The position numbers and the translations under genes were made by a program. From NCBI RefSeq assembly GCF_014279975.1, contig NZ_CP047936.1, positions 1,302,001-1,366,000 on the forward strand: DNA of 64,000 nucleotides, given 5' to 3'. Of the stretch, positions 1 to 64,000 are shown piece by piece; the first letter of the stretch is position 1, and every line of letters starts with the position of its first letter. The DNA is from Synechococcus sp. BIOS-U3-1. Its GTDB lineage: Bacteria; Cyanobacteriota; Cyanobacteriia; PCC-6307; Cyanobiaceae. Under the pieces are notes generated by a model. It worked only from the letters and a program-made list of their open reading frames with translations. It ran no database searches and was not told the DNA's origin.

Positions 1-1814
1 GCCGACACGATCTGAGTCCACGCATCCGTTTGATGGTGCGTCAGATCGCTGAGATCGAGTTCATCGTGACCGATAGCGAGGCAGAGGCACTCGCGTTGGA
101 ATCCAATCTGATCAAGAACCAGCAGCCGCACTTCAATGTGCTGCTCAAGGATGACAAGAAATATCCCTATCTCTGCATTACTTGGAGTGAGGCTTACCCG
201 AGAATTTTCATCACTCGGCGTCGACGCTTTCGCAGCCCGTTGGATCGTTTCTACGGTCCTTACGTCGATGTGGGTCTGTTGAGGAAAACGTTGTTTCTCG
301 TCAAGCGGGTGTTCCCGCTTAGGCAACGTCCTAGGCCATTGCATCAGGACCGCACCTGTCTGAACTACAACATCGGACGTTGTCCTGGTGTCTGCCAGGA
401 GCAGATCAGCTCAGAGGACTACCACCGCACGCTGCGCAAGGTGGCGATGGTGTTTCAGGGGCGAAGCGACGAGCTTCAGAAACTCCTTCACCAACAGATG
501 GATCGCTATGCCGAACGTCTGGATTTTGAAGCAGCCGCAAAAGTGCGTGATCAGCTCCAAGGTCTTGATCAGCTGACGGCAGATCAGAAAATGAGCCTGC
601 CCGATGCTTCCGTCAGCCGTGATGTGATCGCCATGGCTGCCGATGAACGGCTAGCTGCCGTCCAGTTGTTCCAAATGCGGGCTGGCAAGCTCGTCGGGCG
701 ACTCGGCTACATGGCTGATGCTTGCAATCAGGATCCCGGACAGATTCTCCAGCGTGTGATTGAAGAGCACTACAGCCAGGTGGACGCTGTTGAGATCCCT
801 CCCGAGCTGCTCGTTCAGCACCCTCTTCTCCAACAGCCCCTCCTCGAGGAGTGGCTGACGGAACAGCGCGAGCGCAGGGTTCAGATTCACTGCCCGAAGC
901 AGCGTCAGAAAGCAGATCTGATTGAACTGGTTCAGCGCAATGCCGACTATGAGCTCCAACGGGCGAAGCAAGGGCAGGAGCAGCAGGCTCTCGCGACCGA
1001 AGATCTCGCTCAGCTTTTGGAGCTGCCTTCGCCACCACGACGGATCGAGGGCTATGACATCAGTCACATTCAGGGCAGCGATGCCGTTGCATCCCAGGTG
1101 GTGTTCATTGATGGCCTGCCGGCTAAGCAGCACTATCGCAAGTACAAAATCCGCAGCAGCAGCATCAGGGCTGGGCACAGCGACGATTTCATGGCCATGG
1201 CTGAAATCATGCGGCGCCGCTTCCGCCGTTGGTCTCGCGCTAAGGCGGAAGGTGTTGATGTTGGAGCCCTGCGTCATCGGGGAGGAAGTGCCCTGCAGAC
1301 CGATGGTCTTAATGACTGGCCGGATGTGGTGATGATTGACGGAGGAAAGGGCCAGCTCTCCGCGGTGATGGAAGCTCTTAGAGAGCTTGACCTGCAACAG
1401 GATCTCAATGTCTGTTCTCTGGCCAAGCAAAGAGAAGAAATTTTTCTACCAGGTGAAAGTCAGCCGCTGGAGAGCGAACCCGATCAGCTCGGCGTGGCCC
1501 TGTTGCGTCGCCTTCGCGATGAAGCTCACCGGTTTGCAGTGAGCTTCCATCGACAGCAGAGGGGTGAGCGGATGAAACGATCACGTCTGTCTGACATTCC
1601 AGGCGTCGGTCCAAAACGCGTGAAAGATCTGCTGGGTCATTTCCATTCCATCGATGCCATTCAGCTGGCACCGGTTGAAACACTCGCTCTGGCGCCAGGT
1701 GTTGGTCTGGCACTGGCTCGAGACATCCATCGCTTCTTCCATCCTGATGAAGATGGAAATCAAGAGGGAGAGCAGGATGGGCAGATTAAAGACCCGGACT
1801 CTTCAACGCCATGA
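1..1814 (+). CDS. uvrC: UvrABC excinuclease subunit C (5' end outside window)
   Basis: UvrC makes the two incisions around DNA lesions in nucleotide excision repair. The frame is open from base 3, so the real start and most of the GIY-YIG nuclease domain lie upstream. Visible are the end of that domain, a UvrB-binding UVR motif (about 470-570), the RNase H-like endonuclease domain with the conserved YDISH segment (near 1055-1070), and a C-terminal tandem helix-hairpin-helix (about 1590-1740). The stop overlaps the ATG of the next small gene by 4 nt, which suggests co-transcription. The family assignment is secure; only the 5' truncation by the window edge limits it. Confidence 0.97.
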
Positions 1815-2110
1815 TCCGTGCTTTCACGTTGGCCGCACTGGTGATTGGTCTGGTGGTTGGTCTGATGACTCCTGCTGTGGTCAACGCCTCGCCGGGGCTC
1901 TGCACTGGTCCGGTTTGTGCAGATGACATCACACGCAGTGCCAAGAATCACTGGCAGCTCGTGCTGAAACTCAACGACCAGCTTGGCCATCGAGAAAAGG
2001 TTGTGATGAACTGCAGAGCGGGCCAGCTCAGTCCCATGTCTGGTCCGGTGGACAGGGCTTACGCCACCTCCATCGGACGACGTGCATGTCGTCTGGCCGG
2101 GGAGGAATGA
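1811..2110 (+). CDS. Small exported protein, unknown function
   Basis: A 99-residue protein with a clear N-terminal hydrophobic segment (about residues 3-25) ending in a small-residue cleavage-like site (VNAS), so it is probably exported. The mature part is short, with four cysteines and a central polar helix-like stretch. It is overlapped by 4 nt at both ends (uvrC stop upstream, photolyase ATG downstream), as expected for a translationally coupled gene. I recognise no domain. It resembles other short secreted proteins of marine cyanobacteria, but function is unknown. Confidence 0.72.
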
Positions 2111-3600
2111 AGTTGGAGCTCACCCTCGTTTATCCGAATCAGCTGTTTGCCGATCACCCGAGCTTGAAGCCAGGCCGGCCAGTGGCCCTGATTGAGGATC
2201 CGCTCTTCTTCGGCACGGATCCGCACTGGCCGATGCAGGTGCATCGTCAGCGCTTGCTGCTGCATCGATGCTCGATGTCTGTCTATGTAGAAGGCCTTCA
2301 AGAACGGGGTTTCACAGTTCTTGAACGTCGCCACCACCAGGCAGCAGACACTCAGGGGCACCTCCAGGCTCTATTCGCCCTGGGTTACAGGCACTTCCAT
2401 CTGGCGGATCCAGTTGACGATTTGCTGAGTCAACGCCTGCATCGTTTTGCTGAGCGAAACGATTGCAAGCTCAACATCAGCGCAACTCCGATGCTGCTAA
2501 CACCGGATTCCGTGATCAACGAGCACTTCGCGACCGGACGCAAGCCTCTCATGGCCAAGTTCTATGAAATGCAACGTAAACGCCTAAACGTTCTTCTCGA
2601 AGCTGATGGGAGCCCGGTCGGAGGTCGTTGGAGTTTTGACGCCGACAACCGCAAAAAGCTGCCGAAAGGAATCGCTGTTCCTCAGGAACCAAAAGCCAGT
2701 TCCGCTGCTGTAGTGGATCGGTCGCGTCAGGAGTTGGAACAGGAGAACCTCCCTTTGATCGGTCGTTGGGATCTGTTCGCTTATCCGCTTGACCATGATT
2801 CTGCGGATGCCTGGTTGCAGGACTTTCTGAGCAATCGACTACGGGATTTTGGTGCCTATGAAGACGCCATCAGCACGCAGCATCGGGTGATGTGGCACAG
2901 CGTGCTGACCCCAATGCTCAATATCGGCCTGCTGACACCGCAGCAGATTCTCGATCGCACACTTCAAAGGGCCGCGGAGGGGGACGTGCCGCTCAATTCG
3001 CTCGAAGGTTTCATTCGCCAGATTATTGGCTGGCGAGAGTTCATGGCGGCGATGTACAAGCTCCATGGGGTGAAGATGCGTACCGGTAATTTCTGGAACT
3101 TCGAGGACAGGCCAATCCCCGAGGCCTTCTATCAGGGCACGACTGGTTTGCCCCCGATCGATGACGCTATTCACCATGCTTTGAATACCGGCTATTGCCA
3201 TCACATCGAGCGATTGATGTTGCTGGGCAATGTGATGCTGCTTTGCGGCTTTCATCCCAACCGTGTCTACAGCTGGTTCATGGAGCTGTTCGTGGACGCC
3301 TACGACTGGGTGATGGTCCCCAATGTCTACGGGATGAGTCAATTCGCTGATGGAGGACTGTTCTCGACCAAGCCCTATCTCTCCGGATCGAATTACGTTC
3401 GCAAAATGTCGGATTACCGGAGGGGTGAGTGGTGCGAGATCTGGGATGGACTTTTCTGGAGTTTCATCAAGACACACGAGAACTTCTTCCGAAGCCAGTT
3501 CCGGCTGGCGATGATGGCTCGCAACCTGGACCGTATGGATCCGGCGGTGTTGGTCGCTCATCAACGCCGGGCTGACGGATTCTTTGAGTCGATGACCTGA
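2107..3600 (+). CDS. Photolyase/cryptochrome-like protein (FeS-BCP/PhrB-related family)
   Basis: About 497 residues related to the bacterial photolyase group known as FeS-BCP or CryB/PhrB (COG3046). The N-terminal Rossmann-like antenna domain covers roughly residues 1-150 and the helical FAD-binding domain the rest, with the family-typical segment MSQFADGGLFSTKPY near the C-terminus. Members repair (6-4) photoproducts or act as blue-light receptors. The family's C-terminal cysteine cluster (CxxC, then CP before LYW) is missing here: the SDY segment runs straight into RRGEWCEIWDGLFW. The ATG at 2107 overlaps the previous stop and follows GGAGG closely; an upstream GTG at 2086 is the alternative. 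Family is fairly certain, activity is inferred. Confidence 0.85.
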   Translation: MKLELTLVYPNQLFADHPSLKPGRPVALIEDPLFFGTDPHWPMQVHRQRLLLHRCSMSVYVEGLQERGFTVLERRHHQAADTQGHLQALFALGYRHFHLADPVDDLLSQRLHRFAERNDCKLNISATPMLLTPDSVINEHFATGRKPLMAKFYEMQRKRLNVLLEADGSPVGGRWSFDADNRKKLPKGIAVPQEPKASSAAVVDRSRQELEQENLPLIGRWDLFAYPLDHDSADAWLQDFLSNRLRDFGAYEDAISTQHRVMWHSVLTPMLNIGLLTPQQILDRTLQRAAEGDVPLNSLEGFIRQIIGWREFMAAMYKLHGVKMRTGNFWNFEDRPIPEAFYQGTTGLPPIDDAIHHALNTGYCHHIERLMLLGNVMLLCGFHPNRVYSWFMELFVDAYDWVMVPNVYGMSQFADGGLFSTKPYLSGSNYVRKMSDYRRGEWCEIWDGLFWSFIKTHENFFRSQFRLAMMARNLDRMDPAVLVAHQRRADGFFESMT

Positions 3601-3635
3601 ACCCTGTTTATGGTCAATTCATACCGTTCCGTTTG

Positions 3636-4295
3636 ATGTCGCTTCCTCCTGAGGCCTATCTCTGGTTCAAAACACTGCACATCGTTGGTGTGGTGGTTTG
3701 GTTTGCTGGCTTGTTCTATCTAGTGAGGCTGTTCATCTATCACGTCGAAGCTGAAGAACTGGAACCAGAGCTGCGGGTGGCGTTCCAACAGCAGTACAGC
3801 TTGATGGAGAAACGCCTTGCCAACATCATCACGACCCCAGGGATGGTGGTTGCCGTATCGATGGCGATCTGTCTGTTGATCGCTCAGCCTGCGTGGCTTC
3901 AGCAAGGCTGGATGCACGCCAAACTCGCCTTCGTGGCTGCTCTAGTGGCCTATCACGCCTTTTGCTACAGGGTGATGGCTCAGTTGCAGGCCGGTACCTT
4001 CAGTTGGAACGGAAAACAGCTGCGGGCACTGAATGAGTTGCCGACACTGCTGTTGGTGATTGTGGTGATGCTGGTGGTGTTTAAAACCCAGTTCCCTACT
4101 AGTGCTGCCACCTGGTTCATCGTTGCTTTGGTGGTCTTCATGGCGGGCTCGATTCAGTTTTACGCTCGCTGGCGCCGTCTTCGAGCTGAGGCGGCTGCAG
4201 ACGAGGCTGCTGCCCACGAAGCTGCAGCACTTAAGGCAGCTAACAGTGTTGCTGGAAACGAAGCCGCCTCCACAGAGGCCACCCATGCCGGCTGA
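3636..4295 (+). CDS. hemJ: HemJ-type protoporphyrinogen IX oxidase
   Basis: An integral membrane protein of the HemJ (UPF0093) family, which oxidises protoporphyrinogen IX to protoporphyrin IX in haem and chlorophyll synthesis in most cyanobacteria. The first helix carries the conserved LHIVGVVVWFAGLFYLVR stretch; at least four hydrophobic segments follow. ATG 3636 is preferred to the adjacent TTG 3633. Residues from about 180 form an Ala/Glu-rich low-complexity tail not needed by the family core. The tail overlaps the next gene by 11 nt. Confidence 0.93.
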   Translation: MSLPPEAYLWFKTLHIVGVVVWFAGLFYLVRLFIYHVEAEELEPELRVAFQQQYSLMEKRLANIITTPGMVVAVSMAICLLIAQPAWLQQGWMHAKLAFVAALVAYHAFCYRVMAQLQAGTFSWNGKQLRALNELPTLLLVIVVMLVVFKTQFPTSAATWFIVALVVFMAGSIQFYARWRRLRAEAAADEAAAHEAAALKAANSVAGNEAASTEATHAG

Positions 4296-4941
4296 TCACC
4301 ATCCTTTGAGGTCTGTACTGGAGACGGTCGGTCCCGATAGCTGCCCAGGACAATTCAATTTTCATTGCCACACCCTTTGCAGTGACGGCAGTCTTGAACC
4401 TCTGGCACTGATTCAGCAGGCCTCTGCCAAAGGGCTTACCCAACTGGCTGTGACGGATCACCATTCCAGTTTGTCGTTCCAACCCATGCAGGACTGGCTC
4501 AAACAGCAGCGTGATTGCGGTCAAACGGTCCCATATCTCTGGAGCGGCATGGAAATCAGTGCAATCCTGCGCGGTTGCCTGGTTCACGTTCTTGCCCTCG
4601 GTTTCGAACCGGCTCACAGGTCACTTGCTATTTACAACCACGGTGATGCAGCTGTGGGGGAAGCACTCAGAGCCGAGAGCGTCTGTGAAGCAATTCATGA
4701 TGCTGGAGGGCTGGCGATTCTTGCCCATCCAGGTCGGTACAGAGTCGGCTTCGCTGATCTGATTGATGCCGCTGCAGAACTTGGATTTGACGGAGGTGAA
4801 GCCTGGTACGACTACGACATGCAACCCCGTTGGAGCTGGTCTCCCGTGGTCTGTGAAGCCATTGATCGCCGCTTGAAGAACCTTGGCCTTTTGCGTACGT
4901 GTGGAACAGACAGTCACGGCTTAGACCTAGAAGGTCGCTAA
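4285..4941 (+). CDS. PHP-domain metal-dependent phosphoesterase
   Basis: A 218-residue PHP-domain protein. The metal-binding motifs are visible in order: FHCHTLCSDGS near residue 30, TDHHS near residue 60, ILAHPGRY near 150 and a terminal GTDSHG. This layout resembles the YciV/TrpH group, whose members hydrolyse nucleotide phosphates such as 3',5'-bisphosphates or trim RNA. The protein stops just after the last motif, so it is short for the group. It begins inside the end of hemJ (11 nt overlap), so the two are probably co-transcribed. The substrate cannot be told from sequence. Confidence 0.87.
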   Translation: MPADHHPLRSVLETVGPDSCPGQFNFHCHTLCSDGSLEPLALIQQASAKGLTQLAVTDHHSSLSFQPMQDWLKQQRDCGQTVPYLWSGMEISAILRGCLVHVLALGFEPAHRSLAIYNHGDAAVGEALRAESVCEAIHDAGGLAILAHPGRYRVGFADLIDAAAELGFDGGEAWYDYDMQPRWSWSPVVCEAIDRRLKNLGLLRTCGTDSHGLDLEGR

Positions 4942-4968
4942 GTTCGACGCACTTCCCTGTCTGTGGGT

Positions 4969-5529
4969 ATGGGCCTCTTCGATCGTCTGCTTAATTCCAG
5001 CTCGGATCAAAACGAGCCCCAAACCGGTCCAAAGGCAGAGAAAGCCAAGCCGGAAGCCTTCTTCCTCGACAGCGACAAGTCTTCGTCGCTGGGAGATCGC
5101 AATTACATGCGCGAGGCCAAAACCATCCGACGTACCTTTCCTGGAACACTCGATAGTCCAGGTGGCAAAGAATTAGTCACTGAGGTCGATGCCCTGGATC
5201 TCAAGGTTGACAAGCGCACGGAGGGCCTCGGTGGTACTCAGGTGAAAGAGGAGGTGACTAGGGTCATCCAAGACGGCATTCCCAAGCCGGTGAAGAAGAC
5301 CTTTGCCGAAACGATGACCCAGTCAGAGCTGGATCAGAAACTCAAAGGCAACGCTTTGATCCAAGCAGGTGTCAACGCCACGGCTGCTGCCGATGCAGCT
5401 CCATTGGCCCGTAAACAAGAGCTCAAACCCAAGGAAGAACCGAAGGCGTCCACCTCAGGTTCGCAAAAGAGTAATAAGCCAGGGTCAATCGATCCGTTCC
5501 TCTCCATGGTTCGGGACCTCAATAAATAA
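4969..5529 (+). CDS. Conserved cyanobacterial protein, unknown function
   Basis: A 186-residue hydrophilic protein. The N-terminus MGLFDRLL is followed by a charged linker and a conserved-looking block (EAFFLDSDKSSSLGD, then RRTFPGT). The C-terminal third is Ala/Lys/Pro-rich and probably disordered. It has no signal peptide or membrane segment. I recall similar proteins in marine Synechococcus and Prochlorococcus without an assigned role. ATG 4969 fits better than GTG 4963. It converges on cobN with a strong hairpin at the junction. Confidence 0.75.
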   Translation: MGLFDRLLNSSSDQNEPQTGPKAEKAKPEAFFLDSDKSSSLGDRNYMREAKTIRRTFPGTLDSPGGKELVTEVDALDLKVDKRTEGLGGTQVKEEVTRVIQDGIPKPVKKTFAETMTQSELDQKLKGNALIQAGVNATAAADAAPLARKQELKPKEEPKASTSGSQKSNKPGSIDPFLSMVRDLNK

Positions 5530-5538
5530 GTCCGCCAA

Positions 5539-8500
5539 TCAGCGGTTGAAGTCATTTCCTTCAACCGCTCGCTCCGATTCGAGCAACAAGAGTCTGATTG
5601 CATCCAGGAGCGAGGCATCGGGGTTGGCCCAGAGACCCCTTGTCGCAGCCTCCAGACAACGTTCGGCCATGTCTCTCATGACCCAGGGGTTCCGTTGCAA
5701 CAGGAAGTCTTTGACATCTTCAGCCAGCAACCAGCTTTCAGCGATTTTCTCGTAACACCAATCCGGGACTGAGCCGGTGGTGGCGTCATAGGCGAACAAA
5801 TAATCAAGACTGGCACCCATCTCAAAGGCGCCCTTGTATCCGTGTTGCTTCATCCCCTCGATCCATCGGGGGTTGAGCATTCTGCTGCGGACAACCTTGT
5901 CGATCTCCCTATACAGACGATGAATCCTTAACCGCTCGCTTCGGGAGTGATCAGCAAAGAACAGTTTCGGATCTCTGCCGCTGACTCGGTTCACTGCAGC
6001 CGCTAGGCCCCCCTGGAACTGGTAGTAGTCATCAGAATCGAGTAGGTCATGTTCTCTGTTGTCCTGGTTGTGCAGAACAACCTGAACGTCCTGGAGAGCC
6101 TGTTCGAGCCCGGCTCGGTCGTTATGGGCTATCGCTTCCGCGTCATAGCGCCAGGAACTCCAGGCGAGATAAGCCTCTCCGAGCTCATCTCGCCGTTCCC
6201 ACTGACCTGAGTCCATCAGGGCCTGAAGTCCAGCTCCGTACGATCCTGGTGCGGATCCAAACAGTCGGGACTGAGGTCCCTTGCTGCGTGTCACCGCTGC
6301 AAGGGGATTGTCGCTGTCGGATTCATCAAGCCCAGCGACCATGGACAGCGCACGATCGACCCAGGCAAGCAGCTGGGGGAAGGCATCCCGGAATAAACCC
6401 GACATGCGCAGAGTGACGTCGACGCGAGGGCGATCCAGCAGGGTCAGCGGAATCAACTCGAGGTCCACCATGCGCCGCGTAGGGCCATCCCAAACGGGAC
6501 GCACGCCCAGTAAGGCCAACATCTGTGCAATGTCTTCACCTCCATTGCGCATCGTGGCTGTTCCCCAGACCGATAAGGCCAAATGCCGCAGTGGTTCTCC
6601 CTCTTCGAGTTCGTACAGATCCAGTAGCTGTTCGGCACTGCGACGTCCTAGATCCCAGGCCGCTTCCGTCGGTAGACCTCTCAGATCCACGGAATAAAAA
6701 TTGCGCCCCGTCGGCAGCACGTCATCCCGTCCACGGGTTGGTGCACCAGAGGGACCACTGGCGATGCGTCGGCCGCCAGCTGCTGCCAGGACGGCGCGAT
6801 GTTCATGACTGGCCGACTGCAGCAATCGAGGCCAGAGATCAGTCTTGATGAACTGGAGTGGACCGGGCAGGGTCTCTGAGCTCAGCAGTTGCTGAAAGCA
6901 GTTGTTCAGTGGCTTTGCAGGATCATGCGATTCCCATCCGTCGCCGTCGGTCAGCTGCAGGAGAAGCTGTTCCGCCTGATCCTCGACCCAATCCACCGCA
7001 TCGCTGAGTCGCCGGGGTTGATGGCAACCATGGCGTTCAAGGATCTGGCGATCCTGATCCGACAACAGAGCTCCGTCCTCGTCCTTCCAGGGATCGCACT
7101 CAAGGCCAATACTGCGGCTCATCCACTGGGTCAGCCCTGGCCGATCAGAGGCCGGGGAGCGGGCGATTGCCAGCAACAACTCCGCCAGCTGCATTGGTTG
7201 GGGATGCTCACCCAGACGATGCAGGCCGGTCTTGATCTGTGCTTCCTTGAGCTCACATAGGTAGGTCTCAACTTGCTCCAGCAAGTCGTTGATGTCTGCT
7301 GACGAGCTTTGTTTCGCCAGGATCGTCTCGATCATTGGCCAGTTCAGATCGATCAGCAGCTGGATCAGCTGTTGTTGGATCTGAGCGCACCGGGAGGAAC
7401 CAAGTTGACTCGCTTCGATGTATTCATCCAGAAGTGACTCCAGGGACAGCATGTTTCCATGCAGACCGGCCCGGCCGAGGGGTGGTGTGAGGTGGTCCAG
7501 GATCACCGCATGCCCGCGGCGTTTGGCCTGTGAACCCTCGCCCGGATCGTTGACGATGAATGGATAGAGGTGGGGGATGGCACCCAGTGCGAGTGCAGGA
7601 GCACAGCAGGGGCTGAGACCCACTGATTTCCCCGGCAGCCACTCAGCACTGCCGTGCTTGCCCACATGCAGCATCAGGTCACAGTGATGGACCTCACGTA
7701 GCCAGAGGTACTGAGCCAGATAGCGATGGGGAGGGGGCAGGTCCGGCGAATGCAGATCACTGAGCTGATCGGCGTCGTAGCCACGACTGGGCTGCACCAG
7801 AACAACCACCCGGCCGAATCGCACACCGTGGATCGCGAAGCCGAGCGGCTCAAGATCAACAGCATTCTCTGGTGGACCCCAGCGTTCCAAAATCGGTGAT
7901 CTAGCTACCTCAGGCAGTGATCTCCACCAGTGCTGGTAGTGAGACAGCGGCAGATAAGTCATTGGTGGCCTGGTGTGACTTTCCGGATCGTTGGTGCGAC
8001 CGTCGAGAACCTGTTGGATCAGGAGTTCTGGATCCTCCGGCAGACGCTCACCAAGATCGAACCCGTCATCGCGAAGCCAGCGGAGGATGTTGAGACAGCT
8101 GGCGGGCGTATCGAGTCCGACACCATTCGCCAGGCGGCCATTTCTGAGGGGGTAATTCGCCAAGACCAGTGCGAGTGAACGCTGTTTGGCCTCCGTAGAA
8201 CGCAATCTGACCCAGGCCTTGGCGTGCTCAGCAATCCAATTCAACCCAGCATCATCAGGTTCAAGCCGTTTTACCGCCGTGCACAAACGCTCATCCGCGC
8301 GGTCCACTTCGCGAAAGGCGCCGATGCGTGTCGTGATGCGACCATCCAGCTCGGGCAGCACAACCTGAAGGGATAGATCAATGGGATCCAATCCTTGAAA
8401 GGAGTCCTGCCAGCGGTCACGGGATCGTCCGGAGCTCAGCATCTGCAGAACAGGACGATCCAGTTCATCCCAGAGGGGTGCCCCAAGTCCTGCTTCCGAG

Positions 8501-9309
8501 AACTGAACAGATGCAAATGACGTGGAGGTGATGACCAGCTCCACGTCCTGCTGCCGGTAAAGGTCCTTCACGGCCCTCTGTACGGCCAGATCACGCAGGC
8601 TGCTCACCCAAAGTGCTTTTGGGACCAGTCCCTGGGATCGAAGGGCTTCGAGCAGAACATCACACCAATGAACATCGGCTGATTGGCGATGGGCGCGGTA
8701 CAAAAGCACGCCGATCCTCGGCCCCTCTTCCTGCCGCCAGTCGTAGGGGTCGGGATCGGGACTAGCCGTCAACGTCAGTGACGGTGGATCCGTGGCAAAA
8801 GCCTTGTCCGAAGCAGTGGAGAGAATCCATTGAAGTCCGTCGAGCCACTGTTGGAGATTGTCTGCTCCGCCTTCTCGCAGCAGCAACGCCATCGCATCAC
8901 AGAAGGGCTCAGGCTGGCTACTCAGCGAATGCAGTTCACGGTCCTGCTCTGACGTTCCGGCCAACACAAGCAGCTGCCGGCCCGGTTGATTGGCAAGCCA
9001 TGAGCAGCACTGCTCCAAGCCGTAGGACCAGTGACCACGACCACCGAGTAGTCGGATCACGATCAGCTGCGTCTCGCCCGTGCAGACGGCCAGGTAATGA
9101 TCGATCTGGGCTGGATGTGAGAGGGAATCAAGCGGCAACGCACGGATACCGTCGTGCCAAAACGATTGCTTCTGCGTGTCCAGAACTCTTGCCAAGGCGG
9201 AGATATCCGAGCTGGCGCTGGTGAGAAACAACACCGGCGCAGTGGGTTGCTCCACGTAGGAGATCGGCCCATCGGTGTCGGCCCCTGGCAGGCTGCTTAG
9301 GCGATGCAT
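5539..9309 (-). CDS. cobN: Cobaltochelatase subunit CobN
   Basis: A 1256-residue protein of the CobN/ChlH family. CobN is the large subunit of the ATP-dependent cobaltochelatase, which inserts cobalt into hydrogenobyrinic acid a,c-diamide in aerobic-type cobalamin synthesis. The diagnostic segment HVGKHGSAEWLPGK lies in the middle of the protein, and the length matches CobN. Cyanobacteria often lack dedicated CobS/CobT and may use ChlI/ChlD; neither is in this window. It is transcribed away from ilvE. The B12-dependent enzyme gene metH is just beyond ilvE, and cobU is at 36.6 kb. Confidence 0.95.
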   Translation of the reverse strand: MHRLSSLPGADTDGPISYVEQPTAPVLFLTSASSDISALARVLDTQKQSFWHDGIRALPLDSLSHPAQIDHYLAVCTGETQLIVIRLLGGRGHWSYGLEQCCSWLANQPGRQLLVLAGTSEQDRELHSLSSQPEPFCDAMALLLREGGADNLQQWLDGLQWILSTASDKAFATDPPSLTLTASPDPDPYDWRQEEGPRIGVLLYRAHRQSADVHWCDVLLEALRSQGLVPKALWVSSLRDLAVQRAVKDLYRQQDVELVITSTSFASVQFSEAGLGAPLWDELDRPVLQMLSSGRSRDRWQDSFQGLDPIDLSLQVVLPELDGRITTRIGAFREVDRADERLCTAVKRLEPDDAGLNWIAEHAKAWVRLRSTEAKQRSLALVLANYPLRNGRLANGVGLDTPASCLNILRWLRDDGFDLGERLPEDPELLIQQVLDGRTNDPESHTRPPMTYLPLSHYQHWWRSLPEVARSPILERWGPPENAVDLEPLGFAIHGVRFGRVVVLVQPSRGYDADQLSDLHSPDLPPPHRYLAQYLWLREVHHCDLMLHVGKHGSAEWLPGKSVGLSPCCAPALALGAIPHLYPFIVNDPGEGSQAKRRGHAVILDHLTPPLGRAGLHGNMLSLESLLDEYIEASQLGSSRCAQIQQQLIQLLIDLNWPMIETILAKQSSSADINDLLEQVETYLCELKEAQIKTGLHRLGEHPQPMQLAELLLAIARSPASDRPGLTQWMSRSIGLECDPWKDEDGALLSDQDRQILERHGCHQPRRLSDAVDWVEDQAEQLLLQLTDGDGWESHDPAKPLNNCFQQLLSSETLPGPLQFIKTDLWPRLLQSASHEHRAVLAAAGGRRIASGPSGAPTRGRDDVLPTGRNFYSVDLRGLPTEAAWDLGRRSAEQLLDLYELEEGEPLRHLALSVWGTATMRNGGEDIAQMLALLGVRPVWDGPTRRMVDLELIPLTLLDRPRVDVTLRMSGLFRDAFPQLLAWVDRALSMVAGLDESDSDNPLAAVTRSKGPQSRLFGSAPGSYGAGLQALMDSGQWERRDELGEAYLAWSSWRYDAEAIAHNDRAGLEQALQDVQVVLHNQDNREHDLLDSDDYYQFQGGLAAAVNRVSGRDPKLFFADHSRSERLRIHRLYREIDKVVRSRMLNPRWIEGMKQHGYKGAFEMGASLDYLFAYDATTGSVPDWCYEKIAESWLLAEDVKDFLLQRNPWVMRDMAERCLEAATRGLWANPDASLLDAIRLLLLESERAVEGNDFNR
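5541..5569. terminator. 11-bp hairpin at convergent gene ends, possible bidirectional terminator
   Basis: AGCGGTTGAAG (5541-5551) and CTTCAACCGCT (5559-5569) are perfectly complementary around a 7-nt loop. It lies at the end of cobN and 12 nt beyond the stop of the rightward gene. Neither side has a clear T tract, so a role in transcript-end formation or stability is an inference. Confidence 0.5.
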
Positions 9310-9381
9310 GTCCCCATTCTCCAGAGGACAAGACGATCGGGAACTGACAAGTGAGAAGATCTGGTCAACGGACCCTCAGCG

Positions 9382-10299
9382 ATGCATCAGTTCCTTCCCT
9401 ACGCCTGGTTCCAGGGACGCTGCGTTCCTTTCGAGGAGGCCAAGGTGTCGGTTGCGACGCATGCACTGCATTACGGCACAGGAGCCTTTGGCGGGATGCG
9501 GGCCATTCCAGATCCCATCAAGCCTGGAGGAATGCTTTTGTTCCGTGCCGACCGTCATGCCAGGCGACTCTCTCAGAGCGCTCATTTGTTGATGGCTGAG
9601 CTCAGTGAAGAGACCGTGATGGAAGCGCTGACGGCCATGCTCCACGTCAATAAACCCACCAAACCGATTTATCTAAGGCCATTTGTCTACACAAGCGATC
9701 TCGGTATTGCGCCAAGACTTCACAACATCGAGACCGATTTTCTGATTTACGGGCTGGAGTTGGGTGACTATCTCTCACCGGATGGAGTGAGTTGTCGCAT
9801 CAGCAGCTGGACCCGTCAGGAGGATCGTTCACTGCCCCTGCGCGGCAAAATCAGCGGGGCTTACATCACCAGCTCACTAGCGAAGTCGGAGGCTGTCGCC
9901 AGTGGATTTGACGAAGCTCTGCTGATGAACACTCGCGGCAAGGTGAGCGAGGCCAGTGGTATGAACCTGTTCATCGTGCGTGACGGCCAGCTGATCACCC
10001 CTGGCGTAGACCAGGACATTCTTGAGGGGATCACGCGGGCCAGCGTGATTGAACTGGCCAAGGGCATGGGTATTGATGTGATCGAGCGACCTGTTGATAA
10101 GACCGAGCTGTTCATTGCTGATGAAGTGTTCCTGACAGGAACTGCTGCCAAGATCACTCCGATCCGTCAACTTGAAACAACGGTTCTCTCCCAACAGAGA
10201 CCGCTGATGGAAGCACTTCGATCCAAGCTGGTCGCCATCACGGAGGGCCGTGATGAGCAGTACGCGCACTGGATTACCCGTATTGAACTCGAGAGCTGA
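9382..10299 (+). CDS. ilvE: Branched-chain amino acid aminotransferase
   Basis: A 305-residue class IV PLP aminotransferase that performs the last step of Ile, Leu and Val synthesis. The N-terminal block ATHALHYGTGAFGGMRA is typical of IlvE. The PLP lysine is most likely Lys156 in RGKISGAY. A later GKVSEASGMNLF segment and the C-terminal LTGTAA motif complete the family pattern. The start is divergent from cobN with 72 nt between them. Confidence 0.95.
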   Translation: MHQFLPYAWFQGRCVPFEEAKVSVATHALHYGTGAFGGMRAIPDPIKPGGMLLFRADRHARRLSQSAHLLMAELSEETVMEALTAMLHVNKPTKPIYLRPFVYTSDLGIAPRLHNIETDFLIYGLELGDYLSPDGVSCRISSWTRQEDRSLPLRGKISGAYITSSLAKSEAVASGFDEALLMNTRGKVSEASGMNLFIVRDGQLITPGVDQDILEGITRASVIELAKGMGIDVIERPVDKTELFIADEVFLTGTAAKITPIRQLETTVLSQQRPLMEALRSKLVAITEGRDEQYAHWITRIELES

Positions 10300-10383
10300 A
10301 CCTAGAGTCGTCTGTGGCTCTGGCTTCAGAGGGGGGATCTGACGCCCGGCATTTCTTAGAATGAATTCACCGATCCAGTGGTG

Positions 10384-13300
10384 ATGCAGGCAGTTCAGAC
10401 GAAATCCATCACCGAATCGTCCCGCTTCCTGAAGCGTCTGCACGATCCCAGTCGTCCCGTTCTGGTCTTTGACGGTGCCACCGGCACCTCCCTGCAGCAG
10501 ATGGATTTGTCTGCCGATGATTTCGGCGGTGAAGTTCTCGAGGGTTGCAACGAAAACCTTGTGATCACGCGCCCGGATGCGGTGCAGGCTGTGCATCGCC
10601 AGTTTCTTGAGGCTGGTTGTGATGTGATCGAGACAGATACGTTCGGCGCAGCGTCTGTGGTGTTGGTGGAATATGACCTGGAAGATCAGGCGTTTGTTCT
10701 CAATAAACGTGCAGCGGAGCTGGCTCGTGAGCTGGCTGATGAATACAGCACTGCGGATAAGCCGCGCTTTGTTGCCGGTTCGATGGGGCCAACCACGAAG
10801 CTCCCCACCCTCGGTCACATTGATTTCGACACGCTACGAGCCTCCTTTTGTGAACAGGCAGCAGGGCTGATTGCCGGTGATGTGGATCTGTTCATCATCG
10901 AGACCTGCCAGGACGTGCTTCAGATCAAAGCAGCTCTTCAGGGTGTTGAGGACGCCTTTGAAGCCAGTGGCGAACGGCGTCCGCTGATGGTTTCCGTAAC
11001 GATGGAAACCACGGGAACCATGTTGGTTGGCTCTGATATCGCAGCCGTGGTCTCGATTCTTGAACCGTTTCCGATTGACGTGCTCGGTTTGAACTGTGCC
11101 ACCGGTCCTGAGCAGATGAAGGAGCACATCAAGTATCTGGCCGAGTACTCGCCCTTTGTGGTGAGCTGCATTCCCAATGCCGGACTTCCCGAGAACATCG
11201 GCGGCGTTGCCCACTACAGGCTCACTCCCATTGAGCTGAAAATGCAGCTCATGCACTTCGTGGAGGATCTTGGCGTTCAGGTAATCGGGGGCTGTTGCGG
11301 TACTACCCCTGCCCATATCAAAGCGCTTTCAGAAATTTCCGACGAACTGAAACCGGCCAACAGGACAGTGAGGACTCATCACCTTGAACGCCAGCAGTTG
11401 GGTTATGAGCCGGCGGCAGCTTCTCTCTATGGGGCCACTCCTTACTTCCAGGACAACTCCTTCCTGATCATTGGCGAGCGACTCAATGCGAGCGGTTCAA
11501 GAAAGGTGCGTGAGCTGCTCAATGAAGAAGATTGGGATGGCCTTGTTGGATTGGCACGGGGCCAGTTGAAAGAGAACGCACATGTACTCGATGTGAACGT
11601 CGACTATGTGGGACGCGACGGTGAGAAAGATATGCATGAACTGGTGACTCGTGTGGTCACCAATGTGAATCTGCCTCTGATGCTCGACTCAACTGAGTGG
11701 CAGAAAATGGAGGCAGGACTGAAAGTTGCTGGCGGAAAATGCATCCTCAATTCCACGAATTATGAAGATGGGGATGAGCGCTTTTTCAAAGTACTCGAAT
11801 TGGCTCGCCGTTATGGCGCAGCTGTGGTGATTGGCACCATTGATGAAGAAGGAATGGCGCGAACTGCTAAGAAAAAAGTCGCAATCGCAAAACGGGCTTA
11901 CAGAGATGCTGTTGAGTTTGGTATTCCGGCTCGGGAAATTTTTTATGACCCTCTCGCACTCCCTATTTCAACGGGGATTGAGGAAGACCGGCGCAATGCA
12001 ATTGAGACTATTGAGTCGATTCGCAGAATTCGCAGCGAATTGCCAGGAGTTCATATTGTTCTCGGGGTCTCGAATGTCAGCTTTGGTCTATCTCCAGCTG
12101 CGAGGATTACGCTGAATTCAGTTTTCCTTCATGACTGCTGCGAGGCAGGAATGGATGCGGCAATTGTTTCTCCCGTGAAGATTCTTCCTCTCATCAAAAT
12201 TGAGGAGGATCATCAGCAGGTTTGTCGCGACTTGATCAACGATTCGCGCCGCTTTGATGGTGATGTTTGCATCTATGATCCACTCACAGAGCTCACCACA
12301 CTGTTTGAAGGTGTCAGCACCAAAGAGGCCCGCTCCTCTGGTCCTTCTTTAGCAGATCTTCCTGTTGAGGAAAGACTAAAGCAGCATATTATTGATGGTG
12401 AACGGATCGGACTTGAAGAGGCTCTCAATGAGGGTCTTGAGAATTACAAACCTCTTGAAATCGTCAATACTTTCCTTCTCAATGGAATGAAGGTTGTTGG
12501 AGAGCTTTTTGGCTCAGGTCAGATGCAACTTCCTTTCGTATTGCAATCTGCTGAAACGATGAAATCTGCAGTCGCTTTTCTCGAGCCGCACATGGAGAAA
12601 AGTGATGGCGAGCGGTCGGCGAAGGCAAAATTCCTGATTGCCACAGTGAAGGGTGATGTTCATGATATTGGCAAAAATCTTGTAGATATCATCCTTACTA
12701 ATAACGGTTACGAGGTGATCAATTTAGGAATCAAGCAAGATGTTGGAGCCATCATTGCTGCTCAGGAGCAACATCAGGCTGATTGCATTGCCATGAGTGG
12801 ACTTCTTGTGAAATCCACCGCGTTTATGAAGGACAATCTCTCGGCCTTCAATGAAGCTGGAATCAACGTTCCAGTTGTGTTGGGCGGAGCTGCTTTAACG
12901 CCCCGATTTGTCAATAAAGACTGCAGTGAGGTTTACAACGGCAAGGTTCTCTATGGCAGGGACGCTTTCACGGATCTGCGTTTCATGGATGCCTTTGTTG
13001 ATGCCCGTGAGTCCGAGTCGTGGGACAACGAAAAAGGGTTCCTGAATGGCACCCCAGACGGCCTGACCCTCGGGGGTGAATCAGGTTCCCACTCTGAGCC
13101 CGCTACAGCTGACGATTCGAATCCGACTGAAAATGCCAAAGAGGTCAAAGCAGACCTTGTCCCGGTCAGTTTCGTTCGATCCGACACCGTGCCTGAGGAA
13201 GAGGCTGTTCAGCCTTCTTTTCTGGGTCCGAAGGTGTTGCAAGGTGAGGCAGACATCCCTCTTCCTGAGGTGATGGCCTATCTCGACCGACAAGCCCTGT

Positions 13301-14010
13301 TTGCCGGACAATGGCAGATGCGCAAAGTCAAAGGTCAGTCAAGGGAAGACTATGAGGCTGATCTGCAGATCAAAGCAGAACCGGTTCTACAGGCCTGGCT
13401 TCAACGCTCAATCGACGAAAGCCTCCTGCACCCCTCTGTTGCCTATGGATATTTCCCCTGCGGACGTGAGGGCAACGATGTTGTTGTGTTCGATCCGGAC
13501 GGATCCCGTCAGCTCGGGCGTTTTTCATTACCGCGTCAGCGTGGTGGGAATCGCTATTGCATTGCCGATTTCTACAGAGACCTCGCTGATGGGGGGCCCA
13601 GCGATGTTCTGCCCATGCAAGCGGTCACCATGGGGGAACAGGCTTCAGTCTTCGCTCAACAGCTGTTCGAGGCTGATTCCTACAGCGATTACCTGTTCTT
13701 CCATGGATTGGCTGTCCAGATGGCCGAAGCCTTGGCCGAATGGACCCATGCACGCGTGAGGCGTGAATGCGGTTTTGCTGATCCCGAGGGGATGCAGCTC
13801 AAGGATGTGTTGGCTCAGCGCTACCGAGGCAGTCGTTACTCCTTCGGTTACCCGGCATGTCCCAACGTTGCGGATTCACGGCAGCAGTTGCTGTGGCTCG
13901 GCGCTGATCGTGTCGGCCTGAGCATGGATGAAGGTGACCAGCTGCATCCGGAACAGAGCACTACTGCCCTCGTTGCGTTGCACAGCAAAGCTCGTTATTT
14001 CAGCGCCTGA
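10384..14010 (+). CDS. metH: Cobalamin-dependent methionine synthase
   Basis: About 1208 residues with all four MetH modules: homocysteine methyltransferase (zinc ligands Cys238 and Cys304-Cys305 in GGCCGTT), pterin-binding domain, B12 cap and binding domain, and a C-terminal AdoMet activation domain. The cobalt-ligating histidine is His760 in the DVHDIG motif. It transfers a methyl group from methyltetrahydrofolate to homocysteine. Codons GTG 10378, GTG 10381 and ATG 10384 are all possible starts; none has a clear Shine-Dalgarno. An Asp/Glu/Ser-rich linker around 13020-13200 separates the B12 and activation domains. Part of the B12-domain region (about 12400-12900) is notably AT-richer than the ends. 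Confidence 0.97.
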
Positions 14011-14055
14011 GCAAGAACGCTGCTGCAGACTGCAGCCTTCTTCAACTGCATCACC

Positions 14056-14328
14056 ATGGATCTCAGTGGGCCCGGCGCCATCGATGAAGCGATCAATGCA
14101 GGGATCGATCTGGATGGATCTCCTCTGCCCGCTCAGATGTTGACGCTTTACAAGGAGGTCATGACCCTTGAAAGCCAGCGCAAGCGCAGTGGGGTGCGCA
14201 AATCGATGCGGAATCGGGTGGTCAAGACTGGATCCAAGCATTTTGATCAGGCAACACTCAATCAGCGCCTGATCGATGCTGGCTGGGAGGGCCTCAAGGC
14301 CAAGGAGATCAGCTTCTTCTACGGCTGA
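14056..14328 (+). CDS. Small conserved hypothetical protein
   Basis: A 90-residue basic soluble protein with a start 45 nt after metH. The central part is rich in Arg/Lys (ESQRKRSGVRKSMRNRVVK), and the C-terminus LKAKEISFFYG looks conserved. I know of similar unannotated proteins in marine picocyanobacteria but no function. There is no membrane segment or signal peptide. Confidence 0.68.
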   Translation: MDLSGPGAIDEAINAGIDLDGSPLPAQMLTLYKEVMTLESQRKRSGVRKSMRNRVVKTGSKHFDQATLNQRLIDAGWEGLKAKEISFFYG

Positions 14329-14355
14329 CCCAAGTCTCTGATGGAGCTCTGCCGA

Positions 14356-14586
14356 TCATTCCTGGGAGAGCTTTTCCATCGTGTCGATCACTTCCTGCTG
14401 AAATTCGTCGAGTGCGCTTGACTCGCTGAGGTCGATTCCCTCTCCAGCAGCATTCTGGGACAGGTCCTGGAAGTGGAGTGCCCCCTCACCATTGGCAAGA
14501 AACTCAATCGCCGAGGGTTCCCCGCTTTCGCGGAAGGCGTCGCAGAGGGCGATGAACGCTGCGTCTTCAGTGAACTCCCAATCCAT
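14356..14586 (-). CDS. Small acidic conserved hypothetical protein
   Basis: A 76-residue acidic protein (start MDWEFTEDAAF). It contains no cysteine cluster, signal peptide or membrane helix beyond one Cys near residue 15. It converges with the preceding small gene (27 nt gap) and diverges from the DUF2237 gene. No function recognised. Confidence 0.65.
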   Translation of the reverse strand: MDWEFTEDAAFIALCDAFRESGEPSAIEFLANGEGALHFQDLSQNAAGEGIDLSESSALDEFQQEVIDTMEKLSQE

Positions 14587-14697
14587 CGAGGAGGCATAAC
14601 TGATTGACCTTTACAGCCTCGCCCCCGGGATCCGTCAACCATCTTGTCTCGGAATGTGCCACTCCTTCGGCAGACTCCTCATGGATTCCATGGCTTC

Positions 14698-15105
14698 ATG
14701 AGCTCTGAAACATTGCCCGAGATCAAAGGCCAGACCAATGATTTGAACGTATTAGGCAACCCTTTGGAAGTGTGCAGTTGTCAACCAATGACCGGGTGGT
14801 TCAGAGATGGACACTGTCGAACCAATGTGGGGGACCTTGGACGTCACAGCGTCTGCTGCGTGATGACGGAAAGCTTTCTCAGCTACAGCAGTGCCCAGGG
14901 CAATGATCTGAGTACCCCGATGCCTGAGTTTGGTTTTCCAGGTCTTCAACCTGGAGATCACTGGTGTGTGTGTGCACCTCGATGGAAGGAAGCCCATGAC
15001 GATGGAATGGCTCCGCCGGTTCTGTTGAACTCCACTGAGAGCAGCACCGTTGAGATCATTCCACTGGAGATTCTCAAAAAGCATGCTCACCAAGGAATGT
15101 CCTGA
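14698..15105 (+). CDS. DUF2237 family protein
   Basis: A 135-residue protein matching the DUF2237 pattern: an N-terminal NVLGNPLEVCS block, then TGWFRDGHC, HSVCCVMTESFLSYS and GDHWCVCAPRWKEA. The conserved Cys and Trp residues suggest metal or redox chemistry, but the family function is unknown. ATG 14698 starts the conserved region; a TTG at 14644 would add 18 non-conserved residues. Its last 19 nt overlap the end of the convergent SDR gene. Confidence 0.85.
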   Translation: MSSETLPEIKGQTNDLNVLGNPLEVCSCQPMTGWFRDGHCRTNVGDLGRHSVCCVMTESFLSYSSAQGNDLSTPMPEFGFPGLQPGDHWCVCAPRWKEAHDDGMAPPVLLNSTESSTVEIIPLEILKKHAHQGMS

Positions 15106-15815
15106 CCATCCCAGGCGAGAAACCGACCGCTGTCGGTTGGTGTTTGATGCAGCAGGACATCTAGGAGATGCCCTGCTGCCCTTTCAGGGCTGAACAGCTT
15201 CTCTTTGGGTACAAAGCTCTGAAAAGGCTGCGAAAGGGCTGTGTCTGTCGTTCCAGGGTGCAGAAGAGTCACGGTGGCAAGCGGCAGTCGCCGACCCCAC
15301 TCAAGACTCAGACAACGCAGCATCATGTTCTGCGCAGCCTTGGCACCGCGATAGGCATACCAACCTCCACTGCGGTTATCGCTAATGCTGCCGACCCTGG
15401 CACTCAGGCTCGCGAAATGAAAGGGTCTGTCTCTGGTCAAGACAGGCTCGACTGACTTGGCCAGCAGCAATGGTCCGGCCGCGTTGATGGCAAATGAATC
15501 GAGCAGAGCAGATTGCTCAGCATGTTGAAGCCGTTTTTCAGGTTGGTACGAAGGACCGTGGAGACGACCGGTCGCATTGATCACAACTCTCAGCGGCTGG
15601 GAATCGGCAATCAGCTGTTCGGTCAGTTGGCTGAGACTGTCCGGACATTGGAGGTCAACGGTCCAGATGTCATTCGACAACGGATGACGGGTCGCCAGCG
15701 TCACCTCCAGTGATGGATGGCGACGTGCAAGCTCCATACTCAATGCCCGGCCGATTCCGCCGGCTCCAACCACCAAAGCTCGTCCTTGCCAGCTATCGGT
15801 GCACATTTCAGGCAT
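15087..15815 (-). CDS. Short-chain dehydrogenase/reductase (CsgA/C-factor-like)
   Basis: A 242-residue classical-fold SDR. The NAD(P)-binding glycine motif VVGAGGIGRAL is at residues 15-25, the NATG segment is in the middle, and the YRGAK motif (Tyr and Lys catalytic pair) is near residue 155. The C-terminus matches the C-factor-like group often found in cyanobacteria. The substrate is unknown. It starts only 24 nt from the divergent SpoIID-like gene, so their promoters must overlap. Confidence 0.88.
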   Translation of the reverse strand: MPEMCTDSWQGRALVVGAGGIGRALSMELARRHPSLEVTLATRHPLSNDIWTVDLQCPDSLSQLTEQLIADSQPLRVVINATGRLHGPSYQPEKRLQHAEQSALLDSFAINAAGPLLLAKSVEPVLTRDRPFHFASLSARVGSISDNRSGGWYAYRGAKAAQNMMLRCLSLEWGRRLPLATVTLLHPGTTDTALSQPFQSFVPKEKLFSPERAAGHLLDVLLHQTPTDSGRFLAWDGQDIPW

Positions 15816-15839
15816 GATTCGAACGCCGTCTCAGCGGGT

Positions 15840-16745
15840 ATGCGACACGTTCGACCACTGTTGCTGACTCTGACGGCGAGTGCGGGGCTTGCCGCATTGA
15901 TCGCTTGGTCCAATAGTGCTGTGCGCTTCAAAACAGCCAGTCAAGACACAGAGGCTCTGCTTAGCGCATTGTTCGATGCTGAAGCTCAGCGCAACAACCA
16001 GAAGCATCAGCAGAAAACTGGATCTGTCCCTGCGGTGCTTCCCCAGACGAAGACCGTGGATCCTCAGGTACGCATCGCCTTGTTGAGTCAGAGTCCCTTG
16101 AGGCAAGTCAAGACTCAGAACGGAGCTGACTGCAGGAATCAGGGTGGGATCCCTGTTCAGCCAGAGGTCATCAATGAAATGCTCGCCAAGTCAACCACCG
16201 GTCTTGTGAGTTGCGGAGGTACTCGTGGATCGGTGCTTGTGAACGGTCGTGCCTACGAAGGAATCATTTATCTGCTCAACAGGGGGCAGGGATGGCTCGC
16301 CATCAACCAAATCAACCTTGAGCGCTATGTGGCTTCCGTTGTTGGAGCTGAAATGCCCAGTCACTGGAATGGTGAAGCTCTCAAGGCTCAGGCCGTAGCC
16401 GCTCGCTCCTATGGCCTTGTTCATATGCTCCGCCCAGCGGCCAGCGACTGGAACCTTGGAGATACGACCCGCTGGCAGGCTTACGCCGGAAGAACAACCA
16501 GCAGCGATTCAACGATTCAGGCCACTGAATTAACACGAGGACTGGTGTTGAGCTTTAAAGGAGGCTTGGTTGAGTCGTTGTATGCAGCCACTCAAAAAAT
16601 CTCTGATGAAGCGCACGGACATCTTGGTGCAAGCATGAGTCAGCATGGTGCTCAGGAGCTGGCACAACAGGGGCTTCGATTCAACGAGATCCTTGGCAGG
16701 TATTACGCCGGTGCATCGCTGGCAAGGATCAAATCCGATGGGTGA
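15840..16745 (+). CDS. SpoIID/LytB-domain exported protein
   Basis: About 301 residues with an N-terminal hydrophobic segment (residues 6-24), a spacer, and a SpoIID domain containing LERYVASVVGAEMPSHW and ALKAQAVAARSYGL. SpoIID-type proteins are lytic transglycosylases acting on denuded peptidoglycan in Bacillus; cyanobacterial members are uncharacterised and probably act on the cell wall. ATG 15840 gives a sensible signal anchor. Its stop lies inside the next gene (8 nt overlap). Confidence 0.86.
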   Translation: MRHVRPLLLTLTASAGLAALIAWSNSAVRFKTASQDTEALLSALFDAEAQRNNQKHQQKTGSVPAVLPQTKTVDPQVRIALLSQSPLRQVKTQNGADCRNQGGIPVQPEVINEMLAKSTTGLVSCGGTRGSVLVNGRAYEGIIYLLNRGQGWLAINQINLERYVASVVGAEMPSHWNGEALKAQAVAARSYGLVHMLRPAASDWNLGDTTRWQAYAGRTTSSDSTIQATELTRGLVLSFKGGLVESLYAATQKISDEAHGHLGASMSQHGAQELAQQGLRFNEILGRYYAGASLARIKSDG

Positions 16746-17634
16746 GAAGCATTTCTGGTCGAAGGCCCTGGAGCGCTCTGAACAAGCCAGGAGCTGTGGT
16801 GCTCTGGTTCCTCTCAGTACGTCCACCATCGAGTTCTCGGGGCCCAGTGCGGAGCAGTTCGAACTGCGGCAGCTGAATGCCGCACTTCCAAAACATCACA
16901 GGCCAGAAGGGCCCAAACCCAACCCTTTTCGTCCCTGGGACGCGCAACTGGAGATCGAACGCATCTACCACAGTCATGTTTTGATCCTCAACAAATACCC
17001 CGTTCAGTGCGGGCACATGCTGCTCATCACCCAAGGCTGGGCATCCCAAATCAACTGGCTTCAACCTGATGATTGGCGTGCCCTGGTGCGGGTCGACCGG
17101 GACAGCACAGGTCTGTGGTTCTTCAACAGCGGTCCCAGAGCCGGCGCAAGTCAGCCCCATCGTCATCTTCAGCTGTTGCCCCGTCACCCCGGGGAGCGCA
17201 TCTGCCCGCGACTGTCCTGGTTTACGGATCGACTGCAAATGCCAGCTGCCACGACGGACAACGGTCAGATCACCGATCCGCTGGTCAAGAGCTGTGTCAT
17301 CGCTCAACGTCCCCAATCAAGAAATCCAGACGTCGAGGCTGATCTCCTCCACGATCTCTATCGCTCACTGGCCAAACGATTAGGACTCGGTGATCAGTCC
17401 ACACATCAGCCTCCCGCCGTTCCTTACAACTTGCTATTGACCGAAAAATGGATGGCGTTGATCAAACGCAGTCAAGACCAAGACAAGGGATTCAGTGTCA
17501 ACGCACTGGGATTTGCTGGTTATCTGCTCGCGACCCAACGTTCAGATCTGACTTGGCTTCAGAACCACGGTGGTGAACAGTTGCTCAGGCAGGTTGTTCC
17601 GGACCTCAGTGGTTTCACGGATGCAGTGAACTGA
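16738..17634 (+). CDS. Ap4A phosphorylase / ATP adenylyltransferase-like HIT protein
   Basis: A 298-residue protein of the Ap4A phosphorylase (APA1/APA2-like) group in the HIT superfamily. The active-site segment ASQPHRHLQLLP contains the HxHxQ triad. Upstream is the N-terminal substrate-binding region with NPFRPWD. The enzyme splits diadenosine tetraphosphate with phosphate into ATP and ADP. ATG 16738 overlaps the end of the SpoIID-like gene. Confidence 0.88.
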   Translation: MGEKHFWSKALERSEQARSCGALVPLSTSTIEFSGPSAEQFELRQLNAALPKHHRPEGPKPNPFRPWDAQLEIERIYHSHVLILNKYPVQCGHMLLITQGWASQINWLQPDDWRALVRVDRDSTGLWFFNSGPRAGASQPHRHLQLLPRHPGERICPRLSWFTDRLQMPAATTDNGQITDPLVKSCVIAQRPQSRNPDVEADLLHDLYRSLAKRLGLGDQSTHQPPAVPYNLLLTEKWMALIKRSQDQDKGFSVNALGFAGYLLATQRSDLTWLQNHGGEQLLRQVVPDLSGFTDAVN

Positions 17635-17681
17635 TCGGTGATGTCTGCCTGAAGGAGTCCATCGCTCCATTCGAACGACCC

Positions 17682-18275
17682 ATGAACAGACAGACGACGA
17701 GACGAAATGCACGGGTTGAGACCCACATGCTGCTTGTGAAACCATTGGCCAAACGTTACGCGGCAAAAACAGGTCAAGATCCAGACGATCTTCAGCAAGT
17801 CGGTTTGCTGGGTTTACTTAGGGCCGCTGAACGCTATGAAGGCGAAAGAGACATTCCATTCCCCGTCTTCGCACGACCGCATATCAGGGGGGCGATTCTG
17901 CACTATTTGCGGGATAAAGCCGCGATGATCCGACTTCCTCGCGCCGTCCAAATCAGCAATCGGGACACTGGCGCGGGATTTAATGCGGCCTCGCAACAAC
18001 GCCGATTCATACCGCTTGAAGAAGAACTGATCAGCCAAGCGATTGATCAGGGCAACGTCTTGGATCAAATGGAACGACGGCAGAAACTGGAACAAGCCAT
18101 GCATCGATTAACCAGAAACGAACAGGGGGCTCTGGTGGAGGTGATCCTCAAAGGGCGAAGCCTGAGAGACGTGGCTCAACAAACTGGCGTCAGCGCCATG
18201 ACCGTTCAGCGCCGTGTCAAGCGCGGGCTTACACAGCTGCGTGAACAACTCAGTGTTCAGCTGGAGCTGGCCTGA
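17682..18275 (+). CDS. Group 3 (alternative) sigma-70 factor
   Basis: A 197-residue sigma factor. Region 2 is clear: the DDLQQVGLLGLLRAAERY core-binding helix and then FPVFARPHIRGAILHYLRD. Region 4 is a helix-turn-helix (SLRDVAQQTGVSAMTVQRR). The linker between them is short, so region 3 is reduced. This fits the cyanobacterial group 3 (SigF/SigH-like) sigma factors used for stress or surface genes. No anti-sigma gene is adjacent. Its end overlaps the convergent small gene by 19 nt. Confidence 0.9.
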   Translation: MNRQTTRRNARVETHMLLVKPLAKRYAAKTGQDPDDLQQVGLLGLLRAAERYEGERDIPFPVFARPHIRGAILHYLRDKAAMIRLPRAVQISNRDTGAGFNAASQQRRFIPLEEELISQAIDQGNVLDQMERRQKLEQAMHRLTRNEQGALVEVILKGRSLRDVAQQTGVSAMTVQRRVKRGLTQLREQLSVQLELA

Positions 18276-18466
18276 TCTCGTTCGATCTGCTGTTCAAGAG
18301 TGCTGATCGCGGCCGTCACAGCTGCGATCTGACGCTCGAGCCCATCACGCCAGAAGCGCATCATGCGCAGTTTGCGCTCCTGGTGATGACGCTGCCATTC
18401 TCCGTCTGCGCATGGGGAGCAGCCAAAAGGAGGAAACATCTGCGGGGTGTCAATAACTGGTGCCAT
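18257..18466 (-). CDS. Small conserved hypothetical protein
   Basis: A 69-residue protein from ATG 18466. The N-terminus has a PPFGCSPC segment with two cysteines; the rest is a charged amphipathic helix suitable for a coiled coil (QIAAVTAAISTLEQQIERD). No known domain. It converges on the sigma factor gene and is divergent from the DUF3370-like gene. Confidence 0.62.
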   Translation of the reverse strand: MAPVIDTPQMFPPFGCSPCADGEWQRHHQERKLRMMRFWRDGLERQIAAVTAAISTLEQQIERDQASSS

Positions 18467-18576
18467 CCTGGCCAAAAAGGGCCCATCACCGCGTCATCGA
18501 AATCGCTTGGCGGTTTTTCCTCTGGCGATTAAGTTTGGAACTTGAGCCCTTCCAGGCCGCCAGTCACCAGTCGCGA

Positions 18577-20196
18577 GTGTCTCACCGAATCCCAGCACTG
18601 GTCTTAATTGGCGTCTCGGTTGGGGCGTTTGCGACCGAGTTTGTCAGGCCGGTAGAGGCCTACGTGCCGCTCATGGCCGGTCAGCGTGCAAGGCCTCTGA
18701 ACGGGAGCTTCAACAATGTGCCCGTACTGCACTCGAATCAACCTGAGATTGTCAAGGGACCAGGAATCCTGGTTAACACTTCACCGGGCAGCTCAATCGC
18801 CGCTGAAACCAATCAACCTCTGAGGAATTCCACTTTCGCGTTCAACGGTGAATTTGGAGTGCATATGCATCACAAATATTACCCGCAGGATTCCAGCAAA
18901 CTTGGAGGTCGTAGAGCTAGAGGCCTACTCACTGTTGCAGCCATTGCCATCAATCCCAGTTCAAAACCGGTAACTCTGCGGTTCAAAAGAGGTTCAGTAA
19001 AAAACAGTTTCGAGGCGCCATATCATCCCAATAAATTGATGGGGGTAAAGCCGTTAGGCCCCAGGCCCTGGAACACTGGTCCTGGAGATGCGACAGCTGT
19101 TCAGATTCTTCGTGGCGAACTTGATCGCAAGCTTTCTAGAGAAATTATCATTCCTCCAAACAGCCGCAAAGTGATCGTCAGTACTATTCTTCCTGCTCGC
19201 GGGATCATGAATGGTCTTTTGCGTGGCACAAGCGACGGCCCCTTTCATATGGCCGTGATTGCAGCGGAGGAAACTCAAGACGAAAGTGCACTGATTGCTG
19301 TACTTGATCGAGGTCAACTTGCGCCTGGAAGAATCTATCTCAATCGAATTCGTGAAATTCAGTCAGGTCAGGTTTTCTCACGGGTTGCAGGAGTTGCACT
19401 TGGCGATGAATATAAAGCTTCGATTCAGCATGATCTTTCTCAAGGCGCATTGCATGTGCCTTTGACTAGCACTCGAAAGCATCATTTCGGAACTCGTGAT
19501 ATCCAGGTCAATCAACTTAGTACCCGTATGGTTGATTCAGCTGTCAACAATATTGGTACTTATGGGGTTCGTTTTGACGTTGAACTGAACCTGGCGGGAG
19601 AGGGGGCACATGAACTTGTTCTCAGTCACCCTGTTGCTTCCGGCCGCTCACAATTCACAGCGTTCCGTGGATCGATCGGTATCAGAACTGATCAGGGCTA
19701 TCAGGAGGTTCATGTCGGCATGCGCTCAGGGCAAAGCCTCTCCATTGCTGATCTTGATCTCAAACGTGGAGCAGTCAACCCTGTCATGGTGAGTGTTGTT
19801 TATCCAGCCGATGCCACGCCGGGTCATCTGCTCAGCGTGGTTCCGGTCACTCAGCTGGCCATGCTGCGTGAACGTCAACAGATGCTTGAAGCGGCTCGCA
19901 AGGCGCAAGCTGAAGCGAAGACACGACAAGTCAAGCCTGAAGTAGCGCCACCGGCGGTTCATGCGCAACCTGTTCCAGGGGTGAGGCCTGCCGCGCTTGT
20001 CGCTAAGCCCGTTCAAAAGCCTGCCAGAACCACCGCAACTCCACCCCCTCCAGTTCTTGTATCGCCAAGAGGTGGAACGAATGCCATGCCTCCTGCGATG
20101 ATCATGCCGTCAAGAGTGAACAGCAGCCTCGAGCAGCGTTACCGTGACGCCATCCGTGCCCAACAGGAATGGTTGCGTCGACTGCAGGGTCGATAA
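18577..20196 (+). CDS. DUF3370-like exported protein
   Basis: About 539 residues from GTG 18577. This start gives a signal-peptide-like N-terminus (ALVLIGVSVGAFATEFV). The first mature part (AGQRARPLNGSFNNVPVLHSNQPE, here read in two pieces) matches the cyanobacterial DUF3370 family. The body is beta-rich. The last 110 residues are Ala/Pro/Lys/Gln-rich and probably disordered, ending in a charged helix. It probably sits in the periplasm or envelope; function unknown. Other in-frame starts are TTG 18535 and the far upstream 18460, which would overlap the leftward gene; there is no ATG in the region. Confidence 0.8.
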   Translation: MSHRIPALVLIGVSVGAFATEFVRPVEAYVPLMAGQRARPLNGSFNNVPVLHSNQPEIVKGPGILVNTSPGSSIAAETNQPLRNSTFAFNGEFGVHMHHKYYPQDSSKLGGRRARGLLTVAAIAINPSSKPVTLRFKRGSVKNSFEAPYHPNKLMGVKPLGPRPWNTGPGDATAVQILRGELDRKLSREIIIPPNSRKVIVSTILPARGIMNGLLRGTSDGPFHMAVIAAEETQDESALIAVLDRGQLAPGRIYLNRIREIQSGQVFSRVAGVALGDEYKASIQHDLSQGALHVPLTSTRKHHFGTRDIQVNQLSTRMVDSAVNNIGTYGVRFDVELNLAGEGAHELVLSHPVASGRSQFTAFRGSIGIRTDQGYQEVHVGMRSGQSLSIADLDLKRGAVNPVMVSVVYPADATPGHLLSVVPVTQLAMLRERQQMLEAARKAQAEAKTRQVKPEVAPPAVHAQPVPGVRPAALVAKPVQKPARTTATPPPPVLVSPRGGTNAMPPAMIMPSRVNSSLEQRYRDAIRAQQEWLRRLQGR

Positions 20197-20231
20197 TCAA
20201 ACCTGCTTGACGGTCAGAACGTCACAGCCTT

Positions 20232-21311
20232 ATGAGCGGCAAGCGCATCAGCCTGGAATTACCCGAGGAGCTCGTCGACCAGATTGATCAGCTTCGCAAG
20301 GACTGGAAGACCCGGTCCAGAGGGGAATGTCTCCGTCGGCTGCTTGAGGAGATTTTTCAACCAGACGACGGTCAAGATGAAGAATCTGAAGCGCTGATTG
20401 ATCCACGGATTGATCAGGTTTCGGAGGGCACAGCGGTGCCAGCTGCTTTAGACGCTGAGGAGGGTTCCAAGGCTCTACTTGTCACAGAACCGAGTCAGCA
20501 ACCTCGATACGATGAGGATCGCGCCATTGTCCTGGTGGGTTCAGCCGGTGGGCTTGATACGACACGCCACGACGATCGACCCATCGAACCACTACCACCG
20601 ACCCGCAGTGCAGCACCCGTTGGCGTTGGTATTGATTTGCCCGGTTTCGTTCGTAAGCGCAGCACTGCGATTCGCGAAAGCCTGACACCACGGAGTCAAC
20701 CCACGACGGAGATTCCGCTTGTGCCTGTGATCAGCGATGAACAGATCAAAGATTGGTTTGATGTGGCTTTGAACCATTGGCTCAATCTTTATGGCTCCAA
20801 CCCCGGCCCCACCGTGATGGAGGCTGTGATGCTCTGGATGGCCCGTGACATCTGGCCCCATATCGATGGATCTGAGGGACGCACATTTACTTGGAGTCAG
20901 GTCAATCTTTCCATGATGGAATTTTGCAAAAGCTGGATGGTTCCTTCTCCTCGCTTTGAGCAGGTAATTGTTGCTGCCGCAGTGCTTGAAGATCCGTTCG
21001 CCAGCGCTTCAGTGCAAGATCGCATCCCAACACTGATTCGTCGTTTCGTCAGTCGGTTTAAACGGAGCCGTAAGGTCACATCCTTCGAAACACTTGAATC
21101 CACGATGACCCTGCATGGGGCACTCAAACAACTCGAGTTGCCTACACAGGCTGGTCAGTCTTTGACATTACGTTCGATCCGGGATGCCTACAAACGCAAA
21201 GCTGTTGAGTTTCACCCTGACTCTGGAGGTTCAACCGATGCCATGCGCCGCTTAAACGAGGCCTACCAGATGCTGAAAGAGCTTTATCGCCAAAAAGAAC
21301 AGTCTCAGTAG
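20232..21311 (+). CDS. RHH (CopG-like) N-terminus fused to C-terminal J-domain
   Basis: A 359-residue protein. Residues 1-45 form a ribbon-helix-helix-like segment (RISLELPEELVDQIDQL and then RSRGECLRRLLEE). Residues 50-170 are acidic and low in complexity. A middle helical domain with conserved Trp residues follows (WFDVALNHWLNLYGSNPGP). The C-terminal 70 residues are a J-domain with the HPD motif at 328-330 and a typical helix II/III. J-domains stimulate DnaK. The RHH part suggests DNA binding or dimerisation. The arrangement seems conserved among marine picocyanobacteria from memory, but I know of no assigned role. Confidence 0.82.
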   Translation: MSGKRISLELPEELVDQIDQLRKDWKTRSRGECLRRLLEEIFQPDDGQDEESEALIDPRIDQVSEGTAVPAALDAEEGSKALLVTEPSQQPRYDEDRAIVLVGSAGGLDTTRHDDRPIEPLPPTRSAAPVGVGIDLPGFVRKRSTAIRESLTPRSQPTTEIPLVPVISDEQIKDWFDVALNHWLNLYGSNPGPTVMEAVMLWMARDIWPHIDGSEGRTFTWSQVNLSMMEFCKSWMVPSPRFEQVIVAAAVLEDPFASASVQDRIPTLIRRFVSRFKRSRKVTSFETLESTMTLHGALKQLELPTQAGQSLTLRSIRDAYKRKAVEFHPDSGGSTDAMRRLNEAYQMLKELYRQKEQSQ

Positions 21312-21330
21312 TCTTAGCTGAGCTTTGCGA

Positions 21331-21351
21331 TGAGACCCGTTAGTGGTCTCA
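21331..21351. terminator. Hairpin after the RHH/J-domain gene
   Basis: TGAGACC (21331-21337) and GGTCTCA (21345-21351) form a perfect 7-bp stem with a 7-nt loop, 20 nt after the stop codon. A T-rich run does not follow directly, so it is a possible but weak terminator. Confidence 0.4.
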
Positions 21352-21862
21352 ATTAAGACTCATGGAATTGAAGGTAATTCCTCCTTAGGGCTTCTGATTT
21401 GAAAAGTCCAACGGGTTTCTATCAAGATCAATTTTTTTCATCGTTTTATTTGTGCCCTTGATTGGTTACAAGGTGAATTTGAAACGCAATTCTTTGCTCG
21501 ACCCCATCTGCGCGAGGCAACCGGAAAGCCTCGGCCCATGTCCAGAGGGCCAATTAGTCTGTCCACCGTCTTCCCTGAAGACCCCTGAGGCCAGTGAGAA
21601 GGGGCTTTTGTCTGCCTGCGTCTCTGCTATTGACACAGTGACGCAAGCACTTCCTGTCGGCCAAAGAGAGTTACGAGCGAATTGACAGATCAAAAGGTAT
21701 CGCTGATGCCGACGAATTAATCGTGGCCCTGGAGGCGAGTTATGAGGTGTTGGGAGTCTCGTATGCAACTAACTCGAGACTGTGTTTGCGTCTTATTTGC
21801 GACAAGAGAAACAGGAGCAAAGAGGTCTTAAGAGCTCAGCCGAGCATCTCAATCAAGACTCA
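21348..21862 (+). repeat. 15-nt direct repeat, copies exactly 500 nt apart
   Basis: CTCAATTAAGACTCA at 21348-21362 and CTCAATCAAGACTCA at 21848-21862 match at 14 of 15 positions. A related word (GAGACTCATTTAAGAC) follows the second copy. The pair frames the non-coding gap. Whether it marks a lost insertion, a regulatory element or chance is undecided. Confidence 0.45.
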
Positions 21863-21944
21863 GCTTAAGTCTTACGAAGAGACTCATTTAAGACGTGAGA
21901 AAGTTGTTGTGATTGACTCTAAGGAAGACAATTCAGTTGACTAA

Positions 21945-22439
21945 TCAAGTACTGGTCTGCATTCCTTTGATTAAATAATCAAAATAAGGACCTGCAATTT
22001 TTTGCTGCTCATCTGAAAGAAGTACCAAGGAGGCCTCTCTCATGCAACGCATGGCATCTACCATGCCAGGCATGGGGACTCCCAGACTGTTGTACATCTC
22101 ACGGGCGCCAATTAAACCGATCTGCTCAATCATGTCGGTGCTACCCGCAAGAACTCCATAAGTGACCAGCCTCAGATACCAGCTGTAATCACGCAGGCAC
22201 TGGGCTCGCTGTTTTTGCCCATAAGCGTTGCCGCCAGGGGCAACATATTCAGGTCGCAGACCGAACAATTGGCGTGCTGACTCATCAACGATCTTCTTTT
22301 CGCTATCGGTGAGGATCCGTACCACAGACAGACGAACAGCACCCTGACTGAGGTACTCGACCATCGAGCGAAGCTCACCACTGCTCGGGTAACGCAGATC
22401 GTCATCCGCCTGGAGGATCAGATCCCTTACAACGCTCAT
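21945..22439 (-). CDS. apcD: Allophycocyanin alpha-B chain (phycobilisome terminal emitter)
   Basis: A 164-residue phycobiliprotein. It starts MSVVRDLILQADDDLRYPSS and has the bilin-binding Cys81 in AQCLRDY, followed by WYLRLVTYGVLAGS. The EIGLIGAREMYNSLGVP-like region (here QIGLIGAREMYNSLGVP) and the YFDYLIKGMQ C-terminus match ApcD rather than ApcF. ApcD sits in the phycobilisome core and passes energy to chlorophyll. ATG 22439 is preferred over 22451. Its presence points to a phycobilisome-bearing Synechococcus. Confidence 0.94.
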   Translation of the reverse strand: MSVVRDLILQADDDLRYPSSGELRSMVEYLSQGAVRLSVVRILTDSEKKIVDESARQLFGLRPEYVAPGGNAYGQKQRAQCLRDYSWYLRLVTYGVLAGSTDMIEQIGLIGAREMYNSLGVPMPGMVDAMRCMREASLVLLSDEQQKIAGPYFDYLIKGMQTST

Positions 22440-22519
22440 GACGGCTGGCATGCTGGAAACAGTTTAAGGGGCATGAACCCCAGTCATGGGTTGGAGCAGA
22501 GGGGTGTTACGCCATTGCA

Positions 22520-23920
22520 ATGACAGCGATGAATGAAACACCGCATCCGGGACTGACCATCGATGTCGTTGGAGAGGATCTCGATCAGCAGGGTCGAGGT
22601 CTGGCTCGCTGGAATGGCTGGGTGATCACAGTCCCTGAACTGCTTCCAGGAGAAGAGGCCAAGGTCAAAGTCCAGCAGCGTCAGCGGCGGATGTGGCTGG
22701 CTCGAAGAGTAGAAATTATCTCCTCATCCCCCCATGCCCGCCGACCACCGTGCATTCTTGCCCGCGATTGCGGTGGTTGTTCCTTGCAACATCTTTCGGT
22801 GGAGGCCCAGAACAGCTGGAAGCAAGATCGACTGATCAACACGCTGACTCGCATTGGGCAGCTGGATCCAGACGTGAACACGCTGGTGAGTCCCGACCAA
22901 GAATCTTTGGGCTACAGAAACCGAGCATTGATCCCGGTGCGTCGCGATGGCCCGAAGGTGCGGCTGGGCTATTACAAACGTGGCAGTCATCGCATCGTTA
23001 ATCTCAATCACTGCCCAGTTCTGGATCCTCGACTGGATGCATTGATTGCACCAATCAAACAGGATCTTGAATCCACCAGCTGGCCCATGGATTCAGATCT
23101 GCAGGGTGAGCCTGGTCTTCGTCACCTGGGACTAAGAATCGGCATCCGAACCGGTGAAGTGCTGATCACCCTGATTTCGGCCACCCGCTCCCTGAAAGGA
23201 GTGGGTGCGCTGAGTGCTGAGTGGATGCGTCGCTGGCCACAGCTAAAGGGAGTGACGCTCAATCTGCAGCCCAAACGCAGTAACGCTGTTTTCGGTGAGC
23301 AGACCCTATGTCTTCAGGGTGAAGATGCGATCGAGGAGAAATTCTGCGATCTATCGCTGGAGCTTGGCAGCACCACTTTTTTTCAGGTCAACACCCCCCG
23401 GGCCGAGCGGGTAGTTGAGCACATCCGCGACTGGCTTACCGACTCACAACAGCATCAAAGGGTGATTGATGCCTACTGCGGCATCGGCACGATTGCCTTA
23501 CCGCTTGCTGCCGCTGGCCACAAAGTAACCGGTCTGGAAATTAGCGCTGCATCCGTACGCCATGCCGGACGCAATGCAAGACGCAACGGTCTTAGGACAG
23601 CACAATTCATGGATGGAGATGTCGCTCGGAACCTGAGCGAACTGTTGCCGCTGCACGATGCTCTGGTGGTTGATCCACCCCGAAAGGGTCTGGATGTCAC
23701 CGTGCTCACCATGATTCTCAGTGATCCACCGCAGCGATTGGTGTATCTGAGTTGTGATCCTGCAACCTTGGCGAGGGATCTCAAACAACTGGCAGGAAAT
23801 TCAGGTCCTTATCGGATTGAACGAGTCCAGCCGATGGATTTCTTCCCTCAGACCTCTCACCTGGAATGTCTGGTGTTGATGTCGAGGTTCAACTGCGCAA
23901 CTCCACCTGAAACTGCTTGA
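22520..23920 (+). CDS. rlmD: RumA/TrmA-family tRNA/rRNA (uracil-5-)-methyltransferase
   Basis: A 466-residue SAM-dependent RNA methyltransferase of the RumA type. An N-terminal TRAM domain is followed by the Fe-S cysteines (CILARDCGGCSLQHL). The Rossmann domain has VIDAYCGIGTIALPLA. Catalytic residues lie in VVDPPRKGL and LVYLSCDPATLARD. The enzyme makes 5-methyluridine in 23S rRNA; which site is modified is not clear, so the symbol is by family. ATG 22520 is used; 22529 is an alternative. Its end overlaps convergent pheT by 32 nt. Confidence 0.9.
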   Translation: MTAMNETPHPGLTIDVVGEDLDQQGRGLARWNGWVITVPELLPGEEAKVKVQQRQRRMWLARRVEIISSSPHARRPPCILARDCGGCSLQHLSVEAQNSWKQDRLINTLTRIGQLDPDVNTLVSPDQESLGYRNRALIPVRRDGPKVRLGYYKRGSHRIVNLNHCPVLDPRLDALIAPIKQDLESTSWPMDSDLQGEPGLRHLGLRIGIRTGEVLITLISATRSLKGVGALSAEWMRRWPQLKGVTLNLQPKRSNAVFGEQTLCLQGEDAIEEKFCDLSLELGSTTFFQVNTPRAERVVEHIRDWLTDSQQHQRVIDAYCGIGTIALPLAAAGHKVTGLEISAASVRHAGRNARRNGLRTAQFMDGDVARNLSELLPLHDALVVDPPRKGLDVTVLTMILSDPPQRLVYLSCDPATLARDLKQLAGNSGPYRIERVQPMDFFPQTSHLECLVLMSRFNCATPPETA

Positions 23921-26345
23921 CCAGTGACTGGCGCACCTTGTCATGAACAGGCTGAATGATGTCGTCGGTCAGCGTGCTGTCTTTGCCGCGATAACGCAGC
24001 CGGAAGGCCTGACTGCACTGATCGGAGCCCAGCTGACCGCCTTCAAAACGATCGATCAATTCGACCGACTCCAAGAGTGGTTTGCCTGCTTTACGGATGG
24101 CCTGCAGAAGATCCCCTGCTGCCAGGCTGCGTGGAACAACCATCGCCAAATCACGCTCCGATGAAGGCAGGGTGGAGTAGGGCTTGAATTGCGGGCTCCA
24201 GCGATTGCTGCGGGTGGCTGCCTCCAGCAGGCGTGACAGGTCCAGGTCGAAGAGATAAGTGTCCGCCGGCAGCTCATGGTTTGCACACAGAGCAGGATGC
24301 AATTGACCGAAGCAGCCAAGAGGGCGACCTTCAATCACCACAACCGCTGCACGGCCTGGATGCAGACGCGCATCATCGGCGAGGCGACGGTCCTGGGCCT
24401 CAATTCCCAATGAAGTCAGAACGGTGGTGAGCACCCCTCTGGCGTCGTAATAGTTCAGAGGTTGTGGCTTTCCACTGGACTGCCACCGCGAGAGACGACG
24501 ATCGCCACAGATCACCCCCGAGAGCCGAGCTTCCTGATCGATCGCTGCGCCATCGGAGCTGAACACATTTCCGATCTCGAACACCCAGCAACCAGGTTGA
24601 GACGCCTGAAGGTTGCGCTGACAAACCTGAAGATGCTCCAGCCAGAGGGCAGTGCGCAGATGGCTGGTCTCCGCCAACAGGGGATTGCTGATCGCAATGC
24701 GAGTTGGATCGGCTTCATCGGCGCCGGTGAGGGACAAGGTGGTGATTTCTTGCAATCCTGAGGCGCTCAGACGCTGACGCAAACGTCGTTCGGCCTGCTG
24801 AATGAGCGTTAGCTGACCAGGTTGAAGCGGGTCCGGGAGTTGGGACTGAAAGCGATCAAATCCCACCAGTCGTGCCACTTCTTCAATCAGGTCAACCTCA
24901 CGCAACAGGTCCATGCGCCTCGATGGGGGAACAACCACCTTCCACCCATCGGCATAGGACGTAAGTTCACAACCAAGTGCTGCGAGACAGGACTCGACCT
25001 GATGTTCAGCGAGCGGCTGAGGCTGAGCAGTGCTGTCTGAGGGTTTAAGTGATCCGAGTAAGCGATGGAGTGAGCTGCGCCGCAGGCTCACAACATGATC
25101 TTCTCCCTTTTCTGCTGCACAAACCCAGGTGTCGCCAATTTCAGCATCAAGCATTTCTCTGAACAGGGACAAAGCACGACCTGCTGCGAGCAGTGTGATT
25201 TCCCTCGGCAAACCCTTCTCGTACCGACTGCTGGCATCCGTGCGCTGTCCTGTGGCTCGGCTGGCGTTGCGCACAGATGTTGGGGTGAATAGGGCAGATT
25301 CCAGCCAGATTCTGCGAGTTTGATCGGTGACGCCGCTTTCGGCACTGCCCATCACACCGGCTACGGCGACAGCACGATCCCGACATGTCACCACTTGAAC
25401 ACGAGAATCCAATTCGATTTCACGCCCATCCAGACCTGTGAAGAGCTCATGCTCACGGGCCTGACGAAGACCAAAATCCTTTGCTCTGATTCCGGTACCG
25501 CTGATTGATTCCAGTGCATCCGCATCGAAGGCATGCAGAGGCTGGCCCTGTTCAAGCATCACCATGTTGGTGATGTCGACTACGGCATTCACAGGATTCA
25601 CTCCGGCACGGGTCAGCCTTTGCTGCAACCACTGCGGTGATCGGGATGAGCCATCGATGCCCTTGACCTCGGTCAAGCCGTAAAGGCCCCCAGCCTCCAT
25701 GGCAGCTGTGGACTGCTGGTCAGCGTCCAACGTTTGCGTGACGGCTGGAGCAGTTGCCCGGGGCAGTGAAAGGGGTGCTCCTGTCAGTGCGGCCACTTCC
25801 CTTGCAATGCCTGTCATGGACAATCCATCAGGCCGGTTGGCTGTGATGGCTAGTTCGAGAACGCTGTCGTTGAGGCCCAGTGATGGCGCCACTGGCTCTC
25901 CCGGAGAGGGTGAATCAGCAAGGAGATCCTCAAAGATGGCAATCCCATCCACATCACTGGTCTGACCAAGTTCAGACAGAGAACAGATCATCCCCTCACT
26001 GCTTACACCTCGGAGTTCACCCGCTTTGATCGTGAGGTTCACGGCAGGGAGAACGGCTCCGACCATGGCGACAGGAACATGAATGCCGGCACGCACATTT
26101 TTGGCTCCGCAGACGATTTGCAGGTGCTCCTCAGCGCCCACATTGACCTTGCAGATGCTGAGTTTGTCAGCATTGGGATGGCGATCGCAGGCCACTACCT
26201 CTCCGACAACAACGCCCTGTGCAAGGAGAGAGAGATCCTCCATCTCCTCCACTTCAAAACCAGCCATCGACAAGCGTTCACCCAGTTGATCCGCTGGCTC
26301 GTTCACCTGCACTAGATCCTGCAGCCAGGAGAGAGAAACCCGCAT
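23889..26345 (-). CDS. pheT: Phenylalanyl-tRNA synthetase beta chain
   Basis: An 818-residue PheT. The N-terminus MRVSLSWLQDLVQV leads into a tRNA-binding (EMAP-like) domain (VVGEVVACDRHPNADKL), then B3/B4 editing, B5, the core catalytic-like domain and the C-terminal ferredoxin-fold anticodon-binding domain (FKPYSTLPSSERDLAMVV). The upstream GTG/TTG options would add a non-conserved extension; ATG 26345 is clear. It is divergent from rpmG. Confidence 0.97.
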   Translation of the reverse strand: MRVSLSWLQDLVQVNEPADQLGERLSMAGFEVEEMEDLSLLAQGVVVGEVVACDRHPNADKLSICKVNVGAEEHLQIVCGAKNVRAGIHVPVAMVGAVLPAVNLTIKAGELRGVSSEGMICSLSELGQTSDVDGIAIFEDLLADSPSPGEPVAPSLGLNDSVLELAITANRPDGLSMTGIAREVAALTGAPLSLPRATAPAVTQTLDADQQSTAAMEAGGLYGLTEVKGIDGSSRSPQWLQQRLTRAGVNPVNAVVDITNMVMLEQGQPLHAFDADALESISGTGIRAKDFGLRQAREHELFTGLDGREIELDSRVQVVTCRDRAVAVAGVMGSAESGVTDQTRRIWLESALFTPTSVRNASRATGQRTDASSRYEKGLPREITLLAAGRALSLFREMLDAEIGDTWVCAAEKGEDHVVSLRRSSLHRLLGSLKPSDSTAQPQPLAEHQVESCLAALGCELTSYADGWKVVVPPSRRMDLLREVDLIEEVARLVGFDRFQSQLPDPLQPGQLTLIQQAERRLRQRLSASGLQEITTLSLTGADEADPTRIAISNPLLAETSHLRTALWLEHLQVCQRNLQASQPGCWVFEIGNVFSSDGAAIDQEARLSGVICGDRRLSRWQSSGKPQPLNYYDARGVLTTVLTSLGIEAQDRRLADDARLHPGRAAVVVIEGRPLGCFGQLHPALCANHELPADTYLFDLDLSRLLEAATRSNRWSPQFKPYSTLPSSERDLAMVVPRSLAAGDLLQAIRKAGKPLLESVELIDRFEGGQLGSDQCSQAFRLRYRGKDSTLTDDIIQPVHDKVRQSLVKQFQVELRS

Positions 26346-26473
26346 CGGGAGCTTGAAGTCAGCGCATGATCTTACGAACTCGCAATCACTGGCCGAAGCC
26401 AAAACAGGGGTGTGGTGAACCTGTAATGTGGATGATCGTCATTTCGCTTCGCAACTGCGGCGCTACGTCCTTT

Positions 26474-26674
26474 ATGGCCAAGAACAAGGGCGTCCGGATC
26501 GTTGTCACCATTGAGTGCACCGAATGCCGGTCCGTTCCCGCTTCCGAAAAGCGATCTCCCGGTGTGTCCCGCTACACGACCGAGAAAAATCGTCGGAACA
26601 CTACAGAAAGGCTGGAACTGATGAAGTTCTGCCCGCAACTCAACAAGATGACTCTCCACAAAGAGATCAAGTGA
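26474..26674 (+). CDS. rpmG: 50S ribosomal protein L33
   Basis: A 66-residue L33 starting [18 protein letters not shown], with the family's [11 protein letters not shown] and [10 protein letters not shown] segments. The CxxC near the N-terminus and the later single Cys give an incomplete zinc set. It is followed by rpsR after 38 nt, the usual L33-S18 pair in cyanobacteria. An extended -10-like element (TGTAATGT) lies about 50 nt upstream. Confidence 0.96.
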
Positions 26675-26712
26675 GCCTGCTATTCATCCAGTTTTCCAAT
26701 CGTTTCTGATTC

Positions 26713-26934
26713 ATGTCCAGCTCCTTCTTCAAGAAGCGCCTTTCTCCAATTAAGCCTGGCGATCCCATCGACTACAAAGATGTGGATCTGCTTAAGAAGT
26801 TCATTACTGAACGCGGCAAAATTTTGCCTCGCCGTCTTACTGGTCTCACTGCAAAACAGCAGCGTGATCTCACTAATGCTGTGAAGCGAGCCCGGATTGT
26901 GGCTTTGCTGCCTTTCGTGAACCCCGAGGGTTGA
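26713..26934 (+). CDS. rpsR: 30S ribosomal protein S18
   Basis: A 73-residue S18 with the typical [23 protein letters not shown] core and [24 protein letters not shown]-terminus. It ends with TGA at 26932-26934, immediately followed in the same frame by the RNB exonuclease coding sequence. Confidence 0.97.
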
Positions 26935-26937
26935 TTC

Positions 26938-28977
26938 CTGGCCGCTGTTGACTGCAAACCGGGAGATCTGGTCGGCATCAGCGACCTCAAATCAGCTCAG
27001 CTTGCTGTTGTTCTTGCTGCTCAAGGAAGCAAACGCCGTTTGAGTGTCGGCTTTCGAGGCAAGGAACAAGTTGTTCCAGCTCGGACCATCGATTTAATTC
27101 ACCCCCTGCCTGGCGACGTTGACCCGTCTACTGGGCTGGGGGTTTCTCCTTGGACCTTCAACGAGCATGACCTTCAAGAATGCAGTCCCAACTGTCGCGA
27201 CTGGGGCGAAACATGGGTCCTGCTGCTGGAATCAACTGAGACCGTTGATCTAGCTGATTTTGCTGAGTTGGCTTGCGGTACAGATTCTGTGTTGAGCAAA
27301 GCTGCCTGTTGGCTGGCTTTGCATCGAAACCAGGACTTTTTTCGTTGGAAGCAGGGTGCGGTTCAGGCAAGGCCTGCTGCCGAAATCCGTAGTCGACGCG
27401 CTGAACGGCGTGTACAAGTCAAAGCTGAACTACGAATCAAGCAGTGGGTCCAATTTTTGAAGGCCCGCCAACCATTGGTCTTCAATACACTTGACCCTCT
27501 GCACCAGCAGTGGATCAAAAGCCTGCAACAGCTGGTTGGTGACGGTGCTGAGGCGATCGAACTCGACTTTCAGCTCTCGCAGTCTTTGAAAACTGCTCGA
27601 GTGGAAGCCAATGCCAAAGATCTCCGTCATCTGCTGATTCAGCTAGGCCAGTGGGATGAACATCGACCGGCCTCAATCGCCGGTACGCCCTGGAGCAACG
27701 GATTCAGTGAAAATCTGCTTCTTGAAGCCAAGGAACTAGTCGAAAAGTGTGACAGGACGACTCCGGAGGATGAGAACAGACTTGACCTCACCGCTCAGAC
27801 CTGCGTCACCATTGATGATGCCGAGACGAATGACATTGACGATGCCATTGCTCTGGAACGTCGACAAGACGGTTCCAAACGTCTCTGGATCCATATCGCT
27901 GATCCAGGTCGATTGATCCCCGAGGGTTCACCCCTTGATCTTGAAGCTCGACGGCGTGGCAGCAGTCTCTATCTGTCGAGGGGCACTCTTCCAATGTTTC
28001 CAGCCGAGCTCTCGACAGGCCCCTTCAGTCTCAAGACTGGTCGCCATAACGCTGCCTGGAGCACCTGGGTGGATCTCGACCCGCATGGCGACGTTACCGA
28101 TTTTGGGATCCTGCGTAGCTGGGTCACCCCCCGTTACCGCCTGACGTATGACGATGCCGATGAACTGATTGATCTCGCTCCACCTGAAGAGACGGATCTT
28201 GCTGAACTTCATGAGTTGCTGGAACGGCGACGTCGTTGGCGGACTGATCGGGGTGCGCTTCAGATGGAGCTGCCTGAGGGCCGTATCCGATGCCGTGATG
28301 GCGAGTTGTCCGTGCAGGTCACGGAGCCAAGTCCCTCCAGGACAATGGTGGCTGAGGCCATGATTCTCGCTGGGGCCGTTGCCGCTCGATTCGGATCGAC
28401 TCACAATCTGGCTCTGCCGTATCGCAGTCAGCTCCCAGCCGATCTTCCCCCTGCTTCTGAGCTGGAACAGCTACCTGATGGAGCTGTTCGCTTTGCTGCA
28501 ATGAAGCGTTGCCTGAGCCGCGGTCTAATGGGAACCCAACCCTCGCCCCATTTCAGTCTTGGCCTCCAGGCCTACGCACAGGCCACCTCGCCGATCCGCC
28601 GCTACGGGGATCTTGTTGTACAACGCCAGATCGCCGCTGTGATCAACGCTGAAGATCCACTGAGTGAACAATCGATGCAGGACCTGATCAACACCTTTGA
28701 TACTGCTGTACGCGAAGGTCTGACGATCTCAAGGGAGGATCAGCGCCATTGGCAACAGGTCTGGTTCGAACGTCATCAGAGCGATCAGTGGCGAGTGGAT
28801 TTCCTGCGCTGGTTGAGACCTCAGGATCGGCTGGGGTTAGTTCGTCTCGATGATCTGGCCATGGATGTTGCTGCTGAATGCCCCACGGGATCGGTGCCTG
28901 GAGATGCTCTTGTGCTGCGGGTTGATCAGGTGGATTCCCAGTGTGACCAACTCAGACTGCTTGCCCTGGCTTGTTGA
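26938..28977 (+). CDS. RNase II/R family 3'-5' exoribonuclease (RNB domain), probable CTG start
   Basis: About 679 residues if started at CTG 26938. The RNB active site is intact: DDAETNDIDDAIAL around 27810-27850, and ATSPIRRYGDLVVQRQ around 28585-28630. The family degrades RNA processively from the 3' end. The first recognisable start, TTG 27040, would cut into a conserved-looking SH3-like N-terminal domain (KPGDLVGI through KRRLSVGFRGKEQVVP). Between the rpsR stop and 27040 the frame has no ATG, GTG or TTG. CTG 26938 has GAGGG 7 nt before it. The gene is tightly coupled to rpsR. Function is secure; the start is an inference. Confidence 0.9.
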   Translation: MAAVDCKPGDLVGISDLKSAQLAVVLAAQGSKRRLSVGFRGKEQVVPARTIDLIHPLPGDVDPSTGLGVSPWTFNEHDLQECSPNCRDWGETWVLLLESTETVDLADFAELACGTDSVLSKAACWLALHRNQDFFRWKQGAVQARPAAEIRSRRAERRVQVKAELRIKQWVQFLKARQPLVFNTLDPLHQQWIKSLQQLVGDGAEAIELDFQLSQSLKTARVEANAKDLRHLLIQLGQWDEHRPASIAGTPWSNGFSENLLLEAKELVEKCDRTTPEDENRLDLTAQTCVTIDDAETNDIDDAIALERRQDGSKRLWIHIADPGRLIPEGSPLDLEARRRGSSLYLSRGTLPMFPAELSTGPFSLKTGRHNAAWSTWVDLDPHGDVTDFGILRSWVTPRYRLTYDDADELIDLAPPEETDLAELHELLERRRRWRTDRGALQMELPEGRIRCRDGELSVQVTEPSPSRTMVAEAMILAGAVAARFGSTHNLALPYRSQLPADLPPASELEQLPDGAVRFAAMKRCLSRGLMGTQPSPHFSLGLQAYAQATSPIRRYGDLVVQRQIAAVINAEDPLSEQSMQDLINTFDTAVREGLTISREDQRHWQQVWFERHQSDQWRVDFLRWLRPQDRLGLVRLDDLAMDVAAECPTGSVPGDALVLRVDQVDSQCDQLRLLALAC

Positions 28978-30744
28978 TCACCGCAATGAGGATGTTCGAA
29001 ACCATCCTCCCCAAGGATTGTGTGTGCCCTGCACATTGATATTGGTCGGTTTGTTGATGGTCTGAAGTCTCTCGTTCACTGCTGGTTCCAAGGTGATCAA
29101 CTGGCAGGGATCATCCCCTTCGACGTGGATTATGTAGCCACCCTCGTTATCAGGACTGACCATCGCCTTCAGTGTCCTGCCTGAGTCCAATGTTTCCGGA
29201 GGAGCTACCGCCAGGGGCTCCTGATTGAGGGTTGCTGTCTGCCGCTCCAACCACTGACTGTGATGCCAGGGAGTATCCCAGAGAGGTGCGACTGCCGATG
29301 GAGCGATGGCATCTCCGATCAGCCGATTCTGCAAACTGCGCACCGATAATTCAGAGGGTTGCCGGTTTGATTCCACGGCGAGAGCGGACGCTGCTCCGGC
29401 GGCTTGTCCCACATTCATGATCAAAGGCTGCAATCGGGTGGCGCCATTGGCCATGTGACTCGTACTGAAGGCCTTGTCTGCCATCAGGAGATTATCGATG
29501 GCATCACTCAGCAGAGCTCCGAAAGGGATGCAGAAGGGTGTTCCTGTCCAGCGACCGCCCCAATGGCAACTTTTGGGAGCTAACGGCCAATCATCACCGG
29601 GGTAGTGATGGTCATTGGCGTAATTGCCCACCGCAATCGACTGCAGAATTCCACTGTCATTGACTGGTGGGCCAGACATACATTCCCCTTCAGCCAGGGG
29701 GAGCAGATCCTGTTCAATCACCGTGGTGCGACCAATCATTCGGCGACCCTCACGCCAATACGGCATGGCGGCAATCCAGGGTGCAGGACTTCCAGCGCTG
29801 CTGGGAAAGGCCTGGCCGAGTTGCAGCCATCCGTCAGTGGCCTTGATTAACGCATCGGCAAAGCAGAGACTGTGCTCCTGCATCTCGCTAAACAGCACAG
29901 CTTCCTGGTCTGGATCAGCGAAGAATGCTCGTTCTAATCCTCGATGCCAGTCATTGCCGCGTAATGGCCAATTGAGCATCACCAGACCTGACGGCAAGTG
30001 TCCGTAGGTAATGGTTTTTTCCAGTCCGAATGTCTCACAAGCTCCATGAAAGGGGTCAGCTAATCGTGAGACAACAGCTTGAACCTCTTGGTGGCAGTGA
30101 TCGGCAAGCTGATCACTCTGCAGTTGGCCCATCACCACCCAGGTGGGTGACTGCACGGGTTGAGTTTTAAAAAAAGAATCTGCGCTCAGACGTTGCTGCG
30201 ATGGCGCACTGGGCTCATCCCACTGTTCCTTCGGCTCCCAGCCAAAACGGAACGGTGCATTCGCCATGGGCAGAAGATCACCTCGATCGCTGCCATCGAT
30301 GACAACTCGGCATGTCACCGTGCGCACCTCCTCATCCACCTCCAAGCACAAACCTGTGATCAGAGAGCCCGCACGCTCAACACTCAGCAACCGACAACCT
30401 GGCCACCAAACCAACCTGGATTCCTGACGCAGCCAGTTCTGAAGAATGCTCTCCGCTGTTTGGGGTCTGTAGCCGAAACAGCTCACCCAGTTCTGGTCCA
30501 GTCCTTCTGGCTCAGCTGCTTCCAGTTCTCGCAGAAACGCTCCCCAAAGTCCTGTCTGCCATGGAGTCAGTTCGTTGCCATCAGGACAGCACACACCGGC
30601 AGTACTGACCATTCCGCCAAGCCATGAACCCGGGGTGAGGAGCAGGGTGGAGGCACCACCACGTGCCGCCTGAATTGCCGCTGCGACTCCACCAGTCCCC
30701 CCTCCCCAGACCAGGACGTCCACAGAATCAATGCTGACGGTCAT
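28978..30744 (-). CDS. FAD-dependent oxidoreductase
   Basis: A 588-residue flavoprotein. The N-terminal Rossmann motif VLVWGGGTGGVAAAIQAAR binds FAD. The GSWLGGMVSTAG segment and VVIDGSDRGDLLPMANA resemble the FAD_oxidored group (PF12831-like). The C-terminal third has a second FAD-contact region (NGATRLQPLIMNVGQAAGAAS). The substrate is unknown. Its stop directly abuts that of the RNB exonuclease. ATG 30744 is chosen over an upstream non-conserved extension; metG starts divergently 188 nt away. Confidence 0.85.
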   Translation of the reverse strand: MTVSIDSVDVLVWGGGTGGVAAAIQAARGGASTLLLTPGSWLGGMVSTAGVCCPDGNELTPWQTGLWGAFLRELEAAEPEGLDQNWVSCFGYRPQTAESILQNWLRQESRLVWWPGCRLLSVERAGSLITGLCLEVDEEVRTVTCRVVIDGSDRGDLLPMANAPFRFGWEPKEQWDEPSAPSQQRLSADSFFKTQPVQSPTWVVMGQLQSDQLADHCHQEVQAVVSRLADPFHGACETFGLEKTITYGHLPSGLVMLNWPLRGNDWHRGLERAFFADPDQEAVLFSEMQEHSLCFADALIKATDGWLQLGQAFPSSAGSPAPWIAAMPYWREGRRMIGRTTVIEQDLLPLAEGECMSGPPVNDSGILQSIAVGNYANDHHYPGDDWPLAPKSCHWGGRWTGTPFCIPFGALLSDAIDNLLMADKAFSTSHMANGATRLQPLIMNVGQAAGAASALAVESNRQPSELSVRSLQNRLIGDAIAPSAVAPLWDTPWHHSQWLERQTATLNQEPLAVAPPETLDSGRTLKAMVSPDNEGGYIIHVEGDDPCQLITLEPAVNERLQTINKPTNINVQGTHNPWGGWFRTSSLR

Positions 30745-30932
30745 GGTCTTTTCCGTTCCTGAACGAGGACGGCACCCACAGTCGGTAGTTGGCCTGGCTG
30801 AGAGGCATGCCTCTAAATCAGACCTCACTCAGTCGCTTGCTGCAGACATCGGGGGCGCAAGATCAGAGACCCGGAAAGAGGGTCGTTAAGATCCTGCCCC
30901 AGAGCCAGGGGCCAAAGGAGAGCGCCGAAGCG

Positions 30933-32477
30933 ATGACTTACAGCCTCACAACTCCGCTCTATTACGTCAATGCCAAGCCGCATCTAGGGAGCACCTACAC
31001 AACCATCGCTTGTGATGCCTTGGCCCGCTTCCAGCGCCTTGAGGGACAGCAGGTTCTGTTTGTCACAGGAGTGGACGAGCACGGTCAGAAGATCCAGCGC
31101 ACGGCTGAGGCTCGCAACATCAGCCCACAAGCCCACTGTGATCTGATCAGCCGCGAATACATCGATCTCTGGTCGAGATGGGAGATCAGTAACGATCGAT
31201 TTGTCCGAACCACCAACAAGCGTCACCTTCCCCTGGTTCAGGAGTTTTTCCATCGCTGTGAAGCCGCCGGTCATATCCGTACCGGTCATCAAGAGGGTTG
31301 GTACTGCGTCGACTGCGAGGAATTCAAGGACGACCCTGCTGATGCTGAATCACCTTGCTGCTCTACCCACCTGAAGCCTCTTGAATGGCGCGATGAAGAA
31401 AACCTGTTCTTTTGTCTCTCACATTTTCAGAAGCCAATTGAGTCGCTGATCGCTAAGCCTGGATTCATTGCTCCAACAAGTCGTCGCAAAGAGGTAGAAA
31501 ATTTCGTGGCCGGAGGCTTGCGTGATTTCTCAATTTCACGGGTGAATGTGTCCCATGGGCTCCCAGTGCCGGGCCATTCCGGTCATACCTTTTACGTCTG
31601 GTTTGATGCTCTGCTTGGTTATCTGACAGCTTTGCTCGATGATGGAGGTCCAGTCGATCTGGATCGTCTGAGCAGTGCAGGCTGGCCGGTGAGCGTGCAC
31701 GTGATTGGTAAGGACATCCTGCGTTTTCATGCCGTTTATTGGCCAGCCATGTTGATGTCGGCTGGTTTGCCGCTACCCAAAAGTGTCTTCGGACATGGAT
31801 TCCTGACCCGCGAAGGCCTGAAAATGGGCAAATCTCTCGGCAATGTGCTGGATCCTCAACTGTTGCTTGAACGCTGCGGAGCAGATGCAGTGCGTTGGTA
31901 CCTACTTCGAGATATTCAGTTCGGTGAAGACGGTGATTTCCAGCAGCAGCGATTTGTGGATCTGGTGAATAACGATCTCGCCAACACGATCGGGAACCTA
32001 CTCAACCGCACTTCATCGATGTCCAGAAAATGGTTTGACAACGGCTTACCTCCTGTGAGTGAGTCCGTTCGTGTGGAGCATGCACTGCGCAGCAAGGCAG
32101 AGCTGACGATTCAGCAGGTTCGGACGTCGATGCCGGAGCTCAATTTTCAAAAGGCTGCTGAAGCAGTGCTTCAGTTGGCAATCGACACCAATGGTTTCCT
32201 CAACGAACAAGCTCCCTGGAGTCAGATGAAGCAACCAGGACAGGAAGTTCAGGTTGGTGAAGATCTTTATGCCGTTCTGGAATGTTCCCGGATTGTGGGG
32301 ATTCTTCTGCAGCCGATTGTGCCTGATCTCAGTGAACGCATCCTTACCCAGCTGGGTCTCTGTGCAATTTCTGGATCGTGGAACGATCATCTGAACTGGG
32401 GAAAGCTGCTTCCTGGATCAGCCCTTCCCAAGCCGGAACCTGTCATGCAGAGACTTGAGCTCGAATCACCACTCTGA
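30933..32477 (+). CDS. metG: Methionyl-tRNA synthetase
   Basis: A 514-residue class I synthetase. The HIGH-equivalent is PHLGS in YYVNAKPHLGSTYT, and the KMSKS-equivalent is KMGKSLGN. A zinc-knuckle-like cysteine set (YCVDCEEFKD ... CCSTHL) lies near residue 130. There is no C-terminal tRNA-binding (EMAP-like) extension. Upstream in-frame codons at 30789 would add a non-conserved leader, so ATG 30933 is used. The stop overlaps the next gene's ATG by 1 nt. Confidence 0.97.
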   Translation: MTYSLTTPLYYVNAKPHLGSTYTTIACDALARFQRLEGQQVLFVTGVDEHGQKIQRTAEARNISPQAHCDLISREYIDLWSRWEISNDRFVRTTNKRHLPLVQEFFHRCEAAGHIRTGHQEGWYCVDCEEFKDDPADAESPCCSTHLKPLEWRDEENLFFCLSHFQKPIESLIAKPGFIAPTSRRKEVENFVAGGLRDFSISRVNVSHGLPVPGHSGHTFYVWFDALLGYLTALLDDGGPVDLDRLSSAGWPVSVHVIGKDILRFHAVYWPAMLMSAGLPLPKSVFGHGFLTREGLKMGKSLGNVLDPQLLLERCGADAVRWYLLRDIQFGEDGDFQQQRFVDLVNNDLANTIGNLLNRTSSMSRKWFDNGLPPVSESVRVEHALRSKAELTIQQVRTSMPELNFQKAAEAVLQLAIDTNGFLNEQAPWSQMKQPGQEVQVGEDLYAVLECSRIVGILLQPIVPDLSERILTQLGLCAISGSWNDHLNWGKLLPGSALPKPEPVMQRLELESPL

Positions 32478-33664
32478 TGACCTTGATGAACGCAACAGGT
32501 CACCTTCGTACTGGTCTGATGATGTCCCTGTTGCTGCTGACGGGCTGTGTCAGTGAAAAACCTGCATCAACGGTTCAGGCACCACCCTTCGTTTTTCGCT
32601 CGCTCAAACTCGAACAGAAGACCAAGCAAGGATTGATGGACTGGAGTCTGAACAGTCCGGAAGCCCGTTACGAGCTGAATCGACGTCTCGTTCGCGCCCG
32701 TCAGCCCATCGGTGTTCTCTACAAAAATGGAAAGCCATCATTTCAAGTGCGATCCGATCTTGCACTCGTCGTCAATGATGGCGAGCAAATCCTGCTTGAA
32801 GGGGATGTCAGGCTGCAGCAACTCAACGGTTCCAAGCTTCTGATTCAGGGAGACCGTTTGCGTTGGAGGCCACAGCAGGGGGTTTTGCTGATTGAGCAGC
32901 GTCCCAGGGCCACGGACAAGGAGTCCCGGATAAGTGCCAGCAAAGCGCAGCTCCTGCAAACCACGAACGACCTAACGCTCAAGGGAATTGTCAAGCTTGA
33001 GCGCTGGTCTGAGGATTCCGATCCATCCAGACCGGATACAACACTCAGAACCGGTTTAGCCCAGTGGAATCTCGACTCTGGTCTGCTGAATGCCAAGGGA
33101 CCTGTTCTGGCACAGCGACGTGATCAGGAAGGAACGGTGCTTGAGCAGCTTCAGGGCAAGAGTCTCCAAGGCAACACGACAGTTGGTGACTTGAAGGTCA
33201 TGGCTCCAGTGATTGTCCAGATGCCACGCCAAAAAGGTGTGCTCAAGGCTCAGGACACCACCTGGAATTTTCGAACACAGATCGTGCGTAGCGAGCAACC
33301 CTTCAAAGCGGAACTCGACGGCACCAGGATCTTTGGCAATGCTTTTGAGGCTCAGCTGCAGAACACCACTGTTGTGATCAAGGGTGATTGCAAGATTGAA
33401 CAGCCCTCTGAAGCGCTCGATGCGACGACATGTCGCTGGAACTGGGGCACCGAAGAGGTTCTTGCGGAGGGGAATGTGCTGTTAAAGCGTGAGGCCAATG
33501 ACCAGCAAACCCGTGCCAGCAAACTGGTGGGTCAGGTTGGGGAGAAAGGTCGGATCACTTTTACCGCGCCTGGTGGAAAGGTTGAATCCCAGGTCAGATT
33601 TCCTTCGGATCAATCTGTCGATCAGAGTCCTCGATCACGGAAATCTGCTCCAGTTGAGTTTTGA
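32477..33664 (+). CDS. LptC-like LPS-export lipoprotein
   Basis: A 395-residue lipoprotein. The lipobox LLLLTGC places the lipidated Cys at residue 24. The mature part has the LptC-type repeating beta strands (LALVVNDGEQILLEGDVRL and similar). LptC bridges the inner-membrane LptBFG transporter and LptA to carry lipopolysaccharide. The protein is about twice as long as E. coli LptC, consistent with the larger cyanobacterial versions. It starts with TGATG coupling to metG. Its 3' end overlaps the convergent CCB-type gene by 71 nt. Confidence 0.82.
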   Translation: MTLMNATGHLRTGLMMSLLLLTGCVSEKPASTVQAPPFVFRSLKLEQKTKQGLMDWSLNSPEARYELNRRLVRARQPIGVLYKNGKPSFQVRSDLALVVNDGEQILLEGDVRLQQLNGSKLLIQGDRLRWRPQQGVLLIEQRPRATDKESRISASKAQLLQTTNDLTLKGIVKLERWSEDSDPSRPDTTLRTGLAQWNLDSGLLNAKGPVLAQRRDQEGTVLEQLQGKSLQGNTTVGDLKVMAPVIVQMPRQKGVLKAQDTTWNFRTQIVRSEQPFKAELDGTRIFGNAFEAQLQNTTVVIKGDCKIEQPSEALDATTCRWNWGTEEVLAEGNVLLKREANDQQTRASKLVGQVGEKGRITFTAPGGKVESQVRFPSDQSVDQSPRSRKSAPVEF

Positions 33665-34259
33665 GACGTTCTGCCCAACCCGCTAGCCACCGTTCATCGG
33701 ATCGTGTGAAGCAGCGCTCTGACCAGCCTCCGAGGACAATCCATCCACGCTGTCCGAGGGGCTGAATCATCACCGCAGGTAGACCTGGCAGAACAGCATC
33801 AAATTCCTGACGACCTGGGTACAGCGCCGTTCGGACGAGTGATACCAGGGCCTGTCGATCCGTGCTGCGTCGACAGATGTCACCAGGGGAGAACGGATCC
33901 TTCGTGATCAGGCCACGTCTCAGCAGCACCTTCTCGTCCCAATTCACCAGGATCGTTGCCGCCGAGGTGGCCGTCAGAAACTGGTGGCTTCCCCATGCCA
34001 ATTCCGTGCGCAGGCTTTCGGACAGTCCAGCGGCGATTTCAAGACCCTGCTCCCCCACAAGTTTGACAGCTTTGGGATTGCGCGGAACAGCCCGGGTCCA
34101 AAGCACTGCCACGAGCATCAGGCCAACAGCAGCCATACCGGACAGCACTTCTGCTCGCTGCAGAGCCGGTGTGAATGTCCCGGCTGTCAAAGCATTGAAG
34201 ACAGCCAGCCCCAACACCAAAAGTCCGGAGATCAGGCTGAGTCGCGCGGCGCCTGGCAT
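33594..34259 (-). CDS. CCB2/CCB4-like cytochrome b6 haem-attachment factor
   Basis: A 221-residue membrane protein with two hydrophobic N-terminal segments (RLSLISGLLVLGLAVFN; GMAAVGLMLVAVLW) and a soluble C-terminal domain. It matches the CCB2/CCB4 (DUF2930) family, whose plant members attach haem c(i) to cytochrome b6 of the b6f complex. In the C-terminal part PLGQRGWIVLGGWSERCF looks conserved. ATG 34259 is preferred to GTG 34292. Assignment is by remembered family resemblance. Confidence 0.75.
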   Translation of the reverse strand: MPGAARLSLISGLLVLGLAVFNALTAGTFTPALQRAEVLSGMAAVGLMLVAVLWTRAVPRNPKAVKLVGEQGLEIAAGLSESLRTELAWGSHQFLTATSAATILVNWDEKVLLRRGLITKDPFSPGDICRRSTDRQALVSLVRTALYPGRQEFDAVLPGLPAVMIQPLGQRGWIVLGGWSERCFTRSDERWLAGWAERLKTQLEQISVIEDSDRQIDPKEI

Positions 34260-34326
34260 GGTCTCAAGAGTCCTGCGGTCAGAAGAGCTCACTCTTGCTC
34301 AAATGGGGCAGCACTGACCAGTGGTG

Positions 34327-34734
34327 ATGACGGACGTAGAAGCTTTTGCCTCGATCGCACTCGCTGCGGTGGCCTGCGACGGCACCCTTGGACGCGAGGA
34401 AGCCCATGCGCTCCGACGATCACTGGAGTACCGCACTCCCTATAAAGACCGCACAGAACAGGAAATGGGAGCGTTATTCGATCGGCTTTTGTTCACGCTC
34501 CGCGAGCAAGGAGTGAACCAGCTGGTTACTGAGGCACTCCCTGCGCTGTCACCCATCCAGCAGGAGACGGCTTTGGCGGTGGCGGTTCAACTCACCCATG
34601 CCGACAGGGATGTCTCACCAGCAGAACAGTTGTTTCTGAACCAACTTTGTGAGCGACTGTCGCTTCCTGATGGTCGTGCTCTGGCTGTGATGGAGGCGAT
34701 CATGGCCTTACATCGCGACAGCCTTTCCTCCTGA
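34327..34734 (+). CDS. TerB-like tellurite-resistance-fold protein
   Basis: A 135-residue all-helical protein of the TerB-like fold. Segments VACDGTLGREEAHALRRSL and THADRDVSPAEQLFLNQL are typical paired acidic helices. TerB-like proteins are thought to sense or bind metal at membranes. It precedes psb32 by 18 nt. ATG 34327 fits; two GTG codons lie just before it. Confidence 0.75.
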   Translation: MTDVEAFASIALAAVACDGTLGREEAHALRRSLEYRTPYKDRTEQEMGALFDRLLFTLREQGVNQLVTEALPALSPIQQETALAVAVQLTHADRDVSPAEQLFLNQLCERLSLPDGRALAVMEAIMALHRDSLSS

Positions 34735-34752
34735 AGGCAGACTGGCACCACA

Positions 34753-35442
34753 ATGCTCCTAACCATGAAGCGTCTGAACCACCTCGTTGGAGGGCTTCTG
34801 TCTGCTGTGTTCTGTCTTTTGATCGCTGTTCCAGCGGCGGTGGCAGTTTCCGCACAGGACTTTCCGCTCTCATTGCCTGAAGAAGTTGTGCTCGATTCAG
34901 GTGATGTGCTCAGCAGGGCCAGCAGGAACGAGATCAGTACCCGATTGCAGGAACTGAATCAGTTTCATGTCGATGCCCGTTTGGTGACATTGCGACGACT
35001 CGACTACGGACTCAGTCTTTCCTCTTTTGGAGACGAGCTGTTGGAACGCTGGGGAGAGGAGTCCAACCTGACTGATCGCCCCCTGCTGATCTTCCTCGAG
35101 GAAACACAGAGCAAGCAGGCGACAGTTGTCGCAGCCAAAGAACTGCTTGACCAGCTGCCTGAGTCCCTGTTACGCAGCACAGGACGCACAACCATGAGTC
35201 AACCGTTGCGTGATGGCGATCGCTTTCGACAAGCCACCCTCGATGGTGTGAGCCGAATCGAAATTGTGCTGAATGGAGGAGAAGATCCTGGTCCACCTGT
35301 TCAACTTGAACTTGCGTCCAACCCCACAAATATTCCTACAGCTGAAGAAACTGAAGAAAGCAACGCCTTTACATGGGTTGTCGTTCTTCTGGTCGTCGGC
35401 ACCATAGTACCAATGGCGACCTGGTGGATTTTCTCCAGCTAA
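34753..35442 (+). CDS. psb32: Psb32-like TPM-domain thylakoid protein
   Basis: A 229-residue protein with a signal peptide (residues 8-32), a TPM domain (residues 40-170, VVLDSGDVLSRASRNEI, then FGDELLERWG) and a C-terminal membrane anchor (FTWVVVLLVVGTIVPMATWW). This is the layout of cyanobacterial Psb32 and plant TLP18.3, which support photosystem II repair under strong light. The domain would lie in the lumen or periplasm. ATG 34765 is an alternative start. pxcA follows after 7 nt, so an operon is likely. Confidence 0.85.
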   Translation: MLLTMKRLNHLVGGLLSAVFCLLIAVPAAVAVSAQDFPLSLPEEVVLDSGDVLSRASRNEISTRLQELNQFHVDARLVTLRRLDYGLSLSSFGDELLERWGEESNLTDRPLLIFLEETQSKQATVVAAKELLDQLPESLLRSTGRTTMSQPLRDGDRFRQATLDGVSRIEIVLNGGEDPGPPVQLELASNPTNIPTAEETEESNAFTWVVVLLVVGTIVPMATWWIFSS

Positions 35443-35449
35443 CGACACG

Positions 35450-36598
35450 ATGGCAGGACGTAACTGGCTTGGGACCTTCGGCGGAACCAAGTCATTCAAT
35501 GTGAACTCAGAACTCGATCGTGGTTACGAAGCGGCGCTTCTGATTCAAAGTCTTGAGCTTGAATATTACGGTGACCGTCCAATACGTCCAGACCTGGAGC
35601 TCTCTGTTCCCTCAACTGTTCAAGCCACGATCCTTCGCAAGTTCAGGGCCGCTATCAATGTTTGTCGATCATCTCTCGACAAACTTGAATATCAACGTGC
35701 ACAGTTTGATACACAGGAAATCAGACAGCTTCAACTAATTGAGAGTGTTGTCAATCGCTACAGCCCCAGGCGTACAGCATCAGCGCCAACCATCAGTCGA
35801 GCGCCTGATCCTCTGCCCCGCTCCTTGCTGGGTATCTTCGACACCTTGCGTCGTCAGCTCAACCCTGCCGCAGAAGCGACGCTGGTTGCAGGGTTCCGAC
35901 GTCGTAGAGATTCAACACTGATCTCATTGAAGGTGCTGCTTTTGCTGATTCTTGTACCGTTGTTGGTCCAACAGGTTAGCCGCACTTATTTGATCAGTCC
36001 GGCGGTTGATCACTTTGCTCCAGATCTTCCTTTCCTCAGCTATCCAAAGCCTCAGCTCGAGGAGCAGGCCGTTGAGAAACTCCGGGTTTTTAAAGCTGAG
36101 ATTGAATTTGATGCTCTTCTTCGTGGCGACTCAATTCCTACTCAGGAAGAGCTTCAACAAAAGCTATCTGTGAAAGCCGAAGAATTAAAGGAAGAGGCTG
36201 ACTCAGAAAGTACCCATGCGATCAAAAATGTTTTAGCAGATCTTGCTGCAACGGTGGCTTTCGTTGTTGTTTGTCTGTTTAGTCGCGAAGAGCTAAGAGT
36301 GCTGCGAGGATTCTTTGATGAAGCGGTTTACGGACTTAGTGACTCAGCGAAGGCCTTCGCCATCATTCTCTTTACCGATATTTTTGTTGGATTTCACAGC
36401 CCTGAGGGATGGACGGTTCTACTTGACGGAATCGCCAATCATTTTGGCTTTCCAGCCAGAGAGAATTTCATTCTTCTTTTCATCGCTACATTCCCGGTGA
36501 TCCTTGCGACAATTTTTAAGTATTGGATTTTCCGATATCTCAACCGTGTCAGTCCGTCCTCTGTGGCCACATTGCGTGGCATGAACGGTGGTGGCTAA
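35450..36598 (+). CDS. pxcA: Proton extrusion protein PxcA (CotA/CemA family)
   Basis: A 382-residue membrane protein. A soluble N-terminal part is followed by at least four hydrophobic segments (SLKVLLLLILVPLLVQQ near 165, then three in the last 130 residues). The C-terminus AKAFAIILFTDIFVGFHSPEGW is characteristic of CemA/PxcA, which drives light-dependent proton extrusion and supports inorganic carbon uptake. The middle and C-terminal codons are AT-richer than neighbours. The end overlaps cobU by 11 nt. Confidence 0.92.
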   Translation: MAGRNWLGTFGGTKSFNVNSELDRGYEAALLIQSLELEYYGDRPIRPDLELSVPSTVQATILRKFRAAINVCRSSLDKLEYQRAQFDTQEIRQLQLIESVVNRYSPRRTASAPTISRAPDPLPRSLLGIFDTLRRQLNPAAEATLVAGFRRRRDSTLISLKVLLLLILVPLLVQQVSRTYLISPAVDHFAPDLPFLSYPKPQLEEQAVEKLRVFKAEIEFDALLRGDSIPTQEELQQKLSVKAEELKEEADSESTHAIKNVLADLAATVAFVVVCLFSREELRVLRGFFDEAVYGLSDSAKAFAIILFTDIFVGFHSPEGWTVLLDGIANHFGFPARENFILLFIATFPVILATIFKYWIFRYLNRVSPSSVATLRGMNGGG

Positions 36599-37142
36599 GC
36601 CCTTAAATGGTTTGATCCTCGTTAGCGGACCTAGCCGCGGCGGAAAGAGCCGCTGGGCCGAACATCTGGTCTCAAAACACAGTCCCGTCAGTTATGTCGC
36701 CACATCCGACTCACGGCCTGACGACAACGAATGGCAGGAAAGAATTCGTCTCCATCGCGAACGGCGTCCATCTCATTGGGAGATTATTGAAAGTGGATCT
36801 GATCTGTCCAAAGCTTTGAACACAATTCCCACCAATCACACCGTCCTGGTTGATGCTTTGGGAGCATTCACGGCATGGCATTTGGAAGCGTCTCCAGCCG
36901 ACTGGCTGCAACTAGAAGCAGATCTGATCACAAGTCTTCAAGCGCGACAACGACCTGTCGTGTTAGTGATCGAAGAAACAGGCTGGGGAGTGGTGCCAGC
37001 AACGGCTATTGGTGGACGATTTCGTGATCGTCAAGGTCGGTTGGCCCAACAGCTTGAAACGATTGCTTCGGCAAGTTGGCTGGTTGTTCAGGGTCGAGCT
37101 CTTGATCTCCATGAACTCGGATGTGCGGTGCCCAAACAATGA
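36588..37142 (+). CDS. cobU: Adenosylcobinamide kinase / guanylyltransferase CobU (CobP)
   Basis: A 184-residue CobU. The P-loop GPSRGGKSRWAE is at residues 14-25; the YVATSDSRPDDNEWQERI and HRERRP segments and the VEE-like ETGWGVVPA region complete the family. The enzyme phosphorylates and then GMP-activates adenosylcobinamide in the nucleotide-loop stage of B12 synthesis. Start is GTG 36588 or 36591; no ATG is available. It overlaps trmL by 4 nt. Together with cobN it shows B12 synthesis capacity. Confidence 0.93.
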   Translation: MVAKPLNGLILVSGPSRGGKSRWAEHLVSKHSPVSYVATSDSRPDDNEWQERIRLHRERRPSHWEIIESGSDLSKALNTIPTNHTVLVDALGAFTAWHLEASPADWLQLEADLITSLQARQRPVVLVIEETGWGVVPATAIGGRFRDRQGRLAQQLETIASASWLVVQGRALDLHELGCAVPKQ

Positions 37143-37633
37143 CACTGGCTTCTATGCCCTTGAGAGTTGCGTTGTTCGAACCGAGGATTCCACCCAACAC
37201 CGGCAGCATTGCGCGGAGTTGCGCAGCATTCGGGCTACCTCTCGCACTGATCGAGCCACTCGGTTTCTCGATTGACGACCGTCACCTCAAACGGGCAGGA
37301 CTGGATTACTGGCCTTTCGTTGATCTTTCCGTCCATGCGGATTTCGACCACTTTCTCAACAGCCTTCCACAGCCTTCTCGGTTGATTGGCTGTAGCCGTC
37401 GGGGTGGGAAGACTCTTCAGTCGATGGATTTTCAACACGGCGATGTTCTGCTGTTCGGACGCGAGGACATCGGATTACCTGAGCCGATCAGGACACAGTG
37501 CGATCAAATCCTCACGATTCCGATGCCCTGCAGCGCAGCGGATGACGGCAGTGGAGGAGTTCGAAGTCTAAATCTGTCAGTGGCCTGTGGAATCGTCAGT
37601 TATCACGCTGGATTGAAGCTCCAGTTGTGGTAA
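37139..37633 (+). CDS. trmL: tRNA (cytidine/uridine-34 2'-O)-methyltransferase TrmL
   Basis: A 164-residue SPOUT methyltransferase. The family motifs are visible: VALFEPRIPPNTGSIARSCA at the N-terminus, LLFGREDIGLPEPI in the middle and VRSLNLSVACGIVSYHA at the knotted C-terminus. TrmL methylates the wobble base of certain leucine tRNAs. ATG 37139 overlaps the cobU stop. Confidence 0.94.
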   Translation: MTLASMPLRVALFEPRIPPNTGSIARSCAAFGLPLALIEPLGFSIDDRHLKRAGLDYWPFVDLSVHADFDHFLNSLPQPSRLIGCSRRGGKTLQSMDFQHGDVLLFGREDIGLPEPIRTQCDQILTIPMPCSAADDGSGGVRSLNLSVACGIVSYHAGLKLQLW

Positions 37634-37741
37634 TTGGATATCTGCCACGAAAGCCCTTGCGGGGTTGTATTCCGCTCGCTAACTTCAGCCGGATCCCGGG
37701 TTGTGGCGGCTCCATCGGGAATGATCTTCAAACATGCTTGG

Positions 37742-38734
37742 ATGAAGCCCCTTTTCTTAGCTGTTACCGCGATTGCATCCAGCAGTGCGCTGTTCGTGGT
37801 TTCTCAGCTTTCAGGGTATGCCGATTCCGATCACTACAGCCCCCAACAGCTTCTAGCTGCACTGCCTAACCCTTCACCGCTGATCTGGGTTGAGCTTGCT
37901 GCAGACAGCGATTTGAGTGTAATTGCCCGAGAACTTGATCTCTCTCTGAATGAGCTTTCAAAACTGAATGAACAGTCAACTGCTACAAAGCTCCAAGCAG
38001 GACGATGGCTCGTTTTACCGGATCACACACGTGATGTTGTAGTTGATTCGTCCCGATTCGTCTCTGGATCGCTGCGTACAACTGCTCCTCTGAGTTCCCC
38101 TCCAAAGCCTAAGGATGTCGTTGAAGTCCAGTCGGATCAGACCTTGTCATCGTTCATCAGGGACCATGGCATCACACTTCAACAATTGAAGGACCTGAAT
38201 CCAGGCTTCCAACTCTCGAGAATGTTGGTCAGTGGCAGCAAAGTGCGAGTGGCCAAAGCTGGCCCTCTGCTGGGAATGCGTCCGCTCAGATCCGGTGGCG
38301 CGAGCTGGCCCGACCTCCCAGGCTTTTCAGGATCTGATCATTTCCAAACTTCCCAGTCCTTTATCTGGCCAACCAAAGGTGTTTTTACCTCAGGTTATGG
38401 ATGGCGTTGGGGGCGAATGCACAAAGGGATTGATATCGCTAACAATGTCGGCACACCAATCTTTGCAGCGAGGGACGGTTTGATTGTTTACGCCGGATGG
38501 AGCAGTGGTTATGGCTATCTCGTTGAAATGTCTCACCGTGATGGATCGACGACACGCTACGCACACAACAGTCGTCTGCTCGTCAAGAAAGGCCAGATGG
38601 TTCTCCAAGGCTCCCGTATTTCTTTAATGGGAAGCACCGGCCGCAGCACAGGTCCTCATCTGCATTTTGAAATTCGTCGTCCAGGGGGCGCCGCATTAAA
38701 TCCTATGGCAATGCTTCCTGCGCGACGTACTTAA
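37742..38734 (+). CDS. M23 peptidase with LysM-like domains
   Basis: About 330 residues. A signal peptide (FLAVTAIASSSALFVVS) is followed by two LysM-like segments (DSDLSVIARELDLSLNELS and QTLSSFIRDHGITLQQLK) and a C-terminal M23 domain. The zinc ligands are in MHKGIDIAN and the terminal HLHFEIRRPGG. Such proteins cut peptidoglycan cross-links or activate amidases (NlpD/EnvC-like). ATG 37721 is an alternative start seven residues earlier. No hairpin terminator is obvious in the AT-rich DNA that follows. Confidence 0.92.
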   Translation: MKPLFLAVTAIASSSALFVVSQLSGYADSDHYSPQQLLAALPNPSPLIWVELAADSDLSVIARELDLSLNELSKLNEQSTATKLQAGRWLVLPDHTRDVVVDSSRFVSGSLRTTAPLSSPPKPKDVVEVQSDQTLSSFIRDHGITLQQLKDLNPGFQLSRMLVSGSKVRVAKAGPLLGMRPLRSGGASWPDLPGFSGSDHFQTSQSFIWPTKGVFTSGYGWRWGRMHKGIDIANNVGTPIFAARDGLIVYAGWSSGYGYLVEMSHRDGSTTRYAHNSRLLVKKGQMVLQGSRISLMGSTGRSTGPHLHFEIRRPGGAALNPMAMLPARRT

Positions 38735-38843
38735 AAGACTCAATTATTTTTTATCATCTTCAATTGACATATTCTTCCGAAAAATTTAAATTTCAAATTA
38801 ATTGGTTAATCAAATCAACTAGGTCATATTTTTAGAATATAAA
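38735..38843. other. AT-rich spacer at the 3' side of the tRNA
   Basis: This 109-nt stretch is very AT-rich, far below the surrounding coding GC, with no gene. It sits where integrating elements usually insert, next to a tRNA 3' end, but no integrase or att repeat is visible. Confidence 0.5.
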
Positions 38844-38917
38844 TGTCAGAGGAGAGACTTGAACTCTCGACCTCAGGGTTATGAATCCTGTGCTCTAACC
38901 AGCTGAGCTACTCTGAC
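38844..38917 (-). tRNA. tRNA-Met (CAT)
   Basis: Read on the minus strand, a cloverleaf folds with acceptor stem GTCAGAG/CTCTGAC, D arm GCTCAGCTGGTTAGAGC, T arm GAGAG-TTCAAGT-CTCTC and discriminator A. The anticodon loop is TTCATAA, giving CAT. The anticodon stem CAGGA/CCCTG ends in an A-C pair next to the loop. The loop resembles elongator Met more than initiator or lysidine-type Ile, but the last cannot be excluded. CCA is not encoded. Confidence 0.93.
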
Positions 38918-38969
38918 GAAAGGCCTGCAGGCCAGTCTCCATCATACATCTTGAGATGTCCTGAATGAG

Positions 38970-39251
38970 TTAGCGCATCTCTATAGCGTTCAGTCGTTCC
39001 CTGAAGGATTTAGGAGATGACTGTTCAGGACCTGGATCAACGGTCAATGAGACATGACCATCGGGAATCGCATTAGGGCGGCGTTGTTGCCTGACAGGTT
39101 GGCCGCGGTGCGGCCGAGCTTTCAATAGCAGTGCTCTTGTTTTTGGATCGCGTTCGAGTGGTTGGCTGCTCAGCTCACTGCGAACCTGATTCAGCAGTCG
39201 GAAATGACCCGTACTGCTGAATTTCCTAAGAAGCGCTGGATCCCAGCTCAT
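38970..39251 (-). CDS. Conserved picocyanobacterial protein, unknown function
   Basis: About 93 residues from ATG 39251. The N-terminus MSWDPALLRKFSSTGHFRLL, then NQVRSEL, is the conserved-looking part; the rest is basic, Arg/Pro/Gln-rich and probably disordered. I recall similar N-termini in other marine Synechococcus without known function. ATG 39266 and TTG/GTG upstream are alternatives. It is divergent from the peroxiredoxin gene. Confidence 0.7.
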   Translation of the reverse strand: MSWDPALLRKFSSTGHFRLLNQVRSELSSQPLERDPKTRALLLKARPHRGQPVRQQRRPNAIPDGHVSLTVDPGPEQSSPKSFRERLNAIEMR

Positions 39252-39417
39252 TGATGAATGAATCATCTGTTGATAATAAGACTGGGTCTTACCCAAGAGG
39301 AACCCTGATGTGCCGCAGTCACTAGGTCAGCCGTGATAACTTGTCGCGAGCAACTGGAAGTCGGAACGACTAAGACCTAGGCCTGTTCACTTCCTTGCCA
39401 AACCTCGCACCATCAAC

Positions 39418-40011
39418 ATGTCTTCGCTGCGCGTGGGCCAACAGGCCCCCGATTTCACTGCCACAGCAGTGGTTGACCAGGAGTTCAAGGAAATCACTCT
39501 CTCGCAGTACCGCGGCAAATACGTCGTGCTGTTCTTCTACCCGCTGGACTTCACTTTTGTCTGTCCTACTGAGATCACTGCTTTCAGTGATCGTTATTCA
39601 GACTTCTCTAGCAAGAACACTGAAGTTCTAGGTGTTTCAGTTGATAGTCAGTTCAGTCACCTGTCTTGGATCCAGAGTCCGCGTAATCAGGGTGGTCTTG
39701 GTGATATCAACTACCCGCTTGTTTCAGACCTCAAGAAAGAGATCGCCACTGCCTATAACGTGCTCGATGAAGCGGAAGGTGTTGCCCTTCGCGGATTGTT
39801 CATCGTTGACCCGGAGGGAGTGATCATGCACTCAACCATCAACAATCTTCCTGTTGGAAGAAACGTTGATGAAACCCTGCGCGTTCTTCAGGCCTTCCAG
39901 TACGTTCAATCCAATCCGGACGAGGTTTGTCCTGCCAACTGGACTCCAGGCGAAAAAACCATGAAGCCTGATCCGGTTGGCAGTAAGGAGTTTTTCGCTG
40001 CTATCAACTGA
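39418..40011 (+). CDS. 2-Cys peroxiredoxin
   Basis: A 197-residue typical 2-Cys peroxiredoxin (AhpC/TSA). The peroxidatic Cys49 is in [10 protein letters not shown], and the resolving Cys171 in EVCPANW. The enzyme reduces hydrogen peroxide and organic peroxides with thioredoxin-type donors and protects the photosynthetic apparatus. A terminator hairpin follows the stop. Confidence 0.97.
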
Positions 40012-40039
40012 GTTATTGATCGCCGTTTGATGGCTCCTA

Positions 40040-40066
40040 GGCCTGCCGATGGCAGGTCTTTTTTTA
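40040..40066 (+). terminator. Rho-independent terminator of the peroxiredoxin gene
   Basis: CCTGCC and GGCAGG pair around a short loop (GAT) just after 40040, followed by a run of eight T residues. It starts about 30 nt after the stop codon. The T run touches the end of the leftward UPF0182 gene. Confidence 0.85.
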
Positions 40067-42874
40067 TGAAATTTCACTTCTTTCCTGTCGACGCCTATCG
40101 AGAAGTGACTGCAATCCAGTGTCTAAATCTGTTGCCATCGCGACGCGACGACCATCACTGACAACGATCCTTGTCAATGTCGGCAGACCTCCCTGCTGAG
40201 CTCGCAGATATATCGGTTCCACGTACAAAAGTGAATCCCCAACACGAACGACAAGCAGGTTGCCTTGTACAACTTGTGAACCTGCCCGATCCCAAAGTGA
40301 AAACTGCTGGCTAATTTCAGGATTTTGATTAATCAGTGCTTGCACTTGCTCGGGCCCAAAAATTGGAATATCGCTTGGGAATCGCAGCAGAATGAGTTCT
40401 CCATAATGGTCTGCATCATTCCGTGCTGCTAACCAGGCCGACAGATTTGGACGCGCTAAAGGAGTAAGAGGTTGTAGAAGCAGAAACTCTGAGTTTTGGC
40501 TGGGCTTCAACTGGGCTGTGATGTGGTAAGGCGCAACAGGAATTTGATTTTGTCCATACAACTCCATCGGCACTTGCCAGACGTCGTCTCCGCTGTAGAA
40601 GATGCGGGGATTAGTCACGTGATATCGAAGTAGTTGCTGTACCTGCAATTCAAATTGTGCCTGAGGAACCATTAAGTGACGTCTGAGGCTTGTCGGCATC
40701 CTCTCCAGGGGTTCAAATAATGATGGAAAAACGTTGGACCAACCCTGAATGATCGGATCATTAGGTTCATTGATATAGAGATGAACATTGCCGTTGTAGG
40801 CATCAACAACTGCCTTGACTGAATTGCGGACATAACGGAGAGGTCGCCCATCAGGAAGCGTTGCTGCATAGGGGACAGTTCTTGAAGTTGTAAAACCATC
40901 AACAATCCAGTATTGGTGTTGATCCTTCTCATAGCCACTCGATGCATCATCAATAGGCACGGAGACAAGATAAGGGTCACCCATCAAATCAAGAAAAGGT
41001 GCCAGTGTTCGAACTCTTTCTTTGACATCTCGACGCAGAAGCAGGCGTGACTCTTTGGTGAGTGCTCCAGTATTTAGAAAACGGGGATCTGCGAGATATG
41101 TTGCAGCAGTAATTTTTTGCCAAAGATGCTCCAGCGATACACCTGCTGAACCTGAATAATGGTTATAGGTATTATTGTCACCTTCCGGATAATCAAATTC
41201 TTTAATTCTAGTTGGTGCTACCGCGTAGGGTGAATGCAGTGCGCCAAAGTAAAGTGCGGCACGACCAATCGGTACTTCACGCTCAACTTCTTGCTTTGTG
41301 ATCCCTAGTGACTTATTGCCTTCAATTTTTGTTGATTGTCCAAGATCACTTATGAAATAGGCTGGTAGTCCGTCCGGTTCACGTGTATTCACCGGATTCA
41401 AGGTGAAGCCAAAACCATGAGTGAAAACGAAATGTCGGTTCTGCCACGTTCGTGAACGAGCAGGAAGTGCTGCCTGATCTAATTCCCGAGCAGAAATGAT
41501 CACCTGCTGATTTTCATTGCTTTCTGCATTGAGTGGGTAACGATCAACGGAAGCATTCGCGAATTGGTAATAAACCCTCAGTTGCTGCAACTGGCGATTG
41601 GTGTCCAGCATGGGTTGACGATCCCAGAGCCTGATGTTTTTCAGAGTGCTTGCTCCCTTAATCAGATCCTCCTCAGTGATCTCCTGAGTTGGCGTACTGC
41701 CACGGGTCTTGATGGAATCAAGTTGATAGGCCTGACGTGTCGCTGAGATTGAGCGACTCAGATAAAGACTTTCGAGTTGTAGTTCTTGAGGTCTAACCAC
41801 CATCCACTGGACAATTGGTGACAGCAAAAGTTCAGCGAGTACGGCGACCAGTGCAAGAGCGAAGAGTGCTGTTCTGAGCCTTACTCGTTGCTGTTGAGCC
41901 TGACCCGGCCACGGCAGATAGGTGCCTGCCATCAGCACCAGTACCAGAGCAACCAACTGACGCAGGGGAAGTCTCAAGTGGATATCAAGCCAACCTGCCC
42001 CTGCAACCAGTCCGCTCTGGGTCCAGAGCAGTTGGTGACGGACAAGCCATGTCAGAGCAGCCAGCACCAACAGAAGCAGCGCCATTGCAGGCCGAAGTAA
42101 GGCTCGTTCCTGTGCATTCCAGCCTGGGAACCCCCAGTCACTCAGACAGGGTGTACGGGTGAGCCGACTCCAAACCGAGGTGCTCAAGGTCAACAGAATC
42201 TGCAGCAACACCAGTTCAAGAACCAGTGCAATCGCTGAAAAGCGACCTAATCCGAAACTGAGATCAGCGCCAAGCAGTGGATCCGTCGTCCCTGAATCAG
42301 GAATTGTGATGGCCAGTGCCCAGAGGGCCCAACTGCGACCTGCCACTAGACAGAGGCAAAGGCTTCCATAGAGAAAAGCCAGATTGATGCGCCGCTTGCG
42401 CCCGAGGCAAAATGTGACCAGCAGGATCAGAAGAATGCTGATGACCAGAACGGTCCATTCCGGTTGAAACGGAACACTCCACCAGTGAGCCAGGAGAAAC
42501 GGTTGCTTCCAAGCCAGCCATGCCAGCCGTGTCGTGATGCCGAGAACGCTGAGAAGAACTGTGAGGCAAGCGAGCAATGAGAGGGAATAAACGCCGCCTC
42601 GCAATGCGGGAATTTCCCCGCGTGGAGTAGGGACGTAAGCCAGCATCCAGCGATGTCGCCACCAAGCGGTGATCAGCACCAGCAAGAGCGCTAAGCCAGC
42701 TCCGAGGATCTGAAAACCAAGTCGTTGCCCATAGATCCCCTCCAGCCCGAACTGAGAGAACCATGACCACTCAACTTGGAGCCTGGCGAAAAGCCAGAAG
42801 ACTTGGAATACCAGCAGAAACCACACTGCTGATGGACGCAATAGGAAGGGAATGCCCCGTTTGAGCAGGCTCAA
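40064..42874 (-). CDS. UPF0182 family large membrane protein
   Basis: A 936-residue membrane protein of the UPF0182 family. The N-terminal third has about seven to nine hydrophobic segments (for example GAGLALLLVLITAWW and LLACLTVLLSVLGI). The large C-terminal part is extracytoplasmic and contains the family blocks YYQFANASVDRY, HGFGFTLNPVN and YGQNQIPVAPYHI. Function is unknown. The start overlaps the ftsH stop by 4 nt, so they form an operon. The 5'-distal coding part is AT-richer than average. Confidence 0.92.
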   Translation of the reverse strand: MSLLKRGIPFLLRPSAVWFLLVFQVFWLFARLQVEWSWFSQFGLEGIYGQRLGFQILGAGLALLLVLITAWWRHRWMLAYVPTPRGEIPALRGGVYSLSLLACLTVLLSVLGITTRLAWLAWKQPFLLAHWWSVPFQPEWTVLVISILLILLVTFCLGRKRRINLAFLYGSLCLCLVAGRSWALWALAITIPDSGTTDPLLGADLSFGLGRFSAIALVLELVLLQILLTLSTSVWSRLTRTPCLSDWGFPGWNAQERALLRPAMALLLLVLAALTWLVRHQLLWTQSGLVAGAGWLDIHLRLPLRQLVALVLVLMAGTYLPWPGQAQQQRVRLRTALFALALVAVLAELLLSPIVQWMVVRPQELQLESLYLSRSISATRQAYQLDSIKTRGSTPTQEITEEDLIKGASTLKNIRLWDRQPMLDTNRQLQQLRVYYQFANASVDRYPLNAESNENQQVIISARELDQAALPARSRTWQNRHFVFTHGFGFTLNPVNTREPDGLPAYFISDLGQSTKIEGNKSLGITKQEVEREVPIGRAALYFGALHSPYAVAPTRIKEFDYPEGDNNTYNHYSGSAGVSLEHLWQKITAATYLADPRFLNTGALTKESRLLLRRDVKERVRTLAPFLDLMGDPYLVSVPIDDASSGYEKDQHQYWIVDGFTTSRTVPYAATLPDGRPLRYVRNSVKAVVDAYNGNVHLYINEPNDPIIQGWSNVFPSLFEPLERMPTSLRRHLMVPQAQFELQVQQLLRYHVTNPRIFYSGDDVWQVPMELYGQNQIPVAPYHITAQLKPSQNSEFLLLQPLTPLARPNLSAWLAARNDADHYGELILLRFPSDIPIFGPEQVQALINQNPEISQQFSLWDRAGSQVVQGNLLVVRVGDSLLYVEPIYLRAQQGGLPTLTRIVVSDGRRVAMATDLDTGLQSLLDRRRQERSEIS

Positions 42875-44754
42875 GCCCCGGCCGGCAACTGACCCAGGCT
42901 AGAGGTGCTAGACGCTCCGTCGCTACTGATCAGATCCTGGAAACGATCGGACTGAAGAGTCTCTTCGTCGATTAGAGCCTCAACAAGCCGATCCATCAGC
43001 TGCCGTCTCGGCTGAAGCAAATCAATGGCCTGCTGAAGGGCCTCTTGAGCCAACGCTCGCACCCGATGATCAATTTCTCGACCAGTGCTTTCGGCATAGG
43101 ACTGTCTGGTATTCACCAGATCACGTCCAAGGAAGACTTCCTGATCCTGGCCTTCAAGAGCGACTGGGCCCAGGTCCGAAAATCCAAAACGTGTCACCAT
43201 TTCACGCGCCAGCTGGGAGACCATCTGGAGATCGCCACTGGCGCCTTGTGTCACCTCTGAATCTCCGAAAACGACAATCTCTGCCGCACGACCCCCTAAG
43301 GCCATCACGAGACGCGCTCTGAGATAAGCACGTGTGACGAGCCCGGAGTCAATGATTTCTTCATCAGGAAAGAAACGCGTGAACCCTCCAACACCACCAC
43401 TACGTGGCAACAGAGTGACTTTGTCCACTGGGTCAGCATCAGGAGTGAGCGACGCCACCAGTGCATGACCAATCTCGTGGTAAGCGATTAATCGCTTTTT
43501 TGCACCATCCTGGAGCGGGGCCGCTGTTAACCCCATAGTGATGCGTTCTAGGGCTTCTTCAAGTTCTCTATTTCCGAGGAAAGACGCTTCATGACGGGCC
43601 GTGAGAATGGCTGCTTCGTTAAGAAGATTCGCCAGATCAGCTCCGGAAAACCCAGGAGTTCTACTAGCCCAGTCAGCGAGAGAAACCTCGTCTGACAACG
43701 GTCGCGTTCTCGCATGAACAGCGAGTATTAATTCCCGACCGCGGCGATCGGGAAGACCAACCTGAATTCGTCGATCGAATCGTCCTGGACGCATCAGTGC
43801 TGTGTCCAAAACATCAGCTCGATTCGTCGCTGCCAACAGGATCACCCCCGAGTTGTCGGCGAAGCCATCCATTTCTGTCAGCAATTGATTGAGGGTTTGT
43901 TCGCGCTCATCATTTCCACCACCAATTCCTGCGCCTCGCTGTCGACCAACTGCGTCGATTTCATCGATAAAGACAATGCAAGGAGCTTTTTCTTTGGCCT
44001 TTCGAAACAGATCTCTGACCCGGCTGGCACCAACGCCAACAAACATTTCCACGAACTCAGAGGCTGCAATGGAGAAAAAGGGAACGCCTGCTTCACCGGC
44101 GATCGCTTTGGCAAGAAGTGTTTTGCCGGTTCCGGGTGGACCGATCAACAAAACTCCGCGAGGAATTCGCGCGCCAAGCTTGATGAAGGTCTCCGGCTGC
44201 TTGAGGAAGGTGACCACTTCCTGCAGCTCTTGCTTGGCTTCACCGATTCCCGCAACATCTTCAAACCGAATCGTGATTTCGTCCTGAGGGCTTGTTCTCG
44301 CCTGGCTGCGGCCGAACCCCATGGCTTTGTTGGCCGCTTGCGCAGAACGGCGCAACAGCAAAGACAAACCGACAACGATCAGAAGGATCAGAGCGAGATT
44401 TCCAGCGAGGCCTGCTAGAGCCTGTTCTTGCCGGACATCCTTGACATCTAAAGGTGTACCCGATGCTTCAGCAACTCTCAGGATTTGCTGATCATTCGCC
44501 AGTACAGGAACTGTGATTTGCTTCCCATCCTGATAAGTGACCCTCACCTGACGGCGACCCGGTATCAACTCCAGCTCCTTGACAGAACCCGATGAAATCT
44601 CTTTCAGCAGAGTGCTGTAACTCACATCCGGTTGCCTTTGAAACAGGTCAAACGGACTCTTCTTTTGCTCCTCAGGCTTTGGCTTGGGCGCTGGAGTTCC
44701 CTGTTCTGACTGGGTCGACTGCTGTGAACTCACACCGCTGATGCGTTGTACCAA
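42871..44754 (-). CDS. ftsH: FtsH membrane-bound ATP-dependent zinc metalloprotease
   Basis: A 627-residue FtsH. Walker A GPPGTGKT is at 205-212, Walker B and SRH follow ([17 protein letters not shown]), and the zinc site HEIGH is at 426-430. FtsH degrades damaged membrane proteins including photosystem II D1. Only one hydrophobic helix (about 112-135) is present. The N-terminal 45 residues are Gln/Pro/Lys-rich and hydrophilic, where most FtsH proteins have the first membrane helix. The start is TTG 44754 (GTG 44733 possible); rpmF begins 66 nt away, so no room for a longer N-terminus. Confidence 0.95.
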
Positions 44755-44820
44755 GACTAGCGATTTGACGAGAGGCCTCTTGGAAGTGGATCATGGTCGT
44801 TTGGCAGTGATTCGCCCGCG

Positions 44821-44997
44821 ATGGCCGTCCCGAAGAAGAAGACCTCGAAAAGCAAGCGCAACCAGCGTCATGCTGTTTGGAAGGCCAAGGCAGCCACTGC
44901 GGCGCAGCGTGCTCTCTCCATCGGCAAGTCAGTGCTGAGTGGTCGTGCCCAGGGCTTCGTCTACCCCGTGGCTGAAGAGGACGAGGCTGAAAGCTGA
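44821..44997 (+). CDS. rpmF: 50S ribosomal protein L32
   Basis: A 58-residue L32 starting [20 protein letters not shown], with the usual basic N-terminus and [19 protein letters not shown]. It lacks the CxxC pairs seen in some bacterial L32 proteins. It is divergent from ftsH, and its last 37 nt overlap the convergent kinase gene. Confidence 0.95.
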
Positions 44998-45926
44998 CTC
45001 TTCATCACTTGGATCTCGCGAACATCGCGTGATTCCGTGAGATCGATGACCGCACTGCTTAGGGGAAGGTTTCGTAACCAGCTTGGTGGCAGTGCGGCGA
45101 GCACCATGCGGTTGAAGTCGGCGAGGTCACTCGCGCGGTAGCTCACCCCGCACTGCCTCTCCAAGGTGATCAGTTGCTGCCGTTTCCAGCGCGACGATAC
45201 GTCGCTCCGAACAGCGCGCAGATGCCAGAGATCATCAAGAAGTGTCCAGATCTCCTGGTAGTCGGCTAGCGAGGAAACGGCTTTGGAGCGCCATGCAAGC
45301 TCCTGCTCTGATAATCCTTCAAGGATCTCGGTTTCAATCGAGGGGAGTGGAGTTACCCCCAGAAACCAGCCTTCCAACAGCACTACATCGGGTCGTGAAC
45401 TGCTGCTTCCGACTCGATCACCGCGTCCATTGCGGAGTGATTTGTCAAAACGTGGGGCCACGATCTGCCCGTTCTCTTTCCAAGATTGAAGTGCGTGCAG
45501 CATCCCACGAGTGTCGTGGCTTCCTGGAAGAGCTCGCGGGACACACCAGGGATTGCCCTGCATGCTGTTATCCAGCTGCGGAGCAGGCCAATAAAAATCA
45601 TCAAGCGAAAGATGTTCAACCGGCCAGCCCAGTTGTTGAGACGCGAATTTGACCCAGCCACAAAGGGTCGATTTACCGCAACCAGGAAGAGCGCTGATAC
45701 CGAGAAGAACACGTTCTCCCTGAAGCAGAGCCGACTCAACTCGGCTCAGTAATGGCAGACCTACGAAAGCAATCCAGCTGTCCACAACTGGAACCGACCA
45801 CTGATGTCTGGCAAGGTTCACGCCGCCAACGTGCTCCCATCGTTTCCACCAATCATCCACGTTGGACCAGTTGAGGCTTGTCAGGAGAAGCGATAGTCCA
45901 TCAGGAATGTCCTGGGGCACTGACAT
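44961..45926 (-). CDS. D-glycerate 3-kinase-like P-loop kinase
   Basis: A 321-residue P-loop kinase. The Walker A motif is [14 protein letters not shown] near residue 80. [10 protein letters not shown] segment and a [10 protein letters not shown] Walker B-like region match the glycerate kinase (GLYK) / phosphoribulokinase-like group. GLYK phosphorylates glycerate at the end of photorespiration, which would suit a cyanobacterium. ATG 45926 avoids overlap with ycf20; an upstream start at 45974 is possible. Confidence 0.82.
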
Positions 45927-45936
45927 GCTTTGAAGC

Positions 45937-46275
45937 TCAAGATCCAAGCTTGTAAGCCTCAAGCACAACGGCATAGACCGTGCCGATGCGCAAGTTGTCT
46001 AGGGCTAGCCAGGGGAGCGGCCATGGGCCCGGTCGGACTTTGCTGCGCAGGCGAACAATCAGCTCAAGGATGAGCACCATTGCCAGCACCGCAGCAGGAC
46101 GGTTCTGACCACTCCTCTGAAACCAGTACATGGTCACATTGCTGCCGATAAGGAAGCCGAACAACAGAGCAAGAACTCCAACACTGCGTCGTCTCCAGGG
46201 ACCGACAAGTGTCTGGTTCAATTGCCTACCAATCCGGCGCTGCAACTGCTCGTAGCGAGTGGCCTGAAGGGTCAT
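45937..46275 (-). CDS. ycf20: Ycf20 (DUF565) membrane protein
   Basis: A 112-residue membrane protein. WRRRSVGVLALLFGFLIGSNV and the C-terminus LRIGTVYAVVLEAYKLGS match Ycf20/DUF565, a family also encoded in plastids. Algal and plant members affect non-photochemical quenching. ATG 46275 overlaps the HAD gene stop by 4 nt, and the kinase gene follows, so the three form an operon. Confidence 0.88.
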   Translation of the reverse strand: MTLQATRYEQLQRRIGRQLNQTLVGPWRRRSVGVLALLFGFLIGSNVTMYWFQRSGQNRPAAVLAMVLILELIVRLRSKVRPGPWPLPWLALDNLRIGTVYAVVLEAYKLGS

Positions 46276-47030
46276 CGCGAGGGGACTGTTAACAGCAACT
46301 CCAAGTACTCCAGCGTGATCCGACCCGCTGCACAAGGGGGGCCGCTCAAGATTCTTGCGTTCTGATCAGCATCTCCGAGCTGATCCACAACGGCCTCAGC
46401 ATGAGGCCCACTGGTTTGTAGCTCGGCATCCCAAGGGGATGGGGTGAGAAGACAGCGCAAACCAGCGGCATGGGCAGATTGCAGTCCAGGAGATGAATCT
46501 TCGAAAACCACAACAGCCCCTTGATCTGATCCACTCAACTCAAGCGCCAGTCGGTAAGGGGCAGGATGAGGCTTGTGTCTGTCGACATCATCTGCAGTCA
46601 CCATTCCATCGAAAATTCCGGTCAATTCGCTTGGCAATGACTTCAGTAAGGCCTGAACAGAAGCCAAACCACTGCTGGTCACAATCCACTGCTGCACCGA
46701 CGCTCTGTTGAGTTCCTGAAGAAGTCGACTGACACCAGGGCGAAGAGTCACCACTCCAGAGGAAACGATCTTGAGGTAGTGCTGTTGTTTTGATCGACGC
46801 AATCGCTCTAATAGGCCCTGATCAATTGGCTGCCCTATTCGTTCTGCATAACACTTCATACGCTGAAGTCCGCCGGGGATACTCAGAAGTTCGGAGTAGA
46901 GCTGCTCATTCCAGTTCCAACTCAGGCCACAGTCTGAGAACGCCTGATTGAACGCAGGACGATGCCCATTCAGCTCAGTATCAGCAAGCGTTCCATCCAC
47001 ATCCCAGAAGACAGCCTCTAAACGGGGCAT
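46272..47030 (-). CDS. HAD-superfamily phosphatase (CbbY/beta-phosphoglucomutase-like)
   Basis: A 252-residue HAD hydrolase. Motif I is FWDVDGTLADTE, motif II the VTSSG threonine/serine segment, and motifs III/IV lie in RHKPHPAPY and VVFEDSSPGLQSAHAAG. The cap domain type fits CbbY, which dephosphorylates sugar phosphates such as xylulose bisphosphate that inhibit Rubisco. The exact substrate is not certain. It is first in the leftward three-gene operon. Confidence 0.9.
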   Translation of the reverse strand: MPRLEAVFWDVDGTLADTELNGHRPAFNQAFSDCGLSWNWNEQLYSELLSIPGGLQRMKCYAERIGQPIDQGLLERLRRSKQQHYLKIVSSGVVTLRPGVSRLLQELNRASVQQWIVTSSGLASVQALLKSLPSELTGIFDGMVTADDVDRHKPHPAPYRLALELSGSDQGAVVVFEDSSPGLQSAHAAGLRCLLTPSPWDAELQTSGPHAEAVVDQLGDADQNARILSGPPCAAGRITLEYLELLLTVPSR

Positions 47031-47114
47031 TGCGGAGATCCGATTGGGCCCCAGCTTGACCGATCGCTTTTCAGGCGATGAGGCCCCACAATGCAACGAA
47101 TCATCTACTAAGGC

Positions 47115-49010
47115 ATGGTGGCGGGCGCCCGAGATCAGCAGTGGCGACTCCCACAACCGCTTGAGGGCGACCCACTCCCTTCAGTTGATCTTCCTCTGGC
47201 TCTGAAAGCGATGCTGTTCAGACGAGGTCTGCAGAGTCAGGAGCAGGTGCTGTTGCTTCTCAACGATCAACCGTTGCCGGCAGCAGATCGCCATTTTCCG
47301 GAATTGAATCCAGCTCTCACGAGGTTGAAAAAAGCCTGCCTCAACAACGAAGCAGTGGCCATCTGTGGCGATTACGACGCCGACGGGATGACAAGTACTG
47401 CTTTGTTAATGCGTGCTTTTGAAGCCTTGGGAGCCAGTCCTCAAGCGGCGATTCCAAGCCGGATGGCGGACGGATATGGCCTTAACAGCGGCATGGTGGA
47501 GCAGCTCCACTCCGAGGGCGTTCGTCTCCTGGTCACGGTCGACAACGGTGTAGCTGCTCATGAAGCCCTGGAGAAGGCCTCGGAACTGGGAGTCGAGGTG
47601 ATCCTCACCGATCACCACACCCTTCCTGCCAACCGGCCCAAAGCACTTGCACTCATCCATCCTGCAACCACTCCGAAGGATTCTCCTTATGCCTGTCTGG
47701 CTGGGGTGGGACTGGCCTATGTATTGGCCAGAGCATTGGCAGCAGAGTTGAAGAACCCTGCCTCGATCACTACAGCGAGAGATCTGTTCTGCATTGGAAC
47801 GGTGGCCGATATGGCACCACTCACCGGCGCCAATCGAACCCTGCTCCGGGAAGGACTGAGTCATCTTCATCGGAGCAGCTGCCCCGGAGTGCAAGCTCTG
47901 CAACAACTGGCTGGGCTTGGAGATCGTCCGTTAAGAGCTGATGACATCGGCTTCCAATTGGCACCGAGAATCAATGCCGTTGGCCGCATCGGTGAACCCT
48001 CCCTGGTGGTTGACCTGCTCACAGTTGACGACCCCAATCGTGCTTTCGAACTCGGACGTCAGTGCGACGCGTTGAATCGTCAGCGACGCGAGCTCTGTGA
48101 TGCGATCGAAGCAGAGGCTGTCGCTTTGCTTGATAGTGATCCTTCACCCTTGCCCCCCTTTCTGCTGCTTGCGCAGGGTCATTGGCATCACGGTGTAATT
48201 GGCATCGTTGCCGCGCGTCTTGTCGAGCGATACCAACGACCCGCAGCGTTGCTGGCCAGTGACGGCGAAGGACGAATGCGGGCCTCGGTGCGTGCGCCCG
48301 ACGGTTTTGCTGTTGATCGTGCGCTACAACATTGCACTGATCTTCTGGACCGTCACGGAGGCCATCCTGCTGCTGGCGGATTCACTGTTCAGGTCACAGC
48401 TGTCAGTGCTCTGCACCAGGCTCTCAATGCTTTAGCTGCGCAATGGCTGCAGAGCAGGGGTGAGGATCTACTTGTGGAACCAGAAGCGCTGCTCGAGCTC
48501 GATCAAATTGACCACGCCTTCTGGCAAGCCTTGCAAACCCTAGAGCCGTTCGGGGCTGGTCATCCAAAACCCCTGTTCTGGTCGCGAGGCTGCCGAGTGA
48601 CTGACCAACAGTCCCTACGCGGTGGTCACTTACGACTCACACTTGCACAGAACGGAGTAGAACGACAGGCCATCGTTTGGCGCTGGCCTGACAATGCTGT
48701 ACTCAGCCAGACGATCGATGCGACTTACACAGTCACGCAGAATCACTGGCGTGGTGAGACCCGTTTTCAACTCGAAGTTCAGGCACTTCGTCATCACCAT
48801 GAAGCGATGGAACTCCAGCGTTCACGCGGCTGTTACCGAGTCGAACGCATCGATAGCGAAAGCCTGAAGCTGATCAATCCAGACGGAGAGTCTCTGGTGA
48901 GCCGTGTCAATCGCGAGGGTGAGTTCGAAAGCGACGACAGTCGCGCATCACACCCTTACGTTGCAGCTCTACTCCAGGAGGCTTGTATCGGCCTCGGTTT
49001 ACGCCCATGA
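47115..49010 (+). CDS. recJ: Single-stranded-DNA exonuclease RecJ
   Basis: A 631-residue RecJ. The DHH domain has AICGDYDADGMTSTALL and ILTDHHTLP; the DHHA1 domain has APDGFAVDRALQ and RHGGHPAAGGF. The OB domain follows. RecJ degrades single-stranded DNA 5'-3' in recombination and mismatch repair. ATG 47115. The ClC gene overlaps its stop by 4 nt. Confidence 0.96.
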   Translation: MVAGARDQQWRLPQPLEGDPLPSVDLPLALKAMLFRRGLQSQEQVLLLLNDQPLPAADRHFPELNPALTRLKKACLNNEAVAICGDYDADGMTSTALLMRAFEALGASPQAAIPSRMADGYGLNSGMVEQLHSEGVRLLVTVDNGVAAHEALEKASELGVEVILTDHHTLPANRPKALALIHPATTPKDSPYACLAGVGLAYVLARALAAELKNPASITTARDLFCIGTVADMAPLTGANRTLLREGLSHLHRSSCPGVQALQQLAGLGDRPLRADDIGFQLAPRINAVGRIGEPSLVVDLLTVDDPNRAFELGRQCDALNRQRRELCDAIEAEAVALLDSDPSPLPPFLLLAQGHWHHGVIGIVAARLVERYQRPAALLASDGEGRMRASVRAPDGFAVDRALQHCTDLLDRHGGHPAAGGFTVQVTAVSALHQALNALAAQWLQSRGEDLLVEPEALLELDQIDHAFWQALQTLEPFGAGHPKPLFWSRGCRVTDQQSLRGGHLRLTLAQNGVERQAIVWRWPDNAVLSQTIDATYTVTQNHWRGETRFQLEVQALRHHHEAMELQRSRGCYRVERIDSESLKLINPDGESLVSRVNREGEFESDDSRASHPYVAALLQEACIGLGLRP

Positions 49011-50371
49011 GTCCGGATAGCCGTCATGAACCAGTCCTGATTCCTGGAACGCTGCCGTCCCAGAGTCCACTGAAAGGCGTTGTTCGCCATTTCATCGGTC
49101 TGGTTCTCGTCGGAGTCTTGATTGGGCTGGCATGTCTGCCTTTGAACCTTGTCGATGGCGTGCAGGAGCATCTCTATGCCCTGATGCCGACCTCCGCTAC
49201 CGAAGGTTGGAGTTGGAGAGGACTGGTTGTCGCCTTCATGCCACTCGTGGTGATGCCGATTCTGCTGCTGCTTCAACGTGGTCCTTGGCAAGCCGGAGCC
49301 GGTTCCGGCATTCCATCCACAATGAATGGGCTCGAAGACCCATCCCAACTGCCGAAGGCGATGGCAGCATCAGGGACAGTGCAGCGAGGCGTGCTGTGGT
49401 CGATTGCCACCGTCGCCATGTTTCCGCTCGGAAGGGAAGGACCTGTTGTTCAGTTCGGAGCAGCAGTTGCGAGGACCTGCCATCGACGTTTCAGCGACTG
49501 GTTGCCATCTTTGAGTGAACGCCAAATTGTGGCCATAGGTGGAGGTGCAGGTCTTGCTGGTGGTTTCAACACCCCTCTGCTTGGCGCTGTGTTCATGCTC
49601 GAAGAACTCACCGCCGACTATTCGGTCGTGACAATTTGGCCAGCGCTGGTGATCAGTGTGGCAGCAGCAGGTTTCTCCAATATTGGAGGTGAGCCGATGT
49701 TTGGACTCGGTGTGCTCAACATCGCATTGCCGGAAGTCGAGCAACTGATGTTGGCTTTTCCGATCGGAATCGTTTGTGGATTAGTCGGTGGAATGTTCAA
49801 TAAGGGACTGGTCTGGCTCACCAGGCGTCTGGCCCCTGTGATTCAAAAGAAACCACTAAAAACAGGGGTTTACCTCGGTGCTGGATTGACTCTGCTTGCC
49901 CTCATGAGCTGGGGAACTTCCACCTCGGATGGCGAAGCACTCGTGCGTCAGCTCATCGAGCATGGGATGCCCAATGCTCTTGGCAATCAACAGGATTTCA
50001 TCACTGGCTTGACCAGTGTCTGGATCACGTTAGTCAGAGTGATTGGACCGATGCTCGCATTGAGTCCTGGTGTGCCTGGCGGTCTAATCGATCCAGCTCT
50101 GACTTTCGGTGCCGTTCTCGGCTACACAATCTGCGCTGTGGCGGGGATTAGTTCCCAAGTCGGTATCGGTCTCGGCCTGGCTGCAGGCCTGTCAGGCGCT
50201 ACCCAACTACCGCTTGTATCGATCGTGTTCTCCTGGAGACTCGTCGGCGATCAACAATTGTTTGCGGGAGTCGTTCTCGCCTCAGTGATTGCTGCCTACA
50301 CCGGGCGCCTGGTCTGCAGGGATCCGGTGTACCACGGCCTCAGCAAACTTCAGAGTGCACCGCGGCGATAG
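49007..50371 (+). CDS. ClC-family chloride channel/antiporter
   Basis: A 454-residue membrane protein of the ClC family. Selectivity-filter motifs are [15 protein letters not shown] (with the gating Glu) and [12 protein letters not shown]; a later [16 protein letters not shown] completes the pore. It lacks C-terminal CBS domains, as do many bacterial 2Cl-/H+ exchangers. ATG 49007 is coupled to recJ. The last 22 nt overlap psb30 on the other strand. Confidence 0.93.
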
Positions 50372-50457
50372 AACAGGATAAAGATGACCGCTGGCCCTGC
50401 CAGGGTAATCAGGGCCAGTGCCCCGAAATTGGCGATCAGGTGGAAATCGAATCCCAT
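50350..50457 (-). CDS. psb30: Photosystem II protein Psb30 (Ycf12)
   Basis: A 35-residue single-helix protein, [20 protein letters not shown] followed by [15 protein letters not shown]. It matches cyanobacterial Psb30/Ycf12, a peripheral subunit of photosystem II. It is the kind of gene missed by a length cut-off. Its 3' end lies inside the end of the ClC gene. An operator-like palindrome lies about 85 nt upstream. Confidence 0.96.
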
Positions 50458-50539
50458 GAAACGGAAGCAGATGAGTGGCATTTTGCCTGACTCAGGCTAC
50501 GAGGCATTCCCCCTCCCCGTACAGCACCTACTCAACCTC

Positions 50540-50556
50540 TGTGACGGCTTGTCACA
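50540..50556. promoter_or_regulatory. Operator-like inverted repeat between psb30 and the YkgJ-like gene
   Basis: TGTGAC (50540-50545) and GTCACA (50551-50556) form a perfect 6-bp dyad with a 5-nt spacer. It resembles the CRP-type half-site TGTGA/TCACA but the TGTGA to TCACA spacing is 7 rather than 6. It lies in the 135-nt divergent intergenic region and could serve either gene. Confidence 0.5.
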
Positions 50557-50592
50557 GCCTCATCTCCGTGATCAAGGTTTTGGGGTGGTCTT

Positions 50593-50961
50593 GTGACTCG
50601 CGCTCGACAGCAATGGTCATGCATGGATCAGTGCGGTGCCTGTTGCCGGTTAGCACCTGATGAACGCCCGGAAGCAGTTGCAGCTCTCACTCCCCTTCAG
50701 CAGCAGAAATATCTGTCAATGGTGGGTGAAGATGGATGGTGCATACATTTCGACAGTGGAGCAAGGCGTTGTCGGATCTATGAATCGCGTCCGGATTTCT
50801 GCCGGGTGAGCAGCCTCTGCAGCTTGTTCGGCATTCAACCTGATCAGGCGGACCCTTTTGCGATCACCTGTTGTCGACAACAGATCCGTTCAGTGCATGG
50901 CGGTCGCAGCAGAGAACTGCGTAAGTTCGAACGTCTCATCCGTTCAACGGAACCTCGGTGA
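50593..50961 (+). CDS. YkgJ-like Cys-cluster (putative metal-binding) protein
   Basis: A 122-residue protein of the YkgJ/Fe-S oxidoreductase-like family. Cysteines lie at 10, 14, 17 and 18 (WSCMDQCGACC), 50 (GWC), 60 (RRC) and 70 (DFC), the expected CxxxCxxCC...C...C...C layout for binding zinc or iron-sulphur. GTG 50593 keeps the first Cys; an ATG two codons after it would lose it. Function is unknown. It is coupled by a 1-nt overlap to a GDT1 gene. Confidence 0.85.
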   Translation: MTRARQQWSCMDQCGACCRLAPDERPEAVAALTPLQQQKYLSMVGEDGWCIHFDSGARRCRIYESRPDFCRVSSLCSLFGIQPDQADPFAITCCRQQIRSVHGGRSRELRKFERLIRSTEPR

Positions 50962-51290
50962 TGACTGAATCCGGCACCACACAACGTCCTGGTTTCACCA
51001 CTGTCCTTCTGACAACCTTCACAACGGTTTTCCTTGCCGAACTTGGCGATAAAACCCAGTTGGCAACACTTCTGCTGTCCGCGCAATCTGGGCAACCCTG
51101 GCTTGTGTTCGGTGGTGCTGCACTGGCGTTGATCTGCTCCAGCCTGGTCGGCGTTCTAGTGGGACGTTGGCTGTCAACAGTGATGCAACCGGAACGGCTC
51201 GAGCAGATGGCCGGACTACTGATGTTGGGACTTGGGTTGTGGCTTGGTTCTCAGGCACTGCAGTCATTGATCTCCACCAGCCCTCTGTGA
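50961..51290 (+). CDS. GDT1/UPF0016 half-size cation transporter, copy 1
   Basis: A 109-residue membrane protein with three hydrophobic helices and one ELGDKTQLAT motif. The GDT1/TMEM165 family (Mn2+/Ca2+ export; Mnx in Synechocystis) normally has two such repeats in one chain. Here each repeat is a separate protein, and copy 2 follows 42 nt downstream, so a heterodimer is likely. The start couples to the YkgJ-like gene. Confidence 0.9.
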   Translation: MTESGTTQRPGFTTVLLTTFTTVFLAELGDKTQLATLLLSAQSGQPWLVFGGAALALICSSLVGVLVGRWLSTVMQPERLEQMAGLLMLGLGLWLGSQALQSLISTSPL

Positions 51291-51332
51291 CGAACCTCGC
51301 AGGATCGACTCGCTCTTGAACCTTTTTTTGTC

Positions 51333-51638
51333 ATGAATCTCACCCTGCTTCTGTCCACGTTCGCCACTGTTTTTTTGGCGGAGCTGGGCGATAAAACGCA
51401 ACTCGCCACTGTGGCAATTAGCGGTACATCCAACCGCCCTTTGGCTGTGTTTCTCGGCTCATCATCAGCACTCGTGCTGGCAAGCCTGATCGGTGCCATT
51501 GCGGGTGGATCATTAACAGGCGTCATACCCGCCGACTGGTTGCAGCTCATGGCGTCGCTTGGATTTCTAGCGATTGGACTAAAGCTGCTTTGGCCACTCC
51601 TCAGTGGAGCGGAAACAACCGCAGCCGCTGACGACTGA
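51333..51638 (+). CDS. GDT1/UPF0016 half-size cation transporter, copy 2
   Basis: A 101-residue protein with three hydrophobic helices and the ELGDKTQLATVAISG motif. It is clearly homologous to copy 1 but has a different C-terminus. It would supply the second EGDKT-type motif of a functional transporter. Mn export would suit a photosystem II organism, but the ion is inferred. Confidence 0.9.
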   Translation: MNLTLLLSTFATVFLAELGDKTQLATVAISGTSNRPLAVFLGSSSALVLASLIGAIAGGSLTGVIPADWLQLMASLGFLAIGLKLLWPLLSGAETTAAADD

Positions 51639-51760
51639 ATCTCCATACGAGCGAGGGGCCCTTAAGATTGTGGAATCAAGGGATGACGCGGTCTTTCGCT
51701 GCACGCGCACCCGAGATGATTCCTCCCGGTCCTGAAGGCCGGTCCCCGTAAACCGTTCCG

Positions 51761-54124
51761 ATGAAATTCACGGTCGCTGACCTGCTTGATCAGGTCCCTG
51801 ATGAGGGTTCCCTGGAGATCGCCAAGCTCGAAAAAATCCTGCGGCTGACTAATCGTTCCGAAAAACAGTCTCTCGGACTTGCTGTTCAGGGATTAACCAA
51901 GCTTGGAATCCTGGATCTCACCAGCGATGGAACCCTTTGCAGGGGGTCAGCTGACGATCTGGTCGAAGCTCGTCTTCGCTGTAGCAGCAAGGGATTTTGT
52001 TTCGCGATTCGCGATGACGGTGGAGACGATATTTATATCCGTGATCATCAGCTCAATCACGCCTGGAATGGCGACAGGGTGCTTGTCCGACTGACTCGTG
52101 AAGGAGGCAGACGCCGTTCCCCAGAAGGAGGTGTGCAATGCATTCTTGAGCGGACCACCACAAGCTTGCTGGCAGCGGTGGAACAACAGGAAGAACGGGT
52201 GATTGCGGTTCCACTCGACGACCGATTACTGGCGTCGATTGAATTGTGTACAGAAGATGCCACCCATGCGGAAAAACCCGTAGGCATGGCTGTTGCTGAG
52301 GTTGTGCTTGATCGCTATCCGATCGCACAATTTCCAGCTCGAGGTCATGTTGCACGCTCTCTTCCCCTCGACGGTGGTTCGAGTGCCGATCGTGAGCTGA
52401 TGCTCACCAAAGCCAATCTTCATCAACGACCGGCACCTCCTCGCGCCAGTTTCAAGGCTCCATCCACCAAGAAACGTGAGGATCTGAGCGAACAACCCTC
52501 TTTGATGATCAGCGGTTGGCAAGCGGAAGGCGCGCCAACTTTGCCAGCTGTTCACGTCATCCCCCATGAAGGTGGCACCAGGCTTTGGATTCATACACCC
52601 GCTGTGGCAGAACGCCTAAGTCCGGGAAATAGTTATGACCAGTGGCTTCTCAATCAGTCGGAAAGCCTCTGTCTTGGGGGGCACTGGGTACCACTACTTA
52701 GTTCTGCTCTTGCAAAGGCCTCGTCCTTTTCTGTCGGCGATGTGCAAGACGCTGTTTCATTGCGTCTTGATATTGATGTCGATGGTGGATGGCGTGACTG
52801 GGAATTTTGCTTGAGTCGAGTTCGCCCAGTCGCTGAAGTAAATGCTGATGCCTTTCACGCTTTGGAATCTCGTAAACCAAAGTCCAGAGCTGTTCCTGCC
52901 GCTTTGAAGTCGATCAAAGACCAGATCGGTCAGCTAGAAACACTTATTTTTTGTGCAACAAAGTTGCATGAATCAGACCGAAAGGACGGTCGCATCGAAT
53001 TGGATCTGAGACGCGCTCAATCTGATGATCTTGGTGATCTAAACCGTGTGTCGCCCGACGGGGATGGTCAGAATTGGTCGACGCCATTGAACACCAGTTG
53101 CCCTAATTCGGTTCTCTCCGTTCTCATCCGGCACGCTCATCGAGTCTGGGAAGAGCACAGCCGTCAGCTGGGTTTACCAGCAATACTTCTTGATGCACCA
53201 CCTGCGGACGACGCCGCACTCAATGATGTTGCCAAGGCCGCTGTGGCGCTGGATGTGCCACTTGAGTTGGACGAAGACGGAGCACCAACACCGTCCGAAC
53301 TTTCACTGGCCCTTGCCAACAGTGATTCGAGCCATGTCCTCAATCTGCAACTCAGACAGGCTTTGCCGGAGAGTCTTTATCGGGTCGCAATCATGAACAG
53401 GGAATCTGTTCCCGAACCCTCTGAAGAGGCCTCGATCGAGTCCAATGAAGATCAGGTGAATCATGAACCCGACAGCAACGACGCTGAGGGATCGAGCAAC
53501 CAAGCTCTTCAACCCATTGCTCCATGGTGCTGCCCAACGCTGCATCAGGCAGATGTCATTAACCAACAGGTCCTTTGTTCACTGCTTAATGACGGTAAAG
53601 ATCGACCAAATGTGCGCCAAAAGAACAAAGTAAAACTTGGTGAAAAGGGAGTTGCTGCCTCAATCAGCTGGCCTCTATTCACGGCGTCTCAAGAGCAGAA
53701 AATATTGGACATGATCCGCGAACGCACCGTGCAGAAGTTGAATTCGCGTCGTCGCCAAGTTGAGGAGCTCAAGAGGGATGTCCTGGCAATGACCAAGGCC
53801 CGTAGCGCAGAGCCCATGCTCGATCAGCAGCAAACCGGTGTAATCAGTGGGGTTCAGAGCTACGGATTTTTTGTTGAAATTGCTCCTTCAATGGTTGAAG
53901 GTCTAGTGCATGTCAGCTCACTGAATGATGACTGGTATGAATATCGATCAAGACAAAATCGTCTGGTTGGCAGACGAAGCAGGCGCGTCTATCAACTTGG
54001 TGACGCCGTCGAGGTAAAAGTTCTCAAGGTTGATGTGCTGAGAAACCAAATCGATCTTGAAGTGGTTCCTGCCTCTGCTCCTGTTTCTGACGATCCTCTG
54101 CCGGTAGCTGTGAGCGAGGAATGA
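51761..54124 (+). CDS. RNase R-like (Zam-type) protein with degenerate RNB domain
   Basis: A 787-residue protein laid out like RNase R: N-terminal helix-turn-helix-like and cold-shock domains (RCSSKGFCFAIRDDGGDDIYI), a central RNB-like region, and a C-terminal S1 domain (GVISGVQSYGFFVEI). The RNB catalytic DxxDFDDA segment is absent before LPAVHVIPHEGGTRLWIHTP. The RNA-contacting TSPIRRYPDL motif is replaced by WCCPTLHQADVI. A long acidic insert (about 53400-53510) precedes this. Synechocystis Zam, an RNB-family protein, is the likely relative. It may bind RNA without cutting. It overlaps ubiX by 4 nt. Confidence 0.82.
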   Translation: MKFTVADLLDQVPDEGSLEIAKLEKILRLTNRSEKQSLGLAVQGLTKLGILDLTSDGTLCRGSADDLVEARLRCSSKGFCFAIRDDGGDDIYIRDHQLNHAWNGDRVLVRLTREGGRRRSPEGGVQCILERTTTSLLAAVEQQEERVIAVPLDDRLLASIELCTEDATHAEKPVGMAVAEVVLDRYPIAQFPARGHVARSLPLDGGSSADRELMLTKANLHQRPAPPRASFKAPSTKKREDLSEQPSLMISGWQAEGAPTLPAVHVIPHEGGTRLWIHTPAVAERLSPGNSYDQWLLNQSESLCLGGHWVPLLSSALAKASSFSVGDVQDAVSLRLDIDVDGGWRDWEFCLSRVRPVAEVNADAFHALESRKPKSRAVPAALKSIKDQIGQLETLIFCATKLHESDRKDGRIELDLRRAQSDDLGDLNRVSPDGDGQNWSTPLNTSCPNSVLSVLIRHAHRVWEEHSRQLGLPAILLDAPPADDAALNDVAKAAVALDVPLELDEDGAPTPSELSLALANSDSSHVLNLQLRQALPESLYRVAIMNRESVPEPSEEASIESNEDQVNHEPDSNDAEGSSNQALQPIAPWCCPTLHQADVINQQVLCSLLNDGKDRPNVRQKNKVKLGEKGVAASISWPLFTASQEQKILDMIRERTVQKLNSRRRQVEELKRDVLAMTKARSAEPMLDQQQTGVISGVQSYGFFVEIAPSMVEGLVHVSSLNDDWYEYRSRQNRLVGRRSRRVYQLGDAVEVKVLKVDVLRNQIDLEVVPASAPVSDDPLPVAVSEE

Positions 54125-54729
54125 TTCCTTATGTGATCGGTATCAGCGGAGCTTCCGCACAACAGCTTGCTGAGCGCACATTGCAGTGGATGTTGCGCCG
54201 TGATCTGAGCGTTCACGTGATTCTCAGTCGTGGTGCCCATGAAGTTTGGCGCGCAGAACGGTCGATTTCGGTTCCTGTGGATTCAAGACTTCAGGAACGC
54301 TTTTGGCGGGATCGACTTGGAGTTGAACAAGGTCAACTGGTCTGTCATCGCTGGAACGATCAATCAGCTGTTGTCGCCAGTGGCAGTGTTCCTACCAAAG
54401 GCATGGTGGTGGTGCCCTGTTCCATGGGAACCGTTGGTCGCCTGGCGGCGGGACTTGGCGGAGACCTTCTTGAACGCTGTGCAGACGTTCATCTCAAAGA
54501 GGGCCGTCCTCTGGTAATTGCACCGCGAGAAATGCCATGGAACCTGTTGCACCTTCGCAACCTCACGACTCTCGCTGAGGCAGGAGCAAGGATCGCTCCT
54601 CCGATACCGGCCTGGTACACCCAGCCAGAAACCATCGACGACATGCTCGATTTCCTCGTGATGCGTCTCTTTGACTCGTTAGGGGAATCGCTCACGGACC
54701 AGAAGCGATGGCAGGGGCCTCAGATATGA
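54121..54729 (+). CDS. ubiX: Flavin prenyltransferase UbiX
   Basis: A 202-residue UbiX-family protein. GISGAS near the N-terminus binds FMN, VVVPCSMGTVGRLA and ADVHLKEGRPLVIAPREMPW are typical, and PPIPAWYTQPETIDDMLDF closes the site. UbiX makes prenylated FMN for UbiD decarboxylases. The N-terminal ASAQQ differs from the usual ASGAI. ATG overlaps the previous stop. Confidence 0.92.
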   Translation: MIPYVIGISGASAQQLAERTLQWMLRRDLSVHVILSRGAHEVWRAERSISVPVDSRLQERFWRDRLGVEQGQLVCHRWNDQSAVVASGSVPTKGMVVVPCSMGTVGRLAAGLGGDLLERCADVHLKEGRPLVIAPREMPWNLLHLRNLTTLAEAGARIAPPIPAWYTQPETIDDMLDFLVMRLFDSLGESLTDQKRWQGPQI

Positions 54730-55238
54730 CGCGTCTACAACGTCTGCTGCTGATTCCCTGTCTTTCACCCCTACTTCTTTCAATACTGATCGGTTGTCTC
54801 AATCTCGGAAAGGGAGGCAGCCTTCGCATCCTCACGTGGGAGCTACCCAAGCTTCCCATTGGCGTATGGATTGCTGTAGCCGCAACATCAGGTGCTGTCC
54901 TTGGATCTGGAGGTGTCCTGGCGGCAGGTTCGTCAACCCAGCAGACCCTGCAACGGGAGGTTCGACGACCGTATGCATGGCAAGAAGAGACTTCAGAACA
55001 GGTCACTCAACGTGCTGCCACTGCAGCCGCAACCATGCCTTGGCCACAGAGAGACGTGCGTGATCCTGCCCCCACAGTGTCTGTACCGTTCCGGGTGATT
55101 CGGACCGGTCGATCATCAAAGGACGACGTTGCTGAGTCGGAGGTGAAGGAGCAGGCTTTCTCCCAGAGAGCACAGACTCCAACACCATCAACAACCGTTT
55201 CTGATGATTGGAATCAGCCGCTATCGACAGATTGGTGA
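54726..55238 (+). CDS. Small membrane protein, unknown function
   Basis: A 170-residue protein. Two hydrophobic segments lie in the first 70 residues (LIPCLSPLLLSILIGCL and GVWIAVAATSGAVLGSGGVL). The remainder is polar and Thr/Ser/Pro-rich, probably disordered. ATG 54726 overlaps the ubiX stop. I recognise no domain. Confidence 0.7.
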   Translation: MTRLQRLLLIPCLSPLLLSILIGCLNLGKGGSLRILTWELPKLPIGVWIAVAATSGAVLGSGGVLAAGSSTQQTLQREVRRPYAWQEETSEQVTQRAATAAATMPWPQRDVRDPAPTVSVPFRVIRTGRSSKDDVAESEVKEQAFSQRAQTPTPSTTVSDDWNQPLSTDW

Positions 55239-55292
55239 GGCTGGTGGGAAGTGCCCAGGGCTGTCTACAGTCCCGCGAACGATTGATGTCCG

Positions 55293-55976
55293 GTGAGCGA
55301 AACCTCCGACACTCCTGCAAAGCTTGAAATGCCTGACGTGCCGGACACCACTGCAGGTGTAAAAGGCTCAGCGAAAGCAGATTCACCTGCCTCACCGAAC
55401 AAGAGAGAAGCAGCGGTGCCAACTGACCAAGCTGCCAAGTCCAAAACAGCTGATCAGGCATCGAGCATTGATCAATCCGCGAAAGCTGCCACAGCCGACA
55501 AGCCAGTGAAGGCAGAGAAAGCTGCCAAATCAGCGGATGCCGGTCAATCCGCAAAGCCAGCCAAAACAGACAGCGCAGATCAACCGCCTAAGCCCGCAAA
55601 ACCAGCTCCAAAGCCAAAACCGGAGGACAAGCCCTTTGCAGAGTTCATCCAGGAAAATCTGCTGCCTTCACTGAGCAAATCCTTGACTGAACGTGAACAA
55701 GCACCGATCAGTCTTGAGCTCGTTGAAGGAGAACGACCTGTGGTGGGTGGTCGATGTTGGATGATTCAAGGCGAATTGCCCGCAGGACGGCGGTTCTGGC
55801 TTTGCTTTGAATCCGATGCGATCACATCTGGCAAGACCATTGTCCTCGCTGAATCCGGTTCAGACCCAAGCCTGCTGGAATCCTTCTTGATTGATGAGAA
55901 ACGCATCAACCAGGCCTTGTTGGAATCCCGTTTACTTCAACGCCTAAATGGGCAGAAGTGGTTCGGAGGCAACTGA
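55293..55976 (+). CDS. DUF2996 protein, possible NdhV
   Basis: A 227-residue protein started by GTG 55293 (no in-frame ATG). Residues 1-110 are an Ala/Lys/Pro/Asp low-complexity region with short imperfect repeats. Residues 113-225 form the DUF2996 domain (PFAEFIQENLLPSLSKSL, then GGRCWMIQGELPAGRRFWLCF). Cyanobacterial and plant members include NdhV, a subunit of the NDH-1 complex in cyclic electron flow; I rely on memory for that link. acsF follows after 72 nt. Confidence 0.75.
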   Translation: MSETSDTPAKLEMPDVPDTTAGVKGSAKADSPASPNKREAAVPTDQAAKSKTADQASSIDQSAKAATADKPVKAEKAAKSADAGQSAKPAKTDSADQPPKPAKPAPKPKPEDKPFAEFIQENLLPSLSKSLTEREQAPISLELVEGERPVVGGRCWMIQGELPAGRRFWLCFESDAITSGKTIVLAESGSDPSLLESFLIDEKRINQALLESRLLQRLNGQKWFGGN

Positions 55977-56048
55977 ACCAATGGGTTACACCAAGCCCCG
56001 ACTGGGCCTGGACTCCATTTACGATGGAGACAACACACGTTGGATCTG

Positions 56049-57131
56049 ATGGTGCCTCCCACCGCTGTGAATGACACGAAATCCGGGGGTCCCGGCGTCT
56101 CCGTCAAAGATCCAGTCAAGGACACGATCCTCACTCCACGCTTCTACACAACAGACTTTGAAGCCATGGCGGAGATGGATCTCCGCCCTAACGAAGCAGA
56201 ACTCGAGGCTATTTGTGAGGAGTTCCGCAAGGATTACAACCGTCACCACTTCGTGCGCAACGAGGAGTTTGACGGTGCTGCCGACAAGCTCGACCCTGAC
56301 ACGCGCCGTGTGTTCATCGAGTTTCTTGAACAGAGTTGTACTTCCGAGTTTTCTGGTTTCCTTCTTTACAAAGAACTAAGTCGTCGTATCAAGGCTCGCA
56401 ATCCTCTTCTTGCTGAATGCTTTGGACATATGGCTAGGGATGAAGCCAGGCATGCTGGTTTTCTCAACAAGTCCATGAGTGATTTTGGGCTTCAGCTTGA
56501 TCTTGGTTTTCTTACTGCAAATAAGAAATATACGTTTTTCAAACCTAAATTTATTTTCTACGCCACCTATCTTTCTGAAAAAATTGGTTATTGGCGCTAT
56601 ATCGCTATTTTTAGACACCTTGAAAAAAATCCCGAGAGTAAAATCTTCCCTATCTTTAATTTCTTTGAAAATTGGTGTCAAGATGAAAATCGACACGGAG
56701 ACTTTTTTGACGCTCTCATGAAGTCTCAGCCTGAAACCGTTCGTGGACTTCGTGCACGGCTATGGTGTCGTTTCTTTTTACTTGCAGTTTTTGCAACGAT
56801 GTACGTGAGAGATGTAGCTCGAAAAGAGTTTTACGAAGCTCTCGGGCTGGACGCACGCGAATATGACCGGATGGTGATTGATAAGACCAATGAAACATCA
56901 GCTCGTGTGTTCCCCGTCGTTCTTGATGTTAAAAATCCGCGTTTTTACGAACGCTTAGAGAACATCATTATCAACAATGAATCTTTAGAATCTGTTGATC
57001 AAAGTTCTTCCCCAGCTCCTATCAAATTTGTTCGCAAACTTCCACACTGGTTTGCTAACGGAGCACAAATGGCTTCTCTGTTCCTGATGGCACCTGTTCG
57101 CAGTGAAAACTTCCAGCCCAGTGTGCGCTGA
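56049..57131 (+). CDS. acsF: Mg-protoporphyrin IX monomethyl ester oxidative cyclase
   Basis: A 360-residue AcsF, the aerobic diiron cyclase that forms the fifth ring of chlorophyll. The diiron ligand motifs [10 protein letters not shown] and [11 protein letters not shown] are present. The length and the N-terminal TPRFYTTDF block match the family. ATG 56049; TTG 56040 would add three residues. Three lines of the central part (56521-56700) have about 32% GC by hand count, against 55% in the start of the gene. Stop/start TGATG with tldD. Confidence 0.97.
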
Positions 57132-58579
57132 TGCAGTCAACCCTTCAAAAATCTTTGGTTGGATTCAATGATCTTGATCCAGACCATCACCCTTGGCGTC
57201 AGCGCCTCGACTCTCTGCTGAATTTGGGCGTCAGTGCCGGAGCAGATCTCGTCGAAGTATTCCTTGAACGTACTGATCATCTCGGCGTTCTTGCAGAGCA
57301 GGACAAGATCACAAGTGTGGGTCCCTCATTTGGTATGGGAGCTGGTATTCGAGTGTTTCGGGCTGGTCGAGATGGTTTCGTCAGTACCAACGATCTGAGC
57401 GATCAAGGTCTGGAAGAAGCTCTTCAGCAGGCTCTGGCCATGCTTCAGCTCAGTACATCCACGCTGGCTTCACCAGGCGCATTTGATGGGCTTGGTCCAC
57501 TTCGCAACTTCGGCTCTTCCAAAAACGATTGGTTGGACGGCACACCTGACCTCGTCACGATTACTCAACGTCTTCTTGAAGGAACGCATTGTTTGGAGAA
57601 GCGCGGGCAACATCTCGACGTCCGTCGAGGCAGCTTTGCTCGCGACTGGCAAGAAGTACTCGTGGCCGCAAGCGATGGGACGTTTGCCCGAGACATCAGG
57701 CTGCACCAGTCCAGTGGTTTGAGTGTGCTCGCTGCTGATGGTGAACATCGTTCCAGCATCGCCCGTCGTTACGGAAGCACCGATCGTCCTGACGATTTGT
57801 GCAACTGGAATGTTGATGCCTCTGCTCAGGAGGTCTGTGACACTGCTGCCAAAATGCTTCGCGCTGATTACGTCGACGGTGGCCAAATGCCCGTTGTCCT
57901 CGCCAACCGATTTGGCGGTGTCATTTTCCATGAAGCCTGCGGCCACTTGCTTGAAACCACCCAGGTGGAGCGTGGTTCCACACCTTTCGCCGACAGCATC
58001 GGTGAAAGCATCGCCCATTCAGCTGTTACCGCGATCGATGAAGGCATGAGTGGCGGTGCTTTTGGGTCCATCTCCATGGATGACGAGGGAATGGAACCGC
58101 AGAGAACCGTTCTGATTAAGGATGGAATCTTGCAATGTTTTCTGAGCGACCGTGCAGGTGAAATGCGCACGGGTCATGCACGCACTGGCAGCGGTCGTCG
58201 ACAGAGTCACGGGTTTGCTGCAGCCAGTCGCATGCGCAACACCTACATCGACGCTGGTCCGCACAGCATCAATGAACTCATCAGCTCGGTTGACCACGGT
58301 CTGTATTGCAAGTCCATGGGTGCCGGCAGTGTTGGGGCAACCGGTCAATTCAACTTTTCTGTTGAAGAGGGTTACCTGATCAAAAATGGTGAACTCGGTC
58401 AACCCGTCAAAGGCGCCACTCTGATTGGTGATGCCAAAGAAGTCATGCCCAGGATCTCGATGTGCGCTGATGATCTTGAGCTAGCTGCCGGTTACTGCGG
58501 ATCCGTCAGCGGCAGCGTATTTGTAACCGTGGGTCAGCCCCACGTGAAAGTGGATTCGATCACTGTGGGAGGTCGTTGA
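57131..58579 (+). CDS. tldD: TldD metalloprotease subunit
   Basis: A 482-residue TldD. The zinc motif HEACGH lies near residue 270 and the later metal-ligand Cys region near CGSVSG. TldD and TldE form a heterodimer that removes leader peptides or degrades peptides; in E. coli it matures microcin B17. ATG 57131 overlaps the acsF stop by 1 nt and tldE follows directly. Confidence 0.95.
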   Translation: MQSTLQKSLVGFNDLDPDHHPWRQRLDSLLNLGVSAGADLVEVFLERTDHLGVLAEQDKITSVGPSFGMGAGIRVFRAGRDGFVSTNDLSDQGLEEALQQALAMLQLSTSTLASPGAFDGLGPLRNFGSSKNDWLDGTPDLVTITQRLLEGTHCLEKRGQHLDVRRGSFARDWQEVLVAASDGTFARDIRLHQSSGLSVLAADGEHRSSIARRYGSTDRPDDLCNWNVDASAQEVCDTAAKMLRADYVDGGQMPVVLANRFGGVIFHEACGHLLETTQVERGSTPFADSIGESIAHSAVTAIDEGMSGGAFGSISMDDEGMEPQRTVLIKDGILQCFLSDRAGEMRTGHARTGSGRRQSHGFAAASRMRNTYIDAGPHSINELISSVDHGLYCKSMGAGSVGATGQFNFSVEEGYLIKNGELGQPVKGATLIGDAKEVMPRISMCADDLELAAGYCGSVSGSVFVTVGQPHVKVDSITVGGR

Positions 58580-58581
58580 TC

Positions 58582-59949
58582 ATGCCTAACGAACCACTCA
58601 ATATCAACTCGCTACAGGATCAACTTCAGTCCCTGGCACGGCGTGAAGGAATCACAAAATGGGATCTCGGCGCCAGTCGAAGCAACAGTTCTTCTGTTCA
58701 AGTCGATCGAGGTGAGGCCAAACAATTAAAAGCTGCTCAACGCAGTTCGATCACCATCCGAGTGTGGAACCAACAAGGATTAGTCGGCATCACAAGCACG
58801 TCTGATCTTTCCAATTCAGGTCTGGAAAAAGCGCTAATGGGTGCGCAGCAGGCCAGTCATTTCGGTAATCCAGATGATGTTCCTGGTTTTTCCCCCCTCG
58901 CCACTGCTCCTCAACCAGATCTTCATCGTCCACTTCAGAACGCTCAAGGAATTCAGAGCCTATTGAATCAACTTCTTGATGCTGAAAAGGAGCTTTTGAG
59001 CCGGCATCCGGCCATCGGCACTCTTCCCTACAACGCCATGAACGAGGGCAGTAGTGAACGCATTTATCTCAATAGTGAAGGTGCACTGCGCCAAGCTCAG
59101 CGCACTCAGGCAAGTATTTTCCTGATGGCACGCGCAGAAGAAAGCGGTCGCAAACCTCGGAGCGGGGGAGCCGTTCGACTTGCTCTAGGCAGCAGCGATC
59201 TCGACCTGGCGGGATGCATTGATGAAGCGGCAGAACGCACCATCAGCCATCTGAACTATCAGCCAATCGATACCGGGCGCTACCTCGTCTGCTTTTCGCC
59301 AGAAGCTTTTCTGGATCTGATCGGTTCCTTCAGCAGCATGCTCAATGCAAGAGCCGTTCTAGATGGTGTGAGTCTGAGCAAAGCTGACTCAATCGGCGAA
59401 ACTCTTGCTGTTCCTTTCTTCAATCTCACTGATAACGGATTGCATCCTGCCCACCTCGGAGCAATGCCCTTTGATGGAGAGGGCACGCCAACGCGAGCCC
59501 TTCCTCTGATCCGCGAAGGTTGCCTGGAGAACTTTCTGCATTCCGAAGCCACTGCGCGTCATTTCGGAGTGGATCCAACTGGGCATGCAGGAATGGGAGC
59601 CAAGGTGTCTGTAGGTCCCGACTGGTTTGAAATCAGTTGTACCCCCTCCATAACCACTGGAGCCGATCAACTTGACCACACCACAACATCTGACACCTTC
59701 GTTTTGATCGATAGTCTCAGTGCTCTCCATGCAGGGGTCAAAGCCAGCCAGGGCGCTTTCTCTCTGCCGTTCGACGGTTGGCTGGTCAAAGGTGGAGAAC
59801 GCATCTCCGTTGAGGCAGCAACAGTGGCTGGAGACATCCGGGAACTCTTACGTTCAATTGTTCATCTGGAGCCGGAAGCCGTTGTGACCCATGAAGGTGT
59901 CAGTCCTTATGTGTGGGTTGATGGTCTGGCGATCACCGGTGAAGCCTGA
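58582..59949 (+). CDS. tldE: TldE/PmbA, partner of TldD
   Basis: A 455-residue TldE/PmbA. It has the same fold as TldD but no HExxxH metal motif, as expected for the partner subunit. ATG 58582 comes 3 nt after the tldD stop; TTG 58576 is an alternative. GCLENFLHSEATARHFG and the C-terminal VWVDGLAITGE match the family. Confidence 0.93.
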   Translation: MPNEPLNINSLQDQLQSLARREGITKWDLGASRSNSSSVQVDRGEAKQLKAAQRSSITIRVWNQQGLVGITSTSDLSNSGLEKALMGAQQASHFGNPDDVPGFSPLATAPQPDLHRPLQNAQGIQSLLNQLLDAEKELLSRHPAIGTLPYNAMNEGSSERIYLNSEGALRQAQRTQASIFLMARAEESGRKPRSGGAVRLALGSSDLDLAGCIDEAAERTISHLNYQPIDTGRYLVCFSPEAFLDLIGSFSSMLNARAVLDGVSLSKADSIGETLAVPFFNLTDNGLHPAHLGAMPFDGEGTPTRALPLIREGCLENFLHSEATARHFGVDPTGHAGMGAKVSVGPDWFEISCTPSITTGADQLDHTTTSDTFVLIDSLSALHAGVKASQGAFSLPFDGWLVKGGERISVEAATVAGDIRELLRSIVHLEPEAVVTHEGVSPYVWVDGLAITGEA

Positions 59950-59973
59950 ACAGTCACTGCTGATTCATTGGTC

Positions 59974-60981
59974 TTGAAAATTCTGTTCTGGGGTACACCC
60001 ATTTATGCCGTGCCCACGCTGGATGCTCTGCAGAGCGCCGGACACCAGATTGTCGGTGTTGTCACTCAGCCTGATCGTCGTCGAGGTCGAGGAAAACAAT
60101 TGATGCCTTCAGCTGTGAAAGCGCGGGCTCTGGAACTCGGCTTGAACGTTTACACCCCTGAGAGAATTCGTCGAGATCATGACTGTCAACAGCAATTAGC
60201 GGAACTTGGTGCTGACCTTTCCGTGGTTGTGGCCTTTGGTCAGATTCTGCCCACAGAAGTGTTGATGCAGCCACCTCTGGGGTGTTGGAACGGCCATGGA
60301 TCACTTTTGCCGAGATGGCGAGGGGCCGGCCCAATTCAATGGTCCATTCTTGAAGGTGATGCTCAAACAGGCGTCGGCGTGATGGCAATGGAAGAAGGGC
60401 TAGACACCGGTCCAGTGCTTATGGAAAGGGAAATCGAAATCGGTTTACTTGAGAACGCGCATCAACTTGGCAACCGACTCAGCAAACTCACAGCGGAGCT
60501 GATGGTGGAGGCAGTCCCTCGGATTGAAACCGCTGGAACCGGACCGGAAGAGGAGCGACTTCGCAAGTTGGGGGTGCGCTACCAGACGTCTGAGGTCAGC
60601 TACGCAAGAATGCTCGTGAAAACTGACTACCAGGTCGACTGGTCAGCCTCTGCTTTGGCCATCCATCGCAAGGTGATGGGTCTTTACCCAGGTGCTGTGA
60701 CGCTCTGGAAGGGGAAAAGGCTGAAATTGCTGGTCACTGAACCGCTAATTGAACGACTTGGAGTCGAGCTGAGCACTGCTGCGCAACAGCTGCTGGGCCG
60801 CTGGCAGACCGGTGGCCACCCGGCAGGGACTGTTCTTGACAGCAATGAGGCCGGTTTGGTGGTCAGCAGTTCGGGTTGTCCACTGCTAATCCGAGAAGCA
60901 CAGCTGGAAGGGAAGGCCCGGAGCCATGGTCGAGCTCTCGTTCAGCAATTGCAGACCACTGTGGGAGACACATTGGGCTGA
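59974..60981 (+). CDS. fmt: Methionyl-tRNA formyltransferase
   Basis: A 335-residue Fmt that formylates initiator Met-tRNA. The N-terminal KILFWGTPIYAVP and the active-site segment NGHGSLLPRWRGAGPIQW are present; most Fmt proteins read NxHxSLLPRWRG, so Asn and His are kept. The later MEEGLDTGPVL is typical. The start is TTG 59974 (or TTG 59968); no ATG exists upstream in the region. Confidence 0.95.
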   Translation: MKILFWGTPIYAVPTLDALQSAGHQIVGVVTQPDRRRGRGKQLMPSAVKARALELGLNVYTPERIRRDHDCQQQLAELGADLSVVVAFGQILPTEVLMQPPLGCWNGHGSLLPRWRGAGPIQWSILEGDAQTGVGVMAMEEGLDTGPVLMEREIEIGLLENAHQLGNRLSKLTAELMVEAVPRIETAGTGPEEERLRKLGVRYQTSEVSYARMLVKTDYQVDWSASALAIHRKVMGLYPGAVTLWKGKRLKLLVTEPLIERLGVELSTAAQQLLGRWQTGGHPAGTVLDSNEAGLVVSSSGCPLLIREAQLEGKARSHGRALVQQLQTTVGDTLG

Positions 60982-61004
60982 CTCAAAGCACTCCGATGGT
61001 GTGC

Positions 61005-62297
61005 TCAGCGTCTGCGTTGGCGAGATACGGGTGTGGCGCTGCGACGAGTGCGTTGATTGCCGCGTTGATTGCTACGCCGTTTACCACCACCGAGGTCAAG
61101 AGGTGGAGCCGTCAAAATCGTCGGTTCAAAACCCTTCACTTGTTCTTTGCGCAACGCTTCCCCTGTGAGGCGCTCAATGGCCTTCAGTAAGAGTGATTCC
61201 TCAGCAGCAACAAGCGAAATGGCATGACCGGTTTCACCAGCACGACCGGTACGACCGATGCGATGAACATAATCTTCGGCCACATTGGGAAGATCCAGGT
61301 TCACCACGTGCGGCAACTGTTGGATGTCAATCCCGCGTGCAGCAATGTCTGTCGCGACCAGTACACGGACGCTGCCCTGCTTAAAGCCCTGAAGGGCTCG
61401 AGTACGCGCACCTTGGCTCTTGTTGCCATGAATCGCAGCTGCTTCGAGACCTTCGTTGCTGAGTTTTTCTGCGACCCGATTAGCACCATGCTTGGTGCGT
61501 GAAAACACCAGCACCTGACGCCAATTGCCACTTCTGATTAGATGACTGAGAAGTTCCGGCTTCCGTTTCATGTCACACGGGTGAACAACCTGCTCCACAG
61601 AGCGTGCCGTCTGATTTTCAGGCGTGACTTGAATCTGCAGTGGGTGATGCAGCAACCCTGTAGCCAGCTTTCGGATCGGCGGGCTGAACGTGGCGGAGAA
61701 CAGCAGAGTCTGCCGATGCTCGGGCATCAAGCGAATCAATCTGCGAATGTCATGGATGAAGCCCATATCAAGCATTCGATCCGCTTCGTCCAGCACCAGG
61801 CATTCGAGGTGATCGAAATGCACGACTCCTTGCTGATGGAGATCAATCAATCGGCCCGGCGTCGCGACCAGCAGATCCACTCCTCCCTGAAGTCGATCAA
61901 TTTGCGGATTGATCTTGACTCCTCCGAAAACCACATCACTTCGCAAGGGAAGGTGGTGCCCGTAAGCACGCACATTCTCATGAACCTGTGCTGCCAATTC
62001 ACGGGTCGGGGTCAAGACCAGTGATCTCACCTGACCACGACCGGAGCGTCGACCATGCCGAAGTCGTTCGAGCATTGGCAGAGTGAATCCACCGGTTTTT
62101 CCAGTACCTGTCTGAGCAGCCGCCATAACGTCGCGACCACTGATCACCGCTGGAATCGCCTGTTCCTGAATCGGTGATGGGTGAATGTACCCCTTATCCC
62201 TCAGCGCCTTAAGAAGGGGTTCTCCAAGTCCCAAGTCTTCGAAACCGACCTGTGAATTGACCGTGACAGAAGTCTCGCCGATCGTGTTGGAGCCCAA
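61005..62297 (-). CDS. DEAD-box RNA helicase (RhlE-like)
   Basis: A 430-residue DEAD-box helicase. Motifs Q ([10 protein letters not shown]), I (AQTGTGKT), II (DEAD), III (SAT) and VI (HRIGRTGR) are all present. The C-terminal 30 residues are Arg/Gly/Asn-rich, which suggests RNA binding. RhlE/CrhR-like helicases in cyanobacteria are cold- or redox-induced. The apparent start is TTG 62297. Eight codons upstream lies an in-frame ATG (62319-62321) with an AGGAGG Shine-Dalgarno, but codon 5 after it is TAG. Confidence 0.92.
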
Positions 62298-62306
62298 TTG
62301 TTCACC

Positions 62307-62333
62307 CTAGGAGGCGGCCATTAAACCCCTCCT
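62307..62333 (-). promoter_or_regulatory. Helicase leader: tiny ORF inside an SD-masking hairpin
   Basis: On the minus strand AGGAGG (62333-62328) is a near-perfect ribosome binding site 7 nt before an ATG (62321-62319). The ORF reads Met-Ala-Ala-Ser-stop (TAG at 62309-62307). The CCTCCT at 62314-62309 pairs fully with AGGAGG around a 13-nt loop that contains the ATG. The frame then continues through GGT GAA CAA to TTG 62297 of the helicase. A leader peptide or RNA thermosensor is an inference. Confidence 0.6.
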
Positions 62334-62361
62334 TGTTGCTGGCGGGACTTGAACAATAAAT

Positions 62362-62586
62362 TCAGATGATCTTCCAAACGGCATCCTCAGGAATCTCAGG
62401 AGCAGCGAATAGATCGGACGGTTCTTGCTGAGTCACCCGCCAAGCAGGAACTCTGGTGTCGCGATAAGTGCCGTGTTGAATCAGCACTCCTTCCTGCTCA
62501 TCAGTGCTGGCATAAAACCCACCTTCCCAATGGGACTGTTGATTCAGGCCACCACGAAACCAAACCCAGCAGCGCACGCGTTTCAT
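62362..62586 (-). CDS. Small conserved hypothetical protein
   Basis: A 74-residue soluble protein from ATG 62586 (MKRVRCWVWFRGG). It contains a YDRT-like RDTRVPAWRVT segment and an acidic C-terminus. It follows the DUF6464-like gene by 5 nt, in the terC operon. No function recognised. Confidence 0.7.
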   Translation of the reverse strand: MKRVRCWVWFRGGLNQQSHWEGGFYASTDEQEGVLIQHGTYRDTRVPAWRVTQQEPSDLFAAPEIPEDAVWKII

Positions 62587-62591
62587 GGATG

Positions 62592-62927
62592 TCACGGCGA
62601 CCAATGACTGCAACGCTCACATGGTCCTTCAGGAATCACGGCACAGCGCATCAGAGGACTTCGGGCATTAAAACGACACGCCGGATCACCAATGACCCAA
62701 CCATGCTGAAACCAACGAGCATCTGAAGGTCGCTTCTGAGGCTTCACCATCAGCACGACAGAGCTCAACTGATATCGACCGGAATGGAGGCGGTAACGAT
62801 GACGGCGCTGCATCACAAGAAAACTGTCGTCTTCGTGTAAAAACCAGCGGCCCGGGGAAGGTGGCTCATCGAGTTCAACACGATCAAGCAGTTGATCACT
62901 GCCGGTCTGTCGGATTTCCACGAGCAT
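62592..62927 (-). CDS. DUF6464-like conserved protein
   Basis: A 111-residue protein starting MLVEIRQTGSDQLLDRVEL. The C-terminus has CRFNARSPLMRCAV and PCERCSHW, with three or more cysteines that could bind zinc. I recall this pattern as a cyanobacterial family (DUF6464) of unknown role. It follows terC by 4 nt. Confidence 0.75.
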   Translation of the reverse strand: MLVEIRQTGSDQLLDRVELDEPPSPGRWFLHEDDSFLVMQRRHRYRLHSGRYQLSSVVLMVKPQKRPSDARWFQHGWVIGDPACRFNARSPLMRCAVIPEGPCERCSHWSP

Positions 62928-62931
62928 GAAC

Positions 62932-63651
62932 TCAAGACTCCTTTGCTGCTGGCGATTCGCGGAGTGAGAACCCCCAAATCATCAATCCAACAACTGCAAC
63001 AAGAGTGACCAGTTCAGATGGATGCAAGGTCGGTAGAGCCATCATCGCCAGCAGTTTGAGACCAACAAAACCGACCGCAAGGAAACCTGCTGTTTCCAGT
63101 CGCGGATAAATCTGCAGCCACCGAATGAAAAGTCCTGAGGTGAAACGCAAAGCAACCACTCCGATCAGCGCACCCGTTAACACCAGAAGCAACTGATCAC
63201 TGATGGCAACCGCTGCAGCCACACTGTCGATTGAAAAGGCAAGGTCGGTAATGGCCAGAGTGAGCACCGTTCGACCGAAACGAATCGACTTAGACGCTGT
63301 TTCAACGGGTTGCTTATCGGCCTGCTCAGCAGAGGTATTCCAGTGGCTTAGGCAGAGCCAGACCAGGTAGCCACCTGCAATCAGCTGGATAGGCGGGAAA
63401 GCCAGAACATATTGCGCCATCAGGATGAGACCCACGCGCAAACCGAACGCCATCACAATGCCGAGATTCAACGCGCGGCGCTCAAGTTGGGGATCACGCT
63501 GTTCTCGCGCAATGGCTGCCAATGCAATTGCGTTGTCAGCCGAAAGAAGTAGCTCGAGAGTGACAAGTACCGGCAACAACGGCAACAGTTCACCCAGCTG
63601 GTCAACGCCGTCCAACCAGGCAGTGAGTGACGACAGTGCAGCTGTATCCAT
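62932..63651 (-). CDS. TerC-family integral membrane protein
   Basis: A 239-residue membrane protein of the TerC family. About seven hydrophobic helices are visible. The conserved acidic motifs are LELLLSADNAIALA and ITDLAFSIDSVAAAV. TerC proteins take part in tellurite resistance or Mn/metal handling, and in plants in thylakoid biogenesis. It is first in a three-gene leftward operon. Confidence 0.92.
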   Translation of the reverse strand: MDTAALSSLTAWLDGVDQLGELLPLLPVLVTLELLLSADNAIALAAIAREQRDPQLERRALNLGIVMAFGLRVGLILMAQYVLAFPPIQLIAGGYLVWLCLSHWNTSAEQADKQPVETASKSIRFGRTVLTLAITDLAFSIDSVAAAVAISDQLLLVLTGALIGVVALRFTSGLFIRWLQIYPRLETAGFLAVGFVGLKLLAMMALPTLHPSELVTLVAVVGLMIWGFSLRESPAAKES

Positions 63652-63688
63652 TTCTACAGCCTAGAAATAGAACACATTGAACAGTGGA

Positions 63689-64000
63689 ATGCGAACCCAC
63701 TCCCAGCTCTGCCATGTGAGTTCTGATCGATGCGTTGTACTCGTTGAGGCCTACGAGGGAAGCACTCCACTCGGCAGTGCTCTCGGTGAGGGACGCACCG
63801 CATCAGAGGCCGAGGATCAGGCTCTGCTCCGACTTCACGCAAGGTTCAACTCCTTCAACCTCAGCGAAGCTGAGGAGACAATGAACACGTCTGCTGAGGC
63901 AGGTATTGAGAGCTTGGACCAGGCTGGGGGCGTAAGGCCTACGCAGTTGATTAGGCGAATCACGCCTCCTGAAGTCACTGCATCTGAGGAACCCAAGCAG
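63689..64000 (+). CDS. Conserved hypothetical protein, 3' end outside window
   Basis: From ATG 63689 the frame is open to the window end (104 codons). The protein begins MRTHSQLCHVSSDRCVVLVE and continues with a polar, Glu/Ala-rich sequence (GEGRTASEAEDQALLRLHAR). Similar N-terminal sequences occur in other marine Synechococcus from memory. It is divergent from terC with 37 nt between them. The full length is unknown. Confidence 0.68.
   Translation, partial: MRTHSQLCHVSSDRCVVLVEAYEGSTPLGSALGEGRTASEAEDQALLRLHARFNSFNLSEAEETMNTSAEAGIESLDQAGGVRPTQLIRRITPPEVTASEEPKQ

Follow-up and report, generated by a model that had tools for sequence, protein, structure and literature searches.

The DNA analyzed here, referred to as the window, is a stretch of 64,000 nucleotides of Synechococcus sp. 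BIOS-U3-1 (NZ_CP047936.1, positions 1,302,001 to 1,366,000 of the forward strand). The genome (2.71 Mb, one contig) shows two RNB matches: an RNase R-type protein without catalytic aspartates, which is the subject of this analysis, and an intact second RNB protein, Rnb, which was used for comparison. The features of both loci, in window coordinates, are the following:

27040-28977, + strand: Rnb, intact second RNB protein, with the four aspartates and TSPIRRYGDL present.
50958-51638, + strand: two genes for single-domain GDT1 cation antiporters, which precede zam on its upstream side (PF01169).
51761-54124, + strand: zam, 787 amino acid residues, RNase R-type protein without catalytic aspartates (ORF with an ATG start; domains, fold and tree).
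51956-52156, + strand: first cold-shock domain (CSD1), residues 66-132, with 41 of its 67 columns conserved at 90% or more in the window's family; boundaries are approximate.
51980-52000, + strand: cysteine pair C74 and C80, spaced as C73/C79 of the PCC 7002 Zam (alignment).
52139-52141, + strand: C127, a cysteine exclusive to the window's family (50/50 in the family and 0/127 in other Zams).
52157-52375, + strand: second cold-shock domain (CSD2) region, residues 133-205, from strands of the AlphaFold model; boundaries are approximate.
52475-53812, + strand: RNB region without active site, residues 239-684 (Pfam 239-610, extended to S1 by hand).
52499-52549, + strand: former active-site segment, residues 247-263, SLMISGWQAEGAPTLPA (MAFFT and hhalign).
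53396-53518, + strand: acidic insert, residues 546-586, mostly of low confidence (model pLDDT and alignment).
53525-53560, + strand: WCCPTLHQADVI, residues 589-600, in place of the TSPIRRYPDL motif (MAFFT and hhalign).
53813-54070, + strand: S1 domain, residues 685-770 (Pfam match 685-767, and family conservation).
54121-54729, + strand: ubiX, UbiX family flavin prenyltransferase, overlapping the end of zam (TIGR00421, 151.5 bits, cut-off 108.9).
56040-57131, + strand: acsF, Mg-protoporphyrin IX monomethyl ester cyclase (TIGR02029, 503.5 bits, cut-off 192.5).

Pfam matches over the cut-off were found on the 787-residue protein for OB_RNB (71-126), RNB (239-610, 112.7 bits) and S1 (685-767), in agreement with the RNase R-like order of domains, with an S1 domain, that a first-pass annotation of this DNA had read. 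The second cold-shock domain was delimited by the model strands and the superposition on RNase R; the Pfam CSD2 match is below the cut-off and overlies CSD1. The AlphaFold model, built with 33 aligned Zams, has a mean pLDDT of 77.6 and a pTM of 0.76. Its best VIA-align match is RNase R (7dcy, Z 35.8, rmsd 4.6 over 606 residues), other matches being E. coli RNase R (5xgu, Z 33.5) and Ssd1 (7am1, Z 30.3), and Foldseek also ranks RNase R first, so that the comparison with RNase R by AlphaFold, proposed as a check, returned an RNase R fold with a Z of about 35. The likeness to RNase R (E. coli, M. genitalium and the 8cdu chain) extends to the domain order and to the whole fold, residues about 64-771 (Z 33.5-35.8); however, the window protein lacks the catalytic aspartates and RRY, and with TIGR02063, the NCBIfam equivalog of RNase R, it scores 174.3 bits, far below the cut-off of 597.85. 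An identity as RNase R, the active enzyme, was rejected on these three points, and according to the model the RNB domain is predicted to be a whole fold minus its catalytic residues.

The gene of the window protein is orthologous to zam, and its host is a marine Synechococcus-like cyanobacterium. In a phylogenetic tree, 81 Zam rows split from four RNase R rows with an SH-aLRT of 100; Rnb was outside this tree and was separated from Zam by BLAST scores. Thomas et al. (2022, PMC9145284) describe Zam as a clade of RNB proteins that is found in cyanobacteria, is related to RNase R and has a degenerate active site, therefore the core finding is already published; the first-pass annotation had itself named Zam for comparison. 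With the Zams of PCC 6803 and PCC 7002 the window protein shares the RNB, cold-shock and S1 domains, the degenerate site, a CSD1 cysteine pair six residues apart (C74 and C80 in the window Zam), a tryptophan and a run of arginines conserved in CSD1, and an intact Rnb as second RNB protein in the genome. In the window's family the tryptophan is W102 (50/50) and the arginines are R117 (49/50), R118 (50/50) and R119 (49/50), matched to the W (L34) and arginines (L45) of the paper by our own pairing. The same authors call the two CSD1 cysteines invariant (C73 and C79 in PCC 7002) and report that their mutation in the PCC 7002 Zam reproduces the deletion phenotype, so that they are needed in vivo, that phycocyanin synthesis is lowered and the PSI:PSII ratio changed in the zam mutant, and that Zam is redox-responsive in two strains; no nuclease activity was seen with an aggregation-prone preparation and no RNA binding with purified Zam (PMC9145284). 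A link to, or complex with, RNase E has been proposed (PMC9145284, PMC10989914). The words Prochlorococcus, ubiX, operon and marine are absent from the text available of PMC9145284, figures, which name species, aside, and literature searches found no experiments on the Zams of the window's family. Among the papers listed by the full-text searches, one review besides this paper was judged relevant to Zam.

In a MAFFT alignment, D272, D278, D280 and D281 of E. coli K-12 RNase R are opposite S, P, L and P of the window Zam, and TSPIRRYPDL is opposite CCPTLHQADV. An hhalign comparison of 20 Zams of the family with four RNase R proteins (E 1.8e-52) matched these segments as well and put S, G, P and P opposite the four aspartates. 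The two methods differ in details; both leave the window Zam without an acid at the four positions. The first-pass annotation had reported both the absence of DxxDFDDA and the replacement of TSPIRRYPDL, and each is borne out, with none of the four aspartates by either method and no RRY. It had also asked whether the loss is conserved across relatives: all 50 Zams read from the window's family, belonging to 34 genera, lack the four aspartates and RRY, and since 49 other proteins share the loss a sequencing error is unlikely.

A total of 177 Zams were read, 50 from the window's family (the window's own included), which had 134 genomes with a match, 50 of them sampled here, and 127 from other cyanobacteria. 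The latter sample is uneven: 80 named loci are the best 80 of at least 575 relatives of a query with three aspartates, and since the query itself has that state the sample is biased toward such proteins. Identical proteins were collapsed, with three near-identical pairs (98.5% or more) remaining, one locus (L099) is cut by a contig end, and Zam ORFs shorter than 600 amino acids were excluded. None of the 177 keeps all four aspartates. In the window's family, Asp at any of the four positions and RRY were found in 0/50.

Several residues distinguish the window's family from the 127 other Zams, which do not stand for the PCC 6803 and PCC 7002 proteins themselves. The RRY arginines are missing, and the aspartate of HIADV, which is D or E in 127/127 other Zams, is gone (0/50). 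Tryptophans are found at 253 (49/50 against 0/127), 276 (50/50 against 0/127) and 309 (50/50 against 3/127). At the third and fourth aspartate positions of the MAFFT alignment, L261 and P262 are present in 49 and 47 of the 50 and in none of the 127, and P588 and W589 are present in 49 and 46 of the 50 and in one of the 127 each. The cysteine set also differs: C127 (50/50) and C304 (46/50) are absent from the other Zams (0/127 each), in contrast to Cys at 29 (116/127) and at 216 (125/127), both 0/50 in the family. C74 and C80 are common to both sets (48/50 and 50/50 in the family, 126/127 each in the others). The loss of the site in the window Zam is real and conserved, within a family already known, and its branch has taken a further, lineage-specific step that was not found described in full-text literature searches. 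With windows fixed beforehand from the RNase R motifs, the old site is not significantly enriched in conserved positions (6/23 against 57/382, p 0.13), as opposed to wider windows drawn after looking (13/40 against 50/365, p 0.004); because the fixed windows are not significant, we make no claim of higher conservation for the old site as a whole than for the remainder of the RNB domain. What the alignments show is replacement of its residues, and no special constraint on the whole segment is claimed.

Two window's-family Zams show Ser at the first cysteine position of the CSD1 pair, and one compared genome has a Zam with Cys at 73 and 79. The Zams of a further coded family, f18 (L190/L198 and L191/L199, genomes G229 and G365), have no CSD1 cysteine pair and a short RNB domain; the protein is a 699-amino acid frame in G229 and is split over two reading frames, and so left out of the set read, in G365. 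The pair, described as invariant in the literature, is thus not shared by all Zams.

The long acidic insert that the first-pass annotation regarded as unusual does exist (11 of its 41 residues are acidic), but it reads as a variable linker by its alignment: its length ranges between 11 and 47 residues in the window's family (median 22.5) against a median of 11 and a maximum of 17 in the other 127 Zams, and no column is conserved at 90% or more in the family. Residues 549-578 are modeled with pLDDT below 50.

The RNase R fold, the loss of the site by two methods and in 50/50 family proteins, the split of Zam from RNase R in the tree, the cysteine pair, the purifying selection described below and the published Zam data lead us to consider the window Zam probably as a non-degrading, redox-tuned regulator that binds RNA or RNase E, built on a dead RNase R fold. 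Zam would not degrade RNA; the CSD1 cysteines C74 and C80, perhaps together with C127 in the window's family, would set the binding to RNA or RNase E, and that binding, through CSD1 and S1, would tune how fast photosynthesis transcripts turn over. The funnel that once held the catalytic site would serve as a structural or protein-binding core. Against this reading speak the missing RNA binding of purified Zam (PMC9145284), the Zams that lack the cysteine pair, and the report on Alr1240 discussed below. The strongest conservation of Zam is found in its first cold-shock domain and S1. The inactive RNA-binding regulator or scaffold of the first-pass annotation agrees with this conservation, with the absence of a canonical site, with purifying selection and with the published view of Zam; regulation and scaffolding as such we infer.

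The first-pass annotation had also suggested a partner of the active enzyme, that is, a Zam complexed with the intact Rnb and modulating it without catalysis of its own. Rnb shows TIDDAETNDIDDA at the active site and TSPIRRYGDL, which confirms that the second RNB protein near 26.9 kb keeps both motifs, and the genome has one Zam and one Rnb. In other families of enzymes, inactive paralogues are known to pair with active ones. However, the two genes are about 23 kb apart with different neighbors, no support for the pairing was found, and the complex proposed in print is with RNase E (PMC9145284, PMC10989914), so that we regard this arrangement as unlikely. All 32 Rnb rows compared, which represent 31 genes as L097 and L098 are the same gene, show D, D or E, D, D and TSPIRRY. 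Glu occupies the second catalytic position in 25 of the 31 genes, and Asp in the remaining six, namely the window's Rnb, a second Rnb of the same family and four belonging to other classes of the phylum. A sister-class RNB protein with intact motifs (L077) is absent from the later comparison sets. Upstream of 27040 the Rnb frame stays open as far as about 26935, a stretch in which no ATG, GTG or TTG occurs, and its start is perhaps CTG; rpmG- and rpsR-like ORFs, identified by eye, lie just 5' of it (window 26380-27040).

Somewhat less credible, and in our judgment improbable, is that Zam is still a nuclease with a non-canonical site. Alr1240 of Anabaena PCC 7120, named Zam by Thomas et al. (PMC9145284), is said in a review to degrade single-stranded, unstructured RNA (PMC10989914), a report that stands against the view of Zam as a dead nuclease. 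Among the 127 other Zams three aspartates are kept in 19, Oculatella- and Nodosilinea-type proteins being examples, two in 12 and one in 16, and 80 have none of them. In each of the 19 the one missing is the second, which contacts the RNA 3'-OH, and those present are the first, third and fourth, the presumed Mg ligands (PMC8097288). By coded families, which were not selected for it, the three-aspartate state is found in 3/27. The second arginine of RRY is kept in 124/127 proteins and in 25/27 coded families. In the window's family, Glu is found at the first aspartate position in 6/50, and the RNB domain has further conserved acids, e.g., D241, E284 and D293. Against residual activity, this family has 0/4 aspartates in 50/50 proteins and has lost the HIADV aspartate, otherwise universal among the Zams read, and the RRY arginines. 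Furthermore, the 24 named Nostocales Zams read all show E and N at the last two aspartate positions, and if Alr1240 is a Zam of this kind, such replacements would deprive it of a canonical site as well. The conflict between a dead Zam and an active Alr1240 stands, and it is sharpened by the Nostocales replacements.

The neighborhood of zam fits a link to photosynthesis by its neighbors ubiX and acsF. ubiX follows zam on the same strand in 46 of the 49 family loci that hold at least 700 nt downstream, the gap being no more than 20 nt in 45 of them. Among other loci that hold as much, it follows in 90 of 117, the gap being no more than 100 nt in 66. acsF is downstream in 12 of the 50 family loci, only 15 of which hold at least 2 kb downstream. 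Both GDT1 genes are upstream on the same strand in 50/50 family loci against 0/127 other loci, 123 of which hold at least 700 nt upstream. In this arrangement zam is presumably co-transcribed with the GDT1 genes, ubiX and acsF. A DUF2996 protein, with an N-terminal half rich in lysine and alanine, is encoded between zam-ubiX and acsF (window 55293-55976).

That Zam regulates specifically phycobilisome synthesis, as the lowered phycocyanin synthesis of the zam deletion could suggest (PMC9145284), is very improbable. A test of 14 family genomes gave no phycobilisome linker match and one weaker phycobiliprotein match in five, all belonging to a single coded genus and 1.6-1.7 Mb in size; seven of four further genera show one linker and two phycobiliprotein matches, and the window genome and one relative of its genus show 13 linker and 13 phycobiliprotein matches each. 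All 14, the linker-less five included, have a Zam match, and the two Zams read from the linker-less genus keep both CSD1 cysteines, therefore the role of Zam is not only in phycobilisome synthesis. By its 28% GC at the two zam loci and its genome size, this genus is probably high-light Prochlorococcus; ubiX was not found downstream of these two loci. The persistence of Zam in genomes that show no linker match, together with the altered cysteines of the window's branch, allows the published models of redox and phycobilisome control to be tested directly.

A zam gene decaying toward loss, for which the long branch to the window's family (1.25 changes per column), the one good family genome without a Zam match and an internal stop in one listed match (G094) would speak, is scarcely conceivable in view of dN/dS values of 0.07-0.21 in ten pairs from three species groups and of matches in 94 of 95 good family genomes, small ones of 1.6-1.7 Mb included. 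These dN/dS values are for the whole gene in the ten closest of 13 pairs above 80% identity, which come from three species groups, are non-independent and exclude the window protein; by part, they are 0.02-0.15 in the cold-shock domains, 0-0.09 in S1 and 0.08-0.25 in RNB, and in most of the ten pairs the cold-shock domains and S1 are below RNB. Within the three species groups sampled, the zam gene is under purifying selection, which contradicts a reading as a pseudogene, and the dead RNB domain is maintained.

Zam matches were found in 134 of the 151 genomes of the family, good genomes being those with a completeness of 90% or more and a contamination of 5% or less. Of the 17 genomes without match, 12 were checked again by a profile search; the sole good genome among them is G073 (94% complete), whose match is only inside an RNB stretch of its other protein. 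Among 14 genomes of other classes of the phylum, five show matches and nine none; as those matches fall within the part of the profile that covers the RNB domain, none of the 14 was found to have a Zam. A search of plasmid records with the window Zam gave 43, none covering 80% of the query, and many of the 30 rows listed of these 43 are annotated rnr.

A protein that works alike is yeast Ssd1, a fungal pseudonuclease derived from Dis3L2, with a dead RNase II fold, conserved cold-shock domains and aspartates repeatedly lost in related lineages (PMC8934651, PMC8097288). It differs from Zam by its separate origin, from Dis3L2, and by a funnel plugged by Ssd1-specific inserts, and a redox cysteine pair is not mentioned in the text available of these two papers. 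Zam could tentatively be taken as a bacterial equivalent of Ssd1 whose decay is seen at several stages, a reading that we hold to be possible but doubtful. The stem would have lost the aspartate that touches the RNA 3' end, followed by metal aspartates in many lineages, and the ancestor of the window's family would also have dropped the RNA-contact arginines, rewired its cysteines by giving up C29 and C216 and acquiring C127 and C304, and converted the former pocket into a Trp/Pro binding or redox-sensing site that works without phycobilisomes. With 124 of 127 Zams outside the window's family holding the RNA-gripping arginine and 19 holding three aspartates, the transition from nuclease to regulator could be dissected stepwise through living intermediates.

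Parsimony on a tree with open forks at the base of Zam gives three changes for the three metal aspartates together, two for the second aspartate and three for the second arginine; because of these forks, any order of the losses outside the window's family would be tentative. A loss of the second aspartate in every Zam was ruled out by five proteins of Trichodesmium, Okeania and Hydrocoleum with D at that position, which under the Ssd1-like reading would be a regain. These five Zams (L129, L131, L132, L133 and L145) show G, N and H at the other three positions, a pattern that is the reverse of the Leptolyngbya-type one.
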